From Candidatus Rubrimentiphilum sp. (GTDB lineage Bacteria; Vulcanimicrobiota; Vulcanimicrobiia; Vulcanimicrobiales; Vulcanimicrobiaceae): a DNA stretch of 64,000 bases. The stretch covers positions 434,001 to 498,000 of the forward strand of contig DASTDE010000001.1 in the NCBI GenBank assembly GCA_035710515.1. The letters are read 5' to 3'. How positions within the stretch are numbered: position 1 is the first letter of the stretch; every line of letters begins with the position of its first letter. The translations under genes and the position numbers were made by a program. Below the pieces are notes generated by a model. The model saw nothing but the letters and a program-made list of their open reading frames with translations, did no database searches and had not been told where the DNA came from. Positions 1-64,000 of the stretch are shown here, piece by piece.

Positions 1-540
1 GTGCTCGAGGAACAACACTGGATCGGGGTCGTCGATCGCCGCGTTGAGCAAGCCTTTGACGTCGGCCGGAAATGACGGCACAACAATTTTTAAGCCGGGG
101 ACGTGATAAAAGAGGGCTTCGACCGAAACCGAGTGCGAAAGCGCGCCGCGCACGCCGCCGCCGTACGGCGTGCGGATGACCATCGGACACGTGTACTCCC
201 CGTTGGAACGATAGCGCGTCTTGGCGGCTTCACCGACGATCTGATTGAACGACGGATAGATGAAGTCGGCGAACTGAATCTCGGCGATCGGGCGCAGGCC
301 TTCCATGGCCATGCCGACCGCGATGCCGACGATCGACGCCTCGGCAATCGGCGTGTCGATGATGCGTTCTGTGCCGAATTCTTTGGCGAAATCTTTGGTA
401 ATCAAAAAGACGTTGCCGCGCGCGCCGACGTCTTCGCCCAAAATGACAACCCGATCGTCGTTCTTTAGCGCTTCATAGAGCGTGTCGCGCACGGCCTCAA
501 CGTTGTTGAGCACCTTCGAGGAAGAAGTCGCTACTGCCAC
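1..540 (-). CDS. 2-oxoacid dehydrogenase E1 component, beta subunit (partial, runs off window start)
   Basis: Beta subunit of the thiamine-diphosphate E1 enzyme of a pyruvate or branched-chain 2-oxoacid dehydrogenase complex. The reverse-strand frame gives 180 codons without a stop, about half of the usual 325 residues; the C-terminal half lies outside the window. Family signatures are visible: VVILGEDVG near residue 32, DTPIAEASIVGIAVGMA near 60, QFADFIYPSFNQI near 85 and RTPYGGGVRGALSHS near 115. I place the start at a GTG (538-540) that overlaps the end of the upstream E1 alpha gene by ten bases, which suggests translational coupling. The pyruvate versus branched-chain choice cannot be made from this fragment, although E1 alpha looks more like the branched-chain/acetoin type. 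Confidence 0.93.
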   Translation of the reverse strand, partial: MAVATSSSKVLNNVEAVRDTLYEALKNDDRVVILGEDVGARGNVFLITKDFAKEFGTERIIDTPIAEASIVGIAVGMAMEGLRPIAEIQFADFIYPSFNQIVGEAAKTRYRSNGEYTCPMVIRTPYGGGVRGALSHSVSVEALFYHVPGLKIVVPSFPADVKGLLNAAIDDPDPVLFLEH

Positions 541-1559
541 GGTTCCCAGGCCCCTTCGTAAACATGTTTGTAAAGATCGTCGGCCGTCGGAAACGGCATC
601 GCTTCGGCTTTGTCGGTCGCTTCGTTGGTTTCGCGCAGCACGTCTTTCTTGAACGCGGCGACTTCGTCGGCCGTAATCACGCCGGAATCCAGCAGCAAGT
701 TCTCAAAGCGCGGCAGCGGATCGTCCTTGCGATGCTCGTCGACGTCCTCGCGCGTGCGATAGGTTAAGTCGTTGTCGTCGGTTGAGTGCGCGAGGAAGCG
801 ATAGCAGACGCCTTCGAGCAACGTCGGGCCGCCGCCGTTGCGCGCCCGGTCCATTGCGCGCTTGACCGCGTCGTAAGTCGCCAGCGGATCGAATCCGTCG
901 AACTGCTCGCCCGGCATGCCGTAGCCTTCGGCGCGTTTGTAGATGTCGGGTTGGCCCATCTGCAGCGAAAGCGGCGTCGAGATCGCCCACTGATTGTTCT
1001 CGCACAAAAAGACGATCGGCAGTTTGTGCACGGCCGCGAAGTTCATCGACTCGTGCCACTCGCCTTCGCTGGTAGTGCCGTCGCCGAACGTCACTAGAAC
1101 GGCGCGTCCGTTTTCCTTGCGATATTGCAATGCATACGCCGCACCAACGGCATGCGGAATGTGCGCGGCCAAAATCGACGAGAACGACATCAGCCCCGCG
1201 CGCTTGGAAGAATAGTGATTCGGAAACTGCCGGCCGCCGTTATGATCGGCTGCGCGCGCGAAGATCGAAAGCATGATTTCGTACGGCGTTAAGCCGATGC
1301 CGATCGACAAACCGAGATCGCGATAATACGGCGCCAGAATATCTTTGCCGCGCGCGAATGCCATGGCCGCGCCGGCTTGCAGCGCTTCGTGGCCCTCGCT
1401 GCCGAGCGCGAACGGCACCTTGCCCTGACGGTTCAGCTGAAAACCGCGATTGTCGAGCTGCCGCTGCAACAGCATCGTGCGGAAGATGGTCTTCAGTTGC
1501 TCGTCGGAAAGCCCGTGGCGTTCCAGCGATTTGCGCGTCTGCGTTGGGGTGTTGGCCAT
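531..1559 (-). CDS. 2-oxoacid dehydrogenase E1 component, alpha subunit (copy 1, adjacent to E1 beta)
   Basis: Alpha subunit of the E1 dehydrogenase, decarboxylating a 2-oxoacid with thiamine diphosphate and passing the acyl group to E2 lipoate. The thiamine-binding motif is clear: GDGTTSEGEWHES followed by LCENNQWAIS. The phosphorylation-loop region is YRFLAHSTDDNDLTYR, with a DD pair as in branched-chain enzymes. Length 342 aa is normal. An upstream GTG at 1562 is possible, but ATG at 1559 sits better after the AAGG at about 1566. The gene follows a second E1 alpha copy in the same direction with only 11 bases between them and overlaps the E1 beta start, so all three look co-transcribed. 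No E2 or E3 gene is visible. Confidence 0.94.
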   Translation of the reverse strand: MANTPTQTRKSLERHGLSDEQLKTIFRTMLLQRQLDNRGFQLNRQGKVPFALGSEGHEALQAGAAMAFARGKDILAPYYRDLGLSIGIGLTPYEIMLSIFARAADHNGGRQFPNHYSSKRAGLMSFSSILAAHIPHAVGAAYALQYRKENGRAVLVTFGDGTTSEGEWHESMNFAAVHKLPIVFLCENNQWAISTPLSLQMGQPDIYKRAEGYGMPGEQFDGFDPLATYDAVKRAMDRARNGGGPTLLEGVCYRFLAHSTDDNDLTYRTREDVDEHRKDDPLPRFENLLLDSGVITADEVAAFKKDVLRETNEATDKAEAMPFPTADDLYKHVYEGAWEPWQ

Positions 1560-1570
1560 CACACCTTAAG

Positions 1571-2596
1571 TTATTGCCACGGCTCCCACGGACCCTCGTA
1601 AACCCGGCTGAGCAGGTCCTCAGGGCGGGGGTAGGCGACGGCCTCGGCCCGGTCGGTTGCTTCGTTGGTTTCCGCCAGAATCGAGGCTTTGAGGTCCTCG
1701 AGGCCCTGCGGTGTGAGCACGTCCTGCTCGACCAGCAGCCGCTCGAACTTCGGAACCGGGTCGTCCTTGCGCCGCTCTTCGACCTCCTCGCGCGTGCGGT
1801 AGGCGCGGTCGTCGTCGTCGGTGGTGTGCGAGAGAAAGCGGTAGCATTTGGCCTCGATCAGCGTCGGGCCGCCGCCGTGCCGCGCGCGATCCAGCGCTTC
1901 CTTCGTGACCGCATAACATGCGATGGGGTCGAAGCCGTCAACCTTAACGCCTGGCATGCCGTAGCCGGCGGCGCGCTTCCAAACGTCGGGCTGACCCATT
2001 TGCGCCGAAAGCGGCGTGCTGATCGCCCACTCGTTATTTTCGCACAGGAAAACGATCGGCAGTTTGTGCACCGCCGCGAAATTGACCGACTCGTGCCACT
2101 CGCCTTCGCTGGTTGCGCCGTCGCCGAACGTAGTGAGAACCGCGCGGCCGTGTTCTTTTTCTAACTTCAAGGCGTAAGCAGCGCCGACCGCATGCGACGT
2201 TTGCGCCGCAATCACCGAACTAATCGTATACAGGCCGAGCTTCCGGCTTGCGTAATGGTGCGGAAACTGCCGCCCGGCGCTGTGGTCTTCGACGCGCGCG
2301 AAGAGCGAGAGCATCACTTCGTATGACGTTAAGCCGATGCCGAGATCCAGCCCGAGATCGCGATAGTACGGAACCAGAATGTCCTTGCCGCGCACGAACG
2401 CCATCGCCGCGCCCGCTTGCACTGCTTCGTGCCCTTCGCTGGCCGAAGCGAACGGAATTTTTCCTTGCCGGTTGAGCGCGAAGCCGCGATTCTCCAGCGT
2501 GCGATGTAAAATCATCACACGCAGCATCGCGACGAGCTGTTCGTCGGTCAACCCGTGCCGTTCGAATTTCGATTCGGCGCCCGTTTTCGCAGTCAT
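1571..2596 (-). CDS. 2-oxoacid dehydrogenase E1 component, alpha subunit (copy 2, tandem paralogue)
   Basis: Second E1 alpha gene, 341 aa, roughly two-thirds identical by eye to the next gene and collinear with it over its full length, including GDGATSEGEWHES, LCENNEWAIS and the C-terminal VYEGPWEPWQ. All thiamine-binding residues are kept, so it is not an obvious pseudogene. The start is taken at the ATG at 2594-2596: a longer frame to 2719 would run into the divergent gene at 2660 and adds a sequence unlike the family. It is first in the leftward run E1 alpha-2, E1 alpha-1, E1 beta. Two alpha subunits with one beta subunit suggest either alternative substrate specificity or a recent duplication under divergence. 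Confidence 0.93.
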   Translation of the reverse strand: MTAKTGAESKFERHGLTDEQLVAMLRVMILHRTLENRGFALNRQGKIPFASASEGHEAVQAGAAMAFVRGKDILVPYYRDLGLDLGIGLTSYEVMLSLFARVEDHSAGRQFPHHYASRKLGLYTISSVIAAQTSHAVGAAYALKLEKEHGRAVLTTFGDGATSEGEWHESVNFAAVHKLPIVFLCENNEWAISTPLSAQMGQPDVWKRAAGYGMPGVKVDGFDPIACYAVTKEALDRARHGGGPTLIEAKCYRFLSHTTDDDDRAYRTREEVEERRKDDPVPKFERLLVEQDVLTPQGLEDLKASILAETNEATDRAEAVAYPRPEDLLSRVYEGPWEPWQ

Positions 2597-2659
2597 GGAC
2601 GGGTCGTACTCGCCTGCGTCGCTAGGGAAATCCTGCGCGGTGCTGCGAACGGTTTGCGA

Positions 2660-3469
2660 ATGAACGGGAGGGCACTTCTCGCGGCGCTGGCGTGTATTTT
2701 GCTGGGAATGCTTGCGCACGGAAAAGCAGCGGCGTCGGTGTTCTGCGATGCGGATATTGTAGGCGTCGCCTCGCTGGATGCAGTCAGGCCGGAGAATCCT
2801 CGTGTCGCCCAGCCGCGATTGGCGCTAATCTTAGGGTCGAACGACGCGGGAACATTGAATGGGGACGTAATCCTCTTAACGCCGGACGCGGCTTACAACG
2901 TGCATTTTGAAAACGTTGTAGCGGCTAAATCGCAGTCCGCGGGGCAGCCGAACATCACCAAACCGCTGTTGATCGGATTCTCGCAACCGCTAAACGTTAC
3001 GTACGCGTGGGTCGACGATATCGGAATGAACGGCGCCGCGCCGCACGCTTGCCCGACCAACCCATTCGATGCAGTCTTCGGAAACGGAAACCTCGCTCCG
3101 ATTCCATTTCCCTCAGTTCCAGCTGCGCTGAATCTCATTAACGTCATACCGGCAACCTTCAAGATGAATCTACCGCCAACAGATTGCGCCACACCGTACC
3201 GCCGGGCGAGGCAGACGAAGTCGGGACCCAAGGAGACGGACTATTTCGACACAAGTCAGGGCCTGAAGGCAAAGTTACTGCTGCGCGTTTCTCTTGACAG
3301 CGACGGCAAGGTGGCGGATGTCCGGGTAACTCAATCCAGCGGGAGCGCGGCGGTGGATACCGCTGCGGTAGTAAGCGCTAGCAAAGCGCAATATGCGCCG
3401 GCTATCTTCCGGTGCGTTCCCGTCGTAGGTACGGTGGACATCGATTTTGGTTATGAGGTAGTGCCGTGA
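2660..3469 (+). CDS. Secreted TonB C-terminal-domain-like protein, four-cysteine family (divergent member)
   Basis: A 269-aa protein with an N-terminal signal peptide (hydrophobic segment residues 5-20, cleavage around GKAAAS) followed by FCD, then a C-terminal domain resembling TonB_C: LRVSLDSDGKVADVRVTQSSG and VDTAAVVSASKAQYAPA near residues 210-255. It lacks the transmembrane anchor and Pro-rich spacer of real TonB, so it is unlikely to energise receptors in the classical way. Cysteines at FCD, HACP, DCATP and FRC line up with four conserved cysteines of four other proteins in this window. The start at ATG 2660 is preferred over an upstream in-frame start that would enter the divergent E1 alpha gene. 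It overlaps the next family member by four bases. Function unknown. Confidence 0.8.
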   Translation: MNGRALLAALACILLGMLAHGKAAASVFCDADIVGVASLDAVRPENPRVAQPRLALILGSNDAGTLNGDVILLTPDAAYNVHFENVVAAKSQSAGQPNITKPLLIGFSQPLNVTYAWVDDIGMNGAAPHACPTNPFDAVFGNGNLAPIPFPSVPAALNLINVIPATFKMNLPPTDCATPYRRARQTKSGPKETDYFDTSQGLKAKLLLRVSLDSDGKVADVRVTQSSGSAAVDTAAVVSASKAQYAPAIFRCVPVVGTVDIDFGYEVVP

Positions 3470-4293
3470 CGCTCCGCGGCTTGCTCGTCGGCGCCGTGCT
3501 CGCGGCGTTTTTCGTGGTCGCGGAGGCCCGAGCTCAAGCTGCGGCCGAGTTCTGTCCGGCAACACTCGTCGGCGAACCGGCGCAAGTTGACGCGACTTCG
3601 TACCGCTTTAAACTTGGCGCTATCGGCCCGCGCACGGTGAGCGGCGTGATTCGCGTGCAAACCACCAAAGGCTGGTTCGCGATCTCGTTTAACGACGTTG
3701 CGCTGACACTATTGAAGCAAGACTACAGCGACCAAGGCGCAACGTTCAGCCACGAAGATTACTTGTCGAACGATATTATCGTTAAGTTTCCGCCCGCTGC
3801 ATCGGTGCTCTACTCGTATGTGGTACAGGCCGAAGCCAAAGGCGATACACTTTTGAATTGGGACCGGTACGGAACGGTCGCGTGTTCGCCGACGCCCTTC
3901 TCGCCGAAAGACAAGCGTAATCCGGCGCGGCCGATGCCGCCGCTTTCGAAGGATCCAATCGTGTTGACCGCAACGCCCGTTGCCACGCCGGTGCTGGCGA
4001 CGTGCGCCGAGCCGTTCAGCGACGTGGTTACAATTAAAGCTGGAGCGTTTCACTATCCGGCGATTCTCGGACGCGACGATCCGTCCGCGCGACCGACCGG
4101 AACGACGGTCGTTGTGGTCGCAGTCGATCGAGACGGCAGCGTCGTCGACGCGTGGGTATGGGAACCGATCGGCACGCCGATGCTCGATCAGGCGGTGGTG
4201 GACGAAGCGCGCAAAGCGAAATACGCCCCCGGCAAGGCGTTCTGCGAGAACGTGCCGGGTTATTTCGTCTTGCGCTCGACCTTTGTGCAGTAG
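3466..4293 (+). CDS. Secreted TonB C-terminal-domain-like protein, four-cysteine family
   Basis: A 275-aa exported protein translated from a GTG that overlaps the previous stop (GTGA). The signal peptide ends near EARAQA and is followed by the family hallmark AEFCPA. The central domain has GAIGPRTVSG and TKGWFAISF, motifs also found in the proteins at 32238-34848. The C-terminal part (CAEPFSDVVTI, then VVVVAVDRDGSVVDAWVW, ARKAKYAPGKAFC) looks like a TonB_C fold with added cysteines. Four conserved cysteines in an exported protein suggest two disulfides. No partner such as ExbB/ExbD or a TonB-dependent receptor is nearby, so the role is unknown. Confidence 0.82.
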   Translation: MTLRGLLVGAVLAAFFVVAEARAQAAAEFCPATLVGEPAQVDATSYRFKLGAIGPRTVSGVIRVQTTKGWFAISFNDVALTLLKQDYSDQGATFSHEDYLSNDIIVKFPPAASVLYSYVVQAEAKGDTLLNWDRYGTVACSPTPFSPKDKRNPARPMPPLSKDPIVLTATPVATPVLATCAEPFSDVVTIKAGAFHYPAILGRDDPSARPTGTTVVVVAVDRDGSVVDAWVWEPIGTPMLDQAVVDEARKAKYAPGKAFCENVPGYFVLRSTFVQ

Positions 4294-4299
4294 CGTCCG

Positions 4300-4485
4300 C
4301 TAGGGACGTTTGTTGATGTCGTCGCGGATCGACTGCGAAGCGGCGTCCGCAGCTTCCTTGGCTTTGACGATGCCTTTCTTGAAGAGCTTGGTCAGCTGAT
4401 CGGCAGCTTCTTCGAGCTGCGGCTTCGTCTGATCGAGCGCTTCTTTCACTTTTTGCTTGGCTTTTTCCAGAGTCTCGTCGTTCAT
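4300..4485 (-). CDS. Small charged helical protein (CsbD/YtxH-like composition), unknown function
   Basis: A 61-aa protein, MNDETLEKAKQKVKEA at its start, made almost entirely of Lys/Glu/Ala-rich amphipathic helix with repeated KAKEAAD-like segments. No cysteine, signal peptide or membrane segment is visible. Its ATG overlaps the stop of the upstream gene in an ATGA arrangement, so the two are probably co-translated. Composition recalls small stress proteins or apolipoprotein-like helical proteins, but there is no diagnostic motif. Confidence 0.6.
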   Translation of the reverse strand: MNDETLEKAKQKVKEALDQTKPQLEEAADQLTKLFKKGIVKAKEAADAASQSIRDDINKRP

Positions 4486-4814
4486 CGTTCCGTCACCGTA
4501 AGCACCCAACGAATGGCGCGGGCGTATTGGTCCAATTCCCGGACCGTCCGCCGCAGCCAGCCGGTTGCGCCTTTCTCATCGTCGTTACTGCGTGAGGGGG
4601 GAAGGTGTTTCGTGTAGGCCAGGGCTGTTTCCAATTGGGCTTCGATCTCGGGCCAGCGGCTGCGGAGCGACTCCTCGGAGGCATCGGGCAGCCGTTCGAT
4701 GATTGGCGGCGAGGGCGCGGCCGGTTCGCGCATGGCGAATTCGAGGCGCGCCAGCGCGTAGTCCGCGCTTACACTTATAAATGAAGCCAGCAACTGCACG
4801 AGCCGCACTTCCAT
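4482..4814 (-). CDS. Hypothetical protein, 110 aa
   Basis: Unrecognised small protein. The C-terminal half is predicted helical (EIEAQLETALAYTKHL, RELDQYARAIRWVLT); the middle is Pro-rich. It precedes and overlaps the small helical protein by four bases, so the pair likely forms a two-gene unit. The start is uncertain: the ATG at 4814 is the longest option, but the ATG at 4731-4733 would leave an AT-rich stretch near 4770-4785 free as a promoter for this pair and for the divergent flavoprotein gene. Confidence 0.5.
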   Translation of the reverse strand: MEVRLVQLLASFISVSADYALARLEFAMREPAAPSPPIIERLPDASEESLRSRWPEIEAQLETALAYTKHLPPSRSNDDEKGATGWLRRTVRELDQYARAIRWVLTVTER

Positions 4815-4855
4815 CTACGGGAGCGATTTCGTTCAGGGGCGAAAGGCGGCCTTTA

Positions 4856-6097
4856 GTGAGTTCGGTTGGAGATTTTCGACGCTACGTGATCGTCGGCAAC
4901 GGTTTTGCCGGGACAACGGCGGCAGAGCAGCTGCGCAAACACGATCCGTCGTGTTCTATCACGTTGTTCACCGACGAGCCGTACACGCTCTACAACCGCA
5001 TCGCGCTGCCGCCGATGCTGCGCAAACAGGTCACCGAGCAGAAAGTGATCATGCGCGATCTCGAGTGGCATGAAAAACACCAGATCGAATTGCACCTGGA
5101 GACCCGCGTCGAGCGGGTCGTTTCAGAAGAGCACGTCGTGGAGGCCGCCGGAAAATCGTATCCGTATGATGCGTTGCTGGTCGCGACAGGCGGGCGCCCC
5201 AATCCGCATCCCGCGCCCGGAAACGACGGCGCCAACGTCTACAACTTTCAGTACATGTCCGACACCAAGGCGATCTCGCAAGAGCTCGAGACGGCCAAGG
5301 CGGGCGTGGCGATCGGCGGCTCGTTCATCGCCTACGAACTTGCTGAGGCGTTCGTTTCGCGCAAGGTCGAGACGCATTGGATCATGCGCGGCCCCTACGC
5401 GCTGTCGCGCATCCTCGATGGGATCGCAGGCAACTTGATCGACGAGGCGGCCAAGACCGACGGCGTGCACATGCACTACGGCGACGAGATTTCGGAATTC
5501 GTCCGCGACAACGGCGTGGTGAAGAAGATTCGCACGAAAAAAGGCGTGGAGATCGAGGCGCAGTGCTACGGAGTCGGGCTAGGTTTGCGCATGAACACCG
5601 AAGTGCTCGACGGCAGCGGCGTGGAGACGAGCGCGAACGGGATCCTCTGCGACGACGGGCTGGAGACAAACGTCAAAGGCATCTTCGCCGCCGGCGATAT
5701 CGCCGATTTCTACGATCCGATTCTGGAGATGCGCTATCGCATGGGAACCTGGAACAACGCGGGCGCGCACGGCAAGGTCGTGGCGCAAAACATGATGGGC
5801 GGCAGCGAAAAATACCACGACGTTCCCGAGTACTCAAGCCTGCTTTTCAAAGGGCAGACCATCACGCAGTTCGGCCTATCGCCGGAATATCGCGACGACA
5901 TCGAAACCGTCTTCACGGTCGATGAAGAAAAGAAGTGGTACCGTGCGCTGTACTTCTGGGAAGACCGTTTGGTCGGCGGCCTGTTTCTTGGCAAAGGCAA
6001 CCGCAGCGGCAAGCGCAAGTACGTCGAGGCAATTAAAGGCAAGAAGCGTTATCCAAAACCGGAGTGGGCGCCGATGCTCGAATGGACGCACGACTAA
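4856..6097 (+). CDS. FAD/NAD(P)-dependent oxidoreductase (Pyr_redox_2 family)
   Basis: Two-dinucleotide-binding flavoprotein of about 413 aa related to rubredoxin/ferredoxin reductases and the N-terminal part of NirB. Visible are the FAD Rossmann motif YVIVGNGFAGTTAAEQL, the ALLVATGGRPN segment, a second nucleotide-binding loop GVAIGGSFIAYELAEAF, and the FAD-binding GIFAAGDIADFYDP near residue 280. Electron acceptor unknown: no ferredoxin or rubredoxin gene is adjacent. The start is put at GTG 4856 (then SSVGDFRR), just before the family's usual N-terminus; an ATG at 4781 would add 25 residues without family similarity. The stop is immediately followed by the ATG of the next gene. Confidence 0.85.
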   Translation: MSSVGDFRRYVIVGNGFAGTTAAEQLRKHDPSCSITLFTDEPYTLYNRIALPPMLRKQVTEQKVIMRDLEWHEKHQIELHLETRVERVVSEEHVVEAAGKSYPYDALLVATGGRPNPHPAPGNDGANVYNFQYMSDTKAISQELETAKAGVAIGGSFIAYELAEAFVSRKVETHWIMRGPYALSRILDGIAGNLIDEAAKTDGVHMHYGDEISEFVRDNGVVKKIRTKKGVEIEAQCYGVGLGLRMNTEVLDGSGVETSANGILCDDGLETNVKGIFAAGDIADFYDPILEMRYRMGTWNNAGAHGKVVAQNMMGGSEKYHDVPEYSSLLFKGQTITQFGLSPEYRDDIETVFTVDEEKKWYRALYFWEDRLVGGLFLGKGNRSGKRKYVEAIKGKKRYPKPEWAPMLEWTHD

Positions 6098-6574
6098 ATG
6101 AAAGTATATTTCTTACGCCACGGGATCGCTGCGGAGCCTGCCGACTGGAAGGGCACCGATTACGACCGGCCGCTGACCGACGATGGCCGCAAACGGATGG
6201 GACGCGAGGCCAAGGCGATTCGAGAGCTGGATCTGGATCTGGACGCAATCGTTACGAGCCCGCTCGCTCGTGCGAGAGCGACGGCCGAAATCGTGGCGAG
6301 CGCGCTCAAGATTACGACAATTAAAGAGGACGAGCGAATCGCCGGCGATTTCGACATTTCGAGCTTGGCCGAAATTCTGCAAGATCACGCCGATGCAAAG
6401 GCTTTGATGCTTGTTGGGCACGAGCCGAGCATGAGCGCGACGATTGGCCGGTTAATCGGTGAAGCCAGGGTAAATCTCAAAAAGGGTGGTTTGGCATGCG
6501 TCGAGCTGCCGGACTGCTCAACCATGGTCGGTGAATTGCTGGCGCTGATTCCTCCGAAAGTACTGCTGCTCTAA
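6098..6574 (+). CDS. Phosphohistidine phosphatase, SixA/histidine phosphatase family
   Basis: A 158-aa protein of the branch-1 histidine phosphatase superfamily. The catalytic RHG motif is at the N-terminus (VYFLRHGIA), RPLTDDGRKRM follows, an SPLARARATAE segment gives the second Arg, and the second catalytic His is in LMLVGHEPSM near residue 109. These match SixA, which removes phosphate from phosphohistidine on phosphotransfer proteins. It starts directly after the upstream stop codon, so the two are likely co-transcribed. A target cannot be named from the context. Confidence 0.85.
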   Translation: MKVYFLRHGIAAEPADWKGTDYDRPLTDDGRKRMGREAKAIRELDLDLDAIVTSPLARARATAEIVASALKITTIKEDERIAGDFDISSLAEILQDHADAKALMLVGHEPSMSATIGRLIGEARVNLKKGGLACVELPDCSTMVGELLALIPPKVLLL

Positions 6575-6597
6575 ATCTTTACTGTGGTGCCGCGCAC

Positions 6598-6681
6598 CAA
6601 TAGTGTCATGGTGAGCGCTAGTAGTGTGATGGTGAGCGCTAGTAGTGTGATGGTGAGCGCTAATAGTGTCATGGTGAGCCT
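6598..6681 (+). repeat. Tandem array of a 21-bp unit, about four copies
   Basis: Four direct copies of a 21-base unit, typified by TAGTAGTGTGATGGTGAGCG plus one base, starting at 6598, 6619, 6640 and 6661. The outer copies have TCATGG where the inner ones have TGATGG. The last runs into GCCTGTCGAACCACGGCTGAG. The core GTGTCATGGTGAGC recurs in the 19-bp array at 24033 in the opposite orientation. No spacers, so not CRISPR. Confidence 0.85.
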
Positions 6682-6740
6682 GTCGAACCACGGCTGAGCG
6701 TAGTCGAAGCCCGCATGCTTGCCCTCGACTGCGCTCGGGC

Positions 6741-6787
6741 GCCCTTCGACCGGGCGTTCGCGATGCGAACGCCGCTCAGGATGACAC
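6741..6787 (+). repeat. Dispersed intergenic element with hairpin core, copy A
   Basis: Constant left flank GCCCTTCGAC, a perfect hairpin GGCGTTCGC-GAT-GCGAACGCC (6753-6773), and constant right flank GCTCAGGATGACAC. Related copies lie at 35419-35467 (same orientation) and 23195-23246 (reverse). The core differs between copies but stays self-complementary. Confidence 0.75.
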
Positions 6788-6829
6788 CTTTAAGGTGCTC
6801 GTACAAACTGGGAGCGCTCGCGCGCTCCG

Positions 6830-8182
6830 TTAAATCTGCACTGTTGTGCCGCGGGCGGCCACGTGCGAATCCCAACCGTATTTCATTTTCACCAGATCGG
6901 CTAGCGACTGCGCGGAGACCGGATCGCCGTGGACGGCGTAGTAAGTTGGCTTACTCGTGCATGTGTCGAGCCATTGTTGGATTTCGTTGCGATCCGCGTG
7001 CGCGCTGTAGCCGGAAATGATGCCGGTCGTTGCGCAGACCGGCAGCACGTCGCCGTAAATTTTCACCGTCTTCGCGCCGTTGGTGATCAAGAAACCAAGT
7101 GTGCCCGGGCTTTGAAATCCCACGAACAGCACGGTGGCCTTCGGATCGGAGACGTGGTTGTGCAGATGATGCAACACGCGTCCGCCGGCGGCCATGCCGC
7201 TGGCTGAAACGATGATATGCGGGCCCTTCACGGCGTTAATCGCTTTGGATTGCTCGGTTTCCACCGCGACCGTGAGATTGTCACAGCCAAAAGGCTTCCC
7301 ATCCGTTTCAAACGCGACCGGTTTGTGCCACGTCGGGTAGTCATCGAAGAGCTTATCCACTTTTGCGGCCATCGGGCTATCGAGAAAGACGGGCACCTTG
7401 GCAAGCGGCGGGTTTGTGCGCTGCAGTTGTCCGATCGAAAGCAAGATTTCTTGCGACCGCTCGACGGCAAAAGCCGGAATGACGATCGCCCCGCCGCGCG
7501 CGACGCCCGCGACAAGCATTTGCCCCAGCTGTTCGAGCGCGTCGGGCGGATGAACGCGATCGCCGTAGGTGGACTCGCACACCAGCACGTCGGCCGCGCC
7601 CATCGGCGCCGGATCGTACAGCAACGTTCGGTTGTAGCGCCCGATGTCGCCTGAGAAGATCACGCGCTTGCCTTCGACCTCGACGGTGACGAATGCCGAG
7701 CCGATGATGTGCGCCGCATTTTTGTAAAGCGCATTAAAGCCCGCGACTTGAAACGGCGTTTCAATCTCCATCGTTTTTGTTTGCTGAATCGTTTGCTGCA
7801 CGTTTGAGTCGTCGTAAAACGGCGGCGGCGCGTACGGCTCTTGGTGAAAACCGCGTTTGTGCAAATGGCGCTGAAGATGCGCGGCGTCTTCGAGGACGAT
7901 GCGCATCAGCGCCCGCGTCGGCGTGGCCGCAAAGATTGGCCCTCTGAAACCGTCGCGTACGAGCTTCGGCAGGTAGCCGACGTGGTCGATGTGCCCGTGC
8001 GTGATGATGACCGCGTCGAGTTGCGCCGGCGGAACCGGCAGGGGCACGCTGTTGAGGGCGACGACGTCGGAGGCCCCTTGGAAGAGGCCGCAGTCGATGA
8101 AGATTCTTTTGCCATTGCTGCTGAGCAGATGTTTGCTGCCGGTAACGGTTCCCGCCGCGCCGACAAACGTGAGCTCAGCCAT
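6830..8182 (-). CDS. Metallo-beta-lactamase-fold beta-CASP ribonuclease/exonuclease
   Basis: A 450-aa beta-CASP nuclease of the type acting on RNA (CPSF73/YSH1-like bacterial branch). Metal-binding motifs are complete: THGHIDHVGYLPKL (HxHxDH) near residue 56, NAAHIIGSAFV, FSGDIGRYN, then beta-CASP motifs including SASGMAAGGRVLHHL, GYSAHADRNEIQQW and YAVHGDP near the C-terminus. Cytosolic, no signal peptide. The start is the ATG at 8182 (MAELTFVGAAGTVTGS, typical for the family); it overlaps the stop of the upstream LOG gene by eight bases, so the pair is coupled. RNA is the likely substrate, but DNA cannot be excluded from motifs alone. Confidence 0.92.
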   Translation of the reverse strand: MAELTFVGAAGTVTGSKHLLSSNGKRIFIDCGLFQGASDVVALNSVPLPVPPAQLDAVIITHGHIDHVGYLPKLVRDGFRGPIFAATPTRALMRIVLEDAAHLQRHLHKRGFHQEPYAPPPFYDDSNVQQTIQQTKTMEIETPFQVAGFNALYKNAAHIIGSAFVTVEVEGKRVIFSGDIGRYNRTLLYDPAPMGAADVLVCESTYGDRVHPPDALEQLGQMLVAGVARGGAIVIPAFAVERSQEILLSIGQLQRTNPPLAKVPVFLDSPMAAKVDKLFDDYPTWHKPVAFETDGKPFGCDNLTVAVETEQSKAINAVKGPHIIVSASGMAAGGRVLHHLHNHVSDPKATVLFVGFQSPGTLGFLITNGAKTVKIYGDVLPVCATTGIISGYSAHADRNEIQQWLDTCTSKPTYYAVHGDPVSAQSLADLVKMKYGWDSHVAARGTTVQI

Positions 8183-8804
8183 TGGTTTCCTGCACGATGC
8201 GCAGACGCGGACGCGGCGGCGGCATGACGACTTGCGCGTTGCGGTCGAAGGCTTGCGCGCTCGGAATCGGTTCGCTGCGATACCGGTCGAGGCAGCGGTC
8301 GACCAGCGTCTCCGGATTGTCGTCGGACATGAGAATCGAGCCGGTGTCTTTTTGCACCAAAGCGGCGATGCGCAAGAATTCATTCGAGATGCCGCCGGAG
8401 TTGGTGAGCACACCGATGAGTTTGCCTTCGTCGTAGGCGATGCAGAACTCGCCGAGCGTTCCGCTGCGGCCGCCGACAAAAAGCACAAAGTCGGAGCTGT
8501 GGATGTTGTGCGTTTCACGGCCCATCAAACCCGAACCGGTGAAGACGATCGTGGTGTACGGCTGCAGCGGCGAGCCGTAGACGTTCACGTGCTCCTCGGG
8601 CGAGAGCGCCGGCGAAACGCCCATGCTGATCCCGTTGGCTTCATGTGCGCCCAGCACGGCTGCGTGCGGCAAGCCCGGGCAGGCGCCCGTGACGATCGTG
8701 CAGTCGCGTTCGGCGATTCGCCGTCCGAGCCGGGCTGCAAGCGCCAGCTCGGCGTCGGTAATGGAGCCTCCGGCGGACCCCATCACGCCAATCTGTATTT
8801 TCAC
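8175..8804 (-). CDS. LOG family protein (nucleoside 5'-monophosphate phosphoribohydrolase-like)
   Basis: A Rossmann-fold protein of about 209 aa related to Lonely Guy/lysine-decarboxylase-like proteins. IQIGVMGSAGG at the N-terminus, IVTGACPGLPHAAVLGA, and GGRSGTLGEF near residue 130 correspond to the nucleotide/ribose-binding motif, usually PGGxGTxxE. The variant GGRSGTLGEF belongs to the subgroup whose substrate is less certain. The start is a GTG at 8804, chosen because family members begin with this beta strand and because ETF-QO diverges at 8860. The stop overlaps the start of the beta-CASP nuclease. Confidence 0.8.
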   Translation of the reverse strand: MKIQIGVMGSAGGSITDAELALAARLGRRIAERDCTIVTGACPGLPHAAVLGAHEANGISMGVSPALSPEEHVNVYGSPLQPYTTIVFTGSGLMGRETHNIHSSDFVLFVGGRSGTLGEFCIAYDEGKLIGVLTNSGGISNEFLRIAALVQKDTGSILMSDDNPETLVDRCLDRYRSEPIPSAQAFDRNAQVVMPPPRPRLRIVQETNG

Positions 8805-8859
8805 GTGACGCGCAGATTCGGCTAAGGTATGGACTCGTCCGCCCGCGAAACGCGATTCC

Positions 8860-10512
8860 ATGCCGGAACGTGAATCGCTCGAAGTAGACGTGCTCTTCGT
8901 GGGCGCCGGCCCGGCCAGTCTGGCGGGGGCGATTCGATTGATGCAGCTGGCGAAAGCTGCCGGCCGCGAGTTGGAAGTTCTCGTAATCGACAAGGGCGGC
9001 GAGATCGGCAGTCACGGGATCTCCGGCGCTGTAATGGATCCGAAAGCGCTCGACGAGCTTTTGCCGGATTGGCGCGGCGAAGCACCGGTTGAATCCGAAG
9101 TCACGAGCGATCAACTCTGGTTCCTTACCGAAAAGTCGAAGATCAGAGCGCCGATCAATCCGCCGATGCTCAACAATCGCGGCAAGTACGTTGCATCGCT
9201 GCAGAAGATGGTCAAGTGGTTGGGCGCAAAGGCTGAAACGGCCGGCGCACAAGTCTTTCCGGCGTTTCCGGGTCAAGAGTTGTTGTGGGACGGCGATCGC
9301 GTGATCGGCGTGCGCATCGGAGACAAGGGTTTGGACAAGGACGGCAATCCGAAACCAAACTACGAACCTGGCGCGGACATCCTTGCGAAGATCGTCGTGC
9401 TGGGCGAAGGTCCGCGCGGGACGTTGGTAAAACAGGCGACGCCGCGTTTGAAGCTCGATGCCGGAAAAGAACCGCAAGTGTACGCCGCTGGTATCAAAGA
9501 ACTCTGGCAATGTCCGCCCGGCCGCGTGCAGCCCGGCAGCGTGATTCATACGCTGGGCTACCCGCTGCCGTCCGAGACATTCGGCGGCGGCTTCATCTAC
9601 GGCATGCAGAACGACATTCTCGACGTCGGCTTCGTGACGGGACTTGATTACCGCAACCCGACCACCGACCCGCAAAACGAACTGCAGCGTTTCAAACTGC
9701 ACCCTGCGGTTCGCGCGCTGCTGCAAGACGCCAAACTCGTTCGTTACGGCGCCAAAGCAATTCCCGAGGGCGGACTCTTTGCGATGCCGCGTATGTACGG
9801 CGACGGGCTGCTGATTATCGGCGACTCGGCCGGGTTCTTGAACGGCATGCGACTGAAGGGCATCCATTTGGCGATGAAATCGGGGATGCTTGCGGCCGAA
9901 ACGATCTTTGAGGCCGTGCAAGCCGGAAATTACAGTGCTCAGCAGCTCTCTACGATCGAAAGCAAATTCAAAGACTCGTGGGCCTACAAAGAACTCTTCG
10001 CCGCGCGCAATTTCCATCAAGGCTTCGAGGGCGGCCTGATTGCGGGTATGCTGAACGTGAGCCTCGGCATGGTGACCGGCGGACGCGGGTTCGGCGTCAA
10101 GAACCAATTGCACGGAACTGCCGGCTACGCGCGCATGGAAAAAGCCGGCTACAAACCTAAGGAGACGCCGCGCGCGAAGATCGATAACGTTGTGACGTTT
10201 GGAAAACTGACGGACGTCTACAACAGCGGCGTAACGCACGACGAGAATCAGCCCAGCCATTTGAAGGTCGCGGATTTCGATATCTGCCGCGATCGCTGCA
10301 CGGTCGAATACGGGAATCCATGCCAGTATTTCTGCCCGGCGCAAGTCTACGAGCCGTTTTACGAAAAGAAGGACGGGCACGTTGAAGGCCGCCTGCAGAT
10401 TAACTTTACGAATTGCGTGCACTGCAAGACATGCGACATTATGGACCCGTACCAAATCATCACTTGGGTTCCCCCACAAGGCGGGGAGGGCCCAGTCTAC
10501 ACCAATATGTAA
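8860..10512 (+). CDS. etfQO: Electron transfer flavoprotein-ubiquinone oxidoreductase
   Basis: Membrane-associated iron-sulfur flavoprotein that passes electrons from ETF (fatty acid and amino acid oxidation) to quinone. The 550-aa length is right. The N-terminal FAD motif VLFVGAGPASLAGAIRL, GLLIIGDSAGFLNGMRLKG in the middle, and the C-terminal ferredoxin-like domain with the 4Fe-4S cysteines (DRCTVEYGNPCQYFCPAQVY and CVHCKTCDI) are all present. The gene ends in the family's usual GEGPVYTNM. No etfA/etfB genes are in the window. ThiS begins 11 bases downstream in the same direction. Confidence 0.96.
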   Translation: MPERESLEVDVLFVGAGPASLAGAIRLMQLAKAAGRELEVLVIDKGGEIGSHGISGAVMDPKALDELLPDWRGEAPVESEVTSDQLWFLTEKSKIRAPINPPMLNNRGKYVASLQKMVKWLGAKAETAGAQVFPAFPGQELLWDGDRVIGVRIGDKGLDKDGNPKPNYEPGADILAKIVVLGEGPRGTLVKQATPRLKLDAGKEPQVYAAGIKELWQCPPGRVQPGSVIHTLGYPLPSETFGGGFIYGMQNDILDVGFVTGLDYRNPTTDPQNELQRFKLHPAVRALLQDAKLVRYGAKAIPEGGLFAMPRMYGDGLLIIGDSAGFLNGMRLKGIHLAMKSGMLAAETIFEAVQAGNYSAQQLSTIESKFKDSWAYKELFAARNFHQGFEGGLIAGMLNVSLGMVTGGRGFGVKNQLHGTAGYARMEKAGYKPKETPRAKIDNVVTFGKLTDVYNSGVTHDENQPSHLKVADFDICRDRCTVEYGNPCQYFCPAQVYEPFYEKKDGHVEGRLQINFTNCVHCKTCDIMDPYQIITWVPPQGGEGPVYTNM

Positions 10513-10523
10513 ACGGTCGAGTG

Positions 10524-10724
10524 ATGAAGGCGACGATTAACGGCGAGCCGCGCGACCTTCCCGACGGACTGACGGTGAAGGCCTTGCTGGCGCACATCTC
10601 GGCGCCGGAGCGCGGCATCGCGGTTGCCAAGAACGATCGCGTCGTGCGGCGCGCCGAGTTTCCGGAAGAAGTCGTGCAAGACGGCGATCGCATCGAGATC
10701 ATCCGGGCGGTGGCCGGTGGATAG
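10524..10724 (+). CDS. thiS: Sulfur carrier protein ThiS
   Basis: A 66-aa ubiquitin-like sulfur carrier for the thiazole half of thiamin. It has the typical beta-grasp pattern ([42 protein letters not shown]) and ends in the required Gly-Gly, which becomes the thiocarboxylate. The start is the ATG at 10524, since a longer frame to 10413 overlaps etfQO and has no family similarity. thiG follows after a single base. No thiF or thiO is present here. Confidence 0.95.
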
Positions 10725-10725
10725 C

Positions 10726-11514
10726 ATGCAAGACATCCTGCGAATCGGAAAGCACGAATTTACGTCGCGGCTCATTGTCGGCTCGGGAAAGTACCCGTCG
10801 CTGGACGTGATGCAGGCCGCGCACGCCGCCAGCGGCACGCAAATGGTGACCGTTGCGATCCGCCGCATCAACCTCGATGACAAGAGCGGCAAGACCCTTT
10901 TGGATTACATCGACCGTACGCGTTACACAATCTTGCCGAATACGGCGGGATGTTATAGCGCGAAAGAGGCCGTGCTGACGGCCCAATTGGCGCGCGAGCT
11001 CGTCGAAACGGATTTGATTAAACTTGAAGTGATCGGCGACGCCGACACACTCTATCCCGACACACGCGAAACACTCGCGGCCGCAGCAGAACTCGTCCGC
11101 GACGGATTCACCGTGCTGCCGTACGTGATCGACGATCCGGTCGCATGCAAGCAACTTGAAGAAGAAGGCTGCGCCGCCGTGATGCCGCTGGCAGCGCCGA
11201 TCGGCAGCGGCCTTGGAGTTTGCAATCCGTATTCGATTCGCATCATCAAAGAGCGCGCGAAGGTGCCGGTAATCGTGGACGCCGGCGTCGGAACAGCCAG
11301 CGATGCGGCGATTGCGATGGAGTTAGGCGTCGATGCGGTGCTCATGAACACCGGAATTGCCGCCGCCAAAGAGCCGGTGCTCATGGCTGAAGCAATGAAA
11401 CGCGCAATTGAAGCGGGACGCTTGGCATTTCTCGCCGGCCGGATGGAGAAGCGGCTCTACGCCAACGCGTCGAGCCCGATGCGCGATTTAATCAGCGTAG
11501 AACCTAGCTCGTAA
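10726..11514 (+). CDS. thiG: Thiazole synthase ThiG
   Basis: A 262-aa TIM-barrel enzyme that condenses 1-deoxyxylulose 5-phosphate, dehydroglycine and ThiS thiocarboxylate to thiazole phosphate. Motifs: [12 protein letters not shown] at the N-terminus, the catalytic Lys in [22 protein letters not shown], and the phosphate-binding end [21 protein letters not shown] with [13 protein letters not shown] 10726 is chosen; a GTG at 10717 would start three codons earlier within thiS. Tight linkage with thiS supports the call. Confidence 0.96.
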
Positions 11515-11517
11515 GTT

Positions 11518-12096
11518 TCAAGAACTGCGAATAGCTCGCACGAACCAATGCATCACGCCGTGAAGTGGCTGAGCGTGTGCCCATTGGCCGATGATGTCAT
11601 CGGCGGCAGTTTCCTGAATGGATTCGACGCTAAATCGTCCCCCCAAAAGCGCGCGTAATTCCTCGTTTGTAAAATAGACGTGCGGGACGCCGGCCTCATC
11701 GCCGTCCTCGGCGGCAAAGACGTGTTTCGAGATTCGGATGCCCTTGCCGAATCGCGCGTCGCGCGTTGAGGCGAACGTGGCATGAAGGGGCGCGGCGCGT
11801 TTTAGGCTGCGCGCCACCGAATCGAGCGTGGCGGCGACAGTCCCGGGAGTTCCGTGCAGCAGCGCGTGGGTGCTGAGCGCGCCGTCGTAGTATTCCTCGC
11901 GAGCCGTAAGCGGCGCGTCGTCGGCCAGGGCTTCGACTTCAAAACCGGCCGCCTGTAACGCTTCGGTATTGCGGCCGCTGCCCGCGCCGATCTCCAAAAT
12001 CCGCGCGTGCGGAACGGTGCGCAGTCGCGCGATCAGCGAGATCGCGAGCGGATGTGCGCGGCGGAGCTTCTCGTCGCCTGCCGAAGATTCGCTCAT
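11518..12096 (-). CDS. Class I SAM-dependent methyltransferase
   Basis: A 192-aa Rossmann methyltransferase. Motif I is clear (ARILEIGAGSGRNTEAL near residue 35), followed by a shortened motif II/III and FTNEELRALL, a segment common in small-molecule methyltransferases. Substrate unknown. It converges with thiG with only three bases between the stops. Its ATG (12094-12096) overlaps the ATG of the divergent channel gene by two bases, so its promoter must lie inside that gene. Confidence 0.83.
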   Translation of the reverse strand: MSESSAGDEKLRRAHPLAISLIARLRTVPHARILEIGAGSGRNTEALQAAGFEVEALADDAPLTAREEYYDGALSTHALLHGTPGTVAATLDSVARSLKRAAPLHATFASTRDARFGKGIRISKHVFAAEDGDEAGVPHVYFTNEELRALLGGRFSVESIQETAADDIIGQWAHAQPLHGVMHWFVRAIRSS

Positions 12097-13690
12097 GCGT
12101 GAGCTGCCTTTGATTATTGTCGTTGGCGGCGATGACCTTGCCCTGCGCGTCTGCGACGAACTGCGCGCGACGCGCGGCCACGACGTCGTTCAGCTCTGGC
12201 CCGCCGGCGACGATGCGCTGCGCGAGGCGGGCGTGCCGGAAGCGGTGTGTATTATCCCGGTCTCCAGCGACGACCGGCTGAATTTGCAGATTGCGCTCAA
12301 GGCCCGCGAGATCAACCCGAAGATCCGCATCGTGCTGCGCCAGTTCAATCGCGCGCTGGGGCACAAGATCGAGCAGAACCTTGCGGATTGCTCGGCGATA
12401 TCCCCGGCGGCCCACGCCGCCGCGACGTATGCGGGCGCGTCGGTCGATCCCGCTTGCGTTTACGCATTACAGTTTCCGGACGTGGACGGACCGCTGCTCG
12501 GGTTTTCGGAGCGATTCGCGCGCGACTTCGGCTTGCGCGACACGACCGTGGGCGAAGTCGAGCGCCGCTTAGGAGTGCGCGTCGTAACGGTGAACGACGT
12601 CGTCGCGCCGGAGCGCTCGGTCGCGATCTCGCGCGACGATCGCATCGTGGCCTTCGGTCCGATGGAGACGCTCCAGCACGCATGGCGGCGGCGGCGCAGC
12701 GCTCGTCCGCAATTCCGCCGGCGGCGCGCTTGGCTCGCAGACATGCTCCGCGCGGCGGCGCGCTACGAGCCGCTGCTCATCTACACGTTTGCGTTTGCCT
12801 TTCTGCTCTTTCTGGCCGGCTCGCTATATTTCACGTTCCAACTGCACCTCTCGTTCATCGAGGCGATGTACTTTACGGCATCAACGATGTTCACGGTGGG
12901 CTATGGCGACATCACGCCCTATAATCGGCACGGCGGAACCCTCTCGCTCTTTGTTGCGATGGCGGTAATGCTCGGCGGCGTCACAATCGCCGGCGTGTTT
13001 ATCGCATCGATCGCATCTGCGTTCAGCCGCGCACAGGAAACCGCGCTGCAAGGTTTGCGCCGCGTTCGCGCCGAGGATCACGTCGTTGTGTGCGGTGCGG
13101 GCAACACAGGGACGCGCGTGGTCGACTTCTTGCTCGGCATGCAGCAGCGCGTTGTCGTGCTCGAACAAAGCCCGAATACGCTGGTGCTCGAACTGGCTCG
13201 CACGCGGCGTATCGACTTGCTTACCGGCGATGCGACAAGCGACGACACCCTGGAGTTCTGCGACCTCGATTCGGCGCTGAGTTTTGTGGCCGTTACGGAC
13301 AGCGATACTTCGAATCTCGAGGCTGCCCTCGGAGCGCTCGTGCAAAATCCGCAGATTCCGGTCGTTGTGCGAATTAACGATCCGGATTTCTCGCGCCTCA
13401 TCGAACGAAACTTCAATATTGCCAAATCGTTCTCGGCGAGCGAACTCACGGCTCCGATGATCGCGGGCCTGGCGCGTTTCCCTGGGACGCGGGGTCGCGT
13501 GGCTTTTGCAGGCGAGAGCTTCAACGTCGGTGTGCGCAGCGCGTCGGACCGCCTTCCGCGCGCCGAAGGGACAGTTCCGCTATACGCGTGGGGAGCCGGA
13601 AGGCTGCGCCCGATTCGGGACTTTGCCGAGATGGAGCCCGACGACCGGCTGCTCTACATCGTGCCCCTCTCGCAGTTCAAGGCGGACTAG
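12095..13690 (+). CDS. Two-TM potassium channel with RCK (TrkA-N) domains on both sides of the pore
   Basis: A 531-aa ion channel. Residues 1-200 form a TrkA-N/RCK-like NAD-binding domain (LIIVVGGDDLALRVCDEL). A first membrane helix near 228-250, pore loop with the potassium filter TVGYGD at 267-272 and a second helix near 285-310 follow. The C-terminal half holds a second complete RCK Rossmann domain (HVVVCGAGNTGTRVVDFL) and a TrkA-C-like end. Probably a ligand-gated cytoplasmic-membrane potassium channel. Most bacterial two-TM RCK channels carry RCK only after the pore; here one also precedes it. The start ATG overlaps the divergent methyltransferase start. Confidence 0.87.
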   Translation: MRELPLIIVVGGDDLALRVCDELRATRGHDVVQLWPAGDDALREAGVPEAVCIIPVSSDDRLNLQIALKAREINPKIRIVLRQFNRALGHKIEQNLADCSAISPAAHAAATYAGASVDPACVYALQFPDVDGPLLGFSERFARDFGLRDTTVGEVERRLGVRVVTVNDVVAPERSVAISRDDRIVAFGPMETLQHAWRRRRSARPQFRRRRAWLADMLRAAARYEPLLIYTFAFAFLLFLAGSLYFTFQLHLSFIEAMYFTASTMFTVGYGDITPYNRHGGTLSLFVAMAVMLGGVTIAGVFIASIASAFSRAQETALQGLRRVRAEDHVVVCGAGNTGTRVVDFLLGMQQRVVVLEQSPNTLVLELARTRRIDLLTGDATSDDTLEFCDLDSALSFVAVTDSDTSNLEAALGALVQNPQIPVVVRINDPDFSRLIERNFNIAKSFSASELTAPMIAGLARFPGTRGRVAFAGESFNVGVRSASDRLPRAEGTVPLYAWGAGRLRPIRDFAEMEPDDRLLYIVPLSQFKAD

Positions 13691-13717
13691 CCGCTGGCAA
13701 TTGGGAATATCTCCTCC

Positions 13718-14134
13718 ATGCTAACTGAAGGCGCCAAAATGCCGGAGCTCGACGTCGTTGACGACGAGGGCAGAAAATTCAACACCCGCGAGCTGCTCGG
13801 CAAGCCGCTCGTCTTATGGTTTTATCCCAAAGACGACACACCGGGTTGAACGAGCGAGGGCTCGCAGTTTCGCGACGCCATCGACCGGTTCAAGGCGAAG
13901 AACGCGCAGATTGTCGGAGTTAGTAAAGACTCCGTCGCCAGCCATCAAAAATTCAAGGCCAAATACTCGTTGCCGTTTCCGCTCATCGCAGACACGGACC
14001 ACAAGATGTACGATGCGTTTGGCGTGGACGCGCGCACGACGTTTCTGATCAACGCGGACGGCACGATCCGCAAAGTGTGGCCGAAGGTTAGCGTTGCCGG
14101 CCACGCCGAGGACGTTTACAACTCTTTACCTTAG
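13718..14134 (+). CDS. Peroxiredoxin (Bcp/PrxQ type), candidate selenoprotein with in-frame TGA at the catalytic Cys position
   Basis: Thioredoxin-fold peroxidase of 138 residues if the TGA at 13847-13849 is read as selenocysteine. The frame is open on both sides: 43 codons ending FYPKDDTPG, then TGA, then TSEGSQFRD and a normal PrxQ body (GVSKDS, FKAKYSLPFPLIAD, TTFLINADGTI) to TAG. In PrxQ/Bcp the motif is FYPKxxTPGCT, so TGA sits exactly at the peroxidatic Cys (position 44; 45 in E. coli Bcp). The rest of the protein has no cysteine, and the resolving Cys position (+5) is Ser, so without Sec it would have no redox residue. A bacterial SECIS-like hairpin follows. A TGC-to-TGA sequencing error or a pseudogene is the alternative. 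The start ATG 13718 matches the family N-terminus. sel genes are not in the window. Confidence 0.8.
13859..13879 (+). promoter_or_regulatory. Candidate bacterial SECIS element downstream of the in-frame TGA
   Basis: In the RNA, GGC-UCGC (13859-13865) can pair with GCGA and GCC (13872-13875 and 13877-13879), leaving one bulged C and an apical loop AGUUUC. The loop begins 16 nt after the UGA and has a G in its second position, which agrees with the general rules described for bacterial SECIS elements (loop about 16-37 nt after UGA, G among the first two loop bases). A competing hairpin CGAGC-GAGG-GCUCG lies closer to the UGA. Confidence 0.6.
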
Positions 14135-14569
14135 GTACGTCTTGCCGTCCCAAGGTTTGTCGAAGCACTTGTGAACAATGAACGCCGCGTTCTTATAAGC
14201 CGGCTTCAATATCTGAAGCCGCCGAATCGCGCGCGTGACAGCAACTGACGTCGAAACATTTTGGCCGAGATAACCAAATATGTCCCCCGCTCTCGACCCC
14301 GGAACCGTGAAGATGATTTGCCCCTCGTAAGGAAAGACATAGGTTTGGCCGGTTTTGAGCGTTCCGATCATCGCTACGAGCGAAGGATATGTGCCAGCGG
14401 GAGAAATCCATTTGAGATCGGCTACGATGCCTATACGCGGGCCTGCTTGAGCGAGGCCTTGCCCGACGAACATGCTGTCGCGCCCCGTAACGGGACACTG
14501 CGAGCCGTAGTGAGCAACCGGAAGGGTTGTGGCGATCGCGCCTATCGCGAATAAAAGTGCGTATAGCAA
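14126..14569 (-). CDS. Hypothetical exported protein
   Basis: A 147-aa protein with an N-terminal hydrophobic signal segment (LYALLFAIGAIATTLPVA) and two later cysteines (SQCPV and HKCFD). No known domain recognised. The start is a TTG at 14569, and the ribosome-binding site is weak. It converges with the peroxiredoxin and overlaps its 3' end by nine bases. Codon use looks ordinary for the window, so it is probably a real gene of unknown function. Confidence 0.55.
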   Translation of the reverse strand: MLYALLFAIGAIATTLPVAHYGSQCPVTGRDSMFVGQGLAQAGPRIGIVADLKWISPAGTYPSLVAMIGTLKTGQTYVFPYEGQIIFTVPGSRAGDIFGYLGQNVSTSVAVTRAIRRLQILKPAYKNAAFIVHKCFDKPWDGKTYLR

Positions 14570-14686
14570 GCCCTGAGTATGCGCCTACCGGGCGAAATAT
14601 GCAAATGAAGAAGCCCTCGCCCTTCGATACCTCAGGGTCGTTCGATACCTCACGATGACAAGCGATGCGTTCGCTGCGCCGGGGCG

Positions 14687-15238
14687 TTAGTTCTCGGTCT
14701 TAGCGTCGCTCCGCGGAAGTGAGAATTGCAATAATGCACGCACCGGAGCGAGGCCGCGGCTTACGACAGCGCAACAGGTCACTTGCAGTTTGAGTTCTTC
14801 CAGGCGATCCTTGGCCGCTAGCAACTCGCGCGCGCTTGTGACCACGTCCTCGAGTAGCAGCACCTTTTGTCCCGGCTCCCATGCGCCTTCAACATACTCG
14901 CCGGCAAACGCGCCGTAGCCCTTTGGTTTCTTGCGTACGGCGATCATCGGCAGATTCGCCAGTTGCGACACCGCAGTGGCAATCACAACGCCGCCCAGTT
15001 CCGTGCCGCCGATCAAATCCGGATTGACGTCAGCGATGACCGGCACGAAGAGCCGCGCGATCCGCCGCAGGACGTGCGGGTCGGAGAAGAGGCGGAATTT
15101 GTCGATGTAGTAGTCGCTGCGCGTGCCGCCCGAAAGCTGGTAATCCCCGCGGGTCAGCGCGCGCTCGACGATGATCTTGCGCAGCCAGTTGAGATCAGGG
15201 AGACGCCCCAGCGAGTCGCTGGAGCCTAGATACTCCAC
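14687..15238 (-). CDS. pyrE: Orotate phosphoribosyltransferase
   Basis: Pyrimidine biosynthesis enzyme joining orotate to PRPP. Length 183 aa; the N-terminus has SGGTRSDYYIDKFRLFSDP (orotate-binding region), VAVRKK-type lysines appear as IAVRKKPKGYG, and the PRPP-binding motif is VLLLEDVVTSARELL near residue 128. The start is a GTG at 15238, overlapping the stop of the peptide-binding lipoprotein gene by 13 bases, so it is the last gene of the leftward run from pcp. The association with a transporter lipoprotein has no obvious metabolic meaning. Confidence 0.92.
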   Translation of the reverse strand: MEYLGSSDSLGRLPDLNWLRKIIVERALTRGDYQLSGGTRSDYYIDKFRLFSDPHVLRRIARLFVPVIADVNPDLIGGTELGGVVIATAVSQLANLPMIAVRKKPKGYGAFAGEYVEGAWEPGQKVLLLEDVVTSARELLAAKDRLEELKLQVTCCAVVSRGLAPVRALLQFSLPRSDAKTEN

Positions 15239-16896
15239 TGCCAGGCGTTCCAGGATTCGGTCACCGGATTGGGTGCAAAACCTTTGAAGTTGATGCTGAT
15301 GGGATGCATGGCGCGCTGATCGTAGAGGAAGATCTCCGGAAGATCGCGCGCCAGGTAGGTTTGAATCAAGTCATACGCCTTCTTACGCGTCGGCCGGTCG
15401 TAGTTGTTCAGCGCGATCTTTTGCGCGGCTTCCATATCCGGGTTGCAGTAGCGGGAATAGTTGTACCCGAGCGGCGCCACGTTGGCGCAAGCGTATTGTG
15501 AGGCATCGTCCGGATCGATTCCCGCATACCAGCCCGCGAGACTCAAGTCGAACTTGCCGCCTTGCAGGATGCCGCCTTCGCCGACGGGCGCAAAGAGCAC
15601 GTCGCCCGGATAGTACTTGATTTGGACGTCGATGCCGACGTTGCGCAGCATCTGCTGCATCTCGATACTATTCTTGCGGCGGGTGACGTTGCTGTTGTTG
15701 CTGACCAGCGTTAACTGTAGAGGTTGCCCGCCTTTCATCATGATGCCGTCGGCGCGCGGCTTATAGCCGGCAGCCAAGAGCTCTTTGCGGGCGGCGTCGA
15801 CGTTGGGCGGATATTTCTGCACGTCCGGATAGTAGGACCACATCCAGAATGGCTGATCTTCCACGGCGACGCGCGTCTGACCAAAAGTCAGCGTGTCGAC
15901 GATGCGCTGCTTGTCGATCGCATAGGCGACCGCGCGACGGACGTGCATGTCGTTCAGCGTCTTGCCTTTCTCGACGTTGAGCTGCACGTCTTCATAGCCG
16001 TTCACATCAACCCAGGCCAAACAGACGCCGGGAATGTTCTTGACTTCCGGATAGTTGGAGAGCGATGCCTCGAACATCCAGTCGAGCGCGTGCGTCTGCA
16101 GCATCGACCGCATCGTGTTTTCGTCGGGCACCACTCTTATGATGATCTTTGCCAGCCCGGGTTTGCCTGCAAAGAAGTTGTCGTTGGCCGCATAGGTGAT
16201 GTGATCGCCGTGCGCCCACTGTACAAACTTGAACGGTCCGTCACTGACGGTCGGAGCCGAATTAAACGGAATCGTATTGATATTCGGGTACTTCGAAAGC
16301 ACGTGCGCGGGCACGACCGGATACGGCTGGTCGCTGTCGGCGAAAAACGTATTGATGATCGGAGCAAATTTCCGCTTGAGGTGCACGACGACCGTGTAGT
16401 CGTCGGGCGTGTCGACGCTCTTGACGAAATCATAGCCGTGGCGCGAGATGATGTTGTTATTGTTGTCCATGATCGCTTGCCACGACCACTTGACGTCCTT
16501 ACTCGTGACCGGAACGCCGTCAGTCCATTTGATGTTCTTGCGCAGATGATAGGTGATCGTCAGGCCGTCTTTGCTGATGCCGCCGTTTTCGAGCGTTGGC
16601 ACTTCCGACGCCAGCCCCGCGGTTGCGACCGGTTCCCCTTTCGGGTTTGCGTGCAAGAGCGGCAGAAACGCCAGGAACATAATCATGCCGTCGGTCGTGT
16701 TCGAACTCAGCAGCGGGTTGAGGTTCTTGATGTCTTGCTGAATCGAGATGCGCAGCGTCCCGCGGGTCGCGGTGGGCGCGGGCGGATCGGCGGGCGCACC
16801 GCACGATAGCGAATTGTTAGCAGTGACGCCGGTGCTGGTTTTCGTGCACCCGGCGAGCATCGCCACAACGAGAAGACCGGCGACAAAGTGTTTCAT
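15226..16896 (-). CDS. Peptide/oligopeptide ABC transporter substrate-binding lipoprotein (SBP_bac_5)
   Basis: A 556-aa extracytoplasmic solute-binding protein. The signal peptide ends in the lipobox LAGC (residues 14-17), so it is lipid-anchored. Typical family elements follow: LNPLLSSNTTDGMIMFLAFLP, TYHLRKNIKWTDGVPVTSKDV, VVHLKRKFAPI, and RRAVAYAIDKQRIV in the middle. The start is the ATG at 16896; the frame extends further upstream but would overlap the EF-G-like gene. It starts four bases after that gene's stop. No permease or ATPase gene is nearby, so the partner transporter is encoded elsewhere or the protein acts alone. Confidence 0.9.
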   Translation of the reverse strand: MKHFVAGLLVVAMLAGCTKTSTGVTANNSLSCGAPADPPAPTATRGTLRISIQQDIKNLNPLLSSNTTDGMIMFLAFLPLLHANPKGEPVATAGLASEVPTLENGGISKDGLTITYHLRKNIKWTDGVPVTSKDVKWSWQAIMDNNNNIISRHGYDFVKSVDTPDDYTVVVHLKRKFAPIINTFFADSDQPYPVVPAHVLSKYPNINTIPFNSAPTVSDGPFKFVQWAHGDHITYAANDNFFAGKPGLAKIIIRVVPDENTMRSMLQTHALDWMFEASLSNYPEVKNIPGVCLAWVDVNGYEDVQLNVEKGKTLNDMHVRRAVAYAIDKQRIVDTLTFGQTRVAVEDQPFWMWSYYPDVQKYPPNVDAARKELLAAGYKPRADGIMMKGGQPLQLTLVSNNSNVTRRKNSIEMQQMLRNVGIDVQIKYYPGDVLFAPVGEGGILQGGKFDLSLAGWYAGIDPDDASQYACANVAPLGYNYSRYCNPDMEAAQKIALNNYDRPTRKKAYDLIQTYLARDLPEIFLYDQRAMHPISINFKGFAPNPVTESWNAWQWSI

Positions 16897-16900
16897 ATGT

Positions 16901-18940
16901 TTATACCGCAGCTTTCGGAGCAGTCCACTTCCCTGGGACGGGGTCGAAGCGCTCGTGGCGCCAGGAGTATGTTCCCAAACCCTGGGTCGCCGTACGCAAT
17001 TCGGTGATGTACCGCGCAAGTTCGACCTGCGGCACGTAGGCCTCAACTGTATCGTAGCCCGGCTTGTCGGCCGGATTCATTCCGAGAATTTGACCACGTT
17101 TGCCGGTCAGCTGCTGCATGACCGACGACGTGTAGTTCGATGGAACGGTTACCGCGACGTGCACGATCGGCTCGAGCACCACGGGGTTGCATTTGGGCAG
17201 CGCGTCGCGTACGCCCATGCCGGCCGCGGTCTTAAAGGCCTGTTCGCTCGAGTCGACGTCGTGGTACGCGCCATCGAATAAGACGACGTGCACATCCGTG
17301 ACCGGATAGCCGCCCACGCTGCCGTGCATGAGCGCTTCGCGCACGCCTTTTTCAACCGCGCCGAAGAATTGGCGCGGAACGACGCCGCCGACGATCTTCA
17401 CTTCGAAGGTAACGCCGTGGCCGCGGTCTTGGTTCGCAAAGCGCAGCCAGACGTCGCCGAACTGTCCGTGTCCGCCGGTCTGATGCTTGTAGCGCGCGTG
17501 CACCTCAGTACCCGCCGTAATCGTCTCTTGGTACGGGATCATCGGGGGTGCGGTGACCACTTCGACTTTGTACTTGCGCGTAAGGCGCTCGACCGCAATC
17601 GAGACGTGCTGTTCGCCGTTGCCCATCAGCAAGAGTTCGTTCGTGATGGGAGCGCGATCCAAACGCAGCGACGGATCCTCGTCCACGATGCGCGCGAGCA
17701 TCTGCGAGATCTTGGCTTCGTCCATGCGTTCTTTGGGACGGATCGCAACGGCGAAGACCGGCTCGCCGGCTTGCACGCGCGGCAAGAGCACTTTGAAATT
17801 GTTTTCCGTCAGGGTGTCGCCGGTGGCGACGCTTTCCATGCGCGCGATCGCGACGATGCTTCCCGGGCCCGCTTCGGGAACGGCTTCCGCCTTTTTACCT
17901 TGCAACCGATAGAGTCCGCCGGAGCGCACTTTCTCGCTGCCCTTGCTGATGTTCGTCAGCGTCGCATCGGATTTGAGCGTGCCCGAAACGACTCGCACGA
18001 TCGAAAGTTTGCCCGACTGCGGATGGATCGAGGTCTTAAACACTTGTGCGATGACCGGACCGTCGGCTTTTGGTTCGATCGGACGTCCCTCGGCGTCGAG
18101 TACCGGCGCATCGGCCGGCGACGGGAACCATTTTTCCAGCGCACGCACCAGCGCCGAAACGCCGTAGCCGGGAAGTCCGGCCGCAACCAGCACCGGAATG
18201 ATTTGATCGTGCGCGCACTCGACGCAGAGGTCTTTCTCGACCTCTTCGAGCGGCGGCTCGACGCCTTCGAGCAGCTCTTCCATCAAATGGTCGTCGAAGT
18301 CGGCGATCGCTTCCAGTAACTGCACGTGCGCTTGCGCGACGCGATCTTGCATGTCGGGCGGGATCTCGCTGTCCTTTTCGGCGGCTCCGTCATAAGCGAA
18401 CGCCTTGCTCGCCGCCAAGTCCACGTAGCCTTTGAAGTTTTCCGCAGTCCCGATCGGCAGTTGCTCCGCAACTACGTGGCGGCCATAAGCGTTTTGCAGC
18501 GCCTCCAGCGTGCGCGCGAAATCCGAACCGGGGCGGTCCAACTTGTTGACGACGAACAGATGCGGCATCTTGCGCGACTCGATGAAATCAACCAGCGCCT
18601 GCGTCTGCGGGACGCGCAACGGTTCGCCGTCCAGCACGATGACCGCGGCGTCGCAGCCGGAGATCGCCAGTTTCGTTTCTTCGAAGAAATCGATGAAGCC
18701 GGGACAGTCGACGAGCGTCATGTCGATGCCATCGGCCGTGCAGTGCGCGAAACCGACCGTGGTTGACTGCGCGTGACCGATGCACTCCGGCTCGTGGTCG
18801 GTCGTGCTGGTTCCGTCGGTTACGGCTCCCTTGCGGCCGATCGCGCCGCAGTGCGAAAGAATGGCTTCGACCAGCGTAGTTTTGCCGGCGTGGTGGGTTC
18901 CGACGACGGCGATATTACGAACGCGCGAAATGTCCGTCAT
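16901..18940 (-). CDS. Elongation factor G-like translational GTPase
   Basis: A 679-aa EF-G family GTPase, slightly shorter than canonical EF-G (about 700). The P-loop is GTHHAGKTTL, followed by switch II DCPGFIDF and NKLDRPGSD (the NKxD motif). The C-terminal domains IV and V are present (HKQTGGHGQFGDVWLRF-like segment near residue 485, SEQAFKTAAGMGVRDAL). The G1 sequence differs from the AHIDAGKTT of the housekeeping EF-G, which points to a paralogue of the FusA2/EF-G2 kind rather than the main elongation factor. An AAGGAG stands ten bases before the ATG. It lies between the PHP enzyme and the lipoprotein gene in one leftward run. Confidence 0.88.
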   Translation of the reverse strand: MTDISRVRNIAVVGTHHAGKTTLVEAILSHCGAIGRKGAVTDGTSTTDHEPECIGHAQSTTVGFAHCTADGIDMTLVDCPGFIDFFEETKLAISGCDAAVIVLDGEPLRVPQTQALVDFIESRKMPHLFVVNKLDRPGSDFARTLEALQNAYGRHVVAEQLPIGTAENFKGYVDLAASKAFAYDGAAEKDSEIPPDMQDRVAQAHVQLLEAIADFDDHLMEELLEGVEPPLEEVEKDLCVECAHDQIIPVLVAAGLPGYGVSALVRALEKWFPSPADAPVLDAEGRPIEPKADGPVIAQVFKTSIHPQSGKLSIVRVVSGTLKSDATLTNISKGSEKVRSGGLYRLQGKKAEAVPEAGPGSIVAIARMESVATGDTLTENNFKVLLPRVQAGEPVFAVAIRPKERMDEAKISQMLARIVDEDPSLRLDRAPITNELLLMGNGEQHVSIAVERLTRKYKVEVVTAPPMIPYQETITAGTEVHARYKHQTGGHGQFGDVWLRFANQDRGHGVTFEVKIVGGVVPRQFFGAVEKGVREALMHGSVGGYPVTDVHVVLFDGAYHDVDSSEQAFKTAAGMGVRDALPKCNPVVLEPIVHVAVTVPSNYTSSVMQQLTGKRGQILGMNPADKPGYDTVEAYVPQVELARYITELRTATQGLGTYSWRHERFDPVPGKWTAPKAAV

Positions 18941-18961
18941 GGGGAAGGTCTCCTTCGGAGC

Positions 18962-20362
18962 TTAACGTCGTTTACGTGCGGGAGCTTTTTTCTTGCCTTT
19001 GGGCGCCGCTTTTTTTGGCGCCGCTTTCTTGGGAGCAGCAGCTTTCTTCTTGGGAGCGGCCTTCGCAATCTTTGGCGCAGGCTTCTTGGTAACTTTTGCT
19101 TTCTTGATGGGCTTAACGGGTTTCTTTACAGCTTTCTTTTTCGGCACGGCTTTTTTGGCCGGCTTCGGCGGCTTGGCGGCTTTGGCGGCGACGAGTTTGC
19201 GCGGCGGTTTGACGGGGCGTTTTGTTGCGCGGGCCGGCGGGCTGACGCGTTTGCTCGCGGCGGCGGTACGGCGCGGTTTGCGGCGCAGCGCGCGCTCTTC
19301 GGCTTCGTCGCGTTCGGGCAAACCCAATTCGGCGCGGCTATATCCGGTGATGCTGCTGCCGGCCTGAACGCTGGGCTCGCGCGACATGACTTTTTGTAAA
19401 TGCTCTTTGGTGGCGCGGAGCGCAACGCGCGCCAGTCTACCGGCGACCGGAAAGACGAGCTCGTTGATCTTCGCTTCGTCCAGCAATTTGAGGACGATCT
19501 CAAAGCCGGCGCCCTGATCTTTGGGGCTGTGCGCGTCGGAGCCGACTGCAACTCCGACGCCCTTGGCTTTGGCTTTCTTGAGCAGGCGCACGAGCGACTC
19601 GCGGTACTTTTGTTTTTGATCGTGCGGGTGATCGCGGTAGAGGAAGCGCGTGTTGATCTCGATCGCCAGGCCGCGCGCGGCGCATGCGTCCAGCACGCGG
19701 TTCTCATATTGCTCGAGACGCTTCATGTCCGGCCAGTTTCCGAATGTGGCCGGCGCGTAGATGTGCCCGACGATCTGTCCCGGAAGTTTTTCGATGTCGT
19801 CGATCAGCTTCGCAATGTACATCTCCCACGTTTTTTGCGTGCCCACGACCGCGAAGAGATCCTTGAACTCGGGATTGTCAAACGGCCACTGCCAGTCCGG
19901 ACCCTTTTCCGGATGCTCGATCGTCAAGAAGTGTACGGAGCGAATCATGCCGTCGGGGCGCATTGCATCGACGATGTTTTGGGCGTCGGGTCTGGCGCGC
20001 GGATCGTTGTCGATCTCGGCGCCGATCGAAAAGCGCATCCCGCGGCGCAAGCCTTCGGAGACTGTGGCGGCGTGCGCGACGTCAACGCCGGCGGTCTCGG
20101 CTGCGCCGTACAGATCGCCCGCTTCAGCGAGCTTGAGCGCGCGCCTGACGGTGTTTACGGCGCCGGGATCTTCGAACGTCAGATAGTTGATATGGTCGGA
20201 GACCATCATGAAGCGCGGTGAGCCGCGCTGGCACGCATGATAGAACCACAAGAAGAGCATGCGTGCGGAGTACGCGATGGGACGCTCCTCGGCGAATGGT
20301 TTGTGCTCGCCTTTGGCGTGCCCGTGGACGTCGGGGATGGCGGCGGTACGTGGGTCGCTCAG
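18962..20362 (-). CDS. PHP-domain phosphoesterase with a C-terminal histone-H1-like Lys/Ala/Pro tail
   Basis: Polymerase/histidinol-phosphatase (PHP) metallo-phosphoesterase, about 466 aa. Metal-ligand motifs: DVHGHAKGEH near the N-terminus, MVSDHINYL, GAEIDND, GHIYAP, and AVGSDAHSP. The first of these lies upstream of the first ATG (20260), so the true start must be earlier. The only suitable one is a CTG at 20360-20362, six bases after a perfect AAGGAG that overlaps the pcp stop. After about residue 355 the protein turns into a roughly 107-residue basic tail rich in KKA, APKK and PKP repeats and ending ARKRR, like histone H1 or AlgP tails. Substrate unknown; the tail suggests binding to nucleic acid or the nucleoid. 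Confidence 0.85.
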   Translation of the reverse strand: MSDPRTAAIPDVHGHAKGEHKPFAEERPIAYSARMLFLWFYHACQRGSPRFMMVSDHINYLTFEDPGAVNTVRRALKLAEAGDLYGAAETAGVDVAHAATVSEGLRRGMRFSIGAEIDNDPRARPDAQNIVDAMRPDGMIRSVHFLTIEHPEKGPDWQWPFDNPEFKDLFAVVGTQKTWEMYIAKLIDDIEKLPGQIVGHIYAPATFGNWPDMKRLEQYENRVLDACAARGLAIEINTRFLYRDHPHDQKQKYRESLVRLLKKAKAKGVGVAVGSDAHSPKDQGAGFEIVLKLLDEAKINELVFPVAGRLARVALRATKEHLQKVMSREPSVQAGSSITGYSRAELGLPERDEAEERALRRKPRRTAAASKRVSPPARATKRPVKPPRKLVAAKAAKPPKPAKKAVPKKKAVKKPVKPIKKAKVTKKPAPKIAKAAPKKKAAAPKKAAPKKAAPKGKKKAPARKRR

Positions 20363-20372
20363 ATGCTGCTCC

Positions 20373-21038
20373 TTAGACTCCGGCCGCCGCAGCTTGCCTG
20401 CCGGCGTTGCGCCTTTCGATCCATGGGACCGTTGCGGCGATCGCCAGTTCGACGGCGTGTTTCATCAATTCCAGGGACATCGATGGGCTATTTCCCGCTC
20501 CGGCCTCAATGGCTTGCTCCGGCAGATAGGGCAGGTGAATAAAGCCCGCCGTCACCGGGGGAGAAACCGACTCGGCGATGCCCAGCGCTTCATACAAGGT
20601 TTGGTTGCACAAGAATGTTCCGGCTGAGTTCGACACATAACCGGGGACGCCGTTGCGCTGCCAGGCGTCGACGATTTCGGCAATCGGCATGGGCGAGAGC
20701 CGCGCATCGGGGCCACCGCGCAGGATCGGTTCGTTCTTGCGGACGACGCCGGCGTTGTCGGGATGCTCGAAGTCGAGCATATTGACCGCCACGCGCTCCA
20801 GCGAGACCGCGGTCTGGCCCGGCGCCAGACCCGTACAGAGGACCAAGTCCGGGTGCTCTTCGTCGATCGCTTGCTGCAGACGCTCGGGGACGCCCGAGGT
20901 TTCGACCGGAAAGATCCGTACGACGACGCGACGCCCCGCGATGAGGCGCCCTTCGAGACTGCGTGCGACGAGTTCGCTCGGGTTGACGTCCCTGCCGCCG
21001 AACGCTTCGAACCCCGTTACCAGAACCGGATTAGACAC
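20373..21038 (-). CDS. pcp: Pyrrolidone-carboxylate peptidase (pyroglutamyl-peptidase I)
   Basis: Cytosolic cysteine peptidase (C15) that removes N-terminal pyroglutamate. Length 221 aa is normal. VLVTGFEAFGGRDVNPS at the N-terminus, the catalytic Glu in AVSLERVAVN, catalytic Cys in VSNSAGTFLCNQTLYE near residue 141, and catalytic His in GFIHLPYLP are all present. It is the first gene of the leftward run that continues with the PHP enzyme. A strong terminator of the preceding unit lies just upstream at 21056-21083. Confidence 0.94.
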   Translation of the reverse strand: MSNPVLVTGFEAFGGRDVNPSELVARSLEGRLIAGRRVVVRIFPVETSGVPERLQQAIDEEHPDLVLCTGLAPGQTAVSLERVAVNMLDFEHPDNAGVVRKNEPILRGGPDARLSPMPIAEIVDAWQRNGVPGYVSNSAGTFLCNQTLYEALGIAESVSPPVTAGFIHLPYLPEQAIEAGAGNSPSMSLELMKHAVELAIAATVPWIERRNAGRQAAAAGV

Positions 21039-21055
21039 CGTTAAAAAGGTTAGGT

Positions 21056-21083
21056 GAAAAAAAGCCGGCTCCTTGAGCCGGCT
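21056..21083 (-). terminator. Rho-independent terminator of the sigma factor/alkyltransferase operon
   Basis: Perfect nine-base-pair stem AGCCGGCTC-CTT-GAGCCGGCT (21063-21083). On the minus strand it is followed by a run of seven T (A run at 21057-21063 on plus), a classical intrinsic terminator. It closes transcripts coming leftward from the gene ending at 21252. Confidence 0.9.
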
Positions 21084-21251
21084 GGATTAGTGGCATGTGA
21101 TTGCCGCCTTACGGGGCGGCACCTCCGTTCATCGTAACTTTAGAAAACCTATTACAATCGATGCTTACGATGACCACCTCCTCCGTCCGGCTGTTAGCCC
21201 TCGCTGGTCTGTAATCTGAGGGAACTTGCGGACTAATTTGCTGATCGACGT

Positions 21252-21989
21252 TCAGCGCTGCGGGCGATAGCCCTCCATCGTGAGCAAGCGCGCCTTCATC
21301 TCGATCCCGTAGCCGTAATTGTGCAGCGCGCCGGTCGAGTCCACGACGCGATGGCAGGGGAAGAAGAGCGGCAGCGGATTGCGCGCCATAACCTGGCCGA
21401 CCGCGCGCGCAGCCTTCGGCCGCCCAATCGCTTGCGCAACCCAAGCGTAGGAACGAACCTGTCCGGGCGGGATGCTGTAGGCAGCTTTGAGCGCTTCTTG
21501 CTCGAAGGGCGTCAGATCGCTGATGTCCATCTTGTCTTCGTCCACGTGCCACGTCTTGAAGTAATCGTCAAAAATCTTCCGCAGCCAGTCCGGCGTCTGC
21601 CCCTGATCGACGTGGCGGTGCAGCCGGCGCTCGATCTGCTCGCGCACTTTTTCGGGACCTTCGCCTCGATCGAGGCCGATGAAGGCGATGCGCGTCCCTT
21701 TGTAGCCGACGTAGACGCGGCCGATGCGCGTGTTCACCCAGGTCAGCATGATTGGATCGCTGCGGTACTTGTTTTGCAGCGTCGCGATGTGTTCGATTAC
21801 GCGCTTCGCTAGATTGCACGAGGGCTCGGGTTGGGGCAGACAGGAGAGGCAGTACGCGACGCCTTCGTATTGTTCGTAGAGGTCTTGGCATCGCTGGCAA
21901 GCGCGCAGATGATCGTGGACGGCGGCGCGCATCGGTGGCATACCCTCACGGATATCGTCCCACAGCGCTTCAACTTCACGACATCGCAT
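21252..21989 (-). CDS. Anti-sigma zinc finger (zf-HC2) fused to O6-alkylguanine-DNA alkyltransferase
   Basis: A 245-aa two-domain protein. Residues 1-40 form an anti-sigma ZAS/zf-HC2 motif: Cys3, His27, Cys31, Cys34 (HLRACQRC). From about residue 72 it is a complete alkyltransferase: the N-terminal ribonuclease-like domain (MLTWVNTRIGRVYVGYKG), the helix-turn-helix with IPPGQVRSYAWVAQAIG and RAVGQVMARN, and the acceptor Cys212 in FFPCHRVV. No membrane segment. The start ATG 21989 lies nine bases after AAGGAG and overlaps the sigma gene by 14 bases, as is usual for sigma/anti-sigma pairs. Inference: transfer of an alkyl group to the protein could relieve or trigger inhibition of the sigma factor, an Ada-like sensor built on an anti-sigma factor. 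Confidence 0.9.
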   Translation of the reverse strand: MRCREVEALWDDIREGMPPMRAAVHDHLRACQRCQDLYEQYEGVAYCLSCLPQPEPSCNLAKRVIEHIATLQNKYRSDPIMLTWVNTRIGRVYVGYKGTRIAFIGLDRGEGPEKVREQIERRLHRHVDQGQTPDWLRKIFDDYFKTWHVDEDKMDISDLTPFEQEALKAAYSIPPGQVRSYAWVAQAIGRPKAARAVGQVMARNPLPLFFPCHRVVDSTGALHNYGYGIEMKARLLTMEGYRPQR

Positions 21990-22632
21990 GGACAGTGTCT
22001 CCTTCCGGCACGGCTCTGCCGATTTGCGGGCCGAGGATACGCCGAAGAATGCGCACGGCACGATGCACGTGCGATTTCACGGTTCCAATCGGCTGGTTGA
22101 GGATTTCGGCGATCTCCGGATGGCTGCGGCCTTCGATGAACCGCAGCGTGGCCGCGGCGCGCAGGTGCATCGGGAGCTGGAGGAGCGCTCGCTCGACCAG
22201 CGCCATGTCGGCGTTTCGCTCGAGGATGTTCTCAGGTTGGGCCGGCCCGTCGTGGCGCGACCCGCGCAGCAGCGCGTCGGGGTCGGCCAGCGCGTCGAGC
22301 GCGACGTTGGTTGGCCGCTTTCCGCGTAGCCGGTTGCGAGTGACGTTGAGGGTAATCGTGTACAGCCAGGGCTGCAGGCGCAGCTCGGCGCGCTGTTCGG
22401 GCGACATCTTCGCGAGGGCGCGGTACGCTCGGACGAACGCGTCTTGCACGATCTCTTCGGCGTCTTCGCGATTGCCCGTCATGCGCAAGGCGAAGCCGTA
22501 GAGCCGGCGCTCGTATTCGTCAACGATGGTGTCGAAACGGTCGGTGCCCGGGGCGCCGACGCGCTTGATCGCCTTTTTCTGTGCCGGAGGCGGCACGTAG
22601 TACTCCCTCAGGAGCGGGGCGAGAGCGCTCAT
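21976..22632 (-). CDS. ECF (extracytoplasmic function) RNA polymerase sigma factor
   Basis: A 218-aa sigma-70 family group 4 factor. Region 2 is FDTIVDEYERRLYGFALRM followed by DAEEIVQDAFVRAYRAL (residues about 30-80); region 4 is ALLQLPMHLRAAATLRFIEG followed by IAEILNQPIGTVKSHVHRA near residues 150-200. A 35-residue N-terminal extension with PPPAQKKAIKR precedes region 2. It overlaps the zinc-finger/alkyltransferase gene, which is its presumed regulator. A gene of unknown function diverges 150 bases upstream. I did not find a convincing ECF promoter in that gap. Confidence 0.93.
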   Translation of the reverse strand: MSALAPLLREYYVPPPAQKKAIKRVGAPGTDRFDTIVDEYERRLYGFALRMTGNREDAEEIVQDAFVRAYRALAKMSPEQRAELRLQPWLYTITLNVTRNRLRGKRPTNVALDALADPDALLRGSRHDGPAQPENILERNADMALVERALLQLPMHLRAAATLRFIEGRSHPEIAEILNQPIGTVKSHVHRAVRILRRILGPQIGRAVPEGDTVHAMS

Positions 22633-22782
22633 ATACGCGTCCCAACACCGCGGCCTGCCGCGAAGGTTTCACATAGGGCTGGGCGAACCCGTCCGCCATG
22701 GCGCCTCAAGCGTTCATAGAGAAAACTTAACCGTTCGTCGCGTGTCGCGGCGAGCGGTTTTTGCTTGTTGGGGGAGAGATTG

Positions 22783-23172
22783 ATGGAAGCGATCGAGCCA
22801 CGGGAAGTTTCATTCGATGCATATACGATGTGCAGTTTCCTCCCGGCGCTCGACTCCTCGCGAGCCGTACCTTTGGTCCTGATCGGCTACCGAAAAAACG
22901 AAGACCCGTGGTTCGTGTGGCTCGTCCCCAAAGAAGGCGTGAGCTGCCAAGGCCTCACCGACGATCCGTACTACGCGAAAGTCTTGCGCGACCCGTGCGG
23001 ATACATCGTCAAGAAGCTCAACAAATATATTGAAGAGACCGGCTCCGTTAAACGCGGAATCGAGATGCTCATCGACTGTCACCAAAACCATCTAGCGTTC
23101 ACGCCGCTCGTGCACATGCGCGAAGTGCCGTTTACGCACCCGATGACAGTGGAGTTGCTAGCGGCCGTCTAA
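22783..23172 (+). CDS. Hypothetical protein, 129 aa, divergent from the ECF sigma gene
   Basis: Unrecognised soluble protein, no signal peptide or membrane segment. It has MEAIEPREVSFDAYTMCS at its N-terminus, an alternating strand pattern (AVPLVLIGYRK, WFVWLVPKEG), and three cysteines, with DPCGYIVKKLNKYIEE and LIDCHQNHL in the second half. The start is ATG 22783, about seven bases after a GGGGGAGAG ribosome-binding site. Its position next to the sigma/alkyltransferase pair makes it a possible member of that regulon, but nothing in the protein says so. Confidence 0.7.
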   Translation: MEAIEPREVSFDAYTMCSFLPALDSSRAVPLVLIGYRKNEDPWFVWLVPKEGVSCQGLTDDPYYAKVLRDPCGYIVKKLNKYIEETGSVKRGIEMLIDCHQNHLAFTPLVHMREVPFTHPMTVELLAAV

Positions 23173-23194
23173 GTTCGCGCTTTCGTTTGAAGTA

Positions 23195-23246
23195 GTGTCA
23201 TCCTGAGCGTAGCATTTCGCCTTGGCGAAATGCGAAGTCGAAGGGC
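23195..23246 (-). repeat. Dispersed intergenic element with hairpin core, copy C (reverse orientation)
   Basis: GTGTCATCCTGAGC flank, a perfect ten-base-pair hairpin GCATTTCGCC-TT-GGCGAAATGC (23212-23233), and flank GTCGAAGGGC. It is the reverse complement of the layout at 6741-6787, with a wholly different hairpin core. Confidence 0.75.
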
Positions 23247-23332
23247 GGTCGAGCGTAGTCGAGACCCGCAGGGCAGCGTGGTTGCCAGTTGCGCCGCCGT
23301 CACGAAGCCTTCCGAGAGGGCGCTTGGATTTC

Positions 23333-23932
23333 ATGCAACTAAGAATCGCCAGTTTAGCCCTCACGTTGGCATTTTCTATAGGAGCAGCGGCATCAGCCAA
23401 GTGCGGTTCGGGTCTGCCGCCGGATTATAGGGACATTCAGGCGGTGATGTTTAATCAAAATGGCTGCGGCAGCACGCTCCATCCGTTGCGACGCAACGCC
23501 ATGACCGTTTCAAGATTCGATTGCTCGTCATTCTACGCGGTTGTTTGGGAGCTTTCGGGCCCAAACGGCAAGCAGATGCAACTTCTGAATGACTACGTAC
23601 AATATGACTTGGACGGTCAGATTGGAACGTATAAAATCGAGGTCTCACTCTCAAGCGTCCAGGAACTTCTGCGCAAGGATCGGTTTTTTGGTGTCGCGCC
23701 GATGGATCTAATGCCCACGGATTCGTCCCAAGCCGTTATTTCTGTAAAACGTTGCGCGGTTGTAACCAGAGTAATGATTTACAACACCAATCTGCCTGAC
23801 CTAATTGACCCGGCAGCAGCAAAGCTATTTCAGGATCTCCGTAGAATGATTGAAAAGGCGCCAAAACGGTTTGTTTCTCGAACTCCAAGACCGTTCATGC
23901 AGAAATTGCTTTTCGATCCACTGCCCATTTAG
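23333..23932 (+). CDS. Hypothetical exported protein, 199 aa
   Basis: Signal peptide at residues 1-22 (LRIASLALTLAFSIGAAASA) followed by KCGSGLPPDYRD. Four or more cysteines after cleavage (KCGSG, NGCGS, FDCSS, KRCAV) suggest disulfide bonds in the periplasm. No domain recognised. The longer upstream frame runs into a dispersed repeat and is not used. Not clearly related to the four-cysteine TonB-like family. Confidence 0.65.
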   Translation: MQLRIASLALTLAFSIGAAASAKCGSGLPPDYRDIQAVMFNQNGCGSTLHPLRRNAMTVSRFDCSSFYAVVWELSGPNGKQMQLLNDYVQYDLDGQIGTYKIEVSLSSVQELLRKDRFFGVAPMDLMPTDSSQAVISVKRCAVVTRVMIYNTNLPDLIDPAAAKLFQDLRRMIEKAPKRFVSRTPRPFMQKLLFDPLPI

Positions 23933-24032
23933 GAGTTCGATTGGCGGGGCCCCAGTGAAACTTGGCGGTCCTGCTTCTCGCGCGGACCTCGTCACGCGCG
24001 CCTACAGCGCGCTGCTCGGTCGTGGTTCGACA

Positions 24033-24089
24033 GGCTCACCATGACACATTGGGCTCACCATGACACATTGGGCTCGCCACGACACATTG
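24033..24089 (+). repeat. Tandem array of a 19-bp unit, three copies plus a degenerate fourth
   Basis: GGCTCACCATGACACATTG repeated at 24033, 24052 and, with two changes, at 24071; a degenerate copy follows to about 24106. Reverse-complemented, the unit shares GTGTCATGGTGAGC with the 21-bp array at 6598. It is preceded by CGTGGTTCGACA, also as at 6681-6692 in reverse. The 199-bp gap 23933-24131 holds nothing else recognisable. Confidence 0.85.
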
Positions 24090-24131
24090 GAGCGCGCCAT
24101 GACGCCTAAATGCCGCACACGCGCACGAGTG

Positions 24132-24905
24132 TTAGTGGGAGTCGGCTTCGGTCGACGAAGGTAGCGGCTCGGCTTTGATCGAGCGCTCGTAGGTGATCGT
24201 TACCGGCGAGCGTCGGCCCCCGGTTTGCAGCGTTCCGGAAATTGTAAGCGTTTCTTGCAAAGCGAGGAGAATGGGCGCGCCTTGCAACGCGTAGTAGGCT
24301 GTGCCGCGCATGCGCATGGTTCCGCGCATAGTCATCGCAGTGCGATCGGGCAGCGGGCCCGACATCGGTCCGGTTGCGTCAAAGTTAACTGCCAGTGCTG
24401 GCTGGGCGGCGACCAGACTGTTGCCGCCGCGCTGCAGGTAGCCGTGTAACGTGCCACCCATAACGGGTGCCGGAAATTCGAAGGGCACGCGGCCGTTTAG
24501 CCGCGTCAGGTCGCGCAAGGTTTGCTGGTCTAACTCGATCGCGAAGGGCTGATTTAGGACGGTCAGATAGTCCGGATCCCCGTTGCTGAGATCTTGCAAC
24601 TCGCCTTGCGGCGTCATGATCTGGGCGAACGTTGCGTGTACCGGAACGCTCCCGCTCTCGTCGACGCGGACGTACTTGGCATCGGCCTTGAACTGCGTCC
24701 GGCTCCCTGCGCGTCTAACCGTCAGCTGCTGCGTGCCGATATAGGAGATGTGGGTCTGAAGGTCCGCGGAGCCAATCCGGTAGCGGTCGTTTCCGGTGAC
24801 CGCGTAGCGCTGATCTGCGTTGGCCGGCAGAGCAATCACGAGCGCCACTGCCAGGCCGAGACCGACGCTGCGGTAGTGACGGGTGATGGGCGAACTCGCT
24901 TTCAT
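24132..24905 (-). CDS. Hypothetical exported protein, 257 aa
   Basis: Signal peptide near residues 12-30 (VGLGLAVALVIALPANA) and a mature part rich in beta strands: YAVTGNDRYRIG, THISYIGTQQLTV, TAMTMRGTMRMRGTAYY, LTISGTLQTGG. No cysteine. It looks like an all-beta periplasmic or surface protein; no family recognised. It diverges from the GH125 gene across an 83-base gap with a palindromic sequence, so the two may be co-regulated. Confidence 0.65.
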   Translation of the reverse strand: MKASSPITRHYRSVGLGLAVALVIALPANADQRYAVTGNDRYRIGSADLQTHISYIGTQQLTVRRAGSRTQFKADAKYVRVDESGSVPVHATFAQIMTPQGELQDLSNGDPDYLTVLNQPFAIELDQQTLRDLTRLNGRVPFEFPAPVMGGTLHGYLQRGGNSLVAAQPALAVNFDATGPMSGPLPDRTAMTMRGTMRMRGTAYYALQGAPILLALQETLTISGTLQTGGRRSPVTITYERSIKAEPLPSSTEADSH

Positions 24906-24955
24906 GGTCGTTCTAGGGAGTTTGGGGCAATTCGCTGAACTTATTATGCCAATAA

Positions 24956-24976
24956 AGACGTGAAATTAAAACGTCT
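24956..24976. promoter_or_regulatory. Inverted repeat AGACGT-N9-ACGTCT, possible operator
   Basis: Perfect six-base arms (24956-24961 and 24971-24976) separated by nine AT-rich bases, just upstream of the GH125 start and within the divergent gap. A dimeric regulator site is plausible; chance occurrence cannot be excluded. Confidence 0.35.
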
Positions 24977-24988
24977 GAAGGTGGGTTT

Positions 24989-26290
24989 TTGGGTAAGCTC
25001 CAGTACGTGAAAGGCGCTTGCGTTGCTGCGGCCTGGGCTTTAATCCTCGGCTTGGCGCCGCAGGGACGGGCAAGCGCGTCTCCCACTGTTGAAATACCTA
25101 ACGCATCGGCGGCGGTTGCGGTGACGCTCCAGCGGATCTATCAACGCGCCTACGACGAAGCGTACAGCCGACACGCGACGATGGAGTCCGACGGCACGAC
25201 GTTTGTTTCGACGGGCGACATCGACGGGGAATGGCTGCGTGATTCGAGCGCCGTGATGACGCCGTACATTGGGCTGGCTGGTACAGATTCGTACGTTCGC
25301 AGCATGCTGCGCGGCGCGATTGCCCGGCAAGCGAAGTACATCCTGATCGATCCCTACGCGAACGCCTTCACGCGAGACTACCAAATCGGCGAGCGCAAGT
25401 TCGAGATGGACTCGCTCCTCTATCCGATTCGTCTGGCGTACGCTTACTGGAAAACGACCGGCGACCGTTCGATCTTCACGCCCGAGCTGCAGCGCGCGAT
25501 CACCAGAGCCGTGCGCACCCTCCGGCTGGAGCAGCATCACACGGCGCGGTCTCACTACCGGCACCAAGAGCTGGCCAACGGCGGCCTCGGCACGCGCGTC
25601 GCCTACACGGGTCTGGTCTGGACCGCGTTCCGTCCGTCCGACGATGCCGCGCGGTATCAATACAACATTCCCGACAACATGTTCGCGGTGGTCGTGCTGC
25701 GGCAGTTGACCGATATCGAAAAGAACGTCTACCACGACAACATGATGGCGCAAGAGGCCTGGGGTCTGGCCGTGCAGATTCGTCTGGGCATCGAGCACTA
25801 TGCGCTGATCAACCAGCCGGGGTTCGGGCGGATCTATGCATACGAGATCGACGGATTCGGCCACGCGAACCTCATGGATGACGCGAACGTCCCCTCACTG
25901 CTTTCGGCGCCGTATTTCGGCTATGTGAGCGCCCACGACCCGGTTTACCAGGCCACGCGCAAGTTCGTCCTTTCGTCGCGCAACCCGTATTACTTCAGCG
26001 GCAAATATGCAGCCGGAATCGGCAGCCCGCATACACCCCACGGGTACATCTGGCCCTTGTCGCTGGTGATGGAGGCGATTACCTCTACCGATCGCACCGA
26101 GATCGATCGCGTGATGGGCTATATTGCGGCTTCAGATACGGGGGATCACCGCTTGCACGAGTCGTTCAATGCCGACTGGCCGGAATCGTATACGCGAGAT
26201 GACTTTGCTTGGCCGAATGCGCTCTTCGCGCAGCTAATGCTCTCGCGCCAGGGCCGTCTGCCGGCTGTACTCGAGTCGCTCGCGCGTTAA
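24989..26290 (+). CDS. Glycoside hydrolase family 125 (exo-alpha-1,6-mannosidase-like), exported
   Basis: A 433-aa (alpha/alpha)6-barrel glycosidase with a signal peptide (VAAAWALILGLAPQGRASA). GH125 signatures: STGDIDGEWLRDSSAVMTPY near residue 75, ERKFEMDSLLYPIRLAYAYW, FRPSDDAARYQYNIPDNMFA near 215, GYIWPLSLVMEAITS and HESFNADWPESYTRDDFAWPN, the last carrying the presumed catalytic Glu. Family enzymes release terminal alpha-1,6-mannose. The start is a TTG at 24989 five bases or so after AAGGTGG; a GTG at 25007 is the alternative. It probably acts in the periplasm or outside the cell. No other glycan genes are adjacent. Confidence 0.9.
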   Translation: MGKLQYVKGACVAAAWALILGLAPQGRASASPTVEIPNASAAVAVTLQRIYQRAYDEAYSRHATMESDGTTFVSTGDIDGEWLRDSSAVMTPYIGLAGTDSYVRSMLRGAIARQAKYILIDPYANAFTRDYQIGERKFEMDSLLYPIRLAYAYWKTTGDRSIFTPELQRAITRAVRTLRLEQHHTARSHYRHQELANGGLGTRVAYTGLVWTAFRPSDDAARYQYNIPDNMFAVVVLRQLTDIEKNVYHDNMMAQEAWGLAVQIRLGIEHYALINQPGFGRIYAYEIDGFGHANLMDDANVPSLLSAPYFGYVSAHDPVYQATRKFVLSSRNPYYFSGKYAAGIGSPHTPHGYIWPLSLVMEAITSTDRTEIDRVMGYIAASDTGDHRLHESFNADWPESYTRDDFAWPNALFAQLMLSRQGRLPAVLESLAR

Positions 26291-26584
26291 GAAGAACCGC
26301 ACGCGCGCGGTTGCGCGGCACACGACGACTTCGTCGGGGTCTTCAAACGTTCGTCCGTCCACATCAACCGTAAAACGTCCTGCACGCAAGCCCGCCAGCG
26401 TCGCGCGCAAACTGCGCGAGAAATGTTCGGCGGGTACGCGCGCGCCGAGCACTTCTCTGACGGCGAGCGAGAGCAGGTGGTACAAACGCAACGGAGTGGC
26501 GGTAGCAAACGCGCTGCAGCCGCTGCGAGCGACTGCGTGGAGATCGACGGGCACGCGCACCGTAATCACGCGCATAATCTTCAC
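26234..26584 (-). CDS. Hypothetical protein, 116 aa
   Basis: Unrecognised. The sequence begins MKIMRVITVRVPVDL and is Arg/Ala-rich with plausible alternating secondary structure (FTVDVDGRTFEDPDEVVVC). It overlaps the 3' end of the GH125 gene by 57 bases in convergent orientation and fills most of the 338-base gap before the next gene. The start may be the ATG at 26575 instead of the GTG. Real-gene status is uncertain. Confidence 0.4.
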   Translation of the reverse strand: MKIMRVITVRVPVDLHAVARSGCSAFATATPLRLYHLLSLAVREVLGARVPAEHFSRSLRATLAGLRAGRFTVDVDGRTFEDPDEVVVCRATARVRFFLTRERLEYSRQTALAREH

Positions 26585-26628
26585 GCAGTTCCGAGGACCT
26601 GCCTGCTTCGGAGGATAATCATTTTAGT

Positions 26629-27402
26629 GTGAATGGCGACGATCTCGGCCGGCGTCGGCGGCTGACTCCGTCTGATTCGCGGCGTTCGTCGGGCGGCGGC
26701 AACGGCTGGCTGATTACGATCGTCGCGGCGATCGTCGTCGTTATCGCCGGCTGGTTTTTAGGCATGGCGCTGGCGCGATTCGCCAACGCGCCAAAGAAAC
26801 AGAATCCCGCGGGGCAAGTCGCGGCGTCGCCGACGGCATCACCGACGCAAGCGCCCACACCGGCGCCGTCGCCCACAAGCTCACCGAGCGCCACACCAAA
26901 ACCAAAAGCTACGGCGACAGCGAAAGCTACGCCGTCCGCATCGCCATCCCCGACGTCGTCGCCGTCACCGCGTCCGACGACTTCGCCAAAACCGCGCGCT
27001 ACGATTACGCCCGCGATTCGCCCGACCGTCGCGCCGACGCCGCCGCGGCGCACGATACCGGTTATTCGGCGCCCCGAGCCGACGCCGGTACGAACGGCCT
27101 CGCCGCCTCCGGTCCGCGCGCCATCAAATGCGGCCGAAGTCGCCGTGCGCTCCTACATCGAAGCGCTGCGCAGCGGCGATCCGCAGACCGCGGCGTCTTA
27201 TTTGGGGAACGGTGCGCCGGACGAAGGCTTTATCGATGCGAATACGCGCATTTTGAGCATGAACTCGGCGCGCGAAGCCGACGGAAGCTATGTGGTCGCG
27301 GTTCAGATGCAGACGACGCGCGGAACGTATCAGGAAACGTTCAACGTCTCATCGACCGCCGACGGCTATAAGATTCTACAGAAGAGCGTTACGAAGCTGT
27401 AG
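26629..27402 (+). CDS. Membrane-anchored protein with Pro/Thr/Ser-rich linker and C-terminal NTF2-like domain
   Basis: A 257-aa protein with a short Arg-rich cytoplasmic N-terminus, one membrane helix (WLITIVAAIVVVIAGWFLGM, residues 27-46), then about 110 residues of low-complexity TPSPSPTSSP-type linker. The globular C-terminal domain (AAEVAVRSYIEALRSGDPQT to the end) resembles small NTF2-like or DUF4878-like domains. The linker would span the periplasm or cell wall. Starts with GTG. Function unknown; no partner in the context. It converges with sufU. Confidence 0.7.
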   Translation: MNGDDLGRRRRLTPSDSRRSSGGGNGWLITIVAAIVVVIAGWFLGMALARFANAPKKQNPAGQVAASPTASPTQAPTPAPSPTSSPSATPKPKATATAKATPSASPSPTSSPSPRPTTSPKPRATITPAIRPTVAPTPPRRTIPVIRRPEPTPVRTASPPPVRAPSNAAEVAVRSYIEALRSGDPQTAASYLGNGAPDEGFIDANTRILSMNSAREADGSYVVAVQMQTTRGTYQETFNVSSTADGYKILQKSVTKL

Positions 27403-27795
27403 TTAGTTTTCGTCCGGCCAGGCGGCCAATTCGCCAATCGCGGCACTCTTTAAGACCTTCAATCCCAACATCGCACACTTCATGCGCGTCGGGCTGATGC
27501 CGATGCCGACATTTTCCAGCACGGCTTCCTTTGGAAGCTTGGCGATCTCCGACAACGATTTGCCTTTGATGGATTCGGTCAGCATGGACGCTGAGGCTTG
27601 GCTGATCGCGCAGCCCTTGCCCGAGAACTTTACGTCGTCCACCAGGCCGCGGTTGTTCAGTTTGAGTTCCATGCGGATTTGATCGCCGCAGAGCGGGTTG
27701 AGATCTTCGGCCGATGCGTCCACGCGATCGAGCTTGCCGAAATTGCGCGGATTCCGGTAGTGGTCGAGGATATAGTCGCGGTAGAAGTCGTCCAA
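27403..27795 (-). CDS. sufU: Fe-S cluster assembly sulfur-transfer protein SufU
   Basis: A 130-aa SufU-type protein that accepts sulfur from SufS. Zinc/active-site residues are in place: NPLCGDQ near residue 40 (Cys and Asp), the SufU-specific insertion after GKGCAISQASASMLTES, and a C-terminal Cys in RMKCAMLGLKVLK. The start is a TTG at 27795, two bases after the sufS stop and without a clear ribosome-binding site, indicating coupling to sufS. Last gene of the leftward SUF run. Confidence 0.92.
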   Translation of the reverse strand: MDDFYRDYILDHYRNPRNFGKLDRVDASAEDLNPLCGDQIRMELKLNNRGLVDDVKFSGKGCAISQASASMLTESIKGKSLSEIAKLPKEAVLENVGIGISPTRMKCAMLGLKVLKSAAIGELAAWPDEN

Positions 27796-27797
27796 GA

Positions 27798-29039
27798 TTA
27801 AATCTTGAAGACGTTGGCGGCTTTTTCGATGCCGGCGACCAATGCGTCGACATCCGCCTCGGTGTTGTAGATGTAGAACGAGGCGCGCGCCGTCGCCGGC
27901 CAGCCCATCTTTTCCATGAGCGGCATCGTGCAGTGGTGTCCGGCGCGGATGGCGACGCCCTCGGTATCGAGGATCGAGGCGAGATCGTGCGGATGCACGT
28001 CGCCGAAATTGAACGAGATGACATCGCCGATGCGATCGGGATCCTGCGGGCCGTAGATCGTCAAGCCGCGTGACTCGAGCGTGTGCAGGCGATCCAAAGC
28101 GTAGGCGACCAGGCCGCGCTCGTGGTCGCGCACCCAGTCCATACCGATGCCTTTGAGATAGCCGAGGGCCGCCGCAAAAGCGATCGCGTCCGCGACGTTG
28201 CTCGTACCGGCTTCGAACTTCCATGGCAGATCGTTGAACGTTGACTTGGCATACTCGACTTTGCGAATCATGTCGCCGCCGGTCAAAAACGGCGGCATGG
28301 CTTCGAGCACCTCGCGCTTGCCGTAGAGCACGCCGATGCCTGTCGGCCCGCACATCTTGTGTGCGCTTAAGGCGTAGAAGTCAGCATCAAGCGCTTTGAA
28401 GTCGACGGGCATGTTCGGCGCAGCCTGCGCGCCGTCAACCATCACGAGTGCTCCGGCGGCATGCGCGCGCGGAATGATGATGTCCAGCGGGGCGATCGTA
28501 CCGAGCGAATTGCTGACCTGCGAAAGGGCGACGAGTTTGCAGCCGTCGAGCAGCGCGTCGAGATCGTCGAGCACGTGCAGGCCGCGGTCGTCGACCGGAA
28601 TGAACCGCAACTCGGCTCCGGTTTTTTCCGCGAGGAGCTGCCACGGCACGAGGTTCGAATGATGTTCGAGTTGCGTCACCAGAATCGCGTCGCCGCGCTT
28701 GATATTGGTGAGTCCCCAAGAGTGCGACACGAGATTGATGGCTTCGGTCGTGTTGCGGGTCCAGATAATCTCTTGCGTTCGCGCGTTGAAGAATGAAGCG
28801 ACGGTCTCGCGCGCCTTCTCGAACTCCGCGGTCGCCCGTTCGGCAATTTCGTAGACGCCGCGGTGAATGTTGGCGTTGTATTGCGAGTAGTACTCGACCA
28901 GCGCATCGATGACGACTTGCGGCTTCTGCGAGGTCGCGGCCGAGTCAAGGTAGACCAGCCGTTTGCCGCGCGACGTGGGGCGCTGCAGGATCGGGAAGTC
29001 GGCAATGATGCGATCGACTTTGGGATCGGCGGCGATCAT
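27798..29039 (-). CDS. sufS: Cysteine desulfurase SufS
   Basis: Pyridoxal-phosphate enzyme (group II desulfurase, 413 aa) that takes sulfur from cysteine for Fe-S clusters. The PLP Lys is in YALSAHKMCGPTGIGVLYGK (His-Lys motif near residue 229), and the catalytic Cys in RAGHHCTMPLM near 366; LDSAATSQKP at the N-terminus is typical of SufS. Starts with an ATG that overlaps the stop of the sufD gene by four bases. SufU as the partner (instead of SufE) fits the next gene. Confidence 0.96.
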   Translation of the reverse strand: MIAADPKVDRIIADFPILQRPTSRGKRLVYLDSAATSQKPQVVIDALVEYYSQYNANIHRGVYEIAERATAEFEKARETVASFFNARTQEIIWTRNTTEAINLVSHSWGLTNIKRGDAILVTQLEHHSNLVPWQLLAEKTGAELRFIPVDDRGLHVLDDLDALLDGCKLVALSQVSNSLGTIAPLDIIIPRAHAAGALVMVDGAQAAPNMPVDFKALDADFYALSAHKMCGPTGIGVLYGKREVLEAMPPFLTGGDMIRKVEYAKSTFNDLPWKFEAGTSNVADAIAFAAALGYLKGIGMDWVRDHERGLVAYALDRLHTLESRGLTIYGPQDPDRIGDVISFNFGDVHPHDLASILDTEGVAIRAGHHCTMPLMEKMGWPATARASFYIYNTEADVDALVAGIEKAANVFKI

Positions 29040-30211
29040 GCGATCTTCGCTTCCAACGCAGCGCGCAAGCGATCGCGCAGCGCAGTCGTCGGGAAGCGCT
29101 CCAGCACGGGCTCGAAGAATCCGAGCGCAACCATCTTTTCGGCCGCATCGCGGGCGATGCCGCGGCTTTCCATATAGAAGATCACGTTCTCGTCGAGCGC
29201 GCCGATCGTGGCACCGTGAAATGCTTTGACGTCGTTGGCGCCGATCTCGAGCGCCGGCACGGAGTCGATGTGCGCTTTGCGGGAGAGCAGCAGCGCGTCG
29301 TCGCGCAGCGAAGCCGCGGTGCCCTGAGCGTGCGGCGCGATGCGAATGTTGCCGACGTAACGTCCTTGCCCGCGGCCCGTGGCGGCCGATTTAATCAGCG
29401 TCTCGGATTGCGATTCGCCGACGTTATGCCGGATCGTCGAAACGAGATCGACGTGCTGGTCGCCGCTGGGGAAGAAGAAACCGTTGAATTGCGCTTGGAC
29501 GCCGGGGTTGTCGATCAGCACGTCCACCGATGTAACGGCAAGCGCCGAGCCGAGCTCGGCCACGCACCAGGTTACGGATGCATCTTTGCCCGGCGCTGCA
29601 ACTCGCGTGAAGATGGATTGTGCGTCCGGCGGCAGCGTCTGCTCGGCGGCATACGTGACCGAAGCGTTCTCCGCGCACACGATCTCGGCAATGCCGCAGA
29701 CGGCTGCGCGCTCCTGGCCTTCGATCCGTTCGATGATGGTGCAGTGCGAGCCGCGTTCGAGCAGCACGAGCGTACACGGAAAGAGCGCACCGTCTTGGGT
29801 TGCGTACGTGACTTCGATGGGCTCGTCAACGGCGAGATCGGCCGGAATATAAATGAAGGCGCCGGCATTGCACAGCGCGGCAGCCAGCGCTGCAAACTTG
29901 GAGTTCAACGCGCCTACCGCGCTTCCAAAAGCGCGCGAAAAGAGCTGCGGATGTTTTTGCGCCGCAGTCGCGAGATCGCAGGCGATGACGCCGGGCTTTC
30001 CGGGGTCGCTAATGCGCGGGCTGGACGGCGCCGCGATGGCCTGCGCTGAGAAATCCAGCGCGTCGAGATCGATCTTCCAGAATTGTCCCGGACGCTCGCG
30101 CCCGGAGCGCAGTTCGAAAGCCCGATCCAGCAGCTCTTGCCGGCGGGCGTGACTTAAAATCGATTCGTCGAGGTTCTTCGGCACCGCGAGGCGCTCGAGC
30201 GTGCTAGGCAA
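29036..30211 (-). CDS. sufD: Fe-S cluster assembly scaffold subunit SufD
   Basis: A 391-aa beta-helix protein of the SufB/SufD family. The C-terminal signature is SufD-like (VKAFHGATIGALDENVIFYMESRGI and ALGFFEPVLERF); the N-terminal helical region has RRQELLDRAFELR. It partners SufC. Its start is a TTG eight bases inside the sufC 3' end. No sufB gene exists in this operon or elsewhere in the window, although SufB normally carries the scaffold cluster. Confidence 0.9.
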   Translation of the reverse strand: MPSTLERLAVPKNLDESILSHARRQELLDRAFELRSGRERPGQFWKIDLDALDFSAQAIAAPSSPRISDPGKPGVIACDLATAAQKHPQLFSRAFGSAVGALNSKFAALAAALCNAGAFIYIPADLAVDEPIEVTYATQDGALFPCTLVLLERGSHCTIIERIEGQERAAVCGIAEIVCAENASVTYAAEQTLPPDAQSIFTRVAAPGKDASVTWCVAELGSALAVTSVDVLIDNPGVQAQFNGFFFPSGDQHVDLVSTIRHNVGESQSETLIKSAATGRGQGRYVGNIRIAPHAQGTAASLRDDALLLSRKAHIDSVPALEIGANDVKAFHGATIGALDENVIFYMESRGIARDAAEKMVALGFFEPVLERFPTTALRDRLRAALEAKIA

Positions 30212-30974
30212 TCTGCGCGATCTCCTCGCGAATGGTGTCGTAGCCTTCGCGCTCGATGCGCTGCGCCAGTTCCGCGTCGCCTTCCTTGACGATGCGGCCG
30301 TCGATCATAATGTGCACGACGTCGGCTTTGACGTATTGCAAGATGCGCGGATAGTGCGTGATGATGAGAAAACCCATGTCCTTGCTTTGCTCGCTGGCGC
30401 GCATGGCGTTCACCGACTCGCCGACCGCGCGCAGCGCGTCCACGTCGAGTCCGGAATCGGTTTCATCCAGGACCGCATATTTGGGCGAAAGCATCGCGAG
30501 CTGCAGCATCTCGAGGCGCTTTTTCTCACCGCCGGAAAAACCGTCGTTCAGGTAGCGGCCCATAAAACTCGGATCCATGTCGAGCAGATCCATTTTTTCC
30601 AGCAGCAATGCGCGGAATTTGGCGGGCGGGAGATCGCCCGGATGCAGCGCCTGTCGCGCCGCGAACAAAAAGTTTGCGACCTTCACGCCTGGGATCGCGG
30701 CCGGATATTGGAACGAAAGAAAGAGGCCGGCTTTGGCGCGTTTGTCGGGCGGGAGCGCCAGCATGTCAGTGCCGTCCAGCGTGACGGAACCGCTTTCAAC
30801 TTTAAAGCCTGGGTGGCCGGTCAGCGAGAAGGCGAGCGTTGACTTGCCGCTGCCATTCGGACCCATGAGCGCGTGCACGCGGCCGGGTTCGACCGTCAGG
30901 TCGATGCCTTTGAGAATGTTTGTGCCGCCCGCACTGGCGCGCAGCTGGTGAATACGTAGGCCCCGCTCGGACAC
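30204..30974 (-). CDS. sufC: Fe-S cluster assembly ATPase SufC
   Basis: A 256-aa ABC-type ATPase of the SUF system. Walker A LMGPNGSGKSTLAFSLTGHP, signature FSGGEKKRLEMLQLA, Walker B YAVLDETDSGLD, and a downstream switch His in FLIITHYPRIL are all present. First gene of the leftward operon sufCDSU, with a good sigma70-type promoter at 31029-31057 and the sufR gene divergent. Starts with GTG. Confidence 0.96.
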   Translation of the reverse strand: MSERGLRIHQLRASAGGTNILKGIDLTVEPGRVHALMGPNGSGKSTLAFSLTGHPGFKVESGSVTLDGTDMLALPPDKRAKAGLFLSFQYPAAIPGVKVANFLFAARQALHPGDLPPAKFRALLLEKMDLLDMDPSFMGRYLNDGFSGGEKKRLEMLQLAMLSPKYAVLDETDSGLDVDALRAVGESVNAMRASEQSKDMGFLIITHYPRILQYVKADVVHIMIDGRIVKEGDAELAQRIEREGYDTIREEIAQIA

Positions 30975-31028
30975 GCTCGGCTCCTTATGTAGTAAATCCG
31001 GAAATGCGGCCCAAATGCCGCCTTTACA

Positions 31029-31057
31029 ATCCTACGGGCCGAGGTAGGGAAAGTCAA
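31029..31057 (-). promoter_or_regulatory. Sigma70-type promoter for sufCDSU
   Basis: On the minus strand TTGACT (31052-31057) and TAGGAT (31029-31034) are separated by 17 bases. The predicted transcript would begin near 31022, about 48 bases before sufC. Confidence 0.65.
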
Positions 31058-31071
31058 GGAAAACCTGGACT
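31052..31071. promoter_or_regulatory. Candidate SufR operator between divergent promoters
   Basis: Inverted repeat AGTCAAGG-AAAA-CCTGGACT with seven of eight positions complementary. It exactly bridges the two -35 elements, so one bound dimer could block both promoters. SufR is encoded next door. The sequence is not the CAAC-N6-GTTG described for a cyanobacterial SufR. Confidence 0.5.
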
Positions 31072-31094
31072 ATCTGCGTATTTCGTGCTAGCAT
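31066..31094 (+). promoter_or_regulatory. Sigma70-type promoter for sufR
   Basis: TGGACT (31066-31071) and TAGCAT (31089-31094) separated by 17 bases. The predicted start near 31101 is only about six bases before the ATG at 31107, so the message could be nearly leaderless. Confidence 0.5.
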
Positions 31095-31106
31095 TCGAGG
31101 CAGAAT

Positions 31107-31733
31107 ATGCAGGCCGACCGCTTCTTTCAGACCCCTCGCGGGCGCATCGTTGAAGAACTGCGCCGGAGCAAATCCGCCTCTGCCGTCGATTTGGCCAAAG
31201 TCTTCGGACTGTCGCCCAATGCGATCCGGCAGCAGCTGGTCGTGCTCGAACGCGACGGCCTGGTCGTCGAGCAATCCGTGCGGCGCGGCCCGACCAAGCC
31301 GACGCACGAGTTTTCACTGACCCCTGAAGGCGAAAAACTTTTCCCGCATCACTACGACAAGATGCTCGGCGCGGTTTTACGCGAGGTGCGCGCCCAATAT
31401 GGCGAGAGCGGCGTGGCGGCGGTCTTTGACGGCATCTCCAAGCGTACGGTCGCCAAAGCGCGTGCGCGCGTGACGGCTAGCGACACCGAGGGCAAACTCG
31501 GCCAACTGACTGAGGTTCTGCGCGAAGGCGGCGTGGTCGCGGACTACAATCTGATCGACGGCGGATTCGAACTGCACGAGCACAATTGCCCGTACTCGGC
31601 CGTCGCCAAGGACAATCCGGAGGTCTGCTCGGTGATTCACCAGGTGCTCGAGCAAACGATCGGCGGGACGCACGTCCAGACCGAGTCCCTTGCAACCGGC
31701 GGCAGCGAATGTAAGTTTGAGCTGAAGGCATGA
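31107..31733 (+). CDS. sufR: SufR-type Fe-S cluster-sensing transcriptional regulator
   Basis: A 208-aa winged-helix regulator. DNA-binding domain at residues 8-60 (RIVEELRRSKSASAVDLAKV, LSPNAIRQQLVVLERDGLV), then a helical linker and a C-terminal cluster-binding region with three cysteines: EHNCPYSAVAKDNPEVCSVI and GGSECKFEL. This spacing resembles SufR, which holds a 4Fe-4S cluster and represses the suf genes when clusters are sufficient. It diverges from sufCDSU across 132 bases holding two promoters and an inverted repeat, and overlaps the following scaffold gene by four bases (ATGA). Confidence 0.88.
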   Translation: MQADRFFQTPRGRIVEELRRSKSASAVDLAKVFGLSPNAIRQQLVVLERDGLVVEQSVRRGPTKPTHEFSLTPEGEKLFPHHYDKMLGAVLREVRAQYGESGVAAVFDGISKRTVAKARARVTASDTEGKLGQLTEVLREGGVVADYNLIDGGFELHEHNCPYSAVAKDNPEVCSVIHQVLEQTIGGTHVQTESLATGGSECKFELKA

Positions 31734-32224
31734 ATTTTCCAAAATTTCAGCAGCTGGTCGAAGAGCGCACCGGATTCCGCACGATGGAGAACCCCACCGC
31801 CAGCGGTGAGTACTTCAGTGACTCCTGCGGCGACATGTACAATTTCTTTCTGAAGGTCGGCCCGGGTGCGGTGATCGAGGACATGTCGTACTTCACGACC
31901 GGATGCGGTTTTGGTACGGCCACCTGCAGCATCGTCGTCGATCTTGCCAAAGGCAAGACGATCGAGGAAGCCGCTGCATTAAAGGAAGCCGACGTCGAAC
32001 GCGCCCTTGACGGCTATCCGGAGAAGAAGAAAGACTACCCGCAACGCGCGCTTGAAGCGCTGCACGTTGCGATTGACGACTACAAGGCGAAGGTCGCCTC
32101 AGGAGCTGTTCCCGATTACGGCGCGATGCCCGCGCCCGAGCGTCCGGTTCAGCCCGTTGCGGAAACGGTGCCGACGCCGGCCAAACCGTCCGACGACGGC
32201 AAGCTCCTAATCAAACTGCACTAA
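31730..32224 (+). CDS. NifU/IscU-like Fe-S cluster scaffold protein
   Basis: A 164-aa protein with a NifU-N fold: YFSDSCGDMYNFFLKV (first Cys, near residue 34) and FTTGCGFGTATCSIVVDLAKG (second Cys near 60 and an additional one four codons later). The third ligand Cys, normally in an HCS segment before the final helix, is replaced (KDYPQRALEALHVAI), so coordination differs from IscU. The C-terminal 40 residues are a Pro-rich tail ending KLLIKLH. Co-translated with sufR, so it likely works with this SUF set. Confidence 0.85.
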   Translation: MNFPKFQQLVEERTGFRTMENPTASGEYFSDSCGDMYNFFLKVGPGAVIEDMSYFTTGCGFGTATCSIVVDLAKGKTIEEAAALKEADVERALDGYPEKKKDYPQRALEALHVAIDDYKAKVASGAVPDYGAMPAPERPVQPVAETVPTPAKPSDDGKLLIKLH

Positions 32225-32240
32225 GCGCGATGAGCGCTTA
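32222..32240. repeat. Inverted repeat spanning two convergent stop codons
   Basis: TAAGCGC-GATGA-GCGCTTA: each arm contains the stop codon of one of the two convergent genes (TAA at 32222-32224 on plus, TAA at 32238-32240 on minus). There is no T run, so it would be a weak bidirectional terminator at best. Confidence 0.4.
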
Positions 32241-33095
32241 ATCCCCGAACGTAGCCCAAAAAAGATATATGCCTGGTACCGGTTTACAGTAGGCCGTACC
32301 GGCTTTGTAGGTAGATTTTTTCGCAGCCGTCAGGGTGGCGTCGTCGAATTGCTTTTGACCGGATGGCGCCCAAACCCAGGCGTCTTTTAGAAGTCCGTCC
32401 GCGCCAATTGCGACGATAATGCCGGTGTCGCCGCCCGCACCTTCGGCCGCCAGGATGCCCGTATATGTCGGCCCCACCTCGTGCGTTACGGTCGCATCCG
32501 AAAACGGGTGCGCGCACTCTGGGTGTGGCACCGCGACCGCTTGTTGTGCATCAATGACTACAGATTCGCGCGCCGGCTGAGCGTTGAGACGGTCTTCCTC
32601 GTAGAGTTTGATGTAGTCATCGCCGCGCAGCCCAGCCCTGACGTCACCGTTCGGATCTGGAGAGCAATCCACGGGCCCTTGTGCGCTCCACCCGAAGCTG
32701 TCCCCAACGGAGAGCGCACTCGAGATCCATGCGTGATTTACGCGGACCGGCTTTGGAAATCGCACGTAGGTAGCCGGCGAAACCCACTCCGGGTCGACGA
32801 AACCGTTTGACGGGCCATTATAGTGACGGTCGCGTTCAGTTAGCGTGATTGGAGGAACGAGGATTTTGAACCAGCCGGCATCTGTGTCGAAGGTAATCGT
32901 CGCGTCTACCGTTCGCGGCCCGAGGGCAACGAGCTCAAACCCATACATCGCCGCAGCCCGTTTTGCCGGACCTTCACCAACTGCCTCGATCCTTAATGAA
33001 GCAGGACAAAACTCTACGCGCGCCTCGGCCCGCGCAATGAATCCTATAAGAACGAATACTGATGTTGCCGCTAACAGTACGAGCCATTTCCTCAC
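32238..33095 (-). CDS. Secreted TonB C-terminal-domain-like protein, four-cysteine family
   Basis: A 285-aa exported protein, signal peptide residues 1-25 ending near ARAEAR, then VEFCPASL. Shared family motifs: VALGPRTVDATITFDTDAGW, PPITLTERDRHYN, VRFPKPVRVNHAW, the central VDCSPDP, CAHPFSDATV, and the TonB-C-like end (GADGLLKDAWVWAPSG, AKKSTYKAGTAYCKPVPGIY). Four conserved cysteines. Third of three tandem paralogues after thpR. Export and a TonB-like wing without an anchor suggest a periplasmic binding role; function unknown. Confidence 0.8.
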   Translation of the reverse strand: MRKWLVLLAATSVFVLIGFIARAEARVEFCPASLRIEAVGEGPAKRAAAMYGFELVALGPRTVDATITFDTDAGWFKILVPPITLTERDRHYNGPSNGFVDPEWVSPATYVRFPKPVRVNHAWISSALSVGDSFGWSAQGPVDCSPDPNGDVRAGLRGDDYIKLYEEDRLNAQPARESVVIDAQQAVAVPHPECAHPFSDATVTHEVGPTYTGILAAEGAGGDTGIIVAIGADGLLKDAWVWAPSGQKQFDDATLTAAKKSTYKAGTAYCKPVPGIYLFWATFGD

Positions 33096-33114
33096 CCCAA
33101 TTAGCTCGCCGCCG

Positions 33115-33930
33115 CTACTGGAACGTAACCTTGAAGAGGTAGCTGCCCGGGATTGGTTGGCAGTACGCCATTGCGCTTTGATACGTGCTTTCGCGAGCTG
33201 CTCTCACCGCCGCATTATCAAAGTTTATGTCTTGAGACGACTGAAAGAGTGTCGCATCAGCCAGGCTGCCGCCTGGATTAATCGTCACGAGTATTTGCGC
33301 CGTCCCTTGATTGCCGTGGCGCAGAGGCTCCGGATAATCCGGTGACACGAGCGTTTTCACTCCGGCGTCATGGAACGGCTCCGCGCAATTTGTGTTGTAC
33401 GAAAGCTTTGCAGGTTTTGGCGGGAGCACCAGATCTCCGGGCTCCGGCGCGAGAGTCGTCTTATCCGGATACTGGGGATCCCCTATAGTCGCCGGGCCGC
33501 GACTCTTTGGCATCAGAGCCCACCGCGGTTGTGGCGGGCATGCTTGCCCATTTGCACCTAATACAAAAGCGTTCATTAGTGAGACTGGATGAGAGAACTG
33601 CAAATACATGGCGGACGACGTCCATGCGGGCACAGCACGGTGCTTTCCATTCGGTTCGATCACATGGTGCGTCGTAGAAGCGATCGCTACAGGTGGAATC
33701 GCTACGCTGTACCAACCGAGTTCCGTTTCGAATGCTAGTACCGCGGAAACGGTTTTTGGCGCACCGGCATTGAGTGTGAATCCGTAAAGGGTGCCCGTGT
33801 AAGGGGAGCCAGTAACGCCTACCGGCTTCAGATAGAGCCACGAGGCGCAAAATTCATCGGCGGCTTTCGCGTCCCGCGCGGCAGACAACATAAATGAACC
33901 GAGGAAAATTGCGAGTAGGAAAAACTTCAT
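33115..33930 (-). CDS. Secreted TonB C-terminal-domain-like protein, four-cysteine family
   Basis: A 271-aa paralogue of its neighbours. Signal peptide ends near ARDAKA, then DEFCASWL. It keeps APKTVSAVLAFETELGWY, CAEPFHDAGV, and the C-terminal INPGGSLADATLF, ARESTYQSAMAYCQPIPGSY, but has lost the ERDRHYN motif and has a shorter middle part with GQACPP. This is the most diverged of the three tandem copies. It begins three bases after the previous stop. Confidence 0.8.
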   Translation of the reverse strand: MKFFLLAIFLGSFMLSAARDAKAADEFCASWLYLKPVGVTGSPYTGTLYGFTLNAGAPKTVSAVLAFETELGWYSVAIPPVAIASTTHHVIEPNGKHRAVPAWTSSAMYLQFSHPVSLMNAFVLGANGQACPPQPRWALMPKSRGPATIGDPQYPDKTTLAPEPGDLVLPPKPAKLSYNTNCAEPFHDAGVKTLVSPDYPEPLRHGNQGTAQILVTINPGGSLADATLFQSSQDINFDNAAVRAARESTYQSAMAYCQPIPGSYLFKVTFQ

Positions 33931-33933
33931 GCG

Positions 33934-34848
33934 CTACCTCGAGTTAAACATAATATATGCGTTATAGATTGCGGGTACCGGCCGGCAGTAGGCTACTGCA
34001 TTCACGTACTTCGAACGTTGCACTGCGGCGATCGCAGCCTGATCGAAGGCGGCCAATCCCGTCGGCGCCCAGACCCAAGAGTCGGCCAGGGTGCCGTCCG
34101 GGTTGAGCGCCAGACCAACTCCAATAATTCCTGATGCGCCGGTCGTTTGTAAGACACTCGGATAGCCCGGATCCACGAGCAAGGTGACCGATCCGTCCTG
34201 AAAGGGTTTGGCGCAGTTTGCCGTTTCGAGCGCTTTGCTCGCGGCTGCGGCGATTTGGAGCGCATCCGGCGGCGGCGAAGCGCTGAGTGTGTCGACGTCT
34301 TTGGGATCGACAAGGGGCTTTTCAAATGTTCGCCGAGCGCCGGCGGTGTTGGACGTGGCGATAGATATGGTTTTCACGCCGTTCGCTTTTTGCGTACCCG
34401 GAGGCGGCGGGCAGATAAACGTTCCTGATTTTTCCCATCCGAAGTCGCCGTCGCTTCTTGCCGTCGCCGAGTATAGCCAGCTGTGGTTCAGCGTGACATT
34501 CGTCGGGAATCGCACGTACATGATCCGCGAAACCCAGTCCGGAATCGTTAAGCGCCCGAAGATCTCGTTATAGTGCCGGTCTTTTTCCGCTAGAGCAACC
34601 GGCGGGACGTCGACCGTAAACCAGCCGGCCGTCGTATCGAATGCGAGTTTTCCCGACACCGTTCGTGGTCCCATCGCCGTAAGAGCGAATCCAAACAGCG
34701 CGGCCGGCCCCCGAGTCGTCTGATCTGTCGATGAAACAGCGGCTACCTCAAGTTGCGCGGGACATATTTCCGTGAGCGCTTGGGCGCGTTCAGAGGCAAA
34801 AGCCACAAGGCCAAATACTAACGCGAAACCGGCAACCACCCGTTTCAT
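33934..34848 (-). CDS. Secreted TonB C-terminal-domain-like protein, four-cysteine family
   Basis: A 304-aa paralogue. Signal peptide to about residue 24 (SERAQA), then TEICPAQL. Motifs: TAMGPRTVSGKLAFDTTAGW, PPVALAEKDRHYNE, VRFPTNVTLNHSWL, FICPPPP, CAKPFQDGSV, LNPDGTLADSWVWAPTG, VQRSKYVNAVAYCRPVPAIY. It has a longer Ala/Ser/Thr-rich linker than its neighbours. The start ATG overlaps the thpR stop (ATGA), placing the three paralogues in one transcript with thpR. Confidence 0.82.
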   Translation of the reverse strand: MKRVVAGFALVFGLVAFASERAQALTEICPAQLEVAAVSSTDQTTRGPAALFGFALTAMGPRTVSGKLAFDTTAGWFTVDVPPVALAEKDRHYNEIFGRLTIPDWVSRIMYVRFPTNVTLNHSWLYSATARSDGDFGWEKSGTFICPPPPGTQKANGVKTISIATSNTAGARRTFEKPLVDPKDVDTLSASPPPDALQIAAAASKALETANCAKPFQDGSVTLLVDPGYPSVLQTTGASGIIGVGLALNPDGTLADSWVWAPTGLAAFDQAAIAAVQRSKYVNAVAYCRPVPAIYNAYIMFNSR

Positions 34849-35396
34849 TGCTGGGCCTTCAGCGGGTAGCAAGCGCGGACCTCGTAACGCGTAGTTCGAT
34901 CGGCTGGGATCGATTCAAAGAGCGTGAGATCGCGAACCGCGAGTTTCATCGGCTTTATATCGAGTACCGGCAAGTGTGCGTTCCCGCCTTTGACACGCGC
35001 GATCGTTACGTGAGCGACAGGTTCCTTGTTGAAAGAGAAGCCGAGCGCTTCGTAGGAAGCTCGGACAGACCGCGCCAGGGTTCGAAATGCGTCGCCTTGT
35101 TCGCGCGCTCCGATCCATACGACGCGAGGTTTACGCTCGTGTGGGAACGCGCCGAGCTTGTCTAGCGTAAGATCGAACGGTGCGATGGTTTGCGCGACGG
35201 CGTTTAGTGCGTCGCGGGTCGGTTCTATGCTTTCAGGATCGGCCCAACCGAGGAACGCGAGCGTAATGTGCAGCTTCTCCGGCGCTTCGAAGCGCGCGTC
35301 GAATCTAGAATCGCGCAAGCGGTTTGCGACGTCGGTGCACGCCGCGCGCACGGAATCGCTTAGAGCGATGCCCGTGAATAGTTTAAGTCGCTTCAC
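34845..35396 (-). CDS. thpR: RNA 2',3'-cyclic phosphodiesterase (2'-5' RNA ligase family)
   Basis: A 183-aa 2H phosphoesterase. The two catalytic HxTx motifs are HITLAFLGW near residue 43 and HVTIARVKG near residue 129, with the expected spacing. FTGIALSDSVR at the N-terminus is typical for ThpR/LigT. It hydrolyses 2',3'-cyclic phosphate in RNA; the ligase activity is known in vitro for the family. It is the first gene of a leftward run with the three secreted paralogues, with no evident functional link. Confidence 0.9.
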   Translation of the reverse strand: MKRLKLFTGIALSDSVRAACTDVANRLRDSRFDARFEAPEKLHITLAFLGWADPESIEPTRDALNAVAQTIAPFDLTLDKLGAFPHERKPRVVWIGAREQGDAFRTLARSVRASYEALGFSFNKEPVAHVTIARVKGGNAHLPVLDIKPMKLAVRDLTLFESIPADRTTRYEVRACYPLKAQQ

Positions 35397-35418
35397 GCTG
35401 GCCTCGACAAGCTCGGCC

Positions 35419-35496
35419 GCCCTTCGACAGCGCGTTCACCTTCGGCGAACGCCGCTCAGGATGACACCCAGATATGCTTACCATGACACATTTGGC
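35419..35496 (+). repeat. Dispersed intergenic element copy B with an attached array unit
   Basis: GCCCTTCGAC, a hairpin core pairing GCGTTC (35432-35437) with GAACGC (35447-35452), and GCTCAGGATGACAC to 35467. About ten bases later a single unit CTTACCATGACACATTTGG of the tandem-array type follows. Same orientation as copy A at 6741; the core has a different loop and one mismatch. The remaining gap to 35535 holds nothing else recognisable. Confidence 0.7.
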
Positions 35497-35535
35497 GCGC
35501 TTCTGCAGCACTAATATCGCGTTCTCCGTCGCGCA

Positions 35536-36171
35536 TTATTGCAGGTAGGGATTCGTGTTCCGTTCCTCGCCAATCGTCGTGAATGGGCCGTGGCCGGGAA
35601 TCACGCGCGTCTCGTCGCCGAACGGCAACAGTTTGCGCTCGATGCTGGCGACGATGTCTTCCATAGAAGTGCCGCCGAGATCCCAGCGGCCGATGGAGCC
35701 GGCGAACAGCGTGTCGCCCGAAAGTATGGTCGCGCCACCCTCTCCCTCGAATGAAAAGCACACGCTGCCCGGCGTATGGCCCGGCGTGTGCAGCACGTTG
35801 ACTTCAATGTCGCCGGCACGCACGACGCCGCCGTCTTGCAGTTCGCCGTCGAGATCGACGATGCGCGGTGCATCATACATGCCAATCCATCCGGCTTGCA
35901 CGCCGAGGCTGTGGTAGAGCGGCAGATCGGCCGGATGCAGTAACCCCTGGCCGCCCGTGCGGTCGCGAAGCGCACCGAGATCGCCGATGTGATCGATGTG
36001 CGCGTGGGTGTGCACCAAATACTTGGCGCGCGTACCGAGGCGCTCCAAGCGTTTGACGACCTGGGGGACACCGTCTCCGCCGTCCACAACGATTGCTTCG
36101 TGCCGCTGGTCGTCGCTAAGAATCGTGCAGTTGCAGCCGAGCGGCCCGACCGGAAACGTCTCGACGGTCAA
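35536..36171 (-). CDS. Metallo-beta-lactamase-fold hydrolase (glyoxalase II-like)
   Basis: A 211-aa MBL hydrolase. Metal ligands: THAHIDHIGDL (HxHxDH) near residue 55, HTPGHTPGSVCF near 130, SGDTLFAGSIGRWDL near 152, and VIPGHGP near 194. This set matches small glyoxalase-II-like thioester hydrolases of the YcbL type. The start is a TTG at 36171 whose last bases overlap the stop of the flavin reductase gene (TTGA), giving the family N-terminus VETFPVGPLGCNC. Confidence 0.87.
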   Translation of the reverse strand: MTVETFPVGPLGCNCTILSDDQRHEAIVVDGGDGVPQVVKRLERLGTRAKYLVHTHAHIDHIGDLGALRDRTGGQGLLHPADLPLYHSLGVQAGWIGMYDAPRIVDLDGELQDGGVVRAGDIEVNVLHTPGHTPGSVCFSFEGEGGATILSGDTLFAGSIGRWDLGGTSMEDIVASIERKLLPFGDETRVIPGHGPFTTIGEERNTNPYLQ

Positions 36172-36662
36172 TCGATGCGAATTCCGAAATCGTGAAACGC
36201 GCCGTTGTAATAACCCAGCGGCGAGCCCGGGCGTGATGCGCACGAGAGCACGCGTCCGATGAAGACGCTGTGCGAGCCGGCGTGATGCTCTTCAGCCACC
36301 TCGCAATCCAAGTACGCCACCGCGCCGCGAATGATCGCCGCGCCGGTCGCGTCGACGTCGTACGGCACGCCTTCGAATTGGTTTTCGCGAATTTTGCTGG
36401 CAAATCGCTCGGCGAGACGCTGCTGATCGCCGGCCAGGATGTTCACGCAAAACACTTTGGACTCGGAGATGACGAGGTAGCTGCGCGCCTCGCGGTTGAT
36501 GCAGATCAGCACCAGCGGCGGTTCGACTGAAACGCTCGAGAACGCGCTCACAGTGACGCCACGCGGTTCACCCTCACGCAGACTGGTCACGACCGTTACG
36601 CCGGTTGGGAAGTGCCGCATAGCGGCTTTGAACGCTTCCGGCGTTGCGGGCGTGGGATTCAT
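36168..36662 (-). CDS. Flavin reductase family protein (FMN-binding split barrel)
   Basis: A 164-aa protein of the flavin reductase-like domain family. Typical motifs: FPTGVTVVTSL, GVTVSAFSSVSVEPPLVLIC, FCVNILAGDQQRLAERFA, and HSVFIGRVLSC. Such proteins supply reduced flavin to a monooxygenase or reduce other substrates; no monooxygenase is adjacent. Starts with an ATG overlapping the stop of the O-methyltransferase gene by four bases. Confidence 0.88.
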   Translation of the reverse strand: MNPTPATPEAFKAAMRHFPTGVTVVTSLREGEPRGVTVSAFSSVSVEPPLVLICINREARSYLVISESKVFCVNILAGDQQRLAERFASKIRENQFEGVPYDVDATGAAIIRGAVAYLDCEVAEEHHAGSHSVFIGRVLSCASRPGSPLGYYNGAFHDFGIRID

Positions 36663-37210
36663 TTTTTGCGCGCGCCGATGCCCAGTCCCGAGCCGAGCGG
36701 AAGAATAGCAGCGTCGAGCTGCGGGTGATGCAAGAATGTTTTATTGAACGCATCGGTTTCGTCGTCTGCGCTTAGCCCGTTCAGAATAACCAAGCCCGAA
36801 AGTTTGAGCACGTGCAGGCACTGCTTCAAATACTCGGCGTAATCGCTGCGGGGTGCATCGATGAATGCGATGTCTAGGTTGCGCAACGGAAATATGTGAA
36901 GTACTTCGAGTGCGGGTTGATTGACGATCTCAACTCGGTCGCCGACGCCTGCGCGGTCGAAATACTCGCGCGCGACCTCGGTGCGTTCGATAAACGGATC
37001 GAACGTCCAGATTTTGCCGGCAGGCGGTTGCGCCAGCGCCATTTGCAGGGTCGCATAACCGTACCCGGTTCCGATTTCCAGAATGCGATTCGCTTGCATC
37101 GCGTGCGTCAACACGGAGAGCAGCCGTCCGACGTCCGGCGGAACTGTCGCGATTCCGTCCTGATTGGCCCGTCGTTCGATCTCGAGAAGAAGATCCTCAG
37201 CCATTATCAT
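36659..37210 (-). CDS. SAM-dependent O-methyltransferase family protein
   Basis: A 183-aa methyltransferase of the O-MT/caffeoyl-CoA type. NRILEIGTGYGYATLQMA near residue 42 is motif I, KIWTFDPFIERTEVAREYF motif II, and DIAFIDAPRSDYAEYL the catalytic region. Substrate unknown. An alternative ATG lies two codons downstream. It begins three bases after folD ends, so it belongs to the same leftward run. Confidence 0.85.
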   Translation of the reverse strand: MIMAEDLLLEIERRANQDGIATVPPDVGRLLSVLTHAMQANRILEIGTGYGYATLQMALAQPPAGKIWTFDPFIERTEVAREYFDRAGVGDRVEIVNQPALEVLHIFPLRNLDIAFIDAPRSDYAEYLKQCLHVLKLSGLVILNGLSADDETDAFNKTFLHHPQLDAAILPLGSGLGIGARKK

Positions 37211-37213
37211 CGC

Positions 37214-38053
37214 TTAGTCGCGCGAGCGGCTCTTCCCCGCACCGGCTGCCGCTTTCATGACGTTGCGAAGCAACGCGATATTGGTTACCGGCCCGACACC
37301 GCCCGGAACCGGCGTGATCGCGCCCGCGACTTGCACGGCGGAGTCGAAATCCACATCGCCTTTTAACTTGCCGTCTACAAGCGTGGTGCCGACGTCGATG
37401 ACGGTTGCGCCCGGTTTTATGTCGTCGCCGCGGACTAAGCCGGGTTTGCCGGTTGCGGCGATGACGACGTCGGCCATGCGCAGGTACGGCTGCAAACCGG
37501 CGGACTTGCTATGCAAGATCGTTACGGTTGCGTTATGCGAAAGCGCGAGCATCGCCGCCGGAATGCCGACAACAACCGAACGCCCGAGAACCGCAACATT
37601 ATACCCTCGCAACGGCCAATGCGGACTGTGTTCGAGCAAGAGCATCACAGCCGCCGGCGTAGCAGGCACGAACTCGGAGCCGGGATGCGTTCCGTCCACG
37701 TCTTTGTGAATTGGAATCGAATCCGCAACCGAGCGGATTGAAAGATGCGCCGGCAGCGGCTGCTGCAACAAAACGCCATGCACTTTCGGATCGTCTTTCA
37801 ACCGTTCGAGCCGTTCGCGCACGGTCGCGGCCGTTGCGTTTTCGGCAAGCTCGTCCACATGCACGGCGATGCCGGCGCGTTCGCCAACTTTGACCAAATT
37901 GCGCACGTACGCCACCGACGCGTCATTTTCGCCGACGAGCACGATGTCGAGCCTTGGATGAACTCCGCGCTCGCGCAGCTGATTGCTTTGGGCGACTAAC
38001 TCGGCGCGCAGTTCGTCTGCAACCGCGCGACCGTCCAGAATGCGTGCCGGCAC
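37214..38053 (-). CDS. folD: Bifunctional methylenetetrahydrofolate dehydrogenase/cyclohydrolase FolD
   Basis: One-carbon enzyme of 279 aa interconverting methylene-, methenyl- and formyl-tetrahydrofolate. Hallmarks: ILDGRAVADELR at the N-terminus, the catalytic Lys/Tyr region ASVAYVRNLVKVGERAGI, GVLLQQPLPAHL, KDVDGTHP, VLGRSVVVGIPAAMLAL, and TPVPGGVGPVTNIALL near the end. The start is a GTG at 38053; longer frames overlap the divergent thioredoxin-like gene. Confidence 0.95.
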   Translation of the reverse strand: MPARILDGRAVADELRAELVAQSNQLRERGVHPRLDIVLVGENDASVAYVRNLVKVGERAGIAVHVDELAENATAATVRERLERLKDDPKVHGVLLQQPLPAHLSIRSVADSIPIHKDVDGTHPGSEFVPATPAAVMLLLEHSPHWPLRGYNVAVLGRSVVVGIPAAMLALSHNATVTILHSKSAGLQPYLRMADVVIAATGKPGLVRGDDIKPGATVIDVGTTLVDGKLKGDVDFDSAVQVAGAITPVPGGVGPVTNIALLRNVMKAAAGAGKSRSRD

Positions 38054-38087
38054 GGCTCGCGCATTCGTTCGCGGGAGGAACCTCCCC

Positions 38088-38636
38088 TTGGATAGGAGCA
38101 CGAAGGCATTCGTGAAATGGCTTCTCGCCGTGGGCGGCGCCGTGGTCGTCGCGATCGTTCTCAAGCAATATTTTCCGGCCGGTAACGCTCAGACGACGCA
38201 GATTGCGATCGCCGGGAAGCCGGCGCCGAGCTTCGCCGTCCCGTCGATCGATGGAAAACGCCAGACTTTGGCTGGGTATCGCGGGCGCGTTGTCGTGATG
38301 AATCTGTGGGCGACGTGGTGTCCGCCGTGCCGCGCCGAGATGCCCGATCTCGAACGCCTCTACGAAACATACCGTTCACGCGGGCTCGTCGTGATCGGCA
38401 TCAACCAGGGCGAGTCGCGTCAACGCGCCGCCGCCTTCGCTCAATCGTTACGTATCCGTTATCCGATTTGGCTGGACGATCAGCAGCAATACGGTCGCAC
38501 GTATATCGCCTTAGGCTTGCCGACGACAGTGATCATCAATCGATCGGGCGTGGCTGTGCCACCGGGTTTTGACGGGCCGCTCACCTACGCCCAGATGAAG
38601 GCCGCAATAGCACCGCTCGTTCGCGCACCGCGGTGA
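38088..38636 (+). CDS. Membrane-anchored thioredoxin-like (TlpA/ResA-type) protein
   Basis: A 182-aa protein with one N-terminal membrane anchor (VKWLLAVGGAVVVAIVLKQYF) and a periplasmic thioredoxin fold: GKPAPSFAVPSIDGK, NLWATWCPPCRAEMPDL (active site CPPC near residue 80), and LPTTVIINRSG with the cis-Pro. Probably a disulfide reductase, for example for cytochrome maturation or Cys repair. The start is a TTG at 38088 about eight bases after GGGAGGA. That ribosome-binding site is part of an inverted repeat GGGAGG-AA-CCTCCC (38073-38086) that could mask it. Overlaps the next gene by four bases. Confidence 0.88.
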   Translation: MDRSTKAFVKWLLAVGGAVVVAIVLKQYFPAGNAQTTQIAIAGKPAPSFAVPSIDGKRQTLAGYRGRVVVMNLWATWCPPCRAEMPDLERLYETYRSRGLVVIGINQGESRQRAAAFAQSLRIRYPIWLDDQQQYGRTYIALGLPTTVIINRSGVAVPPGFDGPLTYAQMKAAIAPLVRAPR

Positions 38637-39514
38637 TCGTTTTCTGGCTACTGATCGCGGCGGCGGTCGCAATGACCGCGGCGCAGGATGCCTTTCCCGG
38701 GAATCCGCTCTTTCACAAGGGTTGGTACAACGTGCTCGACGCCGCGATCTTGATCGTGGCAGCCTATCGGCCGCGCAAGGATCTCATCGCTCTCGGCGGC
38801 GCGGCGATGATCGTGTTGGCGGGGGTTGCTTCGGGACTGATGGGCCCCGACACGCACACCGTCGTGGGTTCGCCCGGTGCAACCGTCGCCGACGATCAGA
38901 TCGGGTCGTCGTTTGTTTTTCCGCTCGCGCAGCCGCGCGACGATCCGCAAACGATTGCCGTCGCGCTGCAGAACGGTTCCTCGCTCGTCTCGATCGGCAG
39001 TGGGCGCAGATATTCCGGAGGCCTCGTTCTTTGGCAGACGCCGCGCGTTGCGGTGTGGGTTAGCGCGGCTGATCCGGCCGGCAACCGGTTGACGATCACG
39101 CAGCCGTCCAACGGTTCGTTCCTGTCGCCTGTGCTTTCGATGCAGCAAACGACGACGATCGCCGGTGTGAACGTACGCTACGACACGTTTGCGGTGCCGG
39201 CGCTTCGGCGAACGGTCCGGGCCGTGCTCTTCACCGCCGCCCAAGCTGCGCGTTTGGGCCCTCAAGCGCCACCCGCGGGAACGCCGGCGGTGCTTTTCGC
39301 GGTTGCCGATCGGTCGGACCGCCCGGTGCCCGGAGGAATCGGCATCGTTGCGTCCGGTTCCCAGAAAGCTATCGGCGGTTTACGTTTGCGTGGTGAGGTC
39401 GGCTACTTTCCCGCAGTCGTCGTAACCTCCGCGCCGTATCTTCCTGTACTGATTGCGGGCGGTGTGCTTCTCTTGGCCGGCGCGGCTAGAACTGCGTTCC
39501 GCTCGAGAACGTAA
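38633..39514 (+). CDS. Membrane protein of unknown function, 293 aa
   Basis: Begins with GTG overlapping the thioredoxin-like stop. Two or three N-terminal hydrophobic segments (VFWLLIAAAVAMTAA, VLDAAILIVAAY, LIALGGAAMIVLAGVASG), a roughly 170-residue extracytoplasmic beta-rich domain, and a C-terminal membrane helix (YLPVLIAGGVLLLAGAA). No recognised family. Coupling to a TlpA-like protein suggests a shared envelope redox or cytochrome-related job, but there is no cofactor motif. Its 3' end overlaps the convergent TldE gene by 29 bases. Confidence 0.7.
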   Translation: MIVFWLLIAAAVAMTAAQDAFPGNPLFHKGWYNVLDAAILIVAAYRPRKDLIALGGAAMIVLAGVASGLMGPDTHTVVGSPGATVADDQIGSSFVFPLAQPRDDPQTIAVALQNGSSLVSIGSGRRYSGGLVLWQTPRVAVWVSAADPAGNRLTITQPSNGSFLSPVLSMQQTTTIAGVNVRYDTFAVPALRRTVRAVLFTAAQAARLGPQAPPAGTPAVLFAVADRSDRPVPGGIGIVASGSQKAIGGLRLRGEVGYFPAVVVTSAPYLPVLIAGGVLLLAGAARTAFRSRT

Positions 39515-40817
39515 AGCTCTCAATCTTGGCGGCCGGCACGACGAGCGAAAACCAATAGTCACCCGTGCGCTGCTGCGTGTTTGAGAACTCGCACTTGCCC
39601 AGCGCCGTGATAATGCTCTGATTGAAACGCATGTTGCGGACGCCTGATGTAACCTTGCCGTTTTCGATCAAGAACGTGCCGTCGCGCGTCATGCCGGTAA
39701 CGATGGCCTTCTTTTGATCGACGGTGCGAATGTACCAGAAGCGGCTGATCAAGAGCCCGCGTTTGGTTTCGGCAATCAGCTGCGCGGTTGACTTCGATCC
39801 CGGCGAGACGACAAGGTCGATCGCTTGGGGACCGTACGGGTTCGGCGCGGGCAGCGCGTGGCCGGTGTTTTCGCGCCCCAGTTTCTTCGCCCAATAGCTG
39901 TCCGTGACGATCGACTTCGCAACGCCGGCTTCGACCAGCTTTACTCGCTGTTTGGGTTGTCCCTCGAAATCGAACGGCATGGACGGCGCGAGCGGATTTG
40001 AGTAATCGTCCGTAATGCTGACATGCTCGCCGAAATAATTCTTGTCGAGTCCGTCGCTCAAGAACGACGAGCCCTCGTCATACGATTGCGCCGAGAAATG
40101 CTGAGCTAAATATGCAAAAAACTCGCCGAATGCGGCGGGTTCCATGATGACGGTCCACTCGCCGGGATCGACTGCGCGCGGTTGCGCGGAGTTTTTTGCT
40201 TTGCCGGCCGCGGTGCTCGCAACAGCATGCGCATCCAGCGTCGTGGCGTCCGGCGAGTATTCTTGCCCGTAGCCGGTCGAATCGGCGGCGGTCATCTTGA
40301 CGTTGATGCCGCTGTCGGTGCCGTCGAACGAGGCGCGCGCGCCGCTGGAGTTGGCGATCGTGTATCCGGCGCTCTGTGTCCGCACGAACCCCGCGCACCA
40401 AAATTTGTGCGACTCCGCCACCTTGAAGATCGCATCGGCCATGCCGGCGCGCAGTTGCGGCGACGCATCGGCGGTGGCTTTTACGAACGCGCCTTGCGGC
40501 GTGGTTGTCGGGCCGCCCGACGGGAGGGGCGCGAGATCCGGATCTTCGGGAGCTAGCGTCGCGATAGCGATCGCCCGATCGACCGTTGCGCGCAGCGACT
40601 CTTCATCGAGGACGTTCGTGCTGGCGGTTCCCGTGCGCTTGCCAAGGATCGCGCGTACGCTCAGACCGGCATCCGAACGCGCGACGTTTTGATGGATCTC
40701 TTCGTGTGTGAAGCGCGTGAGATCGGCGTCTTCGGTGGCGACGGTTACTTCGGTGTGATCGGCAGTCGAGAGCGACAGGGCGCGCTCGGCCAGCGCTTCG
40801 CGCGCCTTGCTATCCAT
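39486..40817 (-). CDS. pmbA: TldE/PmbA family metallopeptidase subunit (inactive partner)
   Basis: A 443-aa protein of the TldD/PmbA family, the subunit lacking the HExxxH site. Motifs: TRFTHEEIHQNVARSDAGLS, SSGARASFDGTDSGINVKM, VVSPGSKSTAQLIAETKRGL near the C-terminus. With TldD it forms a heterodimeric protease that degrades unfolded peptides or matures modified peptides. The start ATG 40817 overlaps the tldD stop by eight bases; a longer frame upstream is inside tldD and not used. Confidence 0.88.
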   Translation of the reverse strand: MDSKAREALAERALSLSTADHTEVTVATEDADLTRFTHEEIHQNVARSDAGLSVRAILGKRTGTASTNVLDEESLRATVDRAIAIATLAPEDPDLAPLPSGGPTTTPQGAFVKATADASPQLRAGMADAIFKVAESHKFWCAGFVRTQSAGYTIANSSGARASFDGTDSGINVKMTAADSTGYGQEYSPDATTLDAHAVASTAAGKAKNSAQPRAVDPGEWTVIMEPAAFGEFFAYLAQHFSAQSYDEGSSFLSDGLDKNYFGEHVSITDDYSNPLAPSMPFDFEGQPKQRVKLVEAGVAKSIVTDSYWAKKLGRENTGHALPAPNPYGPQAIDLVVSPGSKSTAQLIAETKRGLLISRFWYIRTVDQKKAIVTGMTRDGTFLIENGKVTSGVRNMRFNQSIITALGKCEFSNTQQRTGDYWFSLVVPAAKIESFTFSSGTQF

Positions 40818-42261
40818 CGTAACCCACTCCGACTTGCACGTTGCGGAACCGCGCCGGCGAGGCGCACTGCGCGGTACGGCCGGTCTGCATCGGCTCGCCT
40901 TTGCCGCAGTTGGGCGTTCCCCAAGCGACCCACGACTTTTCGTCCGCGATCGCATCGCACGAGTTCCAAAATTGCGGCGTCATGCCGGCGTACGTCGGAT
41001 TCTTGAGCAGCTTGCCACGCTTGCCGTTCTTGATCTCCCATGCGATCTCGCAGCCGAACTGGAAGTTCAGGCGGTGATCGTCGATCGACCACGAGCGGTT
41101 GCTCTCCATATAGATGCCGTCTTTGACGCCGTCGAAGAGTCCGTCGAAGGGAACGTTCCCGGGAAGCAGATTCAAATTGCACATCCGGATCATCGGAACG
41201 AATTCCCAACTCTGCGCCCGGACGCACGCGTTACTTTCCCGGCCGATGGTGCGGGCGGTGTCGTTGCTCATCTCGTAGCCGACGAGCATCCCGTCGCGAA
41301 TGATGTCGGAGGTGACGCTCTTCGTGCCTTCGTCGTCGTAGCCGACCGTTGCCATACCTTGCGGTAGAGTGTTGTCGATGCAGATGGTGACGATGTCCGA
41401 GCCGTAACGCAGCTTCCCGAGTTGCGCGATCTCCAGGAAACTCACGCCTGAAAAATTGGCTTCCCAGCCCATGACGCGATCGAGTTCGGCCGGATGGCCG
41501 CACGATTCGTGAATCTGCAGCGACACCTGCGAGCCGCCCAAAATGATGTCGCGCGTACCGCTCGGACACTGCTCGGCGGTCAGCAGCGATTCGGCCTCCT
41601 CGCCGATACGCTGGGCGTTTTCAGCGAGATTCGCCTCTTCGATAATCTCCCATCCGCCGGATTTGTACAGGCCGATGTCGCCGGGAAACGTGCGTGTCTG
41701 TACCTCGCCATCACCGACCGCCAACGCTTCGATGCCGCTGCCGGTTTGGCGAATGGATTGCTCGATGCGCGAACCGAGCGTGCTGTAAAGTGTCTTGTCT
41801 GTACGCCAAAGGTCGATCCAGGCGCGGCCGACGCTGATCTTCGGCGAAACGTGCAGTGCTTTTTCGGCTCGAAGCAGCAAGGCCACGCGTTCGCCCAGCG
41901 GCACATCCTCGGGATCGCGCTCCATCGGCGTTGCGAACGAATCCACGTACGCGCGCAGAGGCGCCGCGCCGAAGCGATGGCGCGCAATCGCGGCGCCGGC
42001 TTTGGCGATCTCAACAGCTCGCGCCGCCGTGCGATCGATTCCGGCCTGGGTGAGATCGGAGCCGGCGGCAAAGCCCCAGGCGCCCCCGTAGAGGGCGCGC
42101 ATGCCGTAGCCGCGGCTGGTAGCGTCGGAGAGCGTAGTGACGACGCCGTTGCGAGTCTCGATCCGTTCCGACCTCACCACCTCGAAGCGCACGTCGGCAT
42201 ACTCCGCTCCTCGCGTGCCCGCCGTGTCGAGCGCGCGTGCGGCCAGATCGTCAAAACTCAT
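40810..42261 (-). CDS. tldD: TldD family metallopeptidase (catalytic subunit)
   Basis: A 483-aa zinc peptidase of family M103. The metal site is IHESCGHPAELDR (HExxxH) near residue 255, with a Cys further on in RMCNLNLLPGN. ADVRFEVVRSERIETRNGVV at the N-terminus and GIYMESNRSWSID are typical. Coupled to the TldE-like gene downstream. TldD/TldE are known in microcin B17 maturation and CcdA degradation; no modified-peptide precursor was found nearby. Confidence 0.92.
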   Translation of the reverse strand: MSFDDLAARALDTAGTRGAEYADVRFEVVRSERIETRNGVVTTLSDATSRGYGMRALYGGAWGFAAGSDLTQAGIDRTAARAVEIAKAGAAIARHRFGAAPLRAYVDSFATPMERDPEDVPLGERVALLLRAEKALHVSPKISVGRAWIDLWRTDKTLYSTLGSRIEQSIRQTGSGIEALAVGDGEVQTRTFPGDIGLYKSGGWEIIEEANLAENAQRIGEEAESLLTAEQCPSGTRDIILGGSQVSLQIHESCGHPAELDRVMGWEANFSGVSFLEIAQLGKLRYGSDIVTICIDNTLPQGMATVGYDDEGTKSVTSDIIRDGMLVGYEMSNDTARTIGRESNACVRAQSWEFVPMIRMCNLNLLPGNVPFDGLFDGVKDGIYMESNRSWSIDDHRLNFQFGCEIAWEIKNGKRGKLLKNPTYAGMTPQFWNSCDAIADEKSWVAWGTPNCGKGEPMQTGRTAQCASPARFRNVQVGVGYDG

Positions 42262-42270
42262 GCGTTCGCG

Positions 42271-44379
42271 CTATTTGGGAACATTATCGGAGCCGCCTGC
42301 AAGTATCACCTGAACGTTGCGAAGCCCGACCGAGCCCGCGGTTGCGACCGGAGGCTCCGATCCGACGCGGTTGATGACGTAGAGTGCTTTGAGCGTAAGC
42401 GGCTGCGCCAGCTCGGCTGGAAAGCGAAACTCGACGTGATGCCAGCCGTGCCAGGTCACGTGCGCGATCGTATACATGAAGCGTTCGTTAATCGCGTTCG
42501 TGATCGCAACGCGCAGTGTCTCGCCGCTTCCGTCACCGAATACGTCCGCACTGATGCCCAGCGCGCGCTGCGGAAGCGCGAGCGATGCATTAGCGTACGC
42601 CGCGCGCTCGCTGCCGGTAAAATCGTAGGTCAGCGTGAGGCAATCGCTACATGTCGCGCCGCTCGTGAGGACGCCGGGGCCGCCGCGCGGCGCCGTGGCG
42701 AACGATGCGGCGGCGCTAAATCCGAGATCCTGATTGTGTTCGCCGACGACGATTTGCTGCTGCACGAGAACGGTGCCTAAGCGAAGCGTGACGAGCGCGT
42801 TATTTTTATCCGCCCGGAAGTTGCCCGCGCGATCGATCGTGCCGCCCTGGGTCTGCCATGGCAACATCGCCGGCAGGGCGATAGGATATCCTTTGCGATC
42901 GAAGGCGCGAACCGAGAGGTGCAGCGCTGCGCCTGGTGAGACCACCGGCGCCTGCGGCACGATCTGCGTGCGTGCGATGGCGGTCGTTACGGAAACCGGC
43001 ACGTTCAAGCGCAAGGCGCCGTGGCGTACGCGCAAGAGCCCATCGCCGGTCTGGGATCCGGCGACGAATGCGCCGGCACGGTAACTGCCGAGCGCGGCCG
43101 GCTCAACCGTGACTCGCGTCGGGATCGTGTCGCCGGCCGGATGGTCCCCCGCATCGATCGTCGCGAGTCGCAGCGGAACGCCCGCGCCGGGGAATGCGCG
43201 AATCGTTTGCGGCCAGGAGATAATGCGCGCGGGCGCGCCGCGAGCTGCATCGCTGTAAACGAACAACCCGTCCGCGACCGGCCGCTCCGTGCCGTCGGAC
43301 GGGGAATTTTGTACGGACGCGTTTGTGTCGCCGGGCATGCGCGCGACGAACGTGGAACTTCCGCCGCCGTCGAACTGCATTCCGGTCGTTGCGCCGAAGG
43401 CGATCATCAGCGCAGCGAGTTGGGGCTGCAGCAAACCGATTGAGAGCGCCGGCTGCCGTCCGTCGATCTCGAAGAAGAGAAGCCGGCCGTCGCCGGTTGC
43501 GGCAACGCCGGATTCAGGCGTGCGCGTCGCCAGCTCGCCGCCCGAAGGACCATCCGGATCCGCGAACCACGCGCCGTTCTTCACGAGCAGCGGGCCGCCG
43601 CCGATGGCAGTCTGCAGTTCGGCAAGCGATGGTTGAGCATTGCCCGCGATTGTGATTGCGTCACCGCTGTTTGGAAGTGGAAACGTGCCGTAGGCTGTCG
43701 GGCCTATCGCCAGATAATATCCGGCGGGTTGCGCGCTCGAGTTATCGGCGATGCCCGTGACGCGATACGTCGCGAAGGGAGGCGTGCCGTCCGTGGGCTG
43801 GAGCTGAAGCTCGGTGACGTTGGGCGCCGCGCGAATCGGGCCGAAGTCGGGCGTAACCAGTACAACGCCGTTTCCGGGCGGCCAGGCATTGATCGTTCGC
43901 ACCGGTACGCTCGCCGTGCCGATTTGAGCCGAAACCGCGATCGAAAACTCGGCGAATTGCGCCCCGTTTCGGCTATCCAACGCGATTGCCCACCGCTGCA
44001 TCGGCATTCGCTCCAGGCGTCCGTTTTGAATAAGAATGTTCAACGGTTGATTCGTTTGGTTGATGTCGAAGTAGTCGCCGTTGATTCCGGCAACCGCGCC
44101 GCTGCGCTGCGCCATCGACGAGACGGCTTCACCTTGCGAAATGAGCCGGTCTTGTGCAAGAACCGCGCCCAATCGCACCGTGGGTTCACGCAGGTCGATC
44201 GCCAGAACGTGAATCGAAAGCGGGCCATCCGCCGTCACCATCTCGTAGTCGCCGTAGCCGACTCCGGGCGCGACTTCGGTTAGCGTGACAGCATCGGTGG
44301 TGATACGCGGAAACGGCGCGGCGGGCTGCGGCGCCAGCGGCAAGAGTCCGGCCAGCGCGATCGCGGCAATTAGGGCCAT
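42271..44379 (-). CDS. Exported phosphodiester glycosidase (NAGPA-domain) protein
   Basis: A 702-aa protein with an N-terminal signal peptide (ALIAAIALAGLLPLAPQPAA). Residues about 45-390 match the NAGPA/phosphodiester glycosidase domain: AGINGDYFDINQTNQPLNI, GGGPLLVKNGAW, FFEIDGRQPALSIGL, FGATTGMQFDGGGSSTFVAR. The C-terminal half is beta-rich with Ig-like stretches and a terminal carbohydrate-binding-like module. Such domains act on phosphodiester-linked sugars or surface polymers. The start ATG 44379 overlaps the upstream beta-propeller gene by ten bases. Confidence 0.83.
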   Translation of the reverse strand: MALIAAIALAGLLPLAPQPAAPFPRITTDAVTLTEVAPGVGYGDYEMVTADGPLSIHVLAIDLREPTVRLGAVLAQDRLISQGEAVSSMAQRSGAVAGINGDYFDINQTNQPLNILIQNGRLERMPMQRWAIALDSRNGAQFAEFSIAVSAQIGTASVPVRTINAWPPGNGVVLVTPDFGPIRAAPNVTELQLQPTDGTPPFATYRVTGIADNSSAQPAGYYLAIGPTAYGTFPLPNSGDAITIAGNAQPSLAELQTAIGGGPLLVKNGAWFADPDGPSGGELATRTPESGVAATGDGRLLFFEIDGRQPALSIGLLQPQLAALMIAFGATTGMQFDGGGSSTFVARMPGDTNASVQNSPSDGTERPVADGLFVYSDAARGAPARIISWPQTIRAFPGAGVPLRLATIDAGDHPAGDTIPTRVTVEPAALGSYRAGAFVAGSQTGDGLLRVRHGALRLNVPVSVTTAIARTQIVPQAPVVSPGAALHLSVRAFDRKGYPIALPAMLPWQTQGGTIDRAGNFRADKNNALVTLRLGTVLVQQQIVVGEHNQDLGFSAAASFATAPRGGPGVLTSGATCSDCLTLTYDFTGSERAAYANASLALPQRALGISADVFGDGSGETLRVAITNAINERFMYTIAHVTWHGWHHVEFRFPAELAQPLTLKALYVINRVGSEPPVATAGSVGLRNVQVILAGGSDNVPK

Positions 44380-45587
44380 ACCGAAACGCTCAGCGGATAG
44401 CCGCCGGTCGGAAAGGGCGCTCCCTTTACGCGCCGCAGTGTCTTTAATGCAAAGACGTCGACGCGATCCTCGCGCGCACACGGGACGTAGAGTCGATCGC
44501 CCGCGACGCGCGGACGCCACGGCGTCGCACAGGTGACGAGCGGCGCGTGTGCTTCGCGCAGCGTGGTTGAGTTGAGAACATAAACCACATTTGCAGCTTC
44601 GTCCGTAACGAAGACTCGCGCGGATCGTGCGTCGAAGGCGACACCGAGGGGAAAACGCAAGCGCGAGCTGCGCGTAACGATGCGCGGAGTCGCGGCGTTC
44701 ACACCGATCGCGGCAACATAGCCGCCGCCCGGACGCATGGACGGGCTCATATTCGAGACGACGAACAGCCGGCCACCGCGCGCATCCAAGGCCACGCCGA
44801 AGGGACGCTCCACAGCCGGAATTTTTTGCAGGACGCGCATCGTCCGCATGTCCACCGCCGCGACCGTGTTGTCGTTTACATTACTCACATAGGCGATCTG
44901 GCGTTTTGAATCGAGCGCGATGCCTTCGGCCGTGACTCCGGTCACGACGTGCATGACGCTGCCATCGGGCGTGACGCGCGTTAGAGCGCCTTGTCCCTGT
45001 ATGTCGCGATCGCTTGCAAAAATGTTCCCCGTGGACGGATCGACGGCAACCTCGTTCGCTTCGGGCACGCCGGCGGTTTCATGTACGCTCCAAGGCGATC
45101 GCGAGATCCGCGTCAGCGTATCGCCGTCGGTATCTGCGGTAACGATCGATCCATCCGGCAAGAATATGGCATCCGCCGGAGCGCCGGCGATTGATGCGTT
45201 ACCCAGCGCCGCAAACGTACGTGCGTCGTGCAGTGCAATTCCGCTACGGTACGTCGTAACGGCAATAAGATGACCCGCCGGCGGAGGCGGTGGAACCGTG
45301 CGTACGGATCCATAGGCAACCGCTCCGTTCGAAGCGCCGATAAGCGTCGACCACGTCGGCCGGTCGACGCGCGCGGCAATAAAGGTGTCGCCCGCAATCT
45401 TTCCCGGCCCTAAGACCGAGAGCGTATACGATCCTGCCACTCCGGTTGCGCCAATGCGAATGCGGCTTTCCGAAAAGTACGATCCGGCAGGGACCGATAG
45501 TTGAAACGAGCCCGTGCGCTGCGGCGCGTGGTGCGGCGCTGAGCCTAGGAGAAGCAAGAGCGAAAGCGCGCTAGCGCGCGTCAGCAT
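44370..45587 (-). CDS. Exported beta-propeller (YncE/NHL-like) protein
   Basis: A 405-aa protein with a signal peptide (SALSLLLLLGSAPHHAP), an N-terminal beta-sandwich stretch and then a propeller with repeats such as EANEVAVDPSTGNIFASDRD, AEGIALDSKRQIAYVSNVND and FGVALDARGGRLFVVSNM, plus LGVAFDARSARVFVTDEAAN. Blades of the YncE/NHL type usually mediate binding; no catalytic residues recognised. It overlaps the nitrilase gene upstream by 17 bases and the glycosidase downstream, forming a three-gene unit. Confidence 0.78.
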   Translation of the reverse strand: MLTRASALSLLLLLGSAPHHAPQRTGSFQLSVPAGSYFSESRIRIGATGVAGSYTLSVLGPGKIAGDTFIAARVDRPTWSTLIGASNGAVAYGSVRTVPPPPPAGHLIAVTTYRSGIALHDARTFAALGNASIAGAPADAIFLPDGSIVTADTDGDTLTRISRSPWSVHETAGVPEANEVAVDPSTGNIFASDRDIQGQGALTRVTPDGSVMHVVTGVTAEGIALDSKRQIAYVSNVNDNTVAAVDMRTMRVLQKIPAVERPFGVALDARGGRLFVVSNMSPSMRPGGGYVAAIGVNAATPRIVTRSSRLRFPLGVAFDARSARVFVTDEAANVVYVLNSTTLREAHAPLVTCATPWRPRVAGDRLYVPCAREDRVDVFALKTLRRVKGAPFPTGGYPLSVSVWP

Positions 45588-46836
45588 GAGCTCGTTCGAG
45601 GCCTTCGCGCACGTCGGTACCGGGTGCCACGTACGTTTGGCGCGTCCGGGCCGGATCGTAGGTGAAATGCGCGATCTCATAACCATCGTATGTTCCACAA
45701 ACGATTGCGCCGTCGGGATCGACGGCATAGGCGCGCCGTCCTTTGATGTCGAGAACGATCACGTAGATGCGCAGCTCGACGGCGCGGGCGCGCGCGAACA
45801 AGACCTGCCATCCGTCGTCTTGCGCGGTGCGCCAGGTCGCGACGTCCATTCCGGCCAGCCGGTGCGCGGCAAGTCCACCCGGATCGAAGACGACGTCGTC
45901 GGCGAACGTTTGCGAATCAGAACGGGCAATCTCCGGGGCGATGAGCACGTCCGCTTCCAGGATGCGCATGAGATCCTCGTCCCGCGCATGCCCTTCGTGA
46001 GCCGTGATGGCGATGCGAAGCGGCTGCGCCGCGCCGTTGCCGCTTGAGTTCGGTTCGGGCAACGTGGCGCGGCTGCGCAGCGGCTGCCGGCTTCCGAGTT
46101 CGATCTCGTCGGCGATGATCTCGGGATTGGTTTCGGAGGCGATGGCCGTAATCGAACCGTCGGCTTGGATGATCTGGCTCTTGCCGCAATACGCGACGGA
46201 CCGCAGTTCGACGCCGCATTTGTTGGCGGCGATAAACGGCACGCCGTTCTCGCGTGCGCGTACACGGGCCAGCAGATCGGCCTGAATGTTTTCCAAGTGC
46301 GCCGCATCACGGCCGCTGGTAACCCAGGCCGTCGGCATGACGAGCACCTCCGCGCCTTTATCGACAAGCGCTCGAGCGATTGTCGGAATACGCCCGTCGG
46401 CGCAGATCAAGACGCCGAGCACGCCGAGCGACGTGTGTATTGGCTGAAGGCGCTCGCCGCGCGCGAACCACTGCCGGTCGAAGTGCCACAAGAAGTGCTT
46501 GTCTGCACTCCCTGCTAGCGATCCGTTGGTGTCAAAGACCAACGCGCTGTTAAAAACGCGATCGCCTTCCGCTCGAGCGGCGCCCGCGACCAGCACGATC
46601 TGCAACTCGCGCGCGAGTTGCGCGCAGGCCTCGATTGCCTCCGCGATCTCGCTCGCTTCAAACCGCTCCGGACCCAGTACGTAGGCGGGCAGCGTGCCTT
46701 CGGGCAGCACGACGAGCTTCGCGCCGCCTGATGCGGCCATTCGAATCTGCTGCGCAATGTTGGGCCACGCGCGCCCGAGTGAAGCGCGGTCGTGAGCTAA
46801 GAGTTGGATCGCGGCAGCGGCGACGCGGCGAGGCAT
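45571..46836 (-). CDS. Carbon-nitrogen hydrolase (nitrilase superfamily) with C-terminal nitrilase-like extension
   Basis: A 421-aa protein. The N-terminal half is a complete nitrilase-fold amidase: catalytic Glu in VVLPEGTLPAY near residue 48, Lys in ADKHFLWHFD near 120, Cys in GVLICADGRIP near 155. From about residue 285 a second stretch (RIAITAHEGHARDEDLMRIL, DVLIAPEIARSDSQTF, GWQVLFARARAVELRIYVIV) resembles a truncated second nitrilase-like domain without the triad. Substrate not predictable. The start ATG 46836 is chosen; the frame upstream is not family-like. Confidence 0.85.
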   Translation of the reverse strand: MPRRVAAAAIQLLAHDRASLGRAWPNIAQQIRMAASGGAKLVVLPEGTLPAYVLGPERFEASEIAEAIEACAQLARELQIVLVAGAARAEGDRVFNSALVFDTNGSLAGSADKHFLWHFDRQWFARGERLQPIHTSLGVLGVLICADGRIPTIARALVDKGAEVLVMPTAWVTSGRDAAHLENIQADLLARVRARENGVPFIAANKCGVELRSVAYCGKSQIIQADGSITAIASETNPEIIADEIELGSRQPLRSRATLPEPNSSGNGAAQPLRIAITAHEGHARDEDLMRILEADVLIAPEIARSDSQTFADDVVFDPGGLAAHRLAGMDVATWRTAQDDGWQVLFARARAVELRIYVIVLDIKGRRAYAVDPDGAIVCGTYDGYEIAHFTYDPARTRQTYVAPGTDVREGLERAHADAR

Positions 46837-46955
46837 TTGTGCACAGGTTAGCAGCCGTGGCCACCCTTCCTGTTCGCCTGGACAGCGACGTAAGCGGCTA
46901 ACAGCCGCGCCGGGCCATGCCGATGGCTCCAATGGGAGAGAAAAGGAGCAGCGCC

Positions 46956-47408
46956 TTGCGCTTACATCGTTTGTTTCTTGTACTTACAGTACTGCCGTTG
47001 TTGGCGTTAGCCACGCCGCAACCGGCATTTTCAGCAACGCACGTCGCAATGATGTCGCGAGTCGCACCGGCGGACGAATACTTCGGCCGCTTGAAGATGA
47101 GCATTCTCGGCATCCGCAACGAATTGCGCGATCTCGATCAGCGGCTGACCTACCAGCCCGACAAGGGCGCGGATATTCTTGGATCGGCTCTTTTCGTCGA
47201 AAACGCGATCCATGACTGGGAAGCCAAGTACCCGGCCGATCCCTGGCTCGCTCGCAGTGTTTACCAACTGACGCACCTTTATGCTCGCATTCACACCTCT
47301 GACGCGCACGTCAAAGCCGTGAACGCGCTGCACTGGCTGACCACCCGTTACCGCACCTCGCCATTCTGCACGGTCGCCCAAACCGAGGTGGGAAGCGTAC
47401 TGAAGTAG
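46956..47408 (+). CDS. Small exported protein, DEYFGRLKMS family (copy 1)
   Basis: A 150-aa protein with a signal peptide (LFLVLTVLPLLALATPQPAFSA), then VAPADEYFGRLKMSILGIRN, a motif shared with the next gene. The rest is helical (VENAIHDWEAKYPADPWLAR, VYQLTHLYARIHT) and looks like a tetratricopeptide-style helix pair. The start is a TTG at 46956, seven bases after AAAGGAG; ATG codons upstream at 46917-46932 lack such a site. Function unknown. Confidence 0.7.
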   Translation: MRLHRLFLVLTVLPLLALATPQPAFSATHVAMMSRVAPADEYFGRLKMSILGIRNELRDLDQRLTYQPDKGADILGSALFVENAIHDWEAKYPADPWLARSVYQLTHLYARIHTSDAHVKAVNALHWLTTRYRTSPFCTVAQTEVGSVLK

Positions 47409-47424
47409 GCGAACAGGCGGGGTG

Positions 47425-48279
47425 ATGAAAATTCGCTCCACCACGACATCCGTCTTGGCCGCCGCAGCCGCGGCCTGCATTCTCGGATCTGTCGCAGCGG
47501 CGCCAACGTCGAAGCCGCCGTCGAAACCGGCTCCCAAGAAGCCGAGCTCGCCGGCGGTTTCGAAATTCCGGCAGCACCAGCTCGACATGATGAAGATCTC
47601 GGCGCCCGGAGACGAGTATTTCGGCCGTCTCAAAATGAGCTACCTCGGGATCGAGAACACTTTTCACGACGAGTCGATTCGTGCGGGCGCCTATACGACC
47701 GACTCGCACATCATTTCGCAGGTAGACTTCGCTGAGGAAGCGTTGCGGCAATGGTACCAGCGCTATCCCAAAGACCCGCAGCTTCCGCGGGCATATTTTC
47801 TCGCGTACGCGATGTACCACAAGACTTGGACGCTGCCCGGTCAAACGAAAGCGTGGCAGTACCTGCACATCATCGCGGCGCGCTGGCCGAAGAGCTATTT
47901 TGGAAAGCTCGTGCAAAAAGATCTGGTCGGATTCACGGAGCACTATTTCATGGAACCGCAGCCGTGTCCGACGCAAGCGCCGACGGAATCTCCGTCACCC
48001 GGCAGCCGTCGCCGCCCGCCAACGCCAAGTCCGTCGCCTTCGCCGACTCCGGAACCGACTGCAACACCATCGCCCGCACCTGGACAGCCCGCGGTAGAGA
48101 TCTTGCCGGTACCGTGCTATACGCCGATTCCGCCGACGCCGTCTCCGACGCCGGTTCCATCGATCGTACCGAGTGTGGTGCCAAGTGCGCTCGGCTCGCC
48201 GGTGCCGCTGCCTTCGGGCGCGCTAACACCGACACCGTCACTAACGCCATCACCCGCGCCAACCCGCTCGCCGCGGTAA
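47425..48279 (+). CDS. Exported protein, DEYFGRLKMS family (copy 2) with Pro/Ser/Thr-rich tail
   Basis: A 284-aa paralogue of the preceding gene. Signal peptide (TSVLAAAAAACILGSVAAA), a Pro/Lys-rich spacer, then ISAPGDEYFGRLKMSYLGIE and the same helical pattern (VDFAEEALRQWYQRYPKDPQ). After CPTQAPTESPSPG it ends in a 90-residue PSPSPTP-type low-complexity tail with a CYTPIPP island. Starts with ATG 47425 (a GTG lies just before). Followed by a strong terminator. The tandem pair, separated by 16 bases, likely forms an operon. Confidence 0.72.
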   Translation: MKIRSTTTSVLAAAAAACILGSVAAAPTSKPPSKPAPKKPSSPAVSKFRQHQLDMMKISAPGDEYFGRLKMSYLGIENTFHDESIRAGAYTTDSHIISQVDFAEEALRQWYQRYPKDPQLPRAYFLAYAMYHKTWTLPGQTKAWQYLHIIAARWPKSYFGKLVQKDLVGFTEHYFMEPQPCPTQAPTESPSPGSRRRPPTPSPSPSPTPEPTATPSPAPGQPAVEILPVPCYTPIPPTPSPTPVPSIVPSVVPSALGSPVPLPSGALTPTPSLTPSPAPTRSPR

Positions 48280-48295
48280 CAGAAGCGGTAATGTA

Positions 48296-48325
48296 AAAGA
48301 GCCCCGGTCGAAACCGGGGCTCTTT
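48296..48325. terminator. Bidirectional intrinsic terminator between convergent genes
   Basis: Thirteen-base-pair perfect stem AAAGAGCCCCGGT-CGAA-ACCGGGGCTCTTT, with A/T-rich ends on both sides, between the gene ending at 48279 (plus) and the one ending at 48349 (minus). Confidence 0.92.
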
Positions 48326-48348
48326 CTTGTTCTCGTACTCTTACGAGT

Positions 48349-49725
48349 TTAGAACTTCAGGCCAAGGCCTGCGTATGCACCGTTGAAGCTCTCGTTGGAG
48401 GGAGCGTTCTGTTTATTGCGGTTGTAGTTCCCCAGGAACCCGAACTCGACATAAACAGGCACATTCGGACCGAATGTAAACGCGCCGCCCAGATCGTAGC
48501 GCATGATGTTATACGACAGGGTGTATGGCACCGGTGTGAGGCATCCGAGCACGAGGCAAGCGGTTCCGCTGCCTTGCACGTTCGGATAGTAGTAGAAGCT
48601 GCCATACCACGTGAAGCCCTGATTGAGATCCGGCAGTTTCTCTACGCCGAGGCCCCAGTTACCCAGTTTGGGATAGCCGTAGTTTGACGACCTCCACAGG
48701 TAACCGACGCCGATGTAGATGCGCGGATCGAGAACCTTCAGGCCCAAACGTGCATCGCCTTGATAGTCGCGAGCGATGAACGCCGGAACGAAGGTCTGGA
48801 AGTTTCCGCCAATCGCGGTGACGCAACCAGTGTCGCCCGAGAGCGCGTGGCCGCCGCGGCCGTCGCAGAACTGGCCGTTATTGGCAGCAGTCGTTACAAC
48901 GCCTTGATTGTGCGGATAATTGAATTGACGGTAGTCGCCTTCGACCATCCAGGGCAGGTTGAAGAGATTAAACTCCCACGCGCCGTGGATACGGTATGAG
49001 AAACCACCGTTCGTGTTGTTGCCGGTGTTGCCCGGGCTGAACTCGTTGTACACCTTCGGCGAAATGATGTAGTCGCCGGCGATGAAGTGGTCCATAAAGG
49101 GCGGCGGTACCGGTGTCGGTGTTGGAACCGGCACTGGTGTTGGAACCGGCGTCGGAGCGGGCGTGCTCGGAGGCGCCGGCGGAATGTAGCGGACTACAAC
49201 CAGGCGCTTCTCGGGAACCCACTGTACGTACGCGCCCATACCTTCCGATATGACGCGAACCGGGACAACAACTTGTCCGAGGTAGATTTCGGGCGGCACG
49301 TCCAAGGGACGCGTTTCGCCGTTGATCACAACCTCAGGTTTGCCAACGGTAACTTTTACGTCGCTGCCGGGCTTGGTGACGTCAACCGTCTTGGACGCCG
49401 GATCGTATGCGACCGTGGCGCCCATCTGCTCGAACATCGAACGTAATGGAATAAGGATCGTTCCCCCGCGTACAAGCGCAGCCAAGACGCGGCCCTGTTT
49501 GAGCTTGTCCGGCTTTGCGTAAACATGGTGATCGTTGTAAAGGATCGGGATTTGTCCGGACGGCGGGGAACCGAAGTTCATCGCGGGCGGAGCCGGGCTA
49601 GCCTGTGCGACCACATTGGTTCCTAGGTTTCCATGTGATCCAGGCTGCGACGGAGCTGCAACCGCGCTAAGTCCCAAGCCGGCCGTTAACAACGCGGCGA
49701 GGACTCCGGTGCTCAGTCGTTTCAA
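48349..49725 (-). CDS. Exported copper-amine-oxidase-like stalk domain protein with C-terminal beta-barrel-like domain
   Basis: A 458-aa secreted protein. Signal peptide (LSTGVLAALLTAGLGLSAVAA), then a stalk/copper amine oxidase N1-like domain (GRVLAALVRGGTILIPLRSM, MGATVAYDPASKTVDV, VVPVRVISEGMGAYV) around residues 80-185. A Pro-rich PTPVPTPVPVPTP linker follows. The last 240 residues are aromatic-rich beta strands ending FNGAYAGLGLKF with a terminal Phe, as in outer-membrane barrels. The stalk domain probably contacts the cell wall. The start is a TTG after a perfect AGGAGG. The leader of about 200 bases may be structured. Confidence 0.8.
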   Translation of the reverse strand: MKRLSTGVLAALLTAGLGLSAVAAPSQPGSHGNLGTNVVAQASPAPPAMNFGSPPSGQIPILYNDHHVYAKPDKLKQGRVLAALVRGGTILIPLRSMFEQMGATVAYDPASKTVDVTKPGSDVKVTVGKPEVVINGETRPLDVPPEIYLGQVVVPVRVISEGMGAYVQWVPEKRLVVVRYIPPAPPSTPAPTPVPTPVPVPTPTPVPPPFMDHFIAGDYIISPKVYNEFSPGNTGNNTNGGFSYRIHGAWEFNLFNLPWMVEGDYRQFNYPHNQGVVTTAANNGQFCDGRGGHALSGDTGCVTAIGGNFQTFVPAFIARDYQGDARLGLKVLDPRIYIGVGYLWRSSNYGYPKLGNWGLGVEKLPDLNQGFTWYGSFYYYPNVQGSGTACLVLGCLTPVPYTLSYNIMRYDLGGAFTFGPNVPVYVEFGFLGNYNRNKQNAPSNESFNGAYAGLGLKF

Positions 49726-49749
49726 GTTTTCCTCCTAGCTAGAATGAGG

Positions 49750-49915
49750 AGCTCGGCTTGCCTGGGCGTGGCAACGTGTTCCGCGCCTCCCCTGCAGACG
49801 AACCAAGCGTGGGTATCGTTGCGGGGTTACCCAGGAGTAAGCAAAGCTAATCGTTTCGGGAATCGGGTTGCCCCCCCTTCAGTGTAAGCGAGGACCCTGC
49901 CCGGTTTCCCGTCGT
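49750..49915 (-). ncRNA. Candidate structured 5' leader (riboswitch-like) of the stalk-domain gene
   Basis: Between 49726 and 49929 there is no gene. The minus-strand leader contains GUCCUCGCUUACACU and then GGGGGGGCAACCCGAUU, which recall parts of the c-di-AMP (ydaO/yuaA) riboswitch. A similar module follows (GCUUACUCCUGGGUAACCCC, then GAUACCC). UCCUC at the 5' side can pair with GGGGA about 110 bases later to close the domain. The 3' consensus of ydaO is not obvious, so identity is unproven. Confidence 0.35.
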
Positions 49916-49929
49916 TTATAAAGGTAGCG

Positions 49930-50325
49930 TTAACTGAGCTTCTCTTCAAGCTTTAAGCGAAATTTTGTTCGGTCCATCACGTAGCGCTCGTGGGTCCCTT
50001 CGGCCACGGAGTCCTGCTCATCGAACACCTGTACGGTAAAACTGACCCGGGGACCGTCCACGAGGACGACCTCCACCTCGGTCCGCAGGATGAACCCGAC
50101 CGGGACGGGGCGGCGGTGCTCCAGGTCCACGTGGGTGGCCAGGCTGACCTGGTCCTCGGCTAAGGTGGGGGCGATGCAGGCCATCGCGGCGTCCTCGACC
50201 AGCTGCACGAGCATGGGCGTAGAAAGGGCGTCGACGCCCTTATTGCCGGCCTTTTCTGCGGTCATCCACTCTTCGACGCGGGTCTGCCTACTGTAAGTGC
50301 GGCCCGCCTCGAGTTTCGCACGCAT
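49930..50325 (-). CDS. Hotdog-fold thioesterase (fluoroacetyl-CoA-specific thioesterase FlK-like)
   Basis: A 131-aa single hotdog-domain protein. STPMLVQLVEDAAMACI, SLATHVDLEHRRPVPVGFIL and VSFTVQVFDEQDSVAEGTHE match the FlK-like thioesterase subgroup (His in the THVDL segment, Glu in VEDAA). Acyl-CoA substrate unknown. The start is ATG 50325; a longer frame would run into the divergent efflux-adaptor gene. Ribosome-binding site weak. Confidence 0.82.
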   Translation of the reverse strand: MRAKLEAGRTYSRQTRVEEWMTAEKAGNKGVDALSTPMLVQLVEDAAMACIAPTLAEDQVSLATHVDLEHRRPVPVGFILRTEVEVVLVDGPRVSFTVQVFDEQDSVAEGTHERYVMDRTKFRLKLEEKLS

Positions 50326-50469
50326 CGGGAGAGTGAAGTACGGCGCTAAGGCTCCGGCTCCCCGGTCCCCGGCGCCCGCTTGGGAGCAAACTCTGCTGGG
50401 ACAGACGGTTTTAAGGTTCGGTTGGTAGTACTTTGAATCAAACTGCACAGAGCTCCGTATAGAAGAAGA

Positions 50470-51768
50470 ATGAAGACACGCAGCATTACCGTTTTCGCTA
50501 TTGCCGTCGTCCTGTTGGCCGGTTGCGGCCAGGGTCAGCAGAAGCGCGGTCCGACAGCCCTCGACGTCGACGTGGCGCAAGCCCAACGCCGGACGATTGC
50601 CACGTACTTGACCCTCGATGGTCAAGTCTCTCCGCTGGAAGAATCGACACTCTCGTTTCAGCAGTCGGGGCCGATTACGGCGATCTACGTAAATCAGGGC
50701 GATCGCGTCGGCGCGGGTCAACTTCTTGCGCGGATTGACGCCTCGACGCTGCAAGCGCAACTCGCGCAGGACGTAGCGCTCATATCGCAAGCGTCGGCGC
50801 GCGCGCAGATGTCTGCGTTAAACGTACCGATCGTTTCTTCGCAGACGTCGCAAGCAGTGCTCTCGGCAAAAGCAGCTTTGGATAACGCGCAACTCGCGTA
50901 CAACCAGGATTTGCAACTCTACAAGCAGGGCTATGTCTCGCAATCGCAGCTCGTGCAGGCGCGTTCGCAATACATCGCCGCGCAATCGCAATACCAAACA
51001 GCGGTCAGCAATCAAAAGTCAACGCAAGTCTCCACGTCGAGCGCAGCCGCCGATCGCGCGGCAGTTCAATCGGCGCAGGCGCAAGCCAATACGCTGCGCA
51101 CGATGATCGGCCAGACGGCGCTGTACGCGCCGTTCGACGGCGTGGTTACGGCGCGGCTCATGGATCCCGGCGCGATGGCCAGTCCGGGAACCGCGGTGCT
51201 GCGCGTGGATAAATTGGATACGGTTTGGGTGAACGTGAACGTGCCCGATGAAGATCTGGCCTACGTTCATGCCGACACGCCCGTGACGTTTACGACGAGC
51301 ACGAGTAGCCGCCGCTTCGCCGCGCGCATCTTTGCGGTCAACGCGGTTCCGACGCAAGGAACGCTATCGTACCAAGCGCGCATCCGGCAGACGAATCCGG
51401 GCGACGTCTTACGCGGCGGCATGCTAGTCAGCGTCGTCATTCAGCAAGCTCGCCATGACAACGCGATCGTCGTACCGCGGCAAGCCGTTGCCCAATCGGA
51501 TACAGGGAATGCCGTCTTCGTGGTCGGCGCCGACAAGAAAGCGCAGCAGGTTCCCGTGAAGGTCGGCCTGCAGACCGATACGCTGAGCGAAGTTATCAGT
51601 CCGCGCGTGCGAGCCGGCACCGTCGTCATCGTGACGCGTCCGGATGCATTGCAAGACGGCAGTTTGGTCGCGTACGGACCCAGTGGCGGAGCCGCCAACC
51701 CTGCGGCCCCCAACCCGGGCGGTGCAAAACCGGCCGCCTCTCACGCTCCGCGCCGCAAGCCGCAGTAG
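50470..51768 (+). CDS. Efflux RND/ABC-type periplasmic adaptor (membrane fusion protein), lipoprotein
   Basis: A 432-aa HlyD/AcrA-type protein. The lipobox is LLAGC (residues 15-19). Family features: GPITAIYVNQGDRVGAGQLL (lipoyl-like half), a long Gln/Ala-rich coiled coil (residues 95-215), TALYAPFDGVVTARLMDPG, VNVPDEDLAYV, and QAVAQSDTGNAVFVVG. It would bridge an inner-membrane pump and TolC. Three bases separate it from the TolC-like gene. No pump gene follows, so the inner-membrane partner is elsewhere. Confidence 0.92.
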   Translation: MKTRSITVFAIAVVLLAGCGQGQQKRGPTALDVDVAQAQRRTIATYLTLDGQVSPLEESTLSFQQSGPITAIYVNQGDRVGAGQLLARIDASTLQAQLAQDVALISQASARAQMSALNVPIVSSQTSQAVLSAKAALDNAQLAYNQDLQLYKQGYVSQSQLVQARSQYIAAQSQYQTAVSNQKSTQVSTSSAAADRAAVQSAQAQANTLRTMIGQTALYAPFDGVVTARLMDPGAMASPGTAVLRVDKLDTVWVNVNVPDEDLAYVHADTPVTFTTSTSSRRFAARIFAVNAVPTQGTLSYQARIRQTNPGDVLRGGMLVSVVIQQARHDNAIVVPRQAVAQSDTGNAVFVVGADKKAQQVPVKVGLQTDTLSEVISPRVRAGTVVIVTRPDALQDGSLVAYGPSGGAANPAAPNPGGAKPAASHAPRRKPQ

Positions 51769-51771
51769 CCG

Positions 51772-53181
51772 ATGCACGCAGTTATTCTCGCGGCCGCCGT
51801 GTTAGCGACGCCCACACCCATCCCCGCGTCCACGCCGCAAACGATGCCGTATCCGGCATACGGCACTCCGGCGCCGGGCGTCTCCGTACAACATCCGCTG
51901 GCGGGTGTTCCGGTGAGCATTTCACTTCCGCAAGCGATTGCGATCGCGGCTGCACGTTCGCCCGTTCTGGCGATCGCGCGCTCCGATTACCGGCTCACGC
52001 AGCTTTCCACGGATCTGGCGCGGACGGAATATTATCCGAACCTAAGCGCGGTCGCCAGCACTCAGCGCAACTATGGAACACGCGCCGGCACCGGCGGTTC
52101 GGGCTCCGGTACGTTCGGCAACGGCACAACCAGCAACGGCCTGAACGCAACGCTGAAGCAATTCATTTTGGACGGCGGCAAAGTCATGGGAGAGATCCGG
52201 CAAGCCGAATCCAATCAACTGGCCGGCGCCGGGACGTACGAACGCTCGTTGCAGTCGCTCGCCTTTAACGTCGCGCAAGCATACTACACTGCGCTCCAGG
52301 CTCACGCGGCGACGCAATTGGCTGCGCAAGTCGTGCAGCAGAATCAAGTGCAAGAGAATCTCGTAACGGCTCAGCTGCGGGCCGGCACGGCGTCGCGCGT
52401 CGATCTTGCGACCGCGCAGCTGCCGACAGCCCAGGCGCGCGTGGCGCTGGTCAAGGCGCAAGGAAATGAGCTCTCGGCAATGGCCGCATTCGCAAACCAG
52501 CTCGGCCTGGATGCGAGTGCGTTGGTGACTCCGCTCAACGATACGCCCCTGAATCCGACAGCATCGCTCTTGCCGGCGGAACTGCACGATTACGATACCG
52601 CCGTGGCACGCGCACTTTTGGAGAGGCCGGACTTTTTGGCCGCACAGCACGCCGCTGATGCGGCCGGATATAACCTGCGCGCGCAGCGCGCCGGTCTGTT
52701 GCCGTCGCTGAACGGCACCGCAACCTACGGAACGAACTCCACAACGGCAACGGGCACCGACTACCGTACGAGCGGGAGTCTTGGGGTTGCACTGAACATT
52801 CCGTTCTTCGATCAAGGCGTTACCCGCGTGCAAATTGCGCAGGCGCAGACCCAGTTGGATATCGCCAACAGCCAGCTCGACGAAACGAAATTGAACGTTG
52901 AGTTGAACGTACGCCAAGCGCTGATCGGCCTGGTTTCGGCCGAAGCGGCGCTCGGGCAAGCGCAGGCAGAACTTGCGAAGGCGCAAGAGATCTTGAATGC
53001 GACGCAAGCCCAGTATCGCGCCGGTGTAACGACGCTGCCGCTGCTTTTGAACGCGCAGGTTGGGTTGACCCAAGCGGAGACCGACCAGCTCAACGCCGTC
53101 TACGGTTTGCGCCAAGCCGAGCAAGCCTATCTCTTTGCACTCGGCGAGAACCAGTTAGCGGCGACCTCGACCGTCCCCTGA
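51772..53181 (+). CDS. TolC-family outer membrane efflux protein
   Basis: A 469-aa outer membrane factor. A cleavable signal region (HAVILAAAVLATPTP) is followed by the two homologous TolC halves with helical pairs: SLPQAIAIAAARSPVLAIAR, LAFNVAQAYYTALQAHAAT, LRAGTASRVDLATAQ; then ERPDFLAAQHAADAAGYNL, YGTNSTTATGTDYRTSGSLG (strand region), and YRAGVTTLPLLLNAQVGLTQ. The tandem RAG(T/V)xxxxxLLxAQ motifs are hallmark TolC. Together with the adaptor it makes two parts of a tripartite exporter and shows the host has an outer membrane. Confidence 0.93.
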   Translation: MHAVILAAAVLATPTPIPASTPQTMPYPAYGTPAPGVSVQHPLAGVPVSISLPQAIAIAAARSPVLAIARSDYRLTQLSTDLARTEYYPNLSAVASTQRNYGTRAGTGGSGSGTFGNGTTSNGLNATLKQFILDGGKVMGEIRQAESNQLAGAGTYERSLQSLAFNVAQAYYTALQAHAATQLAAQVVQQNQVQENLVTAQLRAGTASRVDLATAQLPTAQARVALVKAQGNELSAMAAFANQLGLDASALVTPLNDTPLNPTASLLPAELHDYDTAVARALLERPDFLAAQHAADAAGYNLRAQRAGLLPSLNGTATYGTNSTTATGTDYRTSGSLGVALNIPFFDQGVTRVQIAQAQTQLDIANSQLDETKLNVELNVRQALIGLVSAEAALGQAQAELAKAQEILNATQAQYRAGVTTLPLLLNAQVGLTQAETDQLNAVYGLRQAEQAYLFALGENQLAATSTVP

Positions 53182-53198
53182 CTCGTCTAGCAGCTCTC

Positions 53199-53252
53199 GA
53201 CTAGTGCCGTCCTCGCTTTTGGGCAGGGTTAATCGCTCGGCCGGCACTAGTC
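53199..53252. repeat. Eleven-base inverted repeat before the AsnC/siroheme-decarboxylase-like gene
   Basis: GACTAGTGCCG (53199-53209) and CGGCACTAGTC (53242-53252), perfect arms separated by 32 bases, ending seven bases before the GTG start. As RNA it could form a hairpin over the ribosome-binding region; as DNA it could be a paired operator. Confidence 0.5.
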
Positions 53253-53258
53253 TTCGAC

Positions 53259-54401
53259 GTGACTAAGACTGCGTCGGTGCCGGCGGCGGTCAGCGATCCG
53301 CTTAACGCGCAGATTCTCGCGATCTCCGAAGATCGGCTGCCTGGTTTTCAGCAAGATCCGTTTGGCGAGATCGCAGCGCGCAGCGGCGTTCCGGTTGAGA
53401 TCGTCATCGAACGGACTGTTGCAATGCTGCGCGCCGGTACCATCCGCCGCGTTCGCCAGACGCTGCTTGCAACGAGCCTCGCGCAAGGCGCCTTAGTCGC
53501 CTGGCGTGTAAGCCCGGACAAGCTCGACGCCGCGTTCGACTACATGTTTCGTGACGATCCGTTTTCGGGACACGTCGTCATTCGCACGGCGGATCCGGCG
53601 ACGCCGGGAGCTGCCTACCGTTTGTGGACGACGCTCAAAGTTCCGCAAGGGTACTCGCTCCAAAAACACGCGGAATTTTTGCGCGAGCGAGTTCAAGCGG
53701 ATCATTTCCGGTTGATGCCGGCAAAGAAGCTCTTTGCGCTTGGAGTGGGTCACGTCCGCCGCCGCGGGATCGAGATCGGCAGCCGCGCGGACGTTCCGGC
53801 CGAACCGATCGACACGACGCTCGTCTCGCTCGACGAGCGGCAATGGCGCGTGCTCACGGCGCTGAAGCGCGAGTTTAAACCGGAAGAGCTGGTACGCGAT
53901 CTTTGGCGGGCACGCGCTGCCGAAGCAAACGTCGCTTTGAACGAATTCTTCGAAACGGCGCGCGAGCTCAACGCACTCGGCGTGATCGGCAGGTTCTCGA
54001 CTTTTCTCGAACATGTAAAAGCGACGGCGGGAAACGAGCGGGTTACGCGTTACAACGCGCTCTTTCACTGGGCCGTGTCTCCGGGGCGCGAGATCGACGC
54101 GGGGCGCGAGGTCGGCCGCCACCACATCATCACCCACGCTTACTGGCGCGAGGGCGGGGACGAGTTCCGGAACGTTAACGTCATGGCAGTCGCGCACGGC
54201 CTGGACAAAGACGTGGTGCTGGCGCATAAGGCGGCCATCGACGCCCACCTGCGGGAAGCCGGCATCGACTTCGGGTATACGAATGTCTTCTGGGGAGGTC
54301 GCAGCGAAATCAAGCCTTCCGAAATATCACCGCTGGCCTACCGCGAGTTTTGCATAGAGCACGGTCTGGATCCCGACGCGATGAAAGAGGAACCTCGATG
54401 A
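53259..54401 (+). CDS. Double AsnC/Lrp-type protein, siroheme decarboxylase-like (AhbA/AhbB, NirD/L/G/H family)
   Basis: A 380-aa protein made of two similar units, each a winged helix plus an AsnC ligand-binding-like domain. Unit 1 has FGEIAARSGVPVEIVIERTV then IRRVRQTLL; unit 2 has LDERQWRVLTALKREFKPEEL, LGVIGRFSTFLEHVK and HHIITHAYWREGGDEFRNVN with VMAVAHGLDKD. In siroheme decarboxylases the two units are usually separate genes (AhbA and AhbB); here they are fused. No other heme d1 or alternative-heme gene is visible, so a regulator role is also possible. Starts with GTG 53259 after an inverted repeat. Overlaps the next gene by four bases. Confidence 0.7.
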   Translation: MTKTASVPAAVSDPLNAQILAISEDRLPGFQQDPFGEIAARSGVPVEIVIERTVAMLRAGTIRRVRQTLLATSLAQGALVAWRVSPDKLDAAFDYMFRDDPFSGHVVIRTADPATPGAAYRLWTTLKVPQGYSLQKHAEFLRERVQADHFRLMPAKKLFALGVGHVRRRGIEIGSRADVPAEPIDTTLVSLDERQWRVLTALKREFKPEELVRDLWRARAAEANVALNEFFETARELNALGVIGRFSTFLEHVKATAGNERVTRYNALFHWAVSPGREIDAGREVGRHHIITHAYWREGGDEFRNVNVMAVAHGLDKDVVLAHKAAIDAHLREAGIDFGYTNVFWGGRSEIKPSEISPLAYREFCIEHGLDPDAMKEEPR

Positions 54402-56083
54402 AACGTATTCTTGCCGCTGCGATCGCCACCGTCTTCGCTTTAGCCGGATGCACGCAGACTGCTAACCAAACGGCGAGCCCGACCCTTGTCGCGAGCAACG
54501 GCACCGATCACACTGTGATGGGTGAGGTTACCGCTCGCGTGAACAAATTCACGATACCCCACGTTTTGCGCTACTCTACGGCGTCTGATATTTCGTCGCT
54601 CAATCCGCATCTCGCTCAGCAGACCGAAGTCGGCCTATTGTCGTCGCTGACGATGGCGTGGCTCATCAAGTGGGACGTCCACAACAATCCAATACCGGAG
54701 CTCGCGACCGAGGTCCCCACACCTGAGAACGGCGGCGTCAGCAAGAACGGCTTGACGATCACGTATCACATCCGCAAGGGCGTGAAATGGTCGGATGGCG
54801 CGCCCTTTAATGCCGACGACGTCGTCTTCTCCACGCGCGTCGTGCTCAATCCGGCCAACAACGAGGTCGGCCGTCTAGGTTGGGACCGCATCGTGAAGAT
54901 CGACGAACCGGACAAATACACCGTGATCTATCACCTGAAGAAACCGTATTCGCCGTTCGTTCAAACGTTTTTTTCGAGTGCCGGTGCGAACCCGTGTGTC
55001 CTTCCAAAACATATTCTAGGCGGATTGCCGAACATCAATCGGGCGCCGTACAATTCTCTGCCGGTCGGCATCGGTCCATTCAAGTATCTGCGCTGGGATC
55101 GCGCTTCGCGCGTGGTCATGGTTGCCAACCCGCTCTATTTCCGCGGAATACCCAAGCTGCAGCGAATTGAGTTCGTCATCATTCCGGACCGGAACACTGT
55201 TCTAACGCAGCTGCAAGCCCGGGACCTCGACATGTGGTACCCGGTTCCTGGAAATTATTACGCCCGCGCGAACAGTATTCCAGGTTTCACCATTGTGAGG
55301 CTTCCGAGCTATTACTTTAACCATCTCGATTTCAACACATCACGGCCCGGGCTAAGCGATCCGGTCGTCCGCCAAGCGCTGCGGTTTGCAATCGACCGCC
55401 AGACGATCTATCACAAAGTCGCTCACAACATCGGGTATCTGCAGGAAGAACCCGCGGCGCATACAGCCCCGTACTGGGATCCGACGATCAAGTTGGTGCC
55501 CTTTGACATCGCGCAGGCCAACGCGATGCTCGACAAAGCGGGATGGGTGCGCGGGCCGGACGGAATTCGCGCCAAGAACGGAACGAAGCTCGCGCTTCAA
55601 GTCGTAAGCTCCACGGGCACCCCGGATACGAATCTGCAGATCGAGCTGATCCGCAGCTGGTGGAAGCAGATTGGCGTCTCGCTTTCGCTGAAAGTCTATC
55701 CGGCAGAGTTGCTATTCGCGCCCGTTCAGGACGGAGGAATCGTCTATGGCGGGAAGTGGGACGTGATCTTTTTCTCATGGGGACTCGATCCTCTGGGAGA
55801 TTTCTCGAGCATCTACGGGTGCGGCTCGATTCCACCGAACGGTCAAAATGACGTCCGCTGGTGCAACCAAAAGGCCAACAACGCTATGACGGCCTTATAC
55901 GGACACTACGAGCAAGCCGAACGCAACAAAGACGACGCTATCGTGCAAGAAGCGATCGTGGCCGATGTGCCAACAGTCGTTACTACGGGGCGCGAGGACA
56001 TCTACGTCGTGAACAAAGACCTCCACAATTTCCATCCCAACGCGGTTTCGCCGTTCGACGACTTCATGAACGTCGACATTTAA
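54398..56083 (+). CDS. Peptide ABC transporter substrate-binding lipoprotein (SBP_bac_5)
   Basis: A 561-aa solute-binding lipoprotein with lipobox LAGC (residues 13-16). Family elements: SDISSLNPHLAQQTEVG, LTITYHIRKGVKWSDGAPFN, ADDVVFSTRVVLNPANNEVG, VIYHLKKPYSPFVQTFF, RQALRFAIDRQTIYHKV. The ATG overlaps the upstream stop (ATGA). Its closest relatives in the window are the next gene and the one at 15226. No permease or ATPase genes are linked. Confidence 0.92.
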   Translation: MKRILAAAIATVFALAGCTQTANQTASPTLVASNGTDHTVMGEVTARVNKFTIPHVLRYSTASDISSLNPHLAQQTEVGLLSSLTMAWLIKWDVHNNPIPELATEVPTPENGGVSKNGLTITYHIRKGVKWSDGAPFNADDVVFSTRVVLNPANNEVGRLGWDRIVKIDEPDKYTVIYHLKKPYSPFVQTFFSSAGANPCVLPKHILGGLPNINRAPYNSLPVGIGPFKYLRWDRASRVVMVANPLYFRGIPKLQRIEFVIIPDRNTVLTQLQARDLDMWYPVPGNYYARANSIPGFTIVRLPSYYFNHLDFNTSRPGLSDPVVRQALRFAIDRQTIYHKVAHNIGYLQEEPAAHTAPYWDPTIKLVPFDIAQANAMLDKAGWVRGPDGIRAKNGTKLALQVVSSTGTPDTNLQIELIRSWWKQIGVSLSLKVYPAELLFAPVQDGGIVYGGKWDVIFFSWGLDPLGDFSSIYGCGSIPPNGQNDVRWCNQKANNAMTALYGHYEQAERNKDDAIVQEAIVADVPTVVTTGREDIYVVNKDLHNFHPNAVSPFDDFMNVDI

Positions 56084-56085
56084 CC

Positions 56086-57717
56086 GTGACCCTCCGGGTT
56101 TGCGCGGCGCTCTTTTTGGGCGCCGCGCTCGTTTGCTGCTCCGCGAATCACGGACCGCAACCGGCGGGGACGCACCGCCTGCACCCGTGGACGATTCCCG
56201 GCACGTTCCGCTGGGCGGACGGCGAGGACATAGACAACCTCAATCCGCTCCTCTCGACCGAAACGCTCGTCAACGATCTGTCCTCGTTTACGATGGGGTA
56301 TTTCTTTGTCTTCAACGACAAGGGTGATGCGATTCCATCGCTTTGCTTACAAGTTCCGACAAAGGCGAACGGGCTGATCTCGGCGGACGGCAAATCGCTC
56401 ACGTTCAAACTGCGTCGCGGCGTTGTGTGGCACGACGGTGCGCCGTTCACGTCGGCCGATGTCGCGTTCACCGTAAAAACTATTCTCGATCCGCATACCA
56501 ACGTGCTGACGCGCGAGGGCTGGGACCTCATCACGCGGGTCGACACGCCGGACAAATACACCGTCGTCTTTCACTTGAAGAAACCGTATGCGGCCTTCAT
56601 AAACCACTATTTCACGCCGGTCGGAAACCCGGCGATCTTGCCGAAACATCTGCTCGAAGGGCGCGAGATCAACCGCGCGCCGTACAACGGCTTGCCGGTC
56701 GGCCTCGGCCCGTTCCGCTACGTGCGCTGGGCGCGCGGCAGCGAAGTCGTCATGGAGGCATTTCCGCGCTGGTGGGGCGGCCCGCCGAAGCTCAAACGCG
56801 TGATCTTCAAGATCATTCCGGACTCAAACTCGGTCGGCGTCGCGCTGCAGTCGCACGGCATCGACGCCTATATCCGCGTGCCGACCTTCCAGTTTCAGCA
56901 AGTTCAAAGAATTCCTGATACACGGACGATCGCACACGACGTCACGTCGTACGGGCACATCGACTTCAATTTGCGGAATCCGATGCTGGCCGACCCGCAG
57001 GTGCGAGAGGCACTGGCCCGTGCCATTGACGTGCATTTAATGTGGAAGAAGATCGACCACGGCGCCGGGTACCTGGCGTGCACACCCATCTCGCACTTGA
57101 GTTGGGCCTACGATCCGCAAGCCTCGTGTTACACGTTCGATTTGAAGGCGGCGGCGGCGCAACTCGAACGCGACGGCTGGAAACTCGGTGACGACGGCCT
57201 GCGGCACAAGAACGGCGCGACGCTGCGTTTTGACTTCGCGGGCAATACCGGCAATCCGGGACTGGATTCGCGCGTCCTGATGATCCAGCAATGGTTCAAG
57301 ACGATTGGTGTCGGCTTGGACTACACGCGGTATGCGACGAACAAACTCTTTGCTTCATACGCGGCCGGCGGCGTCGTCGCGACGCGCCGCTACGATTTGG
57401 CCTCGTATGCGTGGACCGTCGCCCCGGACCCCGACCTCACTAACCTCGTCGCATGCTCGCGCATCTCGCCGGCGGGCCAAAACTACATGGCCTATTGCGA
57501 CCGCGAGGTCGACCGCGCGCTCGCCGATGCACTGGTACACTACGAACCCGCACGGCGGCGCGCCGATTACATTCTCATGCAAGAGCTGCTTGCGCGAGAC
57601 GTACCTTTCATCGTTTTGAGCCAGCGCACCGATCACGTCACGTTCAACGATGACTTCACCGGCATCAACCCCGGGCCGCAGAGTATGTTCTGGAATCCAC
57701 AGGCGATCTCGAACTGA
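56086..57717 (+). CDS. Peptide ABC transporter substrate-binding protein (SBP_bac_5), second tandem copy
   Basis: A 543-aa paralogue two bases after the previous stop, starting with GTG 56086. The signal peptide LRVCAALFLGAALVCCSA lacks a standard lipobox Gly/Ala before Cys (VCC), so lipid anchoring is uncertain. Shared elements: DGEDIDNLNPLLSTETLVND, LTFKLRRGVVWHDGAPFTSA, TVVFHLKKPYAAFINHYF, VREALARAIDVHLMW. The tandem arrangement suggests duplication with divergent ligand choice. Its 3' end overlaps the convergent membrane protein by 53 bases. Confidence 0.9.
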   Translation: MTLRVCAALFLGAALVCCSANHGPQPAGTHRLHPWTIPGTFRWADGEDIDNLNPLLSTETLVNDLSSFTMGYFFVFNDKGDAIPSLCLQVPTKANGLISADGKSLTFKLRRGVVWHDGAPFTSADVAFTVKTILDPHTNVLTREGWDLITRVDTPDKYTVVFHLKKPYAAFINHYFTPVGNPAILPKHLLEGREINRAPYNGLPVGLGPFRYVRWARGSEVVMEAFPRWWGGPPKLKRVIFKIIPDSNSVGVALQSHGIDAYIRVPTFQFQQVQRIPDTRTIAHDVTSYGHIDFNLRNPMLADPQVREALARAIDVHLMWKKIDHGAGYLACTPISHLSWAYDPQASCYTFDLKAAAAQLERDGWKLGDDGLRHKNGATLRFDFAGNTGNPGLDSRVLMIQQWFKTIGVGLDYTRYATNKLFASYAAGGVVATRRYDLASYAWTVAPDPDLTNLVACSRISPAGQNYMAYCDREVDRALADALVHYEPARRRADYILMQELLARDVPFIVLSQRTDHVTFNDDFTGINPGPQSMFWNPQAISN

Positions 57718-59086
57718 CAGAGTCGAGCACCGCGGCGTAAGCTAACAGACCGCAGCCGGCCAGGGAAGCGCATCGCAACATCGCCCACAGCGAGTCGCGC
57801 GCGAAGAGTCCCGTGGCGGTCTGTTCTGCATGCCAGACAGCTGCGATCTTTGCATGCTCCATGCCGCCGGGGAGCGCCGCCATTGCGTCGGGCCACACCG
57901 GCAGAACGTGCGCCCGCGCCGCGAGGCCTGCGATGCCAATAAGTATGAGGACGGCAGCCGGAATCTGAAGTGTGCGAAAGCTAAAATCTTGCCTCAGCGC
58001 GACCAGCACGGCTGCAAATGCCACGACCAGCAGAAGCGTTTGCAGCATGCTGTCGGGATTTTGCGCGAGGCCGAGCCAGTTAGGCGCGCACAGCAGTGCG
58101 CCGCCCAGCGCTACTCGCGAGGTTTTGCCGGACGTTCGCGCCGCTAGAATCAGCGCCGGTGCGAAGACGATGACGAGATCGTGCTCGTGAAAGAACGTCA
58201 CCACGAACGGCACGAGTGCGGAGGTCGCACAGAAGAGCATTAACGGATCGCGCACGGTACGCGCGCACGACAGCCACACGATGACGGCGACTAAGGCGAT
58301 GAAGACGCCGACGTACAGTGCGGCGTTCTCGCTCGCGCCGAATCCGTACGCGATGGCGGCCGGCGTTAGTTGCACAGCGGAGAAACGCTCGGCGTCACCG
58401 TGTTCGTACAGCACCCGAATATAGTTGACTATTCCGGTTCCTCTAACCACGACGAAACACACGGTTACAAATGCGGCTGCACCGATCGCTATGGGCAGGG
58501 CGGTCTTTTTCGCGCGCAACCCTCCGGTGAGCGCTAGCGCAAGATTTGGTTGTGCGAATGCGAGCACCGCCGCGCAGCCCCGTGCGAGTGCTCCGTTCGC
58601 CGCGAATGTGCAGAGAACGGCAAGGGTGACAGGTAACGCGAGTTGTCCGAGCGCGAGATCGGCCGTTATCGGGCCGAAGCCGAGGGCTGCCACCGCCAGC
58701 CCGAATAGAACGAGCGGCGTTCGCTCGAGTCCGGCAAGCCGCGCCAGGATCCAAAGCAGCCCCGCCAGCGAAACGAAAAGCAAAACGCGCCAAAGATTTG
58801 CGGCGATCGTGTACGGCATGAACGAGAATGCTGCCCACAGTGGAAGCGTCGCGGGCGGTCCAACGAAGGGCAGAACCTCAAATCGTTCCGCGTTCACACC
58901 CGGCAGAGCTTCTTCGGTCTGCCAAATCGCGACGCTGTACGCGTCATCGCCGTGCGCCCATGTTGCCCCCGCGGAATAGTAAGCTTCAAAGTCCCGCAGC
59001 GACGGCCCAAAGCCGTGCTGCGGACGCGCGACGGTAAATGCGGTCAGGATCGCCAGCGCCGCAGCTACGACGATTACGCGCCTCAC
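57665..59086 (-). CDS. GT87-like (DUF2029) integral membrane glycosyltransferase
   Basis: A 473-aa protein with about ten to twelve membrane helices. The N-terminal extracytoplasmic loop DFEAYYSAGATWAHGDDAYS is the usual acidic signature of GT-C/GT87 mannosyltransferases, and FHEHDLVIVFAPALILAA near residue 325 carries the conserved HxHD/E-like motif. It probably transfers a sugar from a polyprenyl-phosphate donor. Starts with a GTG overlapping the site-2 protease stop (GTGA). Confidence 0.75.
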   Translation of the reverse strand: MRRVIVVAAALAILTAFTVARPQHGFGPSLRDFEAYYSAGATWAHGDDAYSVAIWQTEEALPGVNAERFEVLPFVGPPATLPLWAAFSFMPYTIAANLWRVLLFVSLAGLLWILARLAGLERTPLVLFGLAVAALGFGPITADLALGQLALPVTLAVLCTFAANGALARGCAAVLAFAQPNLALALTGGLRAKKTALPIAIGAAAFVTVCFVVVRGTGIVNYIRVLYEHGDAERFSAVQLTPAAIAYGFGASENAALYVGVFIALVAVIVWLSCARTVRDPLMLFCATSALVPFVVTFFHEHDLVIVFAPALILAARTSGKTSRVALGGALLCAPNWLGLAQNPDSMLQTLLLVVAFAAVLVALRQDFSFRTLQIPAAVLILIGIAGLAARAHVLPVWPDAMAALPGGMEHAKIAAVWHAEQTATGLFARDSLWAMLRCASLAGCGLLAYAAVLDSVSSRSPVDSRTYSAARG

Positions 59087-59994
59087 GCGCGAAAGGCCGG
59101 GTTCGCTCCGAGAATGCTATGCGACAGCGTCATGAGATAGAAGAGCGCGAACAGTGTGGCCAGGTACCAAAGCGCTACGCGCACGCGCGCCGCGGACGTC
59201 ATAGCGGCGAAGCGAGGATCCACGTGACCGCGCCAGGCGGAGATCGCGCTCGGAATCGCGAGCAGTCCGAAAATAATGACGAAGAATAAGGATATGTGCA
59301 GCGTAATCGCGAGCACGATGAATACGACAAATCCGCCAATCCACAAGAGCGGCGAGAGCGCGCCGGCGATGCGGCCTCCGTCGAACGGCAGCACGGGAAT
59401 CATGTTGAAGAGATTGAGGAACGCGCCGACGTACGCGGCCATGTACCAAAACGAGCTATGAAACTCGTATCCGAAGCCGAAGCAGACTGCGGCGGCGCCC
59501 AAGCCCGTGAGCGGACCCGCCAGCGCGATATAAGCATCGTGTTCGAGGTTGTCCGGTACGCCGCCGACCGTATAGGCGCCGAAAAAGGGAACGAACATGG
59601 GCAATCGTGCCGGTAGACCGTACCCGCGGATGGTCACGTAATGCCCGAACTCGTGCACCGCGAGCATCAATATAAAAACAAGGGCGAACTTCCAGCCCCA
59701 GAAAAGCGCGTAAAACCAGAGCGAGACAAAAAGCGATCCGCCGAACTTCAAAAGTATGAACAGTGCCTTAAAGTTGAAAAGCACGAGCAGCAGAGATTTG
59801 AATTTTAAGAGTAGCGCGCCGATGCCGAGCCCTGCCGCCCCGATGCCTTCGGCCGTTTTTTTGGCGCGTTCTTTTTTGGCGTCGGGCGGAAGATATTCGC
59901 CCTCGTGAACGTCGTATGCCCGGTTCTCCGGACGTTCGGCGCTAAAGCCGGAGGCCCACGGGTTCTTGGGCGGCTCTTTCCGATCGTCGCTCAC
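59083..59994 (-). CDS. Site-2 protease family intramembrane metalloprotease (M50)
   Basis: A 303-aa membrane protease. The zinc site is AVHEFGHYVTI (HExxH) near residue 125, and the second motif is LPFDGGRIAGAL near 215 (family NPDG-like, here FDGG). Four to six membrane helices; a cytoplasmic Pro/Glu-rich N-terminus precedes them. Members process membrane anti-sigma factors or other substrates; none of its substrates can be named. The start is a GTG at 59994 six bases after AAGGA; longer frames overlap the divergent NDH-2 gene. Confidence 0.88.
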   Translation of the reverse strand: MSDDRKEPPKNPWASGFSAERPENRAYDVHEGEYLPPDAKKERAKKTAEGIGAAGLGIGALLLKFKSLLLVLFNFKALFILLKFGGSLFVSLWFYALFWGWKFALVFILMLAVHEFGHYVTIRGYGLPARLPMFVPFFGAYTVGGVPDNLEHDAYIALAGPLTGLGAAAVCFGFGYEFHSSFWYMAAYVGAFLNLFNMIPVLPFDGGRIAGALSPLLWIGGFVVFIVLAITLHISLFFVIIFGLLAIPSAISAWRGHVDPRFAAMTSAARVRVALWYLATLFALFYLMTLSHSILGANPAFRA

Positions 59995-60045
59995 GCCCGG
60001 TCCTTCTGAAACCGTAGGGCAAATGCATCTTGTTAGCGGAACACA

Positions 60046-61365
60046 TTGCACGTGACGCGGATCGTTATTCTGGGCGGAGGCTTTGCCGCCGTCGGCGTTG
60101 CCCAACGATTGGAGCGCATCTTGCGGCCTGGCGAAGCCGAAGTGACGCTGATCAGCCGCGAGAATTTTTCGCTGTTTACGCCGATGCTGCCCGAAGTGAG
60201 TTCGGGCGCACTCGACACGCGTCACATCGTGACGCCTATTCGCGCGCAGCTACGCAAGACGCATTTCATTCTGGCGGACGTGACCGGGCTCGACATGAAC
60301 TCGCGCGAGGTACTGTACACGCACACCTTGACCGGCGTTGCGGAACGGCTACGCTACGATCAACTCGTGATTACGACGGGAGCCTCGACCTCGACATTCG
60401 GCTTGCCCGGGGTTGCGGAGCGAGTCTTCGCACTCAAGACGTTGGAAGACGCCGCGATCCTGCGCAACCGCTTCATGTGGCTGCTCGAGCTTGCCGATGA
60501 CGCCCCGGAAGAAGAGCGCAAGAAGCTGCTGACGCTCGTGGTTGTCGGTGGCGGATTTACGGGCGTCGAGACCGCGGGCGAGATGGTCGAATTATTTCGC
60601 AACGTTGAGCGGTTCTATCCGAACGTGCGGCGCAGCGACGTGCGCATCGTGCTGGTCGAAGGCGGCAAGACGCTGCTGCCGGGTCTGCCCGCGCGCATGG
60701 GATCGTACGCGGAAAGCTTTCTGCGCAGCCGCGGGGTAGAAGTCTTGACGGGCGACGGCGTACGCGGCGCGGATGACGACGGCATCGAGCTTGCTGGCGG
60801 CAAGCGCATCGAAACGCGTACGATCGTGTGGAGCGCGGGCATCAAGCCGCGCGTGCTCGCCGGCAGCGAACGCCTGGCGCGCGCGAAAAGCGGCGCGATC
60901 CTCACCGCAGCGGACATGAGTGTTCCCGATCATCGCGGAATTTGGGCTTGCGGCGACTGCGCTGCGATTCCGGATGGCAGCGGCGGATTTTTCCCGCCGA
61001 CGGCCCAGCACGCTATTCGTGAAGGCCCTTTGCTTGCCGACAACCTGGTCGCGGCAATGCACGGGCGGCCAACGCGACCATTTCATTACGCGTCACTGGG
61101 CATGATGGCCTCACTGGGCGCGCGCAAAGCGGTCGCGCAGCTGCCTGGAAATCACGTGCTGACGGGCTTTCTGGCGTGGTTCTTGTGGCGCACGTACTAT
61201 TTGGCGCGCTTGCCCGGCTTGGACCGCAAGTTGCGCGTGGCGTTCGACTGGACGCTTGAACTGCTCTTTCCGCGCGACATCTCCGAACTGCGCGTCTACA
61301 CCCGGCGCGCTCAGTCCAGCGCGGCGGCGGACGCGGGGCTTATAGCGCGCGACGAGAATCTGTGA
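60046..61365 (+). CDS. ndh: Type II NADH:quinone dehydrogenase (NDH-2)
   Basis: A 439-aa FAD-dependent, non-proton-pumping NADH dehydrogenase. FAD motif IVILGGGFAAVGVAQRLE, FTPMLPEVSSGALDTRHIV (typical NDH-2), NADH motif LVVVGGGFTGVETAGEMVEL near residue 165, and the second FAD motif GIWACGDCAAIP near 300. AQHAIREGPLLADNL contributes to the quinone site. The C-terminal amphipathic part (FLAWFLWRTYYLARLPG) attaches it to the membrane. The start may be the TTG at 60046 or the GTG at 60052. Overlaps the next gene by four bases. Confidence 0.92.
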   Translation: MHVTRIVILGGGFAAVGVAQRLERILRPGEAEVTLISRENFSLFTPMLPEVSSGALDTRHIVTPIRAQLRKTHFILADVTGLDMNSREVLYTHTLTGVAERLRYDQLVITTGASTSTFGLPGVAERVFALKTLEDAAILRNRFMWLLELADDAPEEERKKLLTLVVVGGGFTGVETAGEMVELFRNVERFYPNVRRSDVRIVLVEGGKTLLPGLPARMGSYAESFLRSRGVEVLTGDGVRGADDDGIELAGGKRIETRTIVWSAGIKPRVLAGSERLARAKSGAILTAADMSVPDHRGIWACGDCAAIPDGSGGFFPPTAQHAIREGPLLADNLVAAMHGRPTRPFHYASLGMMASLGARKAVAQLPGNHVLTGFLAWFLWRTYYLARLPGLDRKLRVAFDWTLELLFPRDISELRVYTRRAQSSAAADAGLIARDENL

Positions 61366-62765
61366 GCGTGGAACTGAAGGAGCCGATCGGGCAGCTGATT
61401 CGCGACCCGCGCGAGTTTACGAAGCAGCTGACGTTCCCGAATCCGTCCGAGATCCGGATTTACGACGAGACGCTGCGCGATGGCGAGCAGATGCCGGGCG
61501 TCTGCTATACGCCCGAACAGAAACGCGAGATCGCCAAGCACTTGGCGGACATCGGCGTCCACATCATGAGCGTCGGGTTCCCGGCGGCCTCCGAAGGTGA
61601 CCGCAAGACGCTGCAACTCGTGATGGAATCCAAACGGCGCGGTGAATTGGGCAACGTCGAGATCGTCGTCATGTGCCGTAGCAATCCCAAGGACATCGAC
61701 GTTACCGCCAAGACGCTGGAAGACGTCGGCATTTCGCCTTCGGATGTAACATTCTTTATCTTTACGAGCGGCAGCGATCTCCATCTGAAGTACAAGATCG
61801 GCAAGACGTTGCTCCGGCTTGAAGGGCGCGATGAAAGCGAGTGGCTGGATTTGCCGCTCGAATTCTACCGCGAAGCGAACATCAAACTGCAGTGCGATGC
61901 CATCAAATATGCGCGCAGCCGCGGCGTCACCAGCATCGAGTTTGGCGCGGAGGACGGCAGCCGGGGCGATGTTGACTACTTCATCCGGTATTTCAAGCGC
62001 AGCCTCGAAGCGGGCGGTGACCGCCCGGCATGGCCCGACACCGTCGGCTGTCTAACGCCTGAAGCGGCGCGCTGGTACTGCTCGCGCATCGTCGCGGCGA
62101 TGCCGGCAGGTTTGCCGATGGTTTGTCATTTTCACAACGATTACGGATTGGGCACGATCAACGCGATCACCGCAGTCGGATGCGGCTTCAAAGTGGTTTC
62201 GGTAACTGCCAACGGTTACGGCGAACGTGCCGGTAATGTAAAACTGCACGAATTCGTCACCGCGCTCAACGTCCTGTACGGGGTCGAAATCCCGGGCTTC
62301 AAATACGACAAGCTGCGCGACCTCGCTCGCTTCATGGAGCGCATGAGCGGCGTGCCGATGCAGCAGCACGAACCGATCGTCGGCTCCAAAGTCTTCGCGC
62401 ACGAGTCCGGGATCCACACACATGCGATGCTGATCGACCGGCGCATGTACGAGGCTGTGCCCGCGAACTTGGTCGGCGGCGAGATCTCGTGGATCTTTGG
62501 AAAGCATTCGGGCGTTGCGCTAGTGGAAGATACGCTGCGCAAGCATGCCGCCGAACTGGCGAAGCGCGGAGTCGAGCCTACTCCCGGGCTGGCGCAGCGC
62601 GTCACCGAGGAGATCAAGCGGTTGCGCGAAGAGCGCGCCGCCAGCAGCAAGAGCGAAGAAACGATAGCGGCCTATGAGAAGGCGATGGGAGAACTTTCGC
62701 TGGACGAATCGGACGTGGTTGAGATTGCGACCGCGCTCGCCCAGGCCTCGCCTGTAGCCCACTGA
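61362..62765 (+). CDS. LeuA-family (2-isopropylmalate/homocitrate synthase-like) acyltransferase
   Basis: A 467-aa HMGL-like TIM-barrel enzyme condensing an acyl-CoA with a 2-oxoacid. Signatures: IYDETLRDGEQMPGVCYTP, GVTSIEFGAEDGSRGDVDYF, VCHFHNDYGLGTINAITAVG (metal-binding His pair), NGYGERAGNVKLHEF. It is shorter than LeuA and lacks the C-terminal LeuA allosteric domain, ending instead with a helical segment (RVTEEIKRLREERA). Could be a homocitrate or re-type citrate synthase; the substrate is not settled by the sequence. Starts with GTG overlapping the ndh stop. Confidence 0.85.
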   Translation: MSVELKEPIGQLIRDPREFTKQLTFPNPSEIRIYDETLRDGEQMPGVCYTPEQKREIAKHLADIGVHIMSVGFPAASEGDRKTLQLVMESKRRGELGNVEIVVMCRSNPKDIDVTAKTLEDVGISPSDVTFFIFTSGSDLHLKYKIGKTLLRLEGRDESEWLDLPLEFYREANIKLQCDAIKYARSRGVTSIEFGAEDGSRGDVDYFIRYFKRSLEAGGDRPAWPDTVGCLTPEAARWYCSRIVAAMPAGLPMVCHFHNDYGLGTINAITAVGCGFKVVSVTANGYGERAGNVKLHEFVTALNVLYGVEIPGFKYDKLRDLARFMERMSGVPMQQHEPIVGSKVFAHESGIHTHAMLIDRRMYEAVPANLVGGEISWIFGKHSGVALVEDTLRKHAAELAKRGVEPTPGLAQRVTEEIKRLREERAASSKSEETIAAYEKAMGELSLDESDVVEIATALAQASPVAH

Positions 62766-62777
62766 GCCATTAGAGCG

Positions 62778-63851
62778 TCACTGGCAGGGATTGCGCCCGG
62801 AATTCGCGGCGGCCGCAAGCCGAACTGAAGTAGCCGCGATCTGCGGACCCTGCGCGCCGATCGAAAAGTTGCCGGTGACTAATACCGTTTGGCCGTAGAG
62901 TGAGGGCGTCGGTAACACGCCGTGCGGAAGTAGCAACTGCGCGATTGTGTTTCCTTGCGCATCCTGCAAGACGTACGAACCGCACATTCCGCCGATGACG
63001 CCGAGAAACGAGGCCTGAACCGTTTTTTGCGGCTGGACGGAGAAAGTGAACGAACCGTTTTTGTGGGCCGGGATGTCGTCCGCATAGTCGAGCTTCGCGA
63101 CGATGTTCGCAAATCCGGAAGTCGGCGGCGTCCACGAAAGCGCGACCGTATCGCTGTCCCCGGGGATGAGCGGCTTCACCCGCTCCGATGCTATCGTTTG
63201 TCCTCCGGCGGTGACCATCACGTTCGCTCCGGTAGCCGGAAACGATCCGCGGTTCTCGATGCGCACGAGAATAGCCGAAGGTATTCCCGCGACAGGGTCG
63301 CCGTCCACGCTGATTGACGCAACCGCGAGATCGTGAATCGGCATTCCCCCGGAAACCGTTCCAAGCGTGAAATTCGCGATGGGCGAAAATATCGTTGCGG
63401 TGCCGCCGTTTATCGCGCGAACGCGCCAGTGATACGGACCGCCCGGCAGCGGGACTCCGGCCGGTTGCAACGCGGTGAAGCCGGAACCGGGAACGTTGAG
63501 ATTCGAAAACCCGTAGGCAATGCCCGGAACAACGACGTCCACGAGCACGTGCGAACGAACGTCGAAGCGATCCGAAATCTGCAGCTCGTAACGCGTCGCA
63601 CCGTTTACCGGCGTCCACAGAAAGCTGAACGGCGGATTTGCCTGCAGTCCGGCCATAATCGGATAGATCGGTGAAGGTGGAGCGATGCCGCGCGGCAACG
63701 GGCGCGGCGACGGCGTCGGAGTAGGAATTGGCGTTGGCGAGGGAGTCGGCGTTGGCCTGACTTGCGCAACGGCATTGGCGGTGCACGCCGCGAGCATCGC
63801 TGCGACAAGGACTGCCCGCTGTACGAACTTAGAACTGTGTTCCAAGCGCAA
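62778..63851 (-). CDS. Exported protein with fibronectin/CARDB-like domains
   Basis: A 357-aa secreted protein. Signal peptide (AVLVAAMLAACTANAVAQ), a PTPTPSPTPIPTPTP linker, then FLWTPVNGATRYELQISD (FnIII-like, residues 70-160), followed by a CARDB-like domain (LAVASISVDGDPVAGIPSAI, LSWTPPTSGFANIVAKLDY) and a final beta module (VIGGMCGSYVLQDAQGNTI). Probably an adhesive or scaffold protein of the envelope. The start is a TTG at 63851, overlapping the previous outer-membrane gene by 23 bases; a second TTG lies two codons downstream. Confidence 0.75.
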   Translation of the reverse strand: MRLEHSSKFVQRAVLVAAMLAACTANAVAQVRPTPTPSPTPIPTPTPSPRPLPRGIAPPSPIYPIMAGLQANPPFSFLWTPVNGATRYELQISDRFDVRSHVLVDVVVPGIAYGFSNLNVPGSGFTALQPAGVPLPGGPYHWRVRAINGGTATIFSPIANFTLGTVSGGMPIHDLAVASISVDGDPVAGIPSAILVRIENRGSFPATGANVMVTAGGQTIASERVKPLIPGDSDTVALSWTPPTSGFANIVAKLDYADDIPAHKNGSFTFSVQPQKTVQASFLGVIGGMCGSYVLQDAQGNTIAQLLLPHGVLPTPSLYGQTVLVTGNFSIGAQGPQIAATSVRLAAAANSGRNPCQ

Positions 63852-64000
63852 TATTCCCCGTCGATGCCGGAAACTGTCCGTTAATTTTCGTCATCGAAAA
63901 CTTCAATGCCAGGTGGCTCGGCAGATTGAACTGGATTCCCTCATTCAGCGATAGTGTTTGTGGTGGCGCATCGCCGGTTCCCGGCTGCATTGCTGAATTC
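63829..64000 (-). CDS. C-terminus of an outer-membrane beta-barrel protein (partial, runs off window end)
   Basis: The minus-strand frame is open from the window edge to TAA at 63829-63831 and gives 56 residues: an NEGIQFNLPSHLALKFSM strand followed by GNIALGTQF, ending in Phe. Alternating strands and a terminal aromatic are the usual beta-signal for insertion into the outer membrane. It is translationally linked to the following CARDB-like gene. Family cannot be named from this fragment. Confidence 0.65.
   Translation of the reverse strand, partial: NSAMQPGTGDAPPQTLSLNEGIQFNLPSHLALKFSMTKINGQFPASTGNIALGTQF

Follow-up and report, generated by a model that had tools for sequence, protein, structure and literature searches.

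How might a suicide DNA repair enzyme come to be joined to the regulator of a sigma factor, and what would such a protein sense? This question is raised by a two-gene operon of Candidatus Rubrimentiphilum sp., located in a stretch of 64,000 nucleotides that was analyzed as a whole (here called the window). The first gene encodes an ECF sigma factor and the second a fusion of an anti-sigma domain with an O6-alkylguanine-DNA alkyltransferase (AGT).

Layout and conservation of the operon

The operon lies on the minus strand and is laid out as follows.

21976 to 22632, minus strand: ECF sigma factor of 218 aa with regions 2 and 4, SigW-like (Pfam, NCBIfam; ortholog adjoining the fusion in all 65 loci)
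21252 to 21989, minus strand: anti-sigma/alkyltransferase fusion of 245 aa, ATG at 21989, kept at full length across the order
21999 to 22004, minus strand: ribosome-binding site AAGGAG of the fusion gene, within the sigma gene, kept in most relatives

Pfam recognized sigma regions 2 and 4 with E values of 1.5e-16 and 3.7e-14, and SigW was the nearest NCBIfam model. The sequence-only reading had described a 14-base overlap of the two genes and a ribosome-binding site, and we recovered both, with the two open reading frames at these minus-strand coordinates: the genes share 14 nt (21976-21989), and AAGGAG ends 9 nt before the ATG of the fusion. This ATG is the conserved start, and the listed 269-aa open reading frame with a GTG start is too long for the product. 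Numbered from it, the Cys3-His27-Cys31-Cys34 motif and the PCHRV motif with Cys212 lie exactly at the residues first proposed. No membrane segment was predicted in the fusion. PADLOC gave no match, and no repair genes kept beside the operon were recognized among its neighbors, which resemble housekeeping genes. Elsewhere in the window, positions 27403-30974 (minus strand) hold an apparent SUF Fe-S assembly cluster (SufC, SufD, SufS, and SufU-like).

A search for further genomes with an adjacent ECF and fusion gene, as the sequence-only reading had proposed, found the pair throughout the order. Among 98 related genomes, 64 carried a full-length fusion and one more a copy cut by a contig end, which amounts to 65/65 sampled genomes of the order, in two families; elsewhere in the class or phylum, the same search found no full-length fusion. 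According to the named records, the carriers belong to Candidatus Eremiobacterota (WPS-2, Vulcanimicrobiota), and the order is described as uncultured soil bacteria of this group. The sigma gene lies directly upstream of the fusion in 65/65 loci, mostly with an overlap of 14 or 11 nt. Because the arrangement is conserved in every sampled genome of the order with an adjoining sigma gene each time, chance can be excluded as its origin. We also rejected the idea that the fusion is recent or mobile in origin, as it is order-wide with partly conserved synteny. The operon (locus L086) is present in a complete single-contig genome (G014) of 3,508,363 bases, with 68% GC at the locus. Two contigs recorded as Rhodospirillales MAGs (L148 and L161) bear the Eremiobacterota operon, and their record names look wrong.

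The two domains of the fusion protein

The fusion divides into two predicted domains, with the following coordinates.

21762 to 21989, minus strand: class I anti-sigma (ZAS) domain, residues 1-76 (AlphaFold2 model, RsiW match, hhalign, zf-HC2)
21981 to 21983, minus strand: Cys3, predicted zinc ligand, invariant in 65/65 aligned copies
21888 to 21911, minus strand: His27-x3-Cys31-x2-Cys34, predicted zinc ligands, each invariant in 65/65 aligned copies
21255 to 21761, minus strand: complete two-domain O6-alkylguanine-DNA alkyltransferase, residues 77-245 (PF01035, Foldseek)
21354 to 21356, minus strand: Cys212, predicted alkyl acceptor in PCHRV, present in 64/64 copies extending that far

AlphaFold2 placed helices at residues 4-14, 20-30, 32-49, and 58-74 of the N-terminal part. 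A profile of the N-terminal family matched RsiW in the PDB (5wuq, E value of 4e-5) and also 3hug, which we take to be Mycobacterium RslA (E value of 0.01). Alignment of the anti-sigma profile to two RsiW-like proteins with hhalign gave a probability of 93.5 and an E value of 2.3e-7. The zinc part of this particular sequence fell below the zf-HC2 cutoff, and 19/37 family members matched, the best with an E value of 7.6e-7. When modeled alone, the domain reached a pLDDT of 79, and a Foldseek search of the PDB with this model had no hit; the assignment therefore rests on sequence, motif, and context. Several traits of class I anti-sigma factors are present, namely the Hx3Cx2C motif with an upstream Cys, an adjoining ECF sigma gene, and a three-helix bundle followed by helix 4. 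The anti-sigma identity and the ECF pairing proposed earlier are thus borne out by the RsiW and zf-HC2 matches and by the constancy of the pair, and they support the view that the N-terminal part is a genuine class I zinc anti-sigma domain. Class I anti-sigma factors contact sigma4 through helix 1 and sigma2 through helix 4 (PMC7406223), and we infer that the fusion likewise binds and inhibits its own sigma factor.

The invariance of the zinc ligands also fits a thiol-redox or electrophile sensor, in which oxidation or direct alkylation of the zinc cysteines would free sigma, as with RsrA or ChrR, and the AGT would be the repair output on the same chain. Soluble ZAS proteins are frequently redox sensors (PMC7406223), and additional cysteines occur at position 47 (55/65) and position 50 (54/65). 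Neither of these two is universal, however, and in RsiW, the nearest ZAS match, the zinc is structural (PMC7406223). We regard this explanation as unlikely, also in view of the relatives described below.

The C-terminal part had been read as a full alkyltransferase, and Pfam, the alignment of catalytic residues, and Foldseek all agree. The AGT DNA-binding domain (PF01035) was detected with an E value of 1.1e-28. The whole model matched Ada-C (1sfe, TM score of 0.80) and Mycobacterium tuberculosis OGT (E value of 4e-12), and pLDDT was mostly >90 over the AGT fold. Among the copies extending that far, Y181, N204, C212, H213, R214, and E239 are invariant and R195 is present in 63/64. We take Y181, R195, N204, C212, H213, R214, and E239 to correspond to Y114, R128, N137, C145, H146, R147, and E172 of human AGT. 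With the PCHRV acceptor cysteine, the Tyr/Arg/Asn/Glu set, and the two-domain fold, the AGT appears catalytically complete by its residues and presumably retains repair activity. Tyr227 occupies the position of Trp in Ada and of Gly160 in human AGT, which hints that small adducts are preferred (PMC10779285).

The DNA-binding residues are conserved equally with the acceptor cysteine, as would be expected if the AGT, on binding damaged DNA and not on alkylation of Cys212, displaced sigma or carried the complex to DNA. Such a lesion-occupancy sensor would, however, tolerate a Cys-to-Trp change of the kind found in ATL-like proteins, whereas the acceptor cysteine has been kept in all 64 Eremiobacterota copies that reach it. 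We consider this reading improbable, more so than a thiol sensor.

The genome under study encodes two further AGT-family proteins. One (L001, G000:C1:151740-151979) is an AraC-type HTH fused to an AGT; its Ada N-terminal zinc domain is missing, so it would lack the usual methylphosphotriester trigger. The other (L003, G000:C1:558011-558211) is an alkyltransferase-like protein with PWHR replacing PCHR. Since genomes of the order hold other AGTs, such as this AraC-AGT, repair does not depend on the fusion alone.

Actinobacterial relatives and previously described systems

Searches by tblastn with the AGT fusion and, separately, with the sigma factor converged on loci of Nonomuraea gerenzanensis and of Streptomyces plasmids, and when the Nonomuraea protein served as the query, Rubrobacter radiotolerans and a further Streptomyces were recovered as well. 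Plasmid matches in Sinorhizobium, Bernardetia, Pusillibacter, Klebsiella, and others were rejected because they were AGT or Ada genes of the usual kind and no ECF gene lay near them. In the actinobacterial operons, the ECF sigma gene is followed by the gene of a protein that begins with a short helix-like stretch resembling anti-sigma helix 4, continues with a PCHR-bearing AGT domain, and ends in an Ada zinc domain. The zinc finger, absence of which from most homologues was to count against the earlier reading, is retained in 65/65 members of the order, but its HCC motif is missing from this distant family (present in 0/5 relatives). In a Streptomyces NBC_00212 plasmid, sigma factor, AGT, and Ada zinc domain form one chain of 448 aa (L181:2107-3453), which is annotated just as an MGMT family protein. 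All three Streptomyces operons have an additional, separate AGT gene next.

In the AGT tree, a single branch (95/92) set the ECF-linked AGTs of both phyla apart from the rest, and the sigma tree united the Eremiobacterota and actinobacterial ECF-AGT sigma factors with moderate support (89/88), both trees having few comparison rows. The two systems were sisters in each tree.

These relatives bear on what the signal could be. The Actinobacteria have no HCC motif, but their alkyl-accepting domains have been retained or have increased in number. A signal common to the whole family is therefore more likely to be alkylation (at Cys212) than a change at the zinc thiols. Retention of the AGT and gain of an Ada domain by proteins devoid of the HCC motif likewise argue against a redox sensor. 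The Streptomyces plasmid proteins (L178, L179, and L181) retain PCHR but have lost the Tyr114- and Arg128-type residues, so transfer by the AGT may be dispensable there, as a lesion-occupancy sensor would allow. Their Ada domain looks intact, and sensing may therefore have moved to it.

We then compared the operon with described systems. A 2022 review (PMC8999054, citing the Casas-Pastor classification) gives for ECF122 a 6-O-methylguanine DNA methyltransferase as conserved neighbor, with a Cellulomonas example; it lists the group as lacking an anti-sigma factor, with an unknown mechanism, and does not mention an anti-sigma-AGT fusion. The actinobacterial ECF-AGT operons are probably ECF122, and on that account the association of an ECF sigma factor with an AGT is not wholly new. 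ECF122 as presented there shares with our operon an ECF sigma factor and an AGT-type neighbor but differs in that the neighbor is here fused to an anti-sigma domain. The arrangement had been thought unfamiliar. For the link between an ECF group and a methyltransferase this does not hold, since it is already published, but an anti-sigma-AGT fusion did not turn up in our text searches of the open-access literature, and a 2023 alkyltransferase review does not mention sigma factors. What appears to be new is the order-wide fusion, in which a class I anti-sigma factor carries a sensor domain of a new type and through which the adaptive response would take a new route.

The nearest known architecture is that of ChrR, a ZAS domain with a C-terminal sensor domain (PMC8999054). 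Like the fusion, ChrR, the partner of SigE (RpoE) in Rhodobacter sphaeroides, is soluble and holds its sigma factor through an N-terminal ZAS domain, but it detects singlet oxygen with a cupin-like domain and not DNA damage with a repair enzyme. The RsiW/SigW pair of Bacillus provides the closest sequence matches for both sigma and anti-sigma, yet RsiW is membrane bound, is freed by proteolysis, and has a structural zinc. Ada of E. coli and AdaA/AdaB of B. subtilis share the AGT fold and the autoregulated use of a repair protein's self-alkylation as a transcriptional signal. They differ in that Ada activates transcription by binding DNA through an AraC HTH, in response to a methylphosphotriester at its N-terminal zinc cysteine, whereas the fusion has neither the HTH nor the Ada zinc domain and its output would be a sigma factor. 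Pfam found no AraC-type HTH in the fusion, and the Ada_Zn_binding domain (PF02805) was not found in the fusion, in this genome, or in the genus.

Promoter, terminator, and a proposed alkylation switch

Two further elements flank the genes.

22644 to 22671, minus strand: putative ECF-type promoter TGAAACC-N14-CGGTGTT, 11 nt ahead of the sigma ATG, conserved in position across genomes
21057 to 21082, minus strand: intrinsic terminator, GCCGGCTC hairpin followed by T7, from the sequence and with the stem present in the fold, downstream of the operon and just ahead of the next gene

An element of the type GTGAAACC...GGTGTT keeps a fixed position ahead of the sigma gene. Of 63 genomes, 51 have GAAAC at 118-136 nt before codon 31, whereas other intervals of equal width contain it in 1-5 of 63. 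In most genomes GAAAC lies 35-39 nt ahead of the sigma ATG, so that the transcript is apparently leaderless. SigW promoters also have a -35 element of TGAAAC. Each of the seven genomes of the genus contains the conserved form TGAAACCTT-N12-CGGTGTT just once, at the operon, which suggests that the operon itself is the main target and that it is autoregulated by its sigma factor. When we used the motif to look for a wider regulon in this genome and the genus, other matches varied between genomes and were about as frequent as in a reversed-pattern control. With no other conserved target promoter found, the response may be narrow.

The noncoding region that follows the AGT gene (21040-21240, minus strand) is conserved in the genus and folds better than shuffled sequences (z of -3.1). 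It ends in an intrinsic terminator right ahead of the start codon of the next gene and is a candidate leader or attenuator RNA; Rfam gave no hit at the gathering threshold over the locus, this region included. The next gene (20373-21038) encodes a pyroglutamyl-peptidase-like protein.

The best explanation of the operon is, in our judgment, a self-consuming alkylation sensor, which we hold with slightly better than even confidence. The soluble fusion would bind the ECF sigma factor through its N-terminal zinc domain (helices 1-3 plus helix 4) and keep it away from RNA polymerase. On repair of O6-alkylguanine by the AGT, the alkyl group would be moved irreversibly onto Cys212. Alkylated AGTs are destabilized and then degraded (PMC4605297, PMC10779285). 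Loss of the AGT fold would either break the grip on sigma or send the entire fusion to a protease. In the AlphaFold2 model, helix 4 ends at residue 74, six residues ahead of the first AGT strand (from residue 80), and we propose that unfolding of the AGT would loosen the grip because the sigma-binding helix leads directly into the AGT fold. Free sigma would transcribe its own operon from TGAAACC-N14-CGGTGTT, and the newly made sigma and unalkylated fusion would follow, the latter repairing DNA and recapturing sigma until the damage is gone. The sequence-only reading, in which alkyl transfer to Cys212 or a zinc cysteine alters sigma binding, is overall partly supported: the domains, their residues, and their pairing are as described, and we infer the sigma-fusion complex, the autoregulation, and the alkylation-triggered release.

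The C-terminal domains of anti-sigma factors can bind other sensory proteins (PMC7406223), which would suit an operon without a switch of this kind: the anti-sigma domain would merely couple the levels of sigma and repair protein, and another partner or a protease would free sigma under a different stress. A suicide repair enzyme would nonetheless be an odd passive scaffold, and order-wide catalytic conservation and the actinobacterial addition of an Ada domain both point to alkylation. We find this the least probable of the explanations considered.

For the self-consuming sensor, we give even chances to a broader reading, in which consumption of a repair protein frees the sigma factor that replaces it, as a second, Ada-independent alkylation response that would be ancient and exist in two forms, in Eremiobacterota and Actinobacteria. 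If true, a sigma/anti-sigma pair would take the role of Ada-type activators, and repair and sensing would be one irreversible event, making the fusion a natural one-shot molecular counter of DNA lesions. This would also offer a testable mechanism for ECF122, a conserved group whose mechanism the 2022 review gives as unknown, and would explain alkylation sensing in an order in which many genomes are devoid of the Ada zinc domain.
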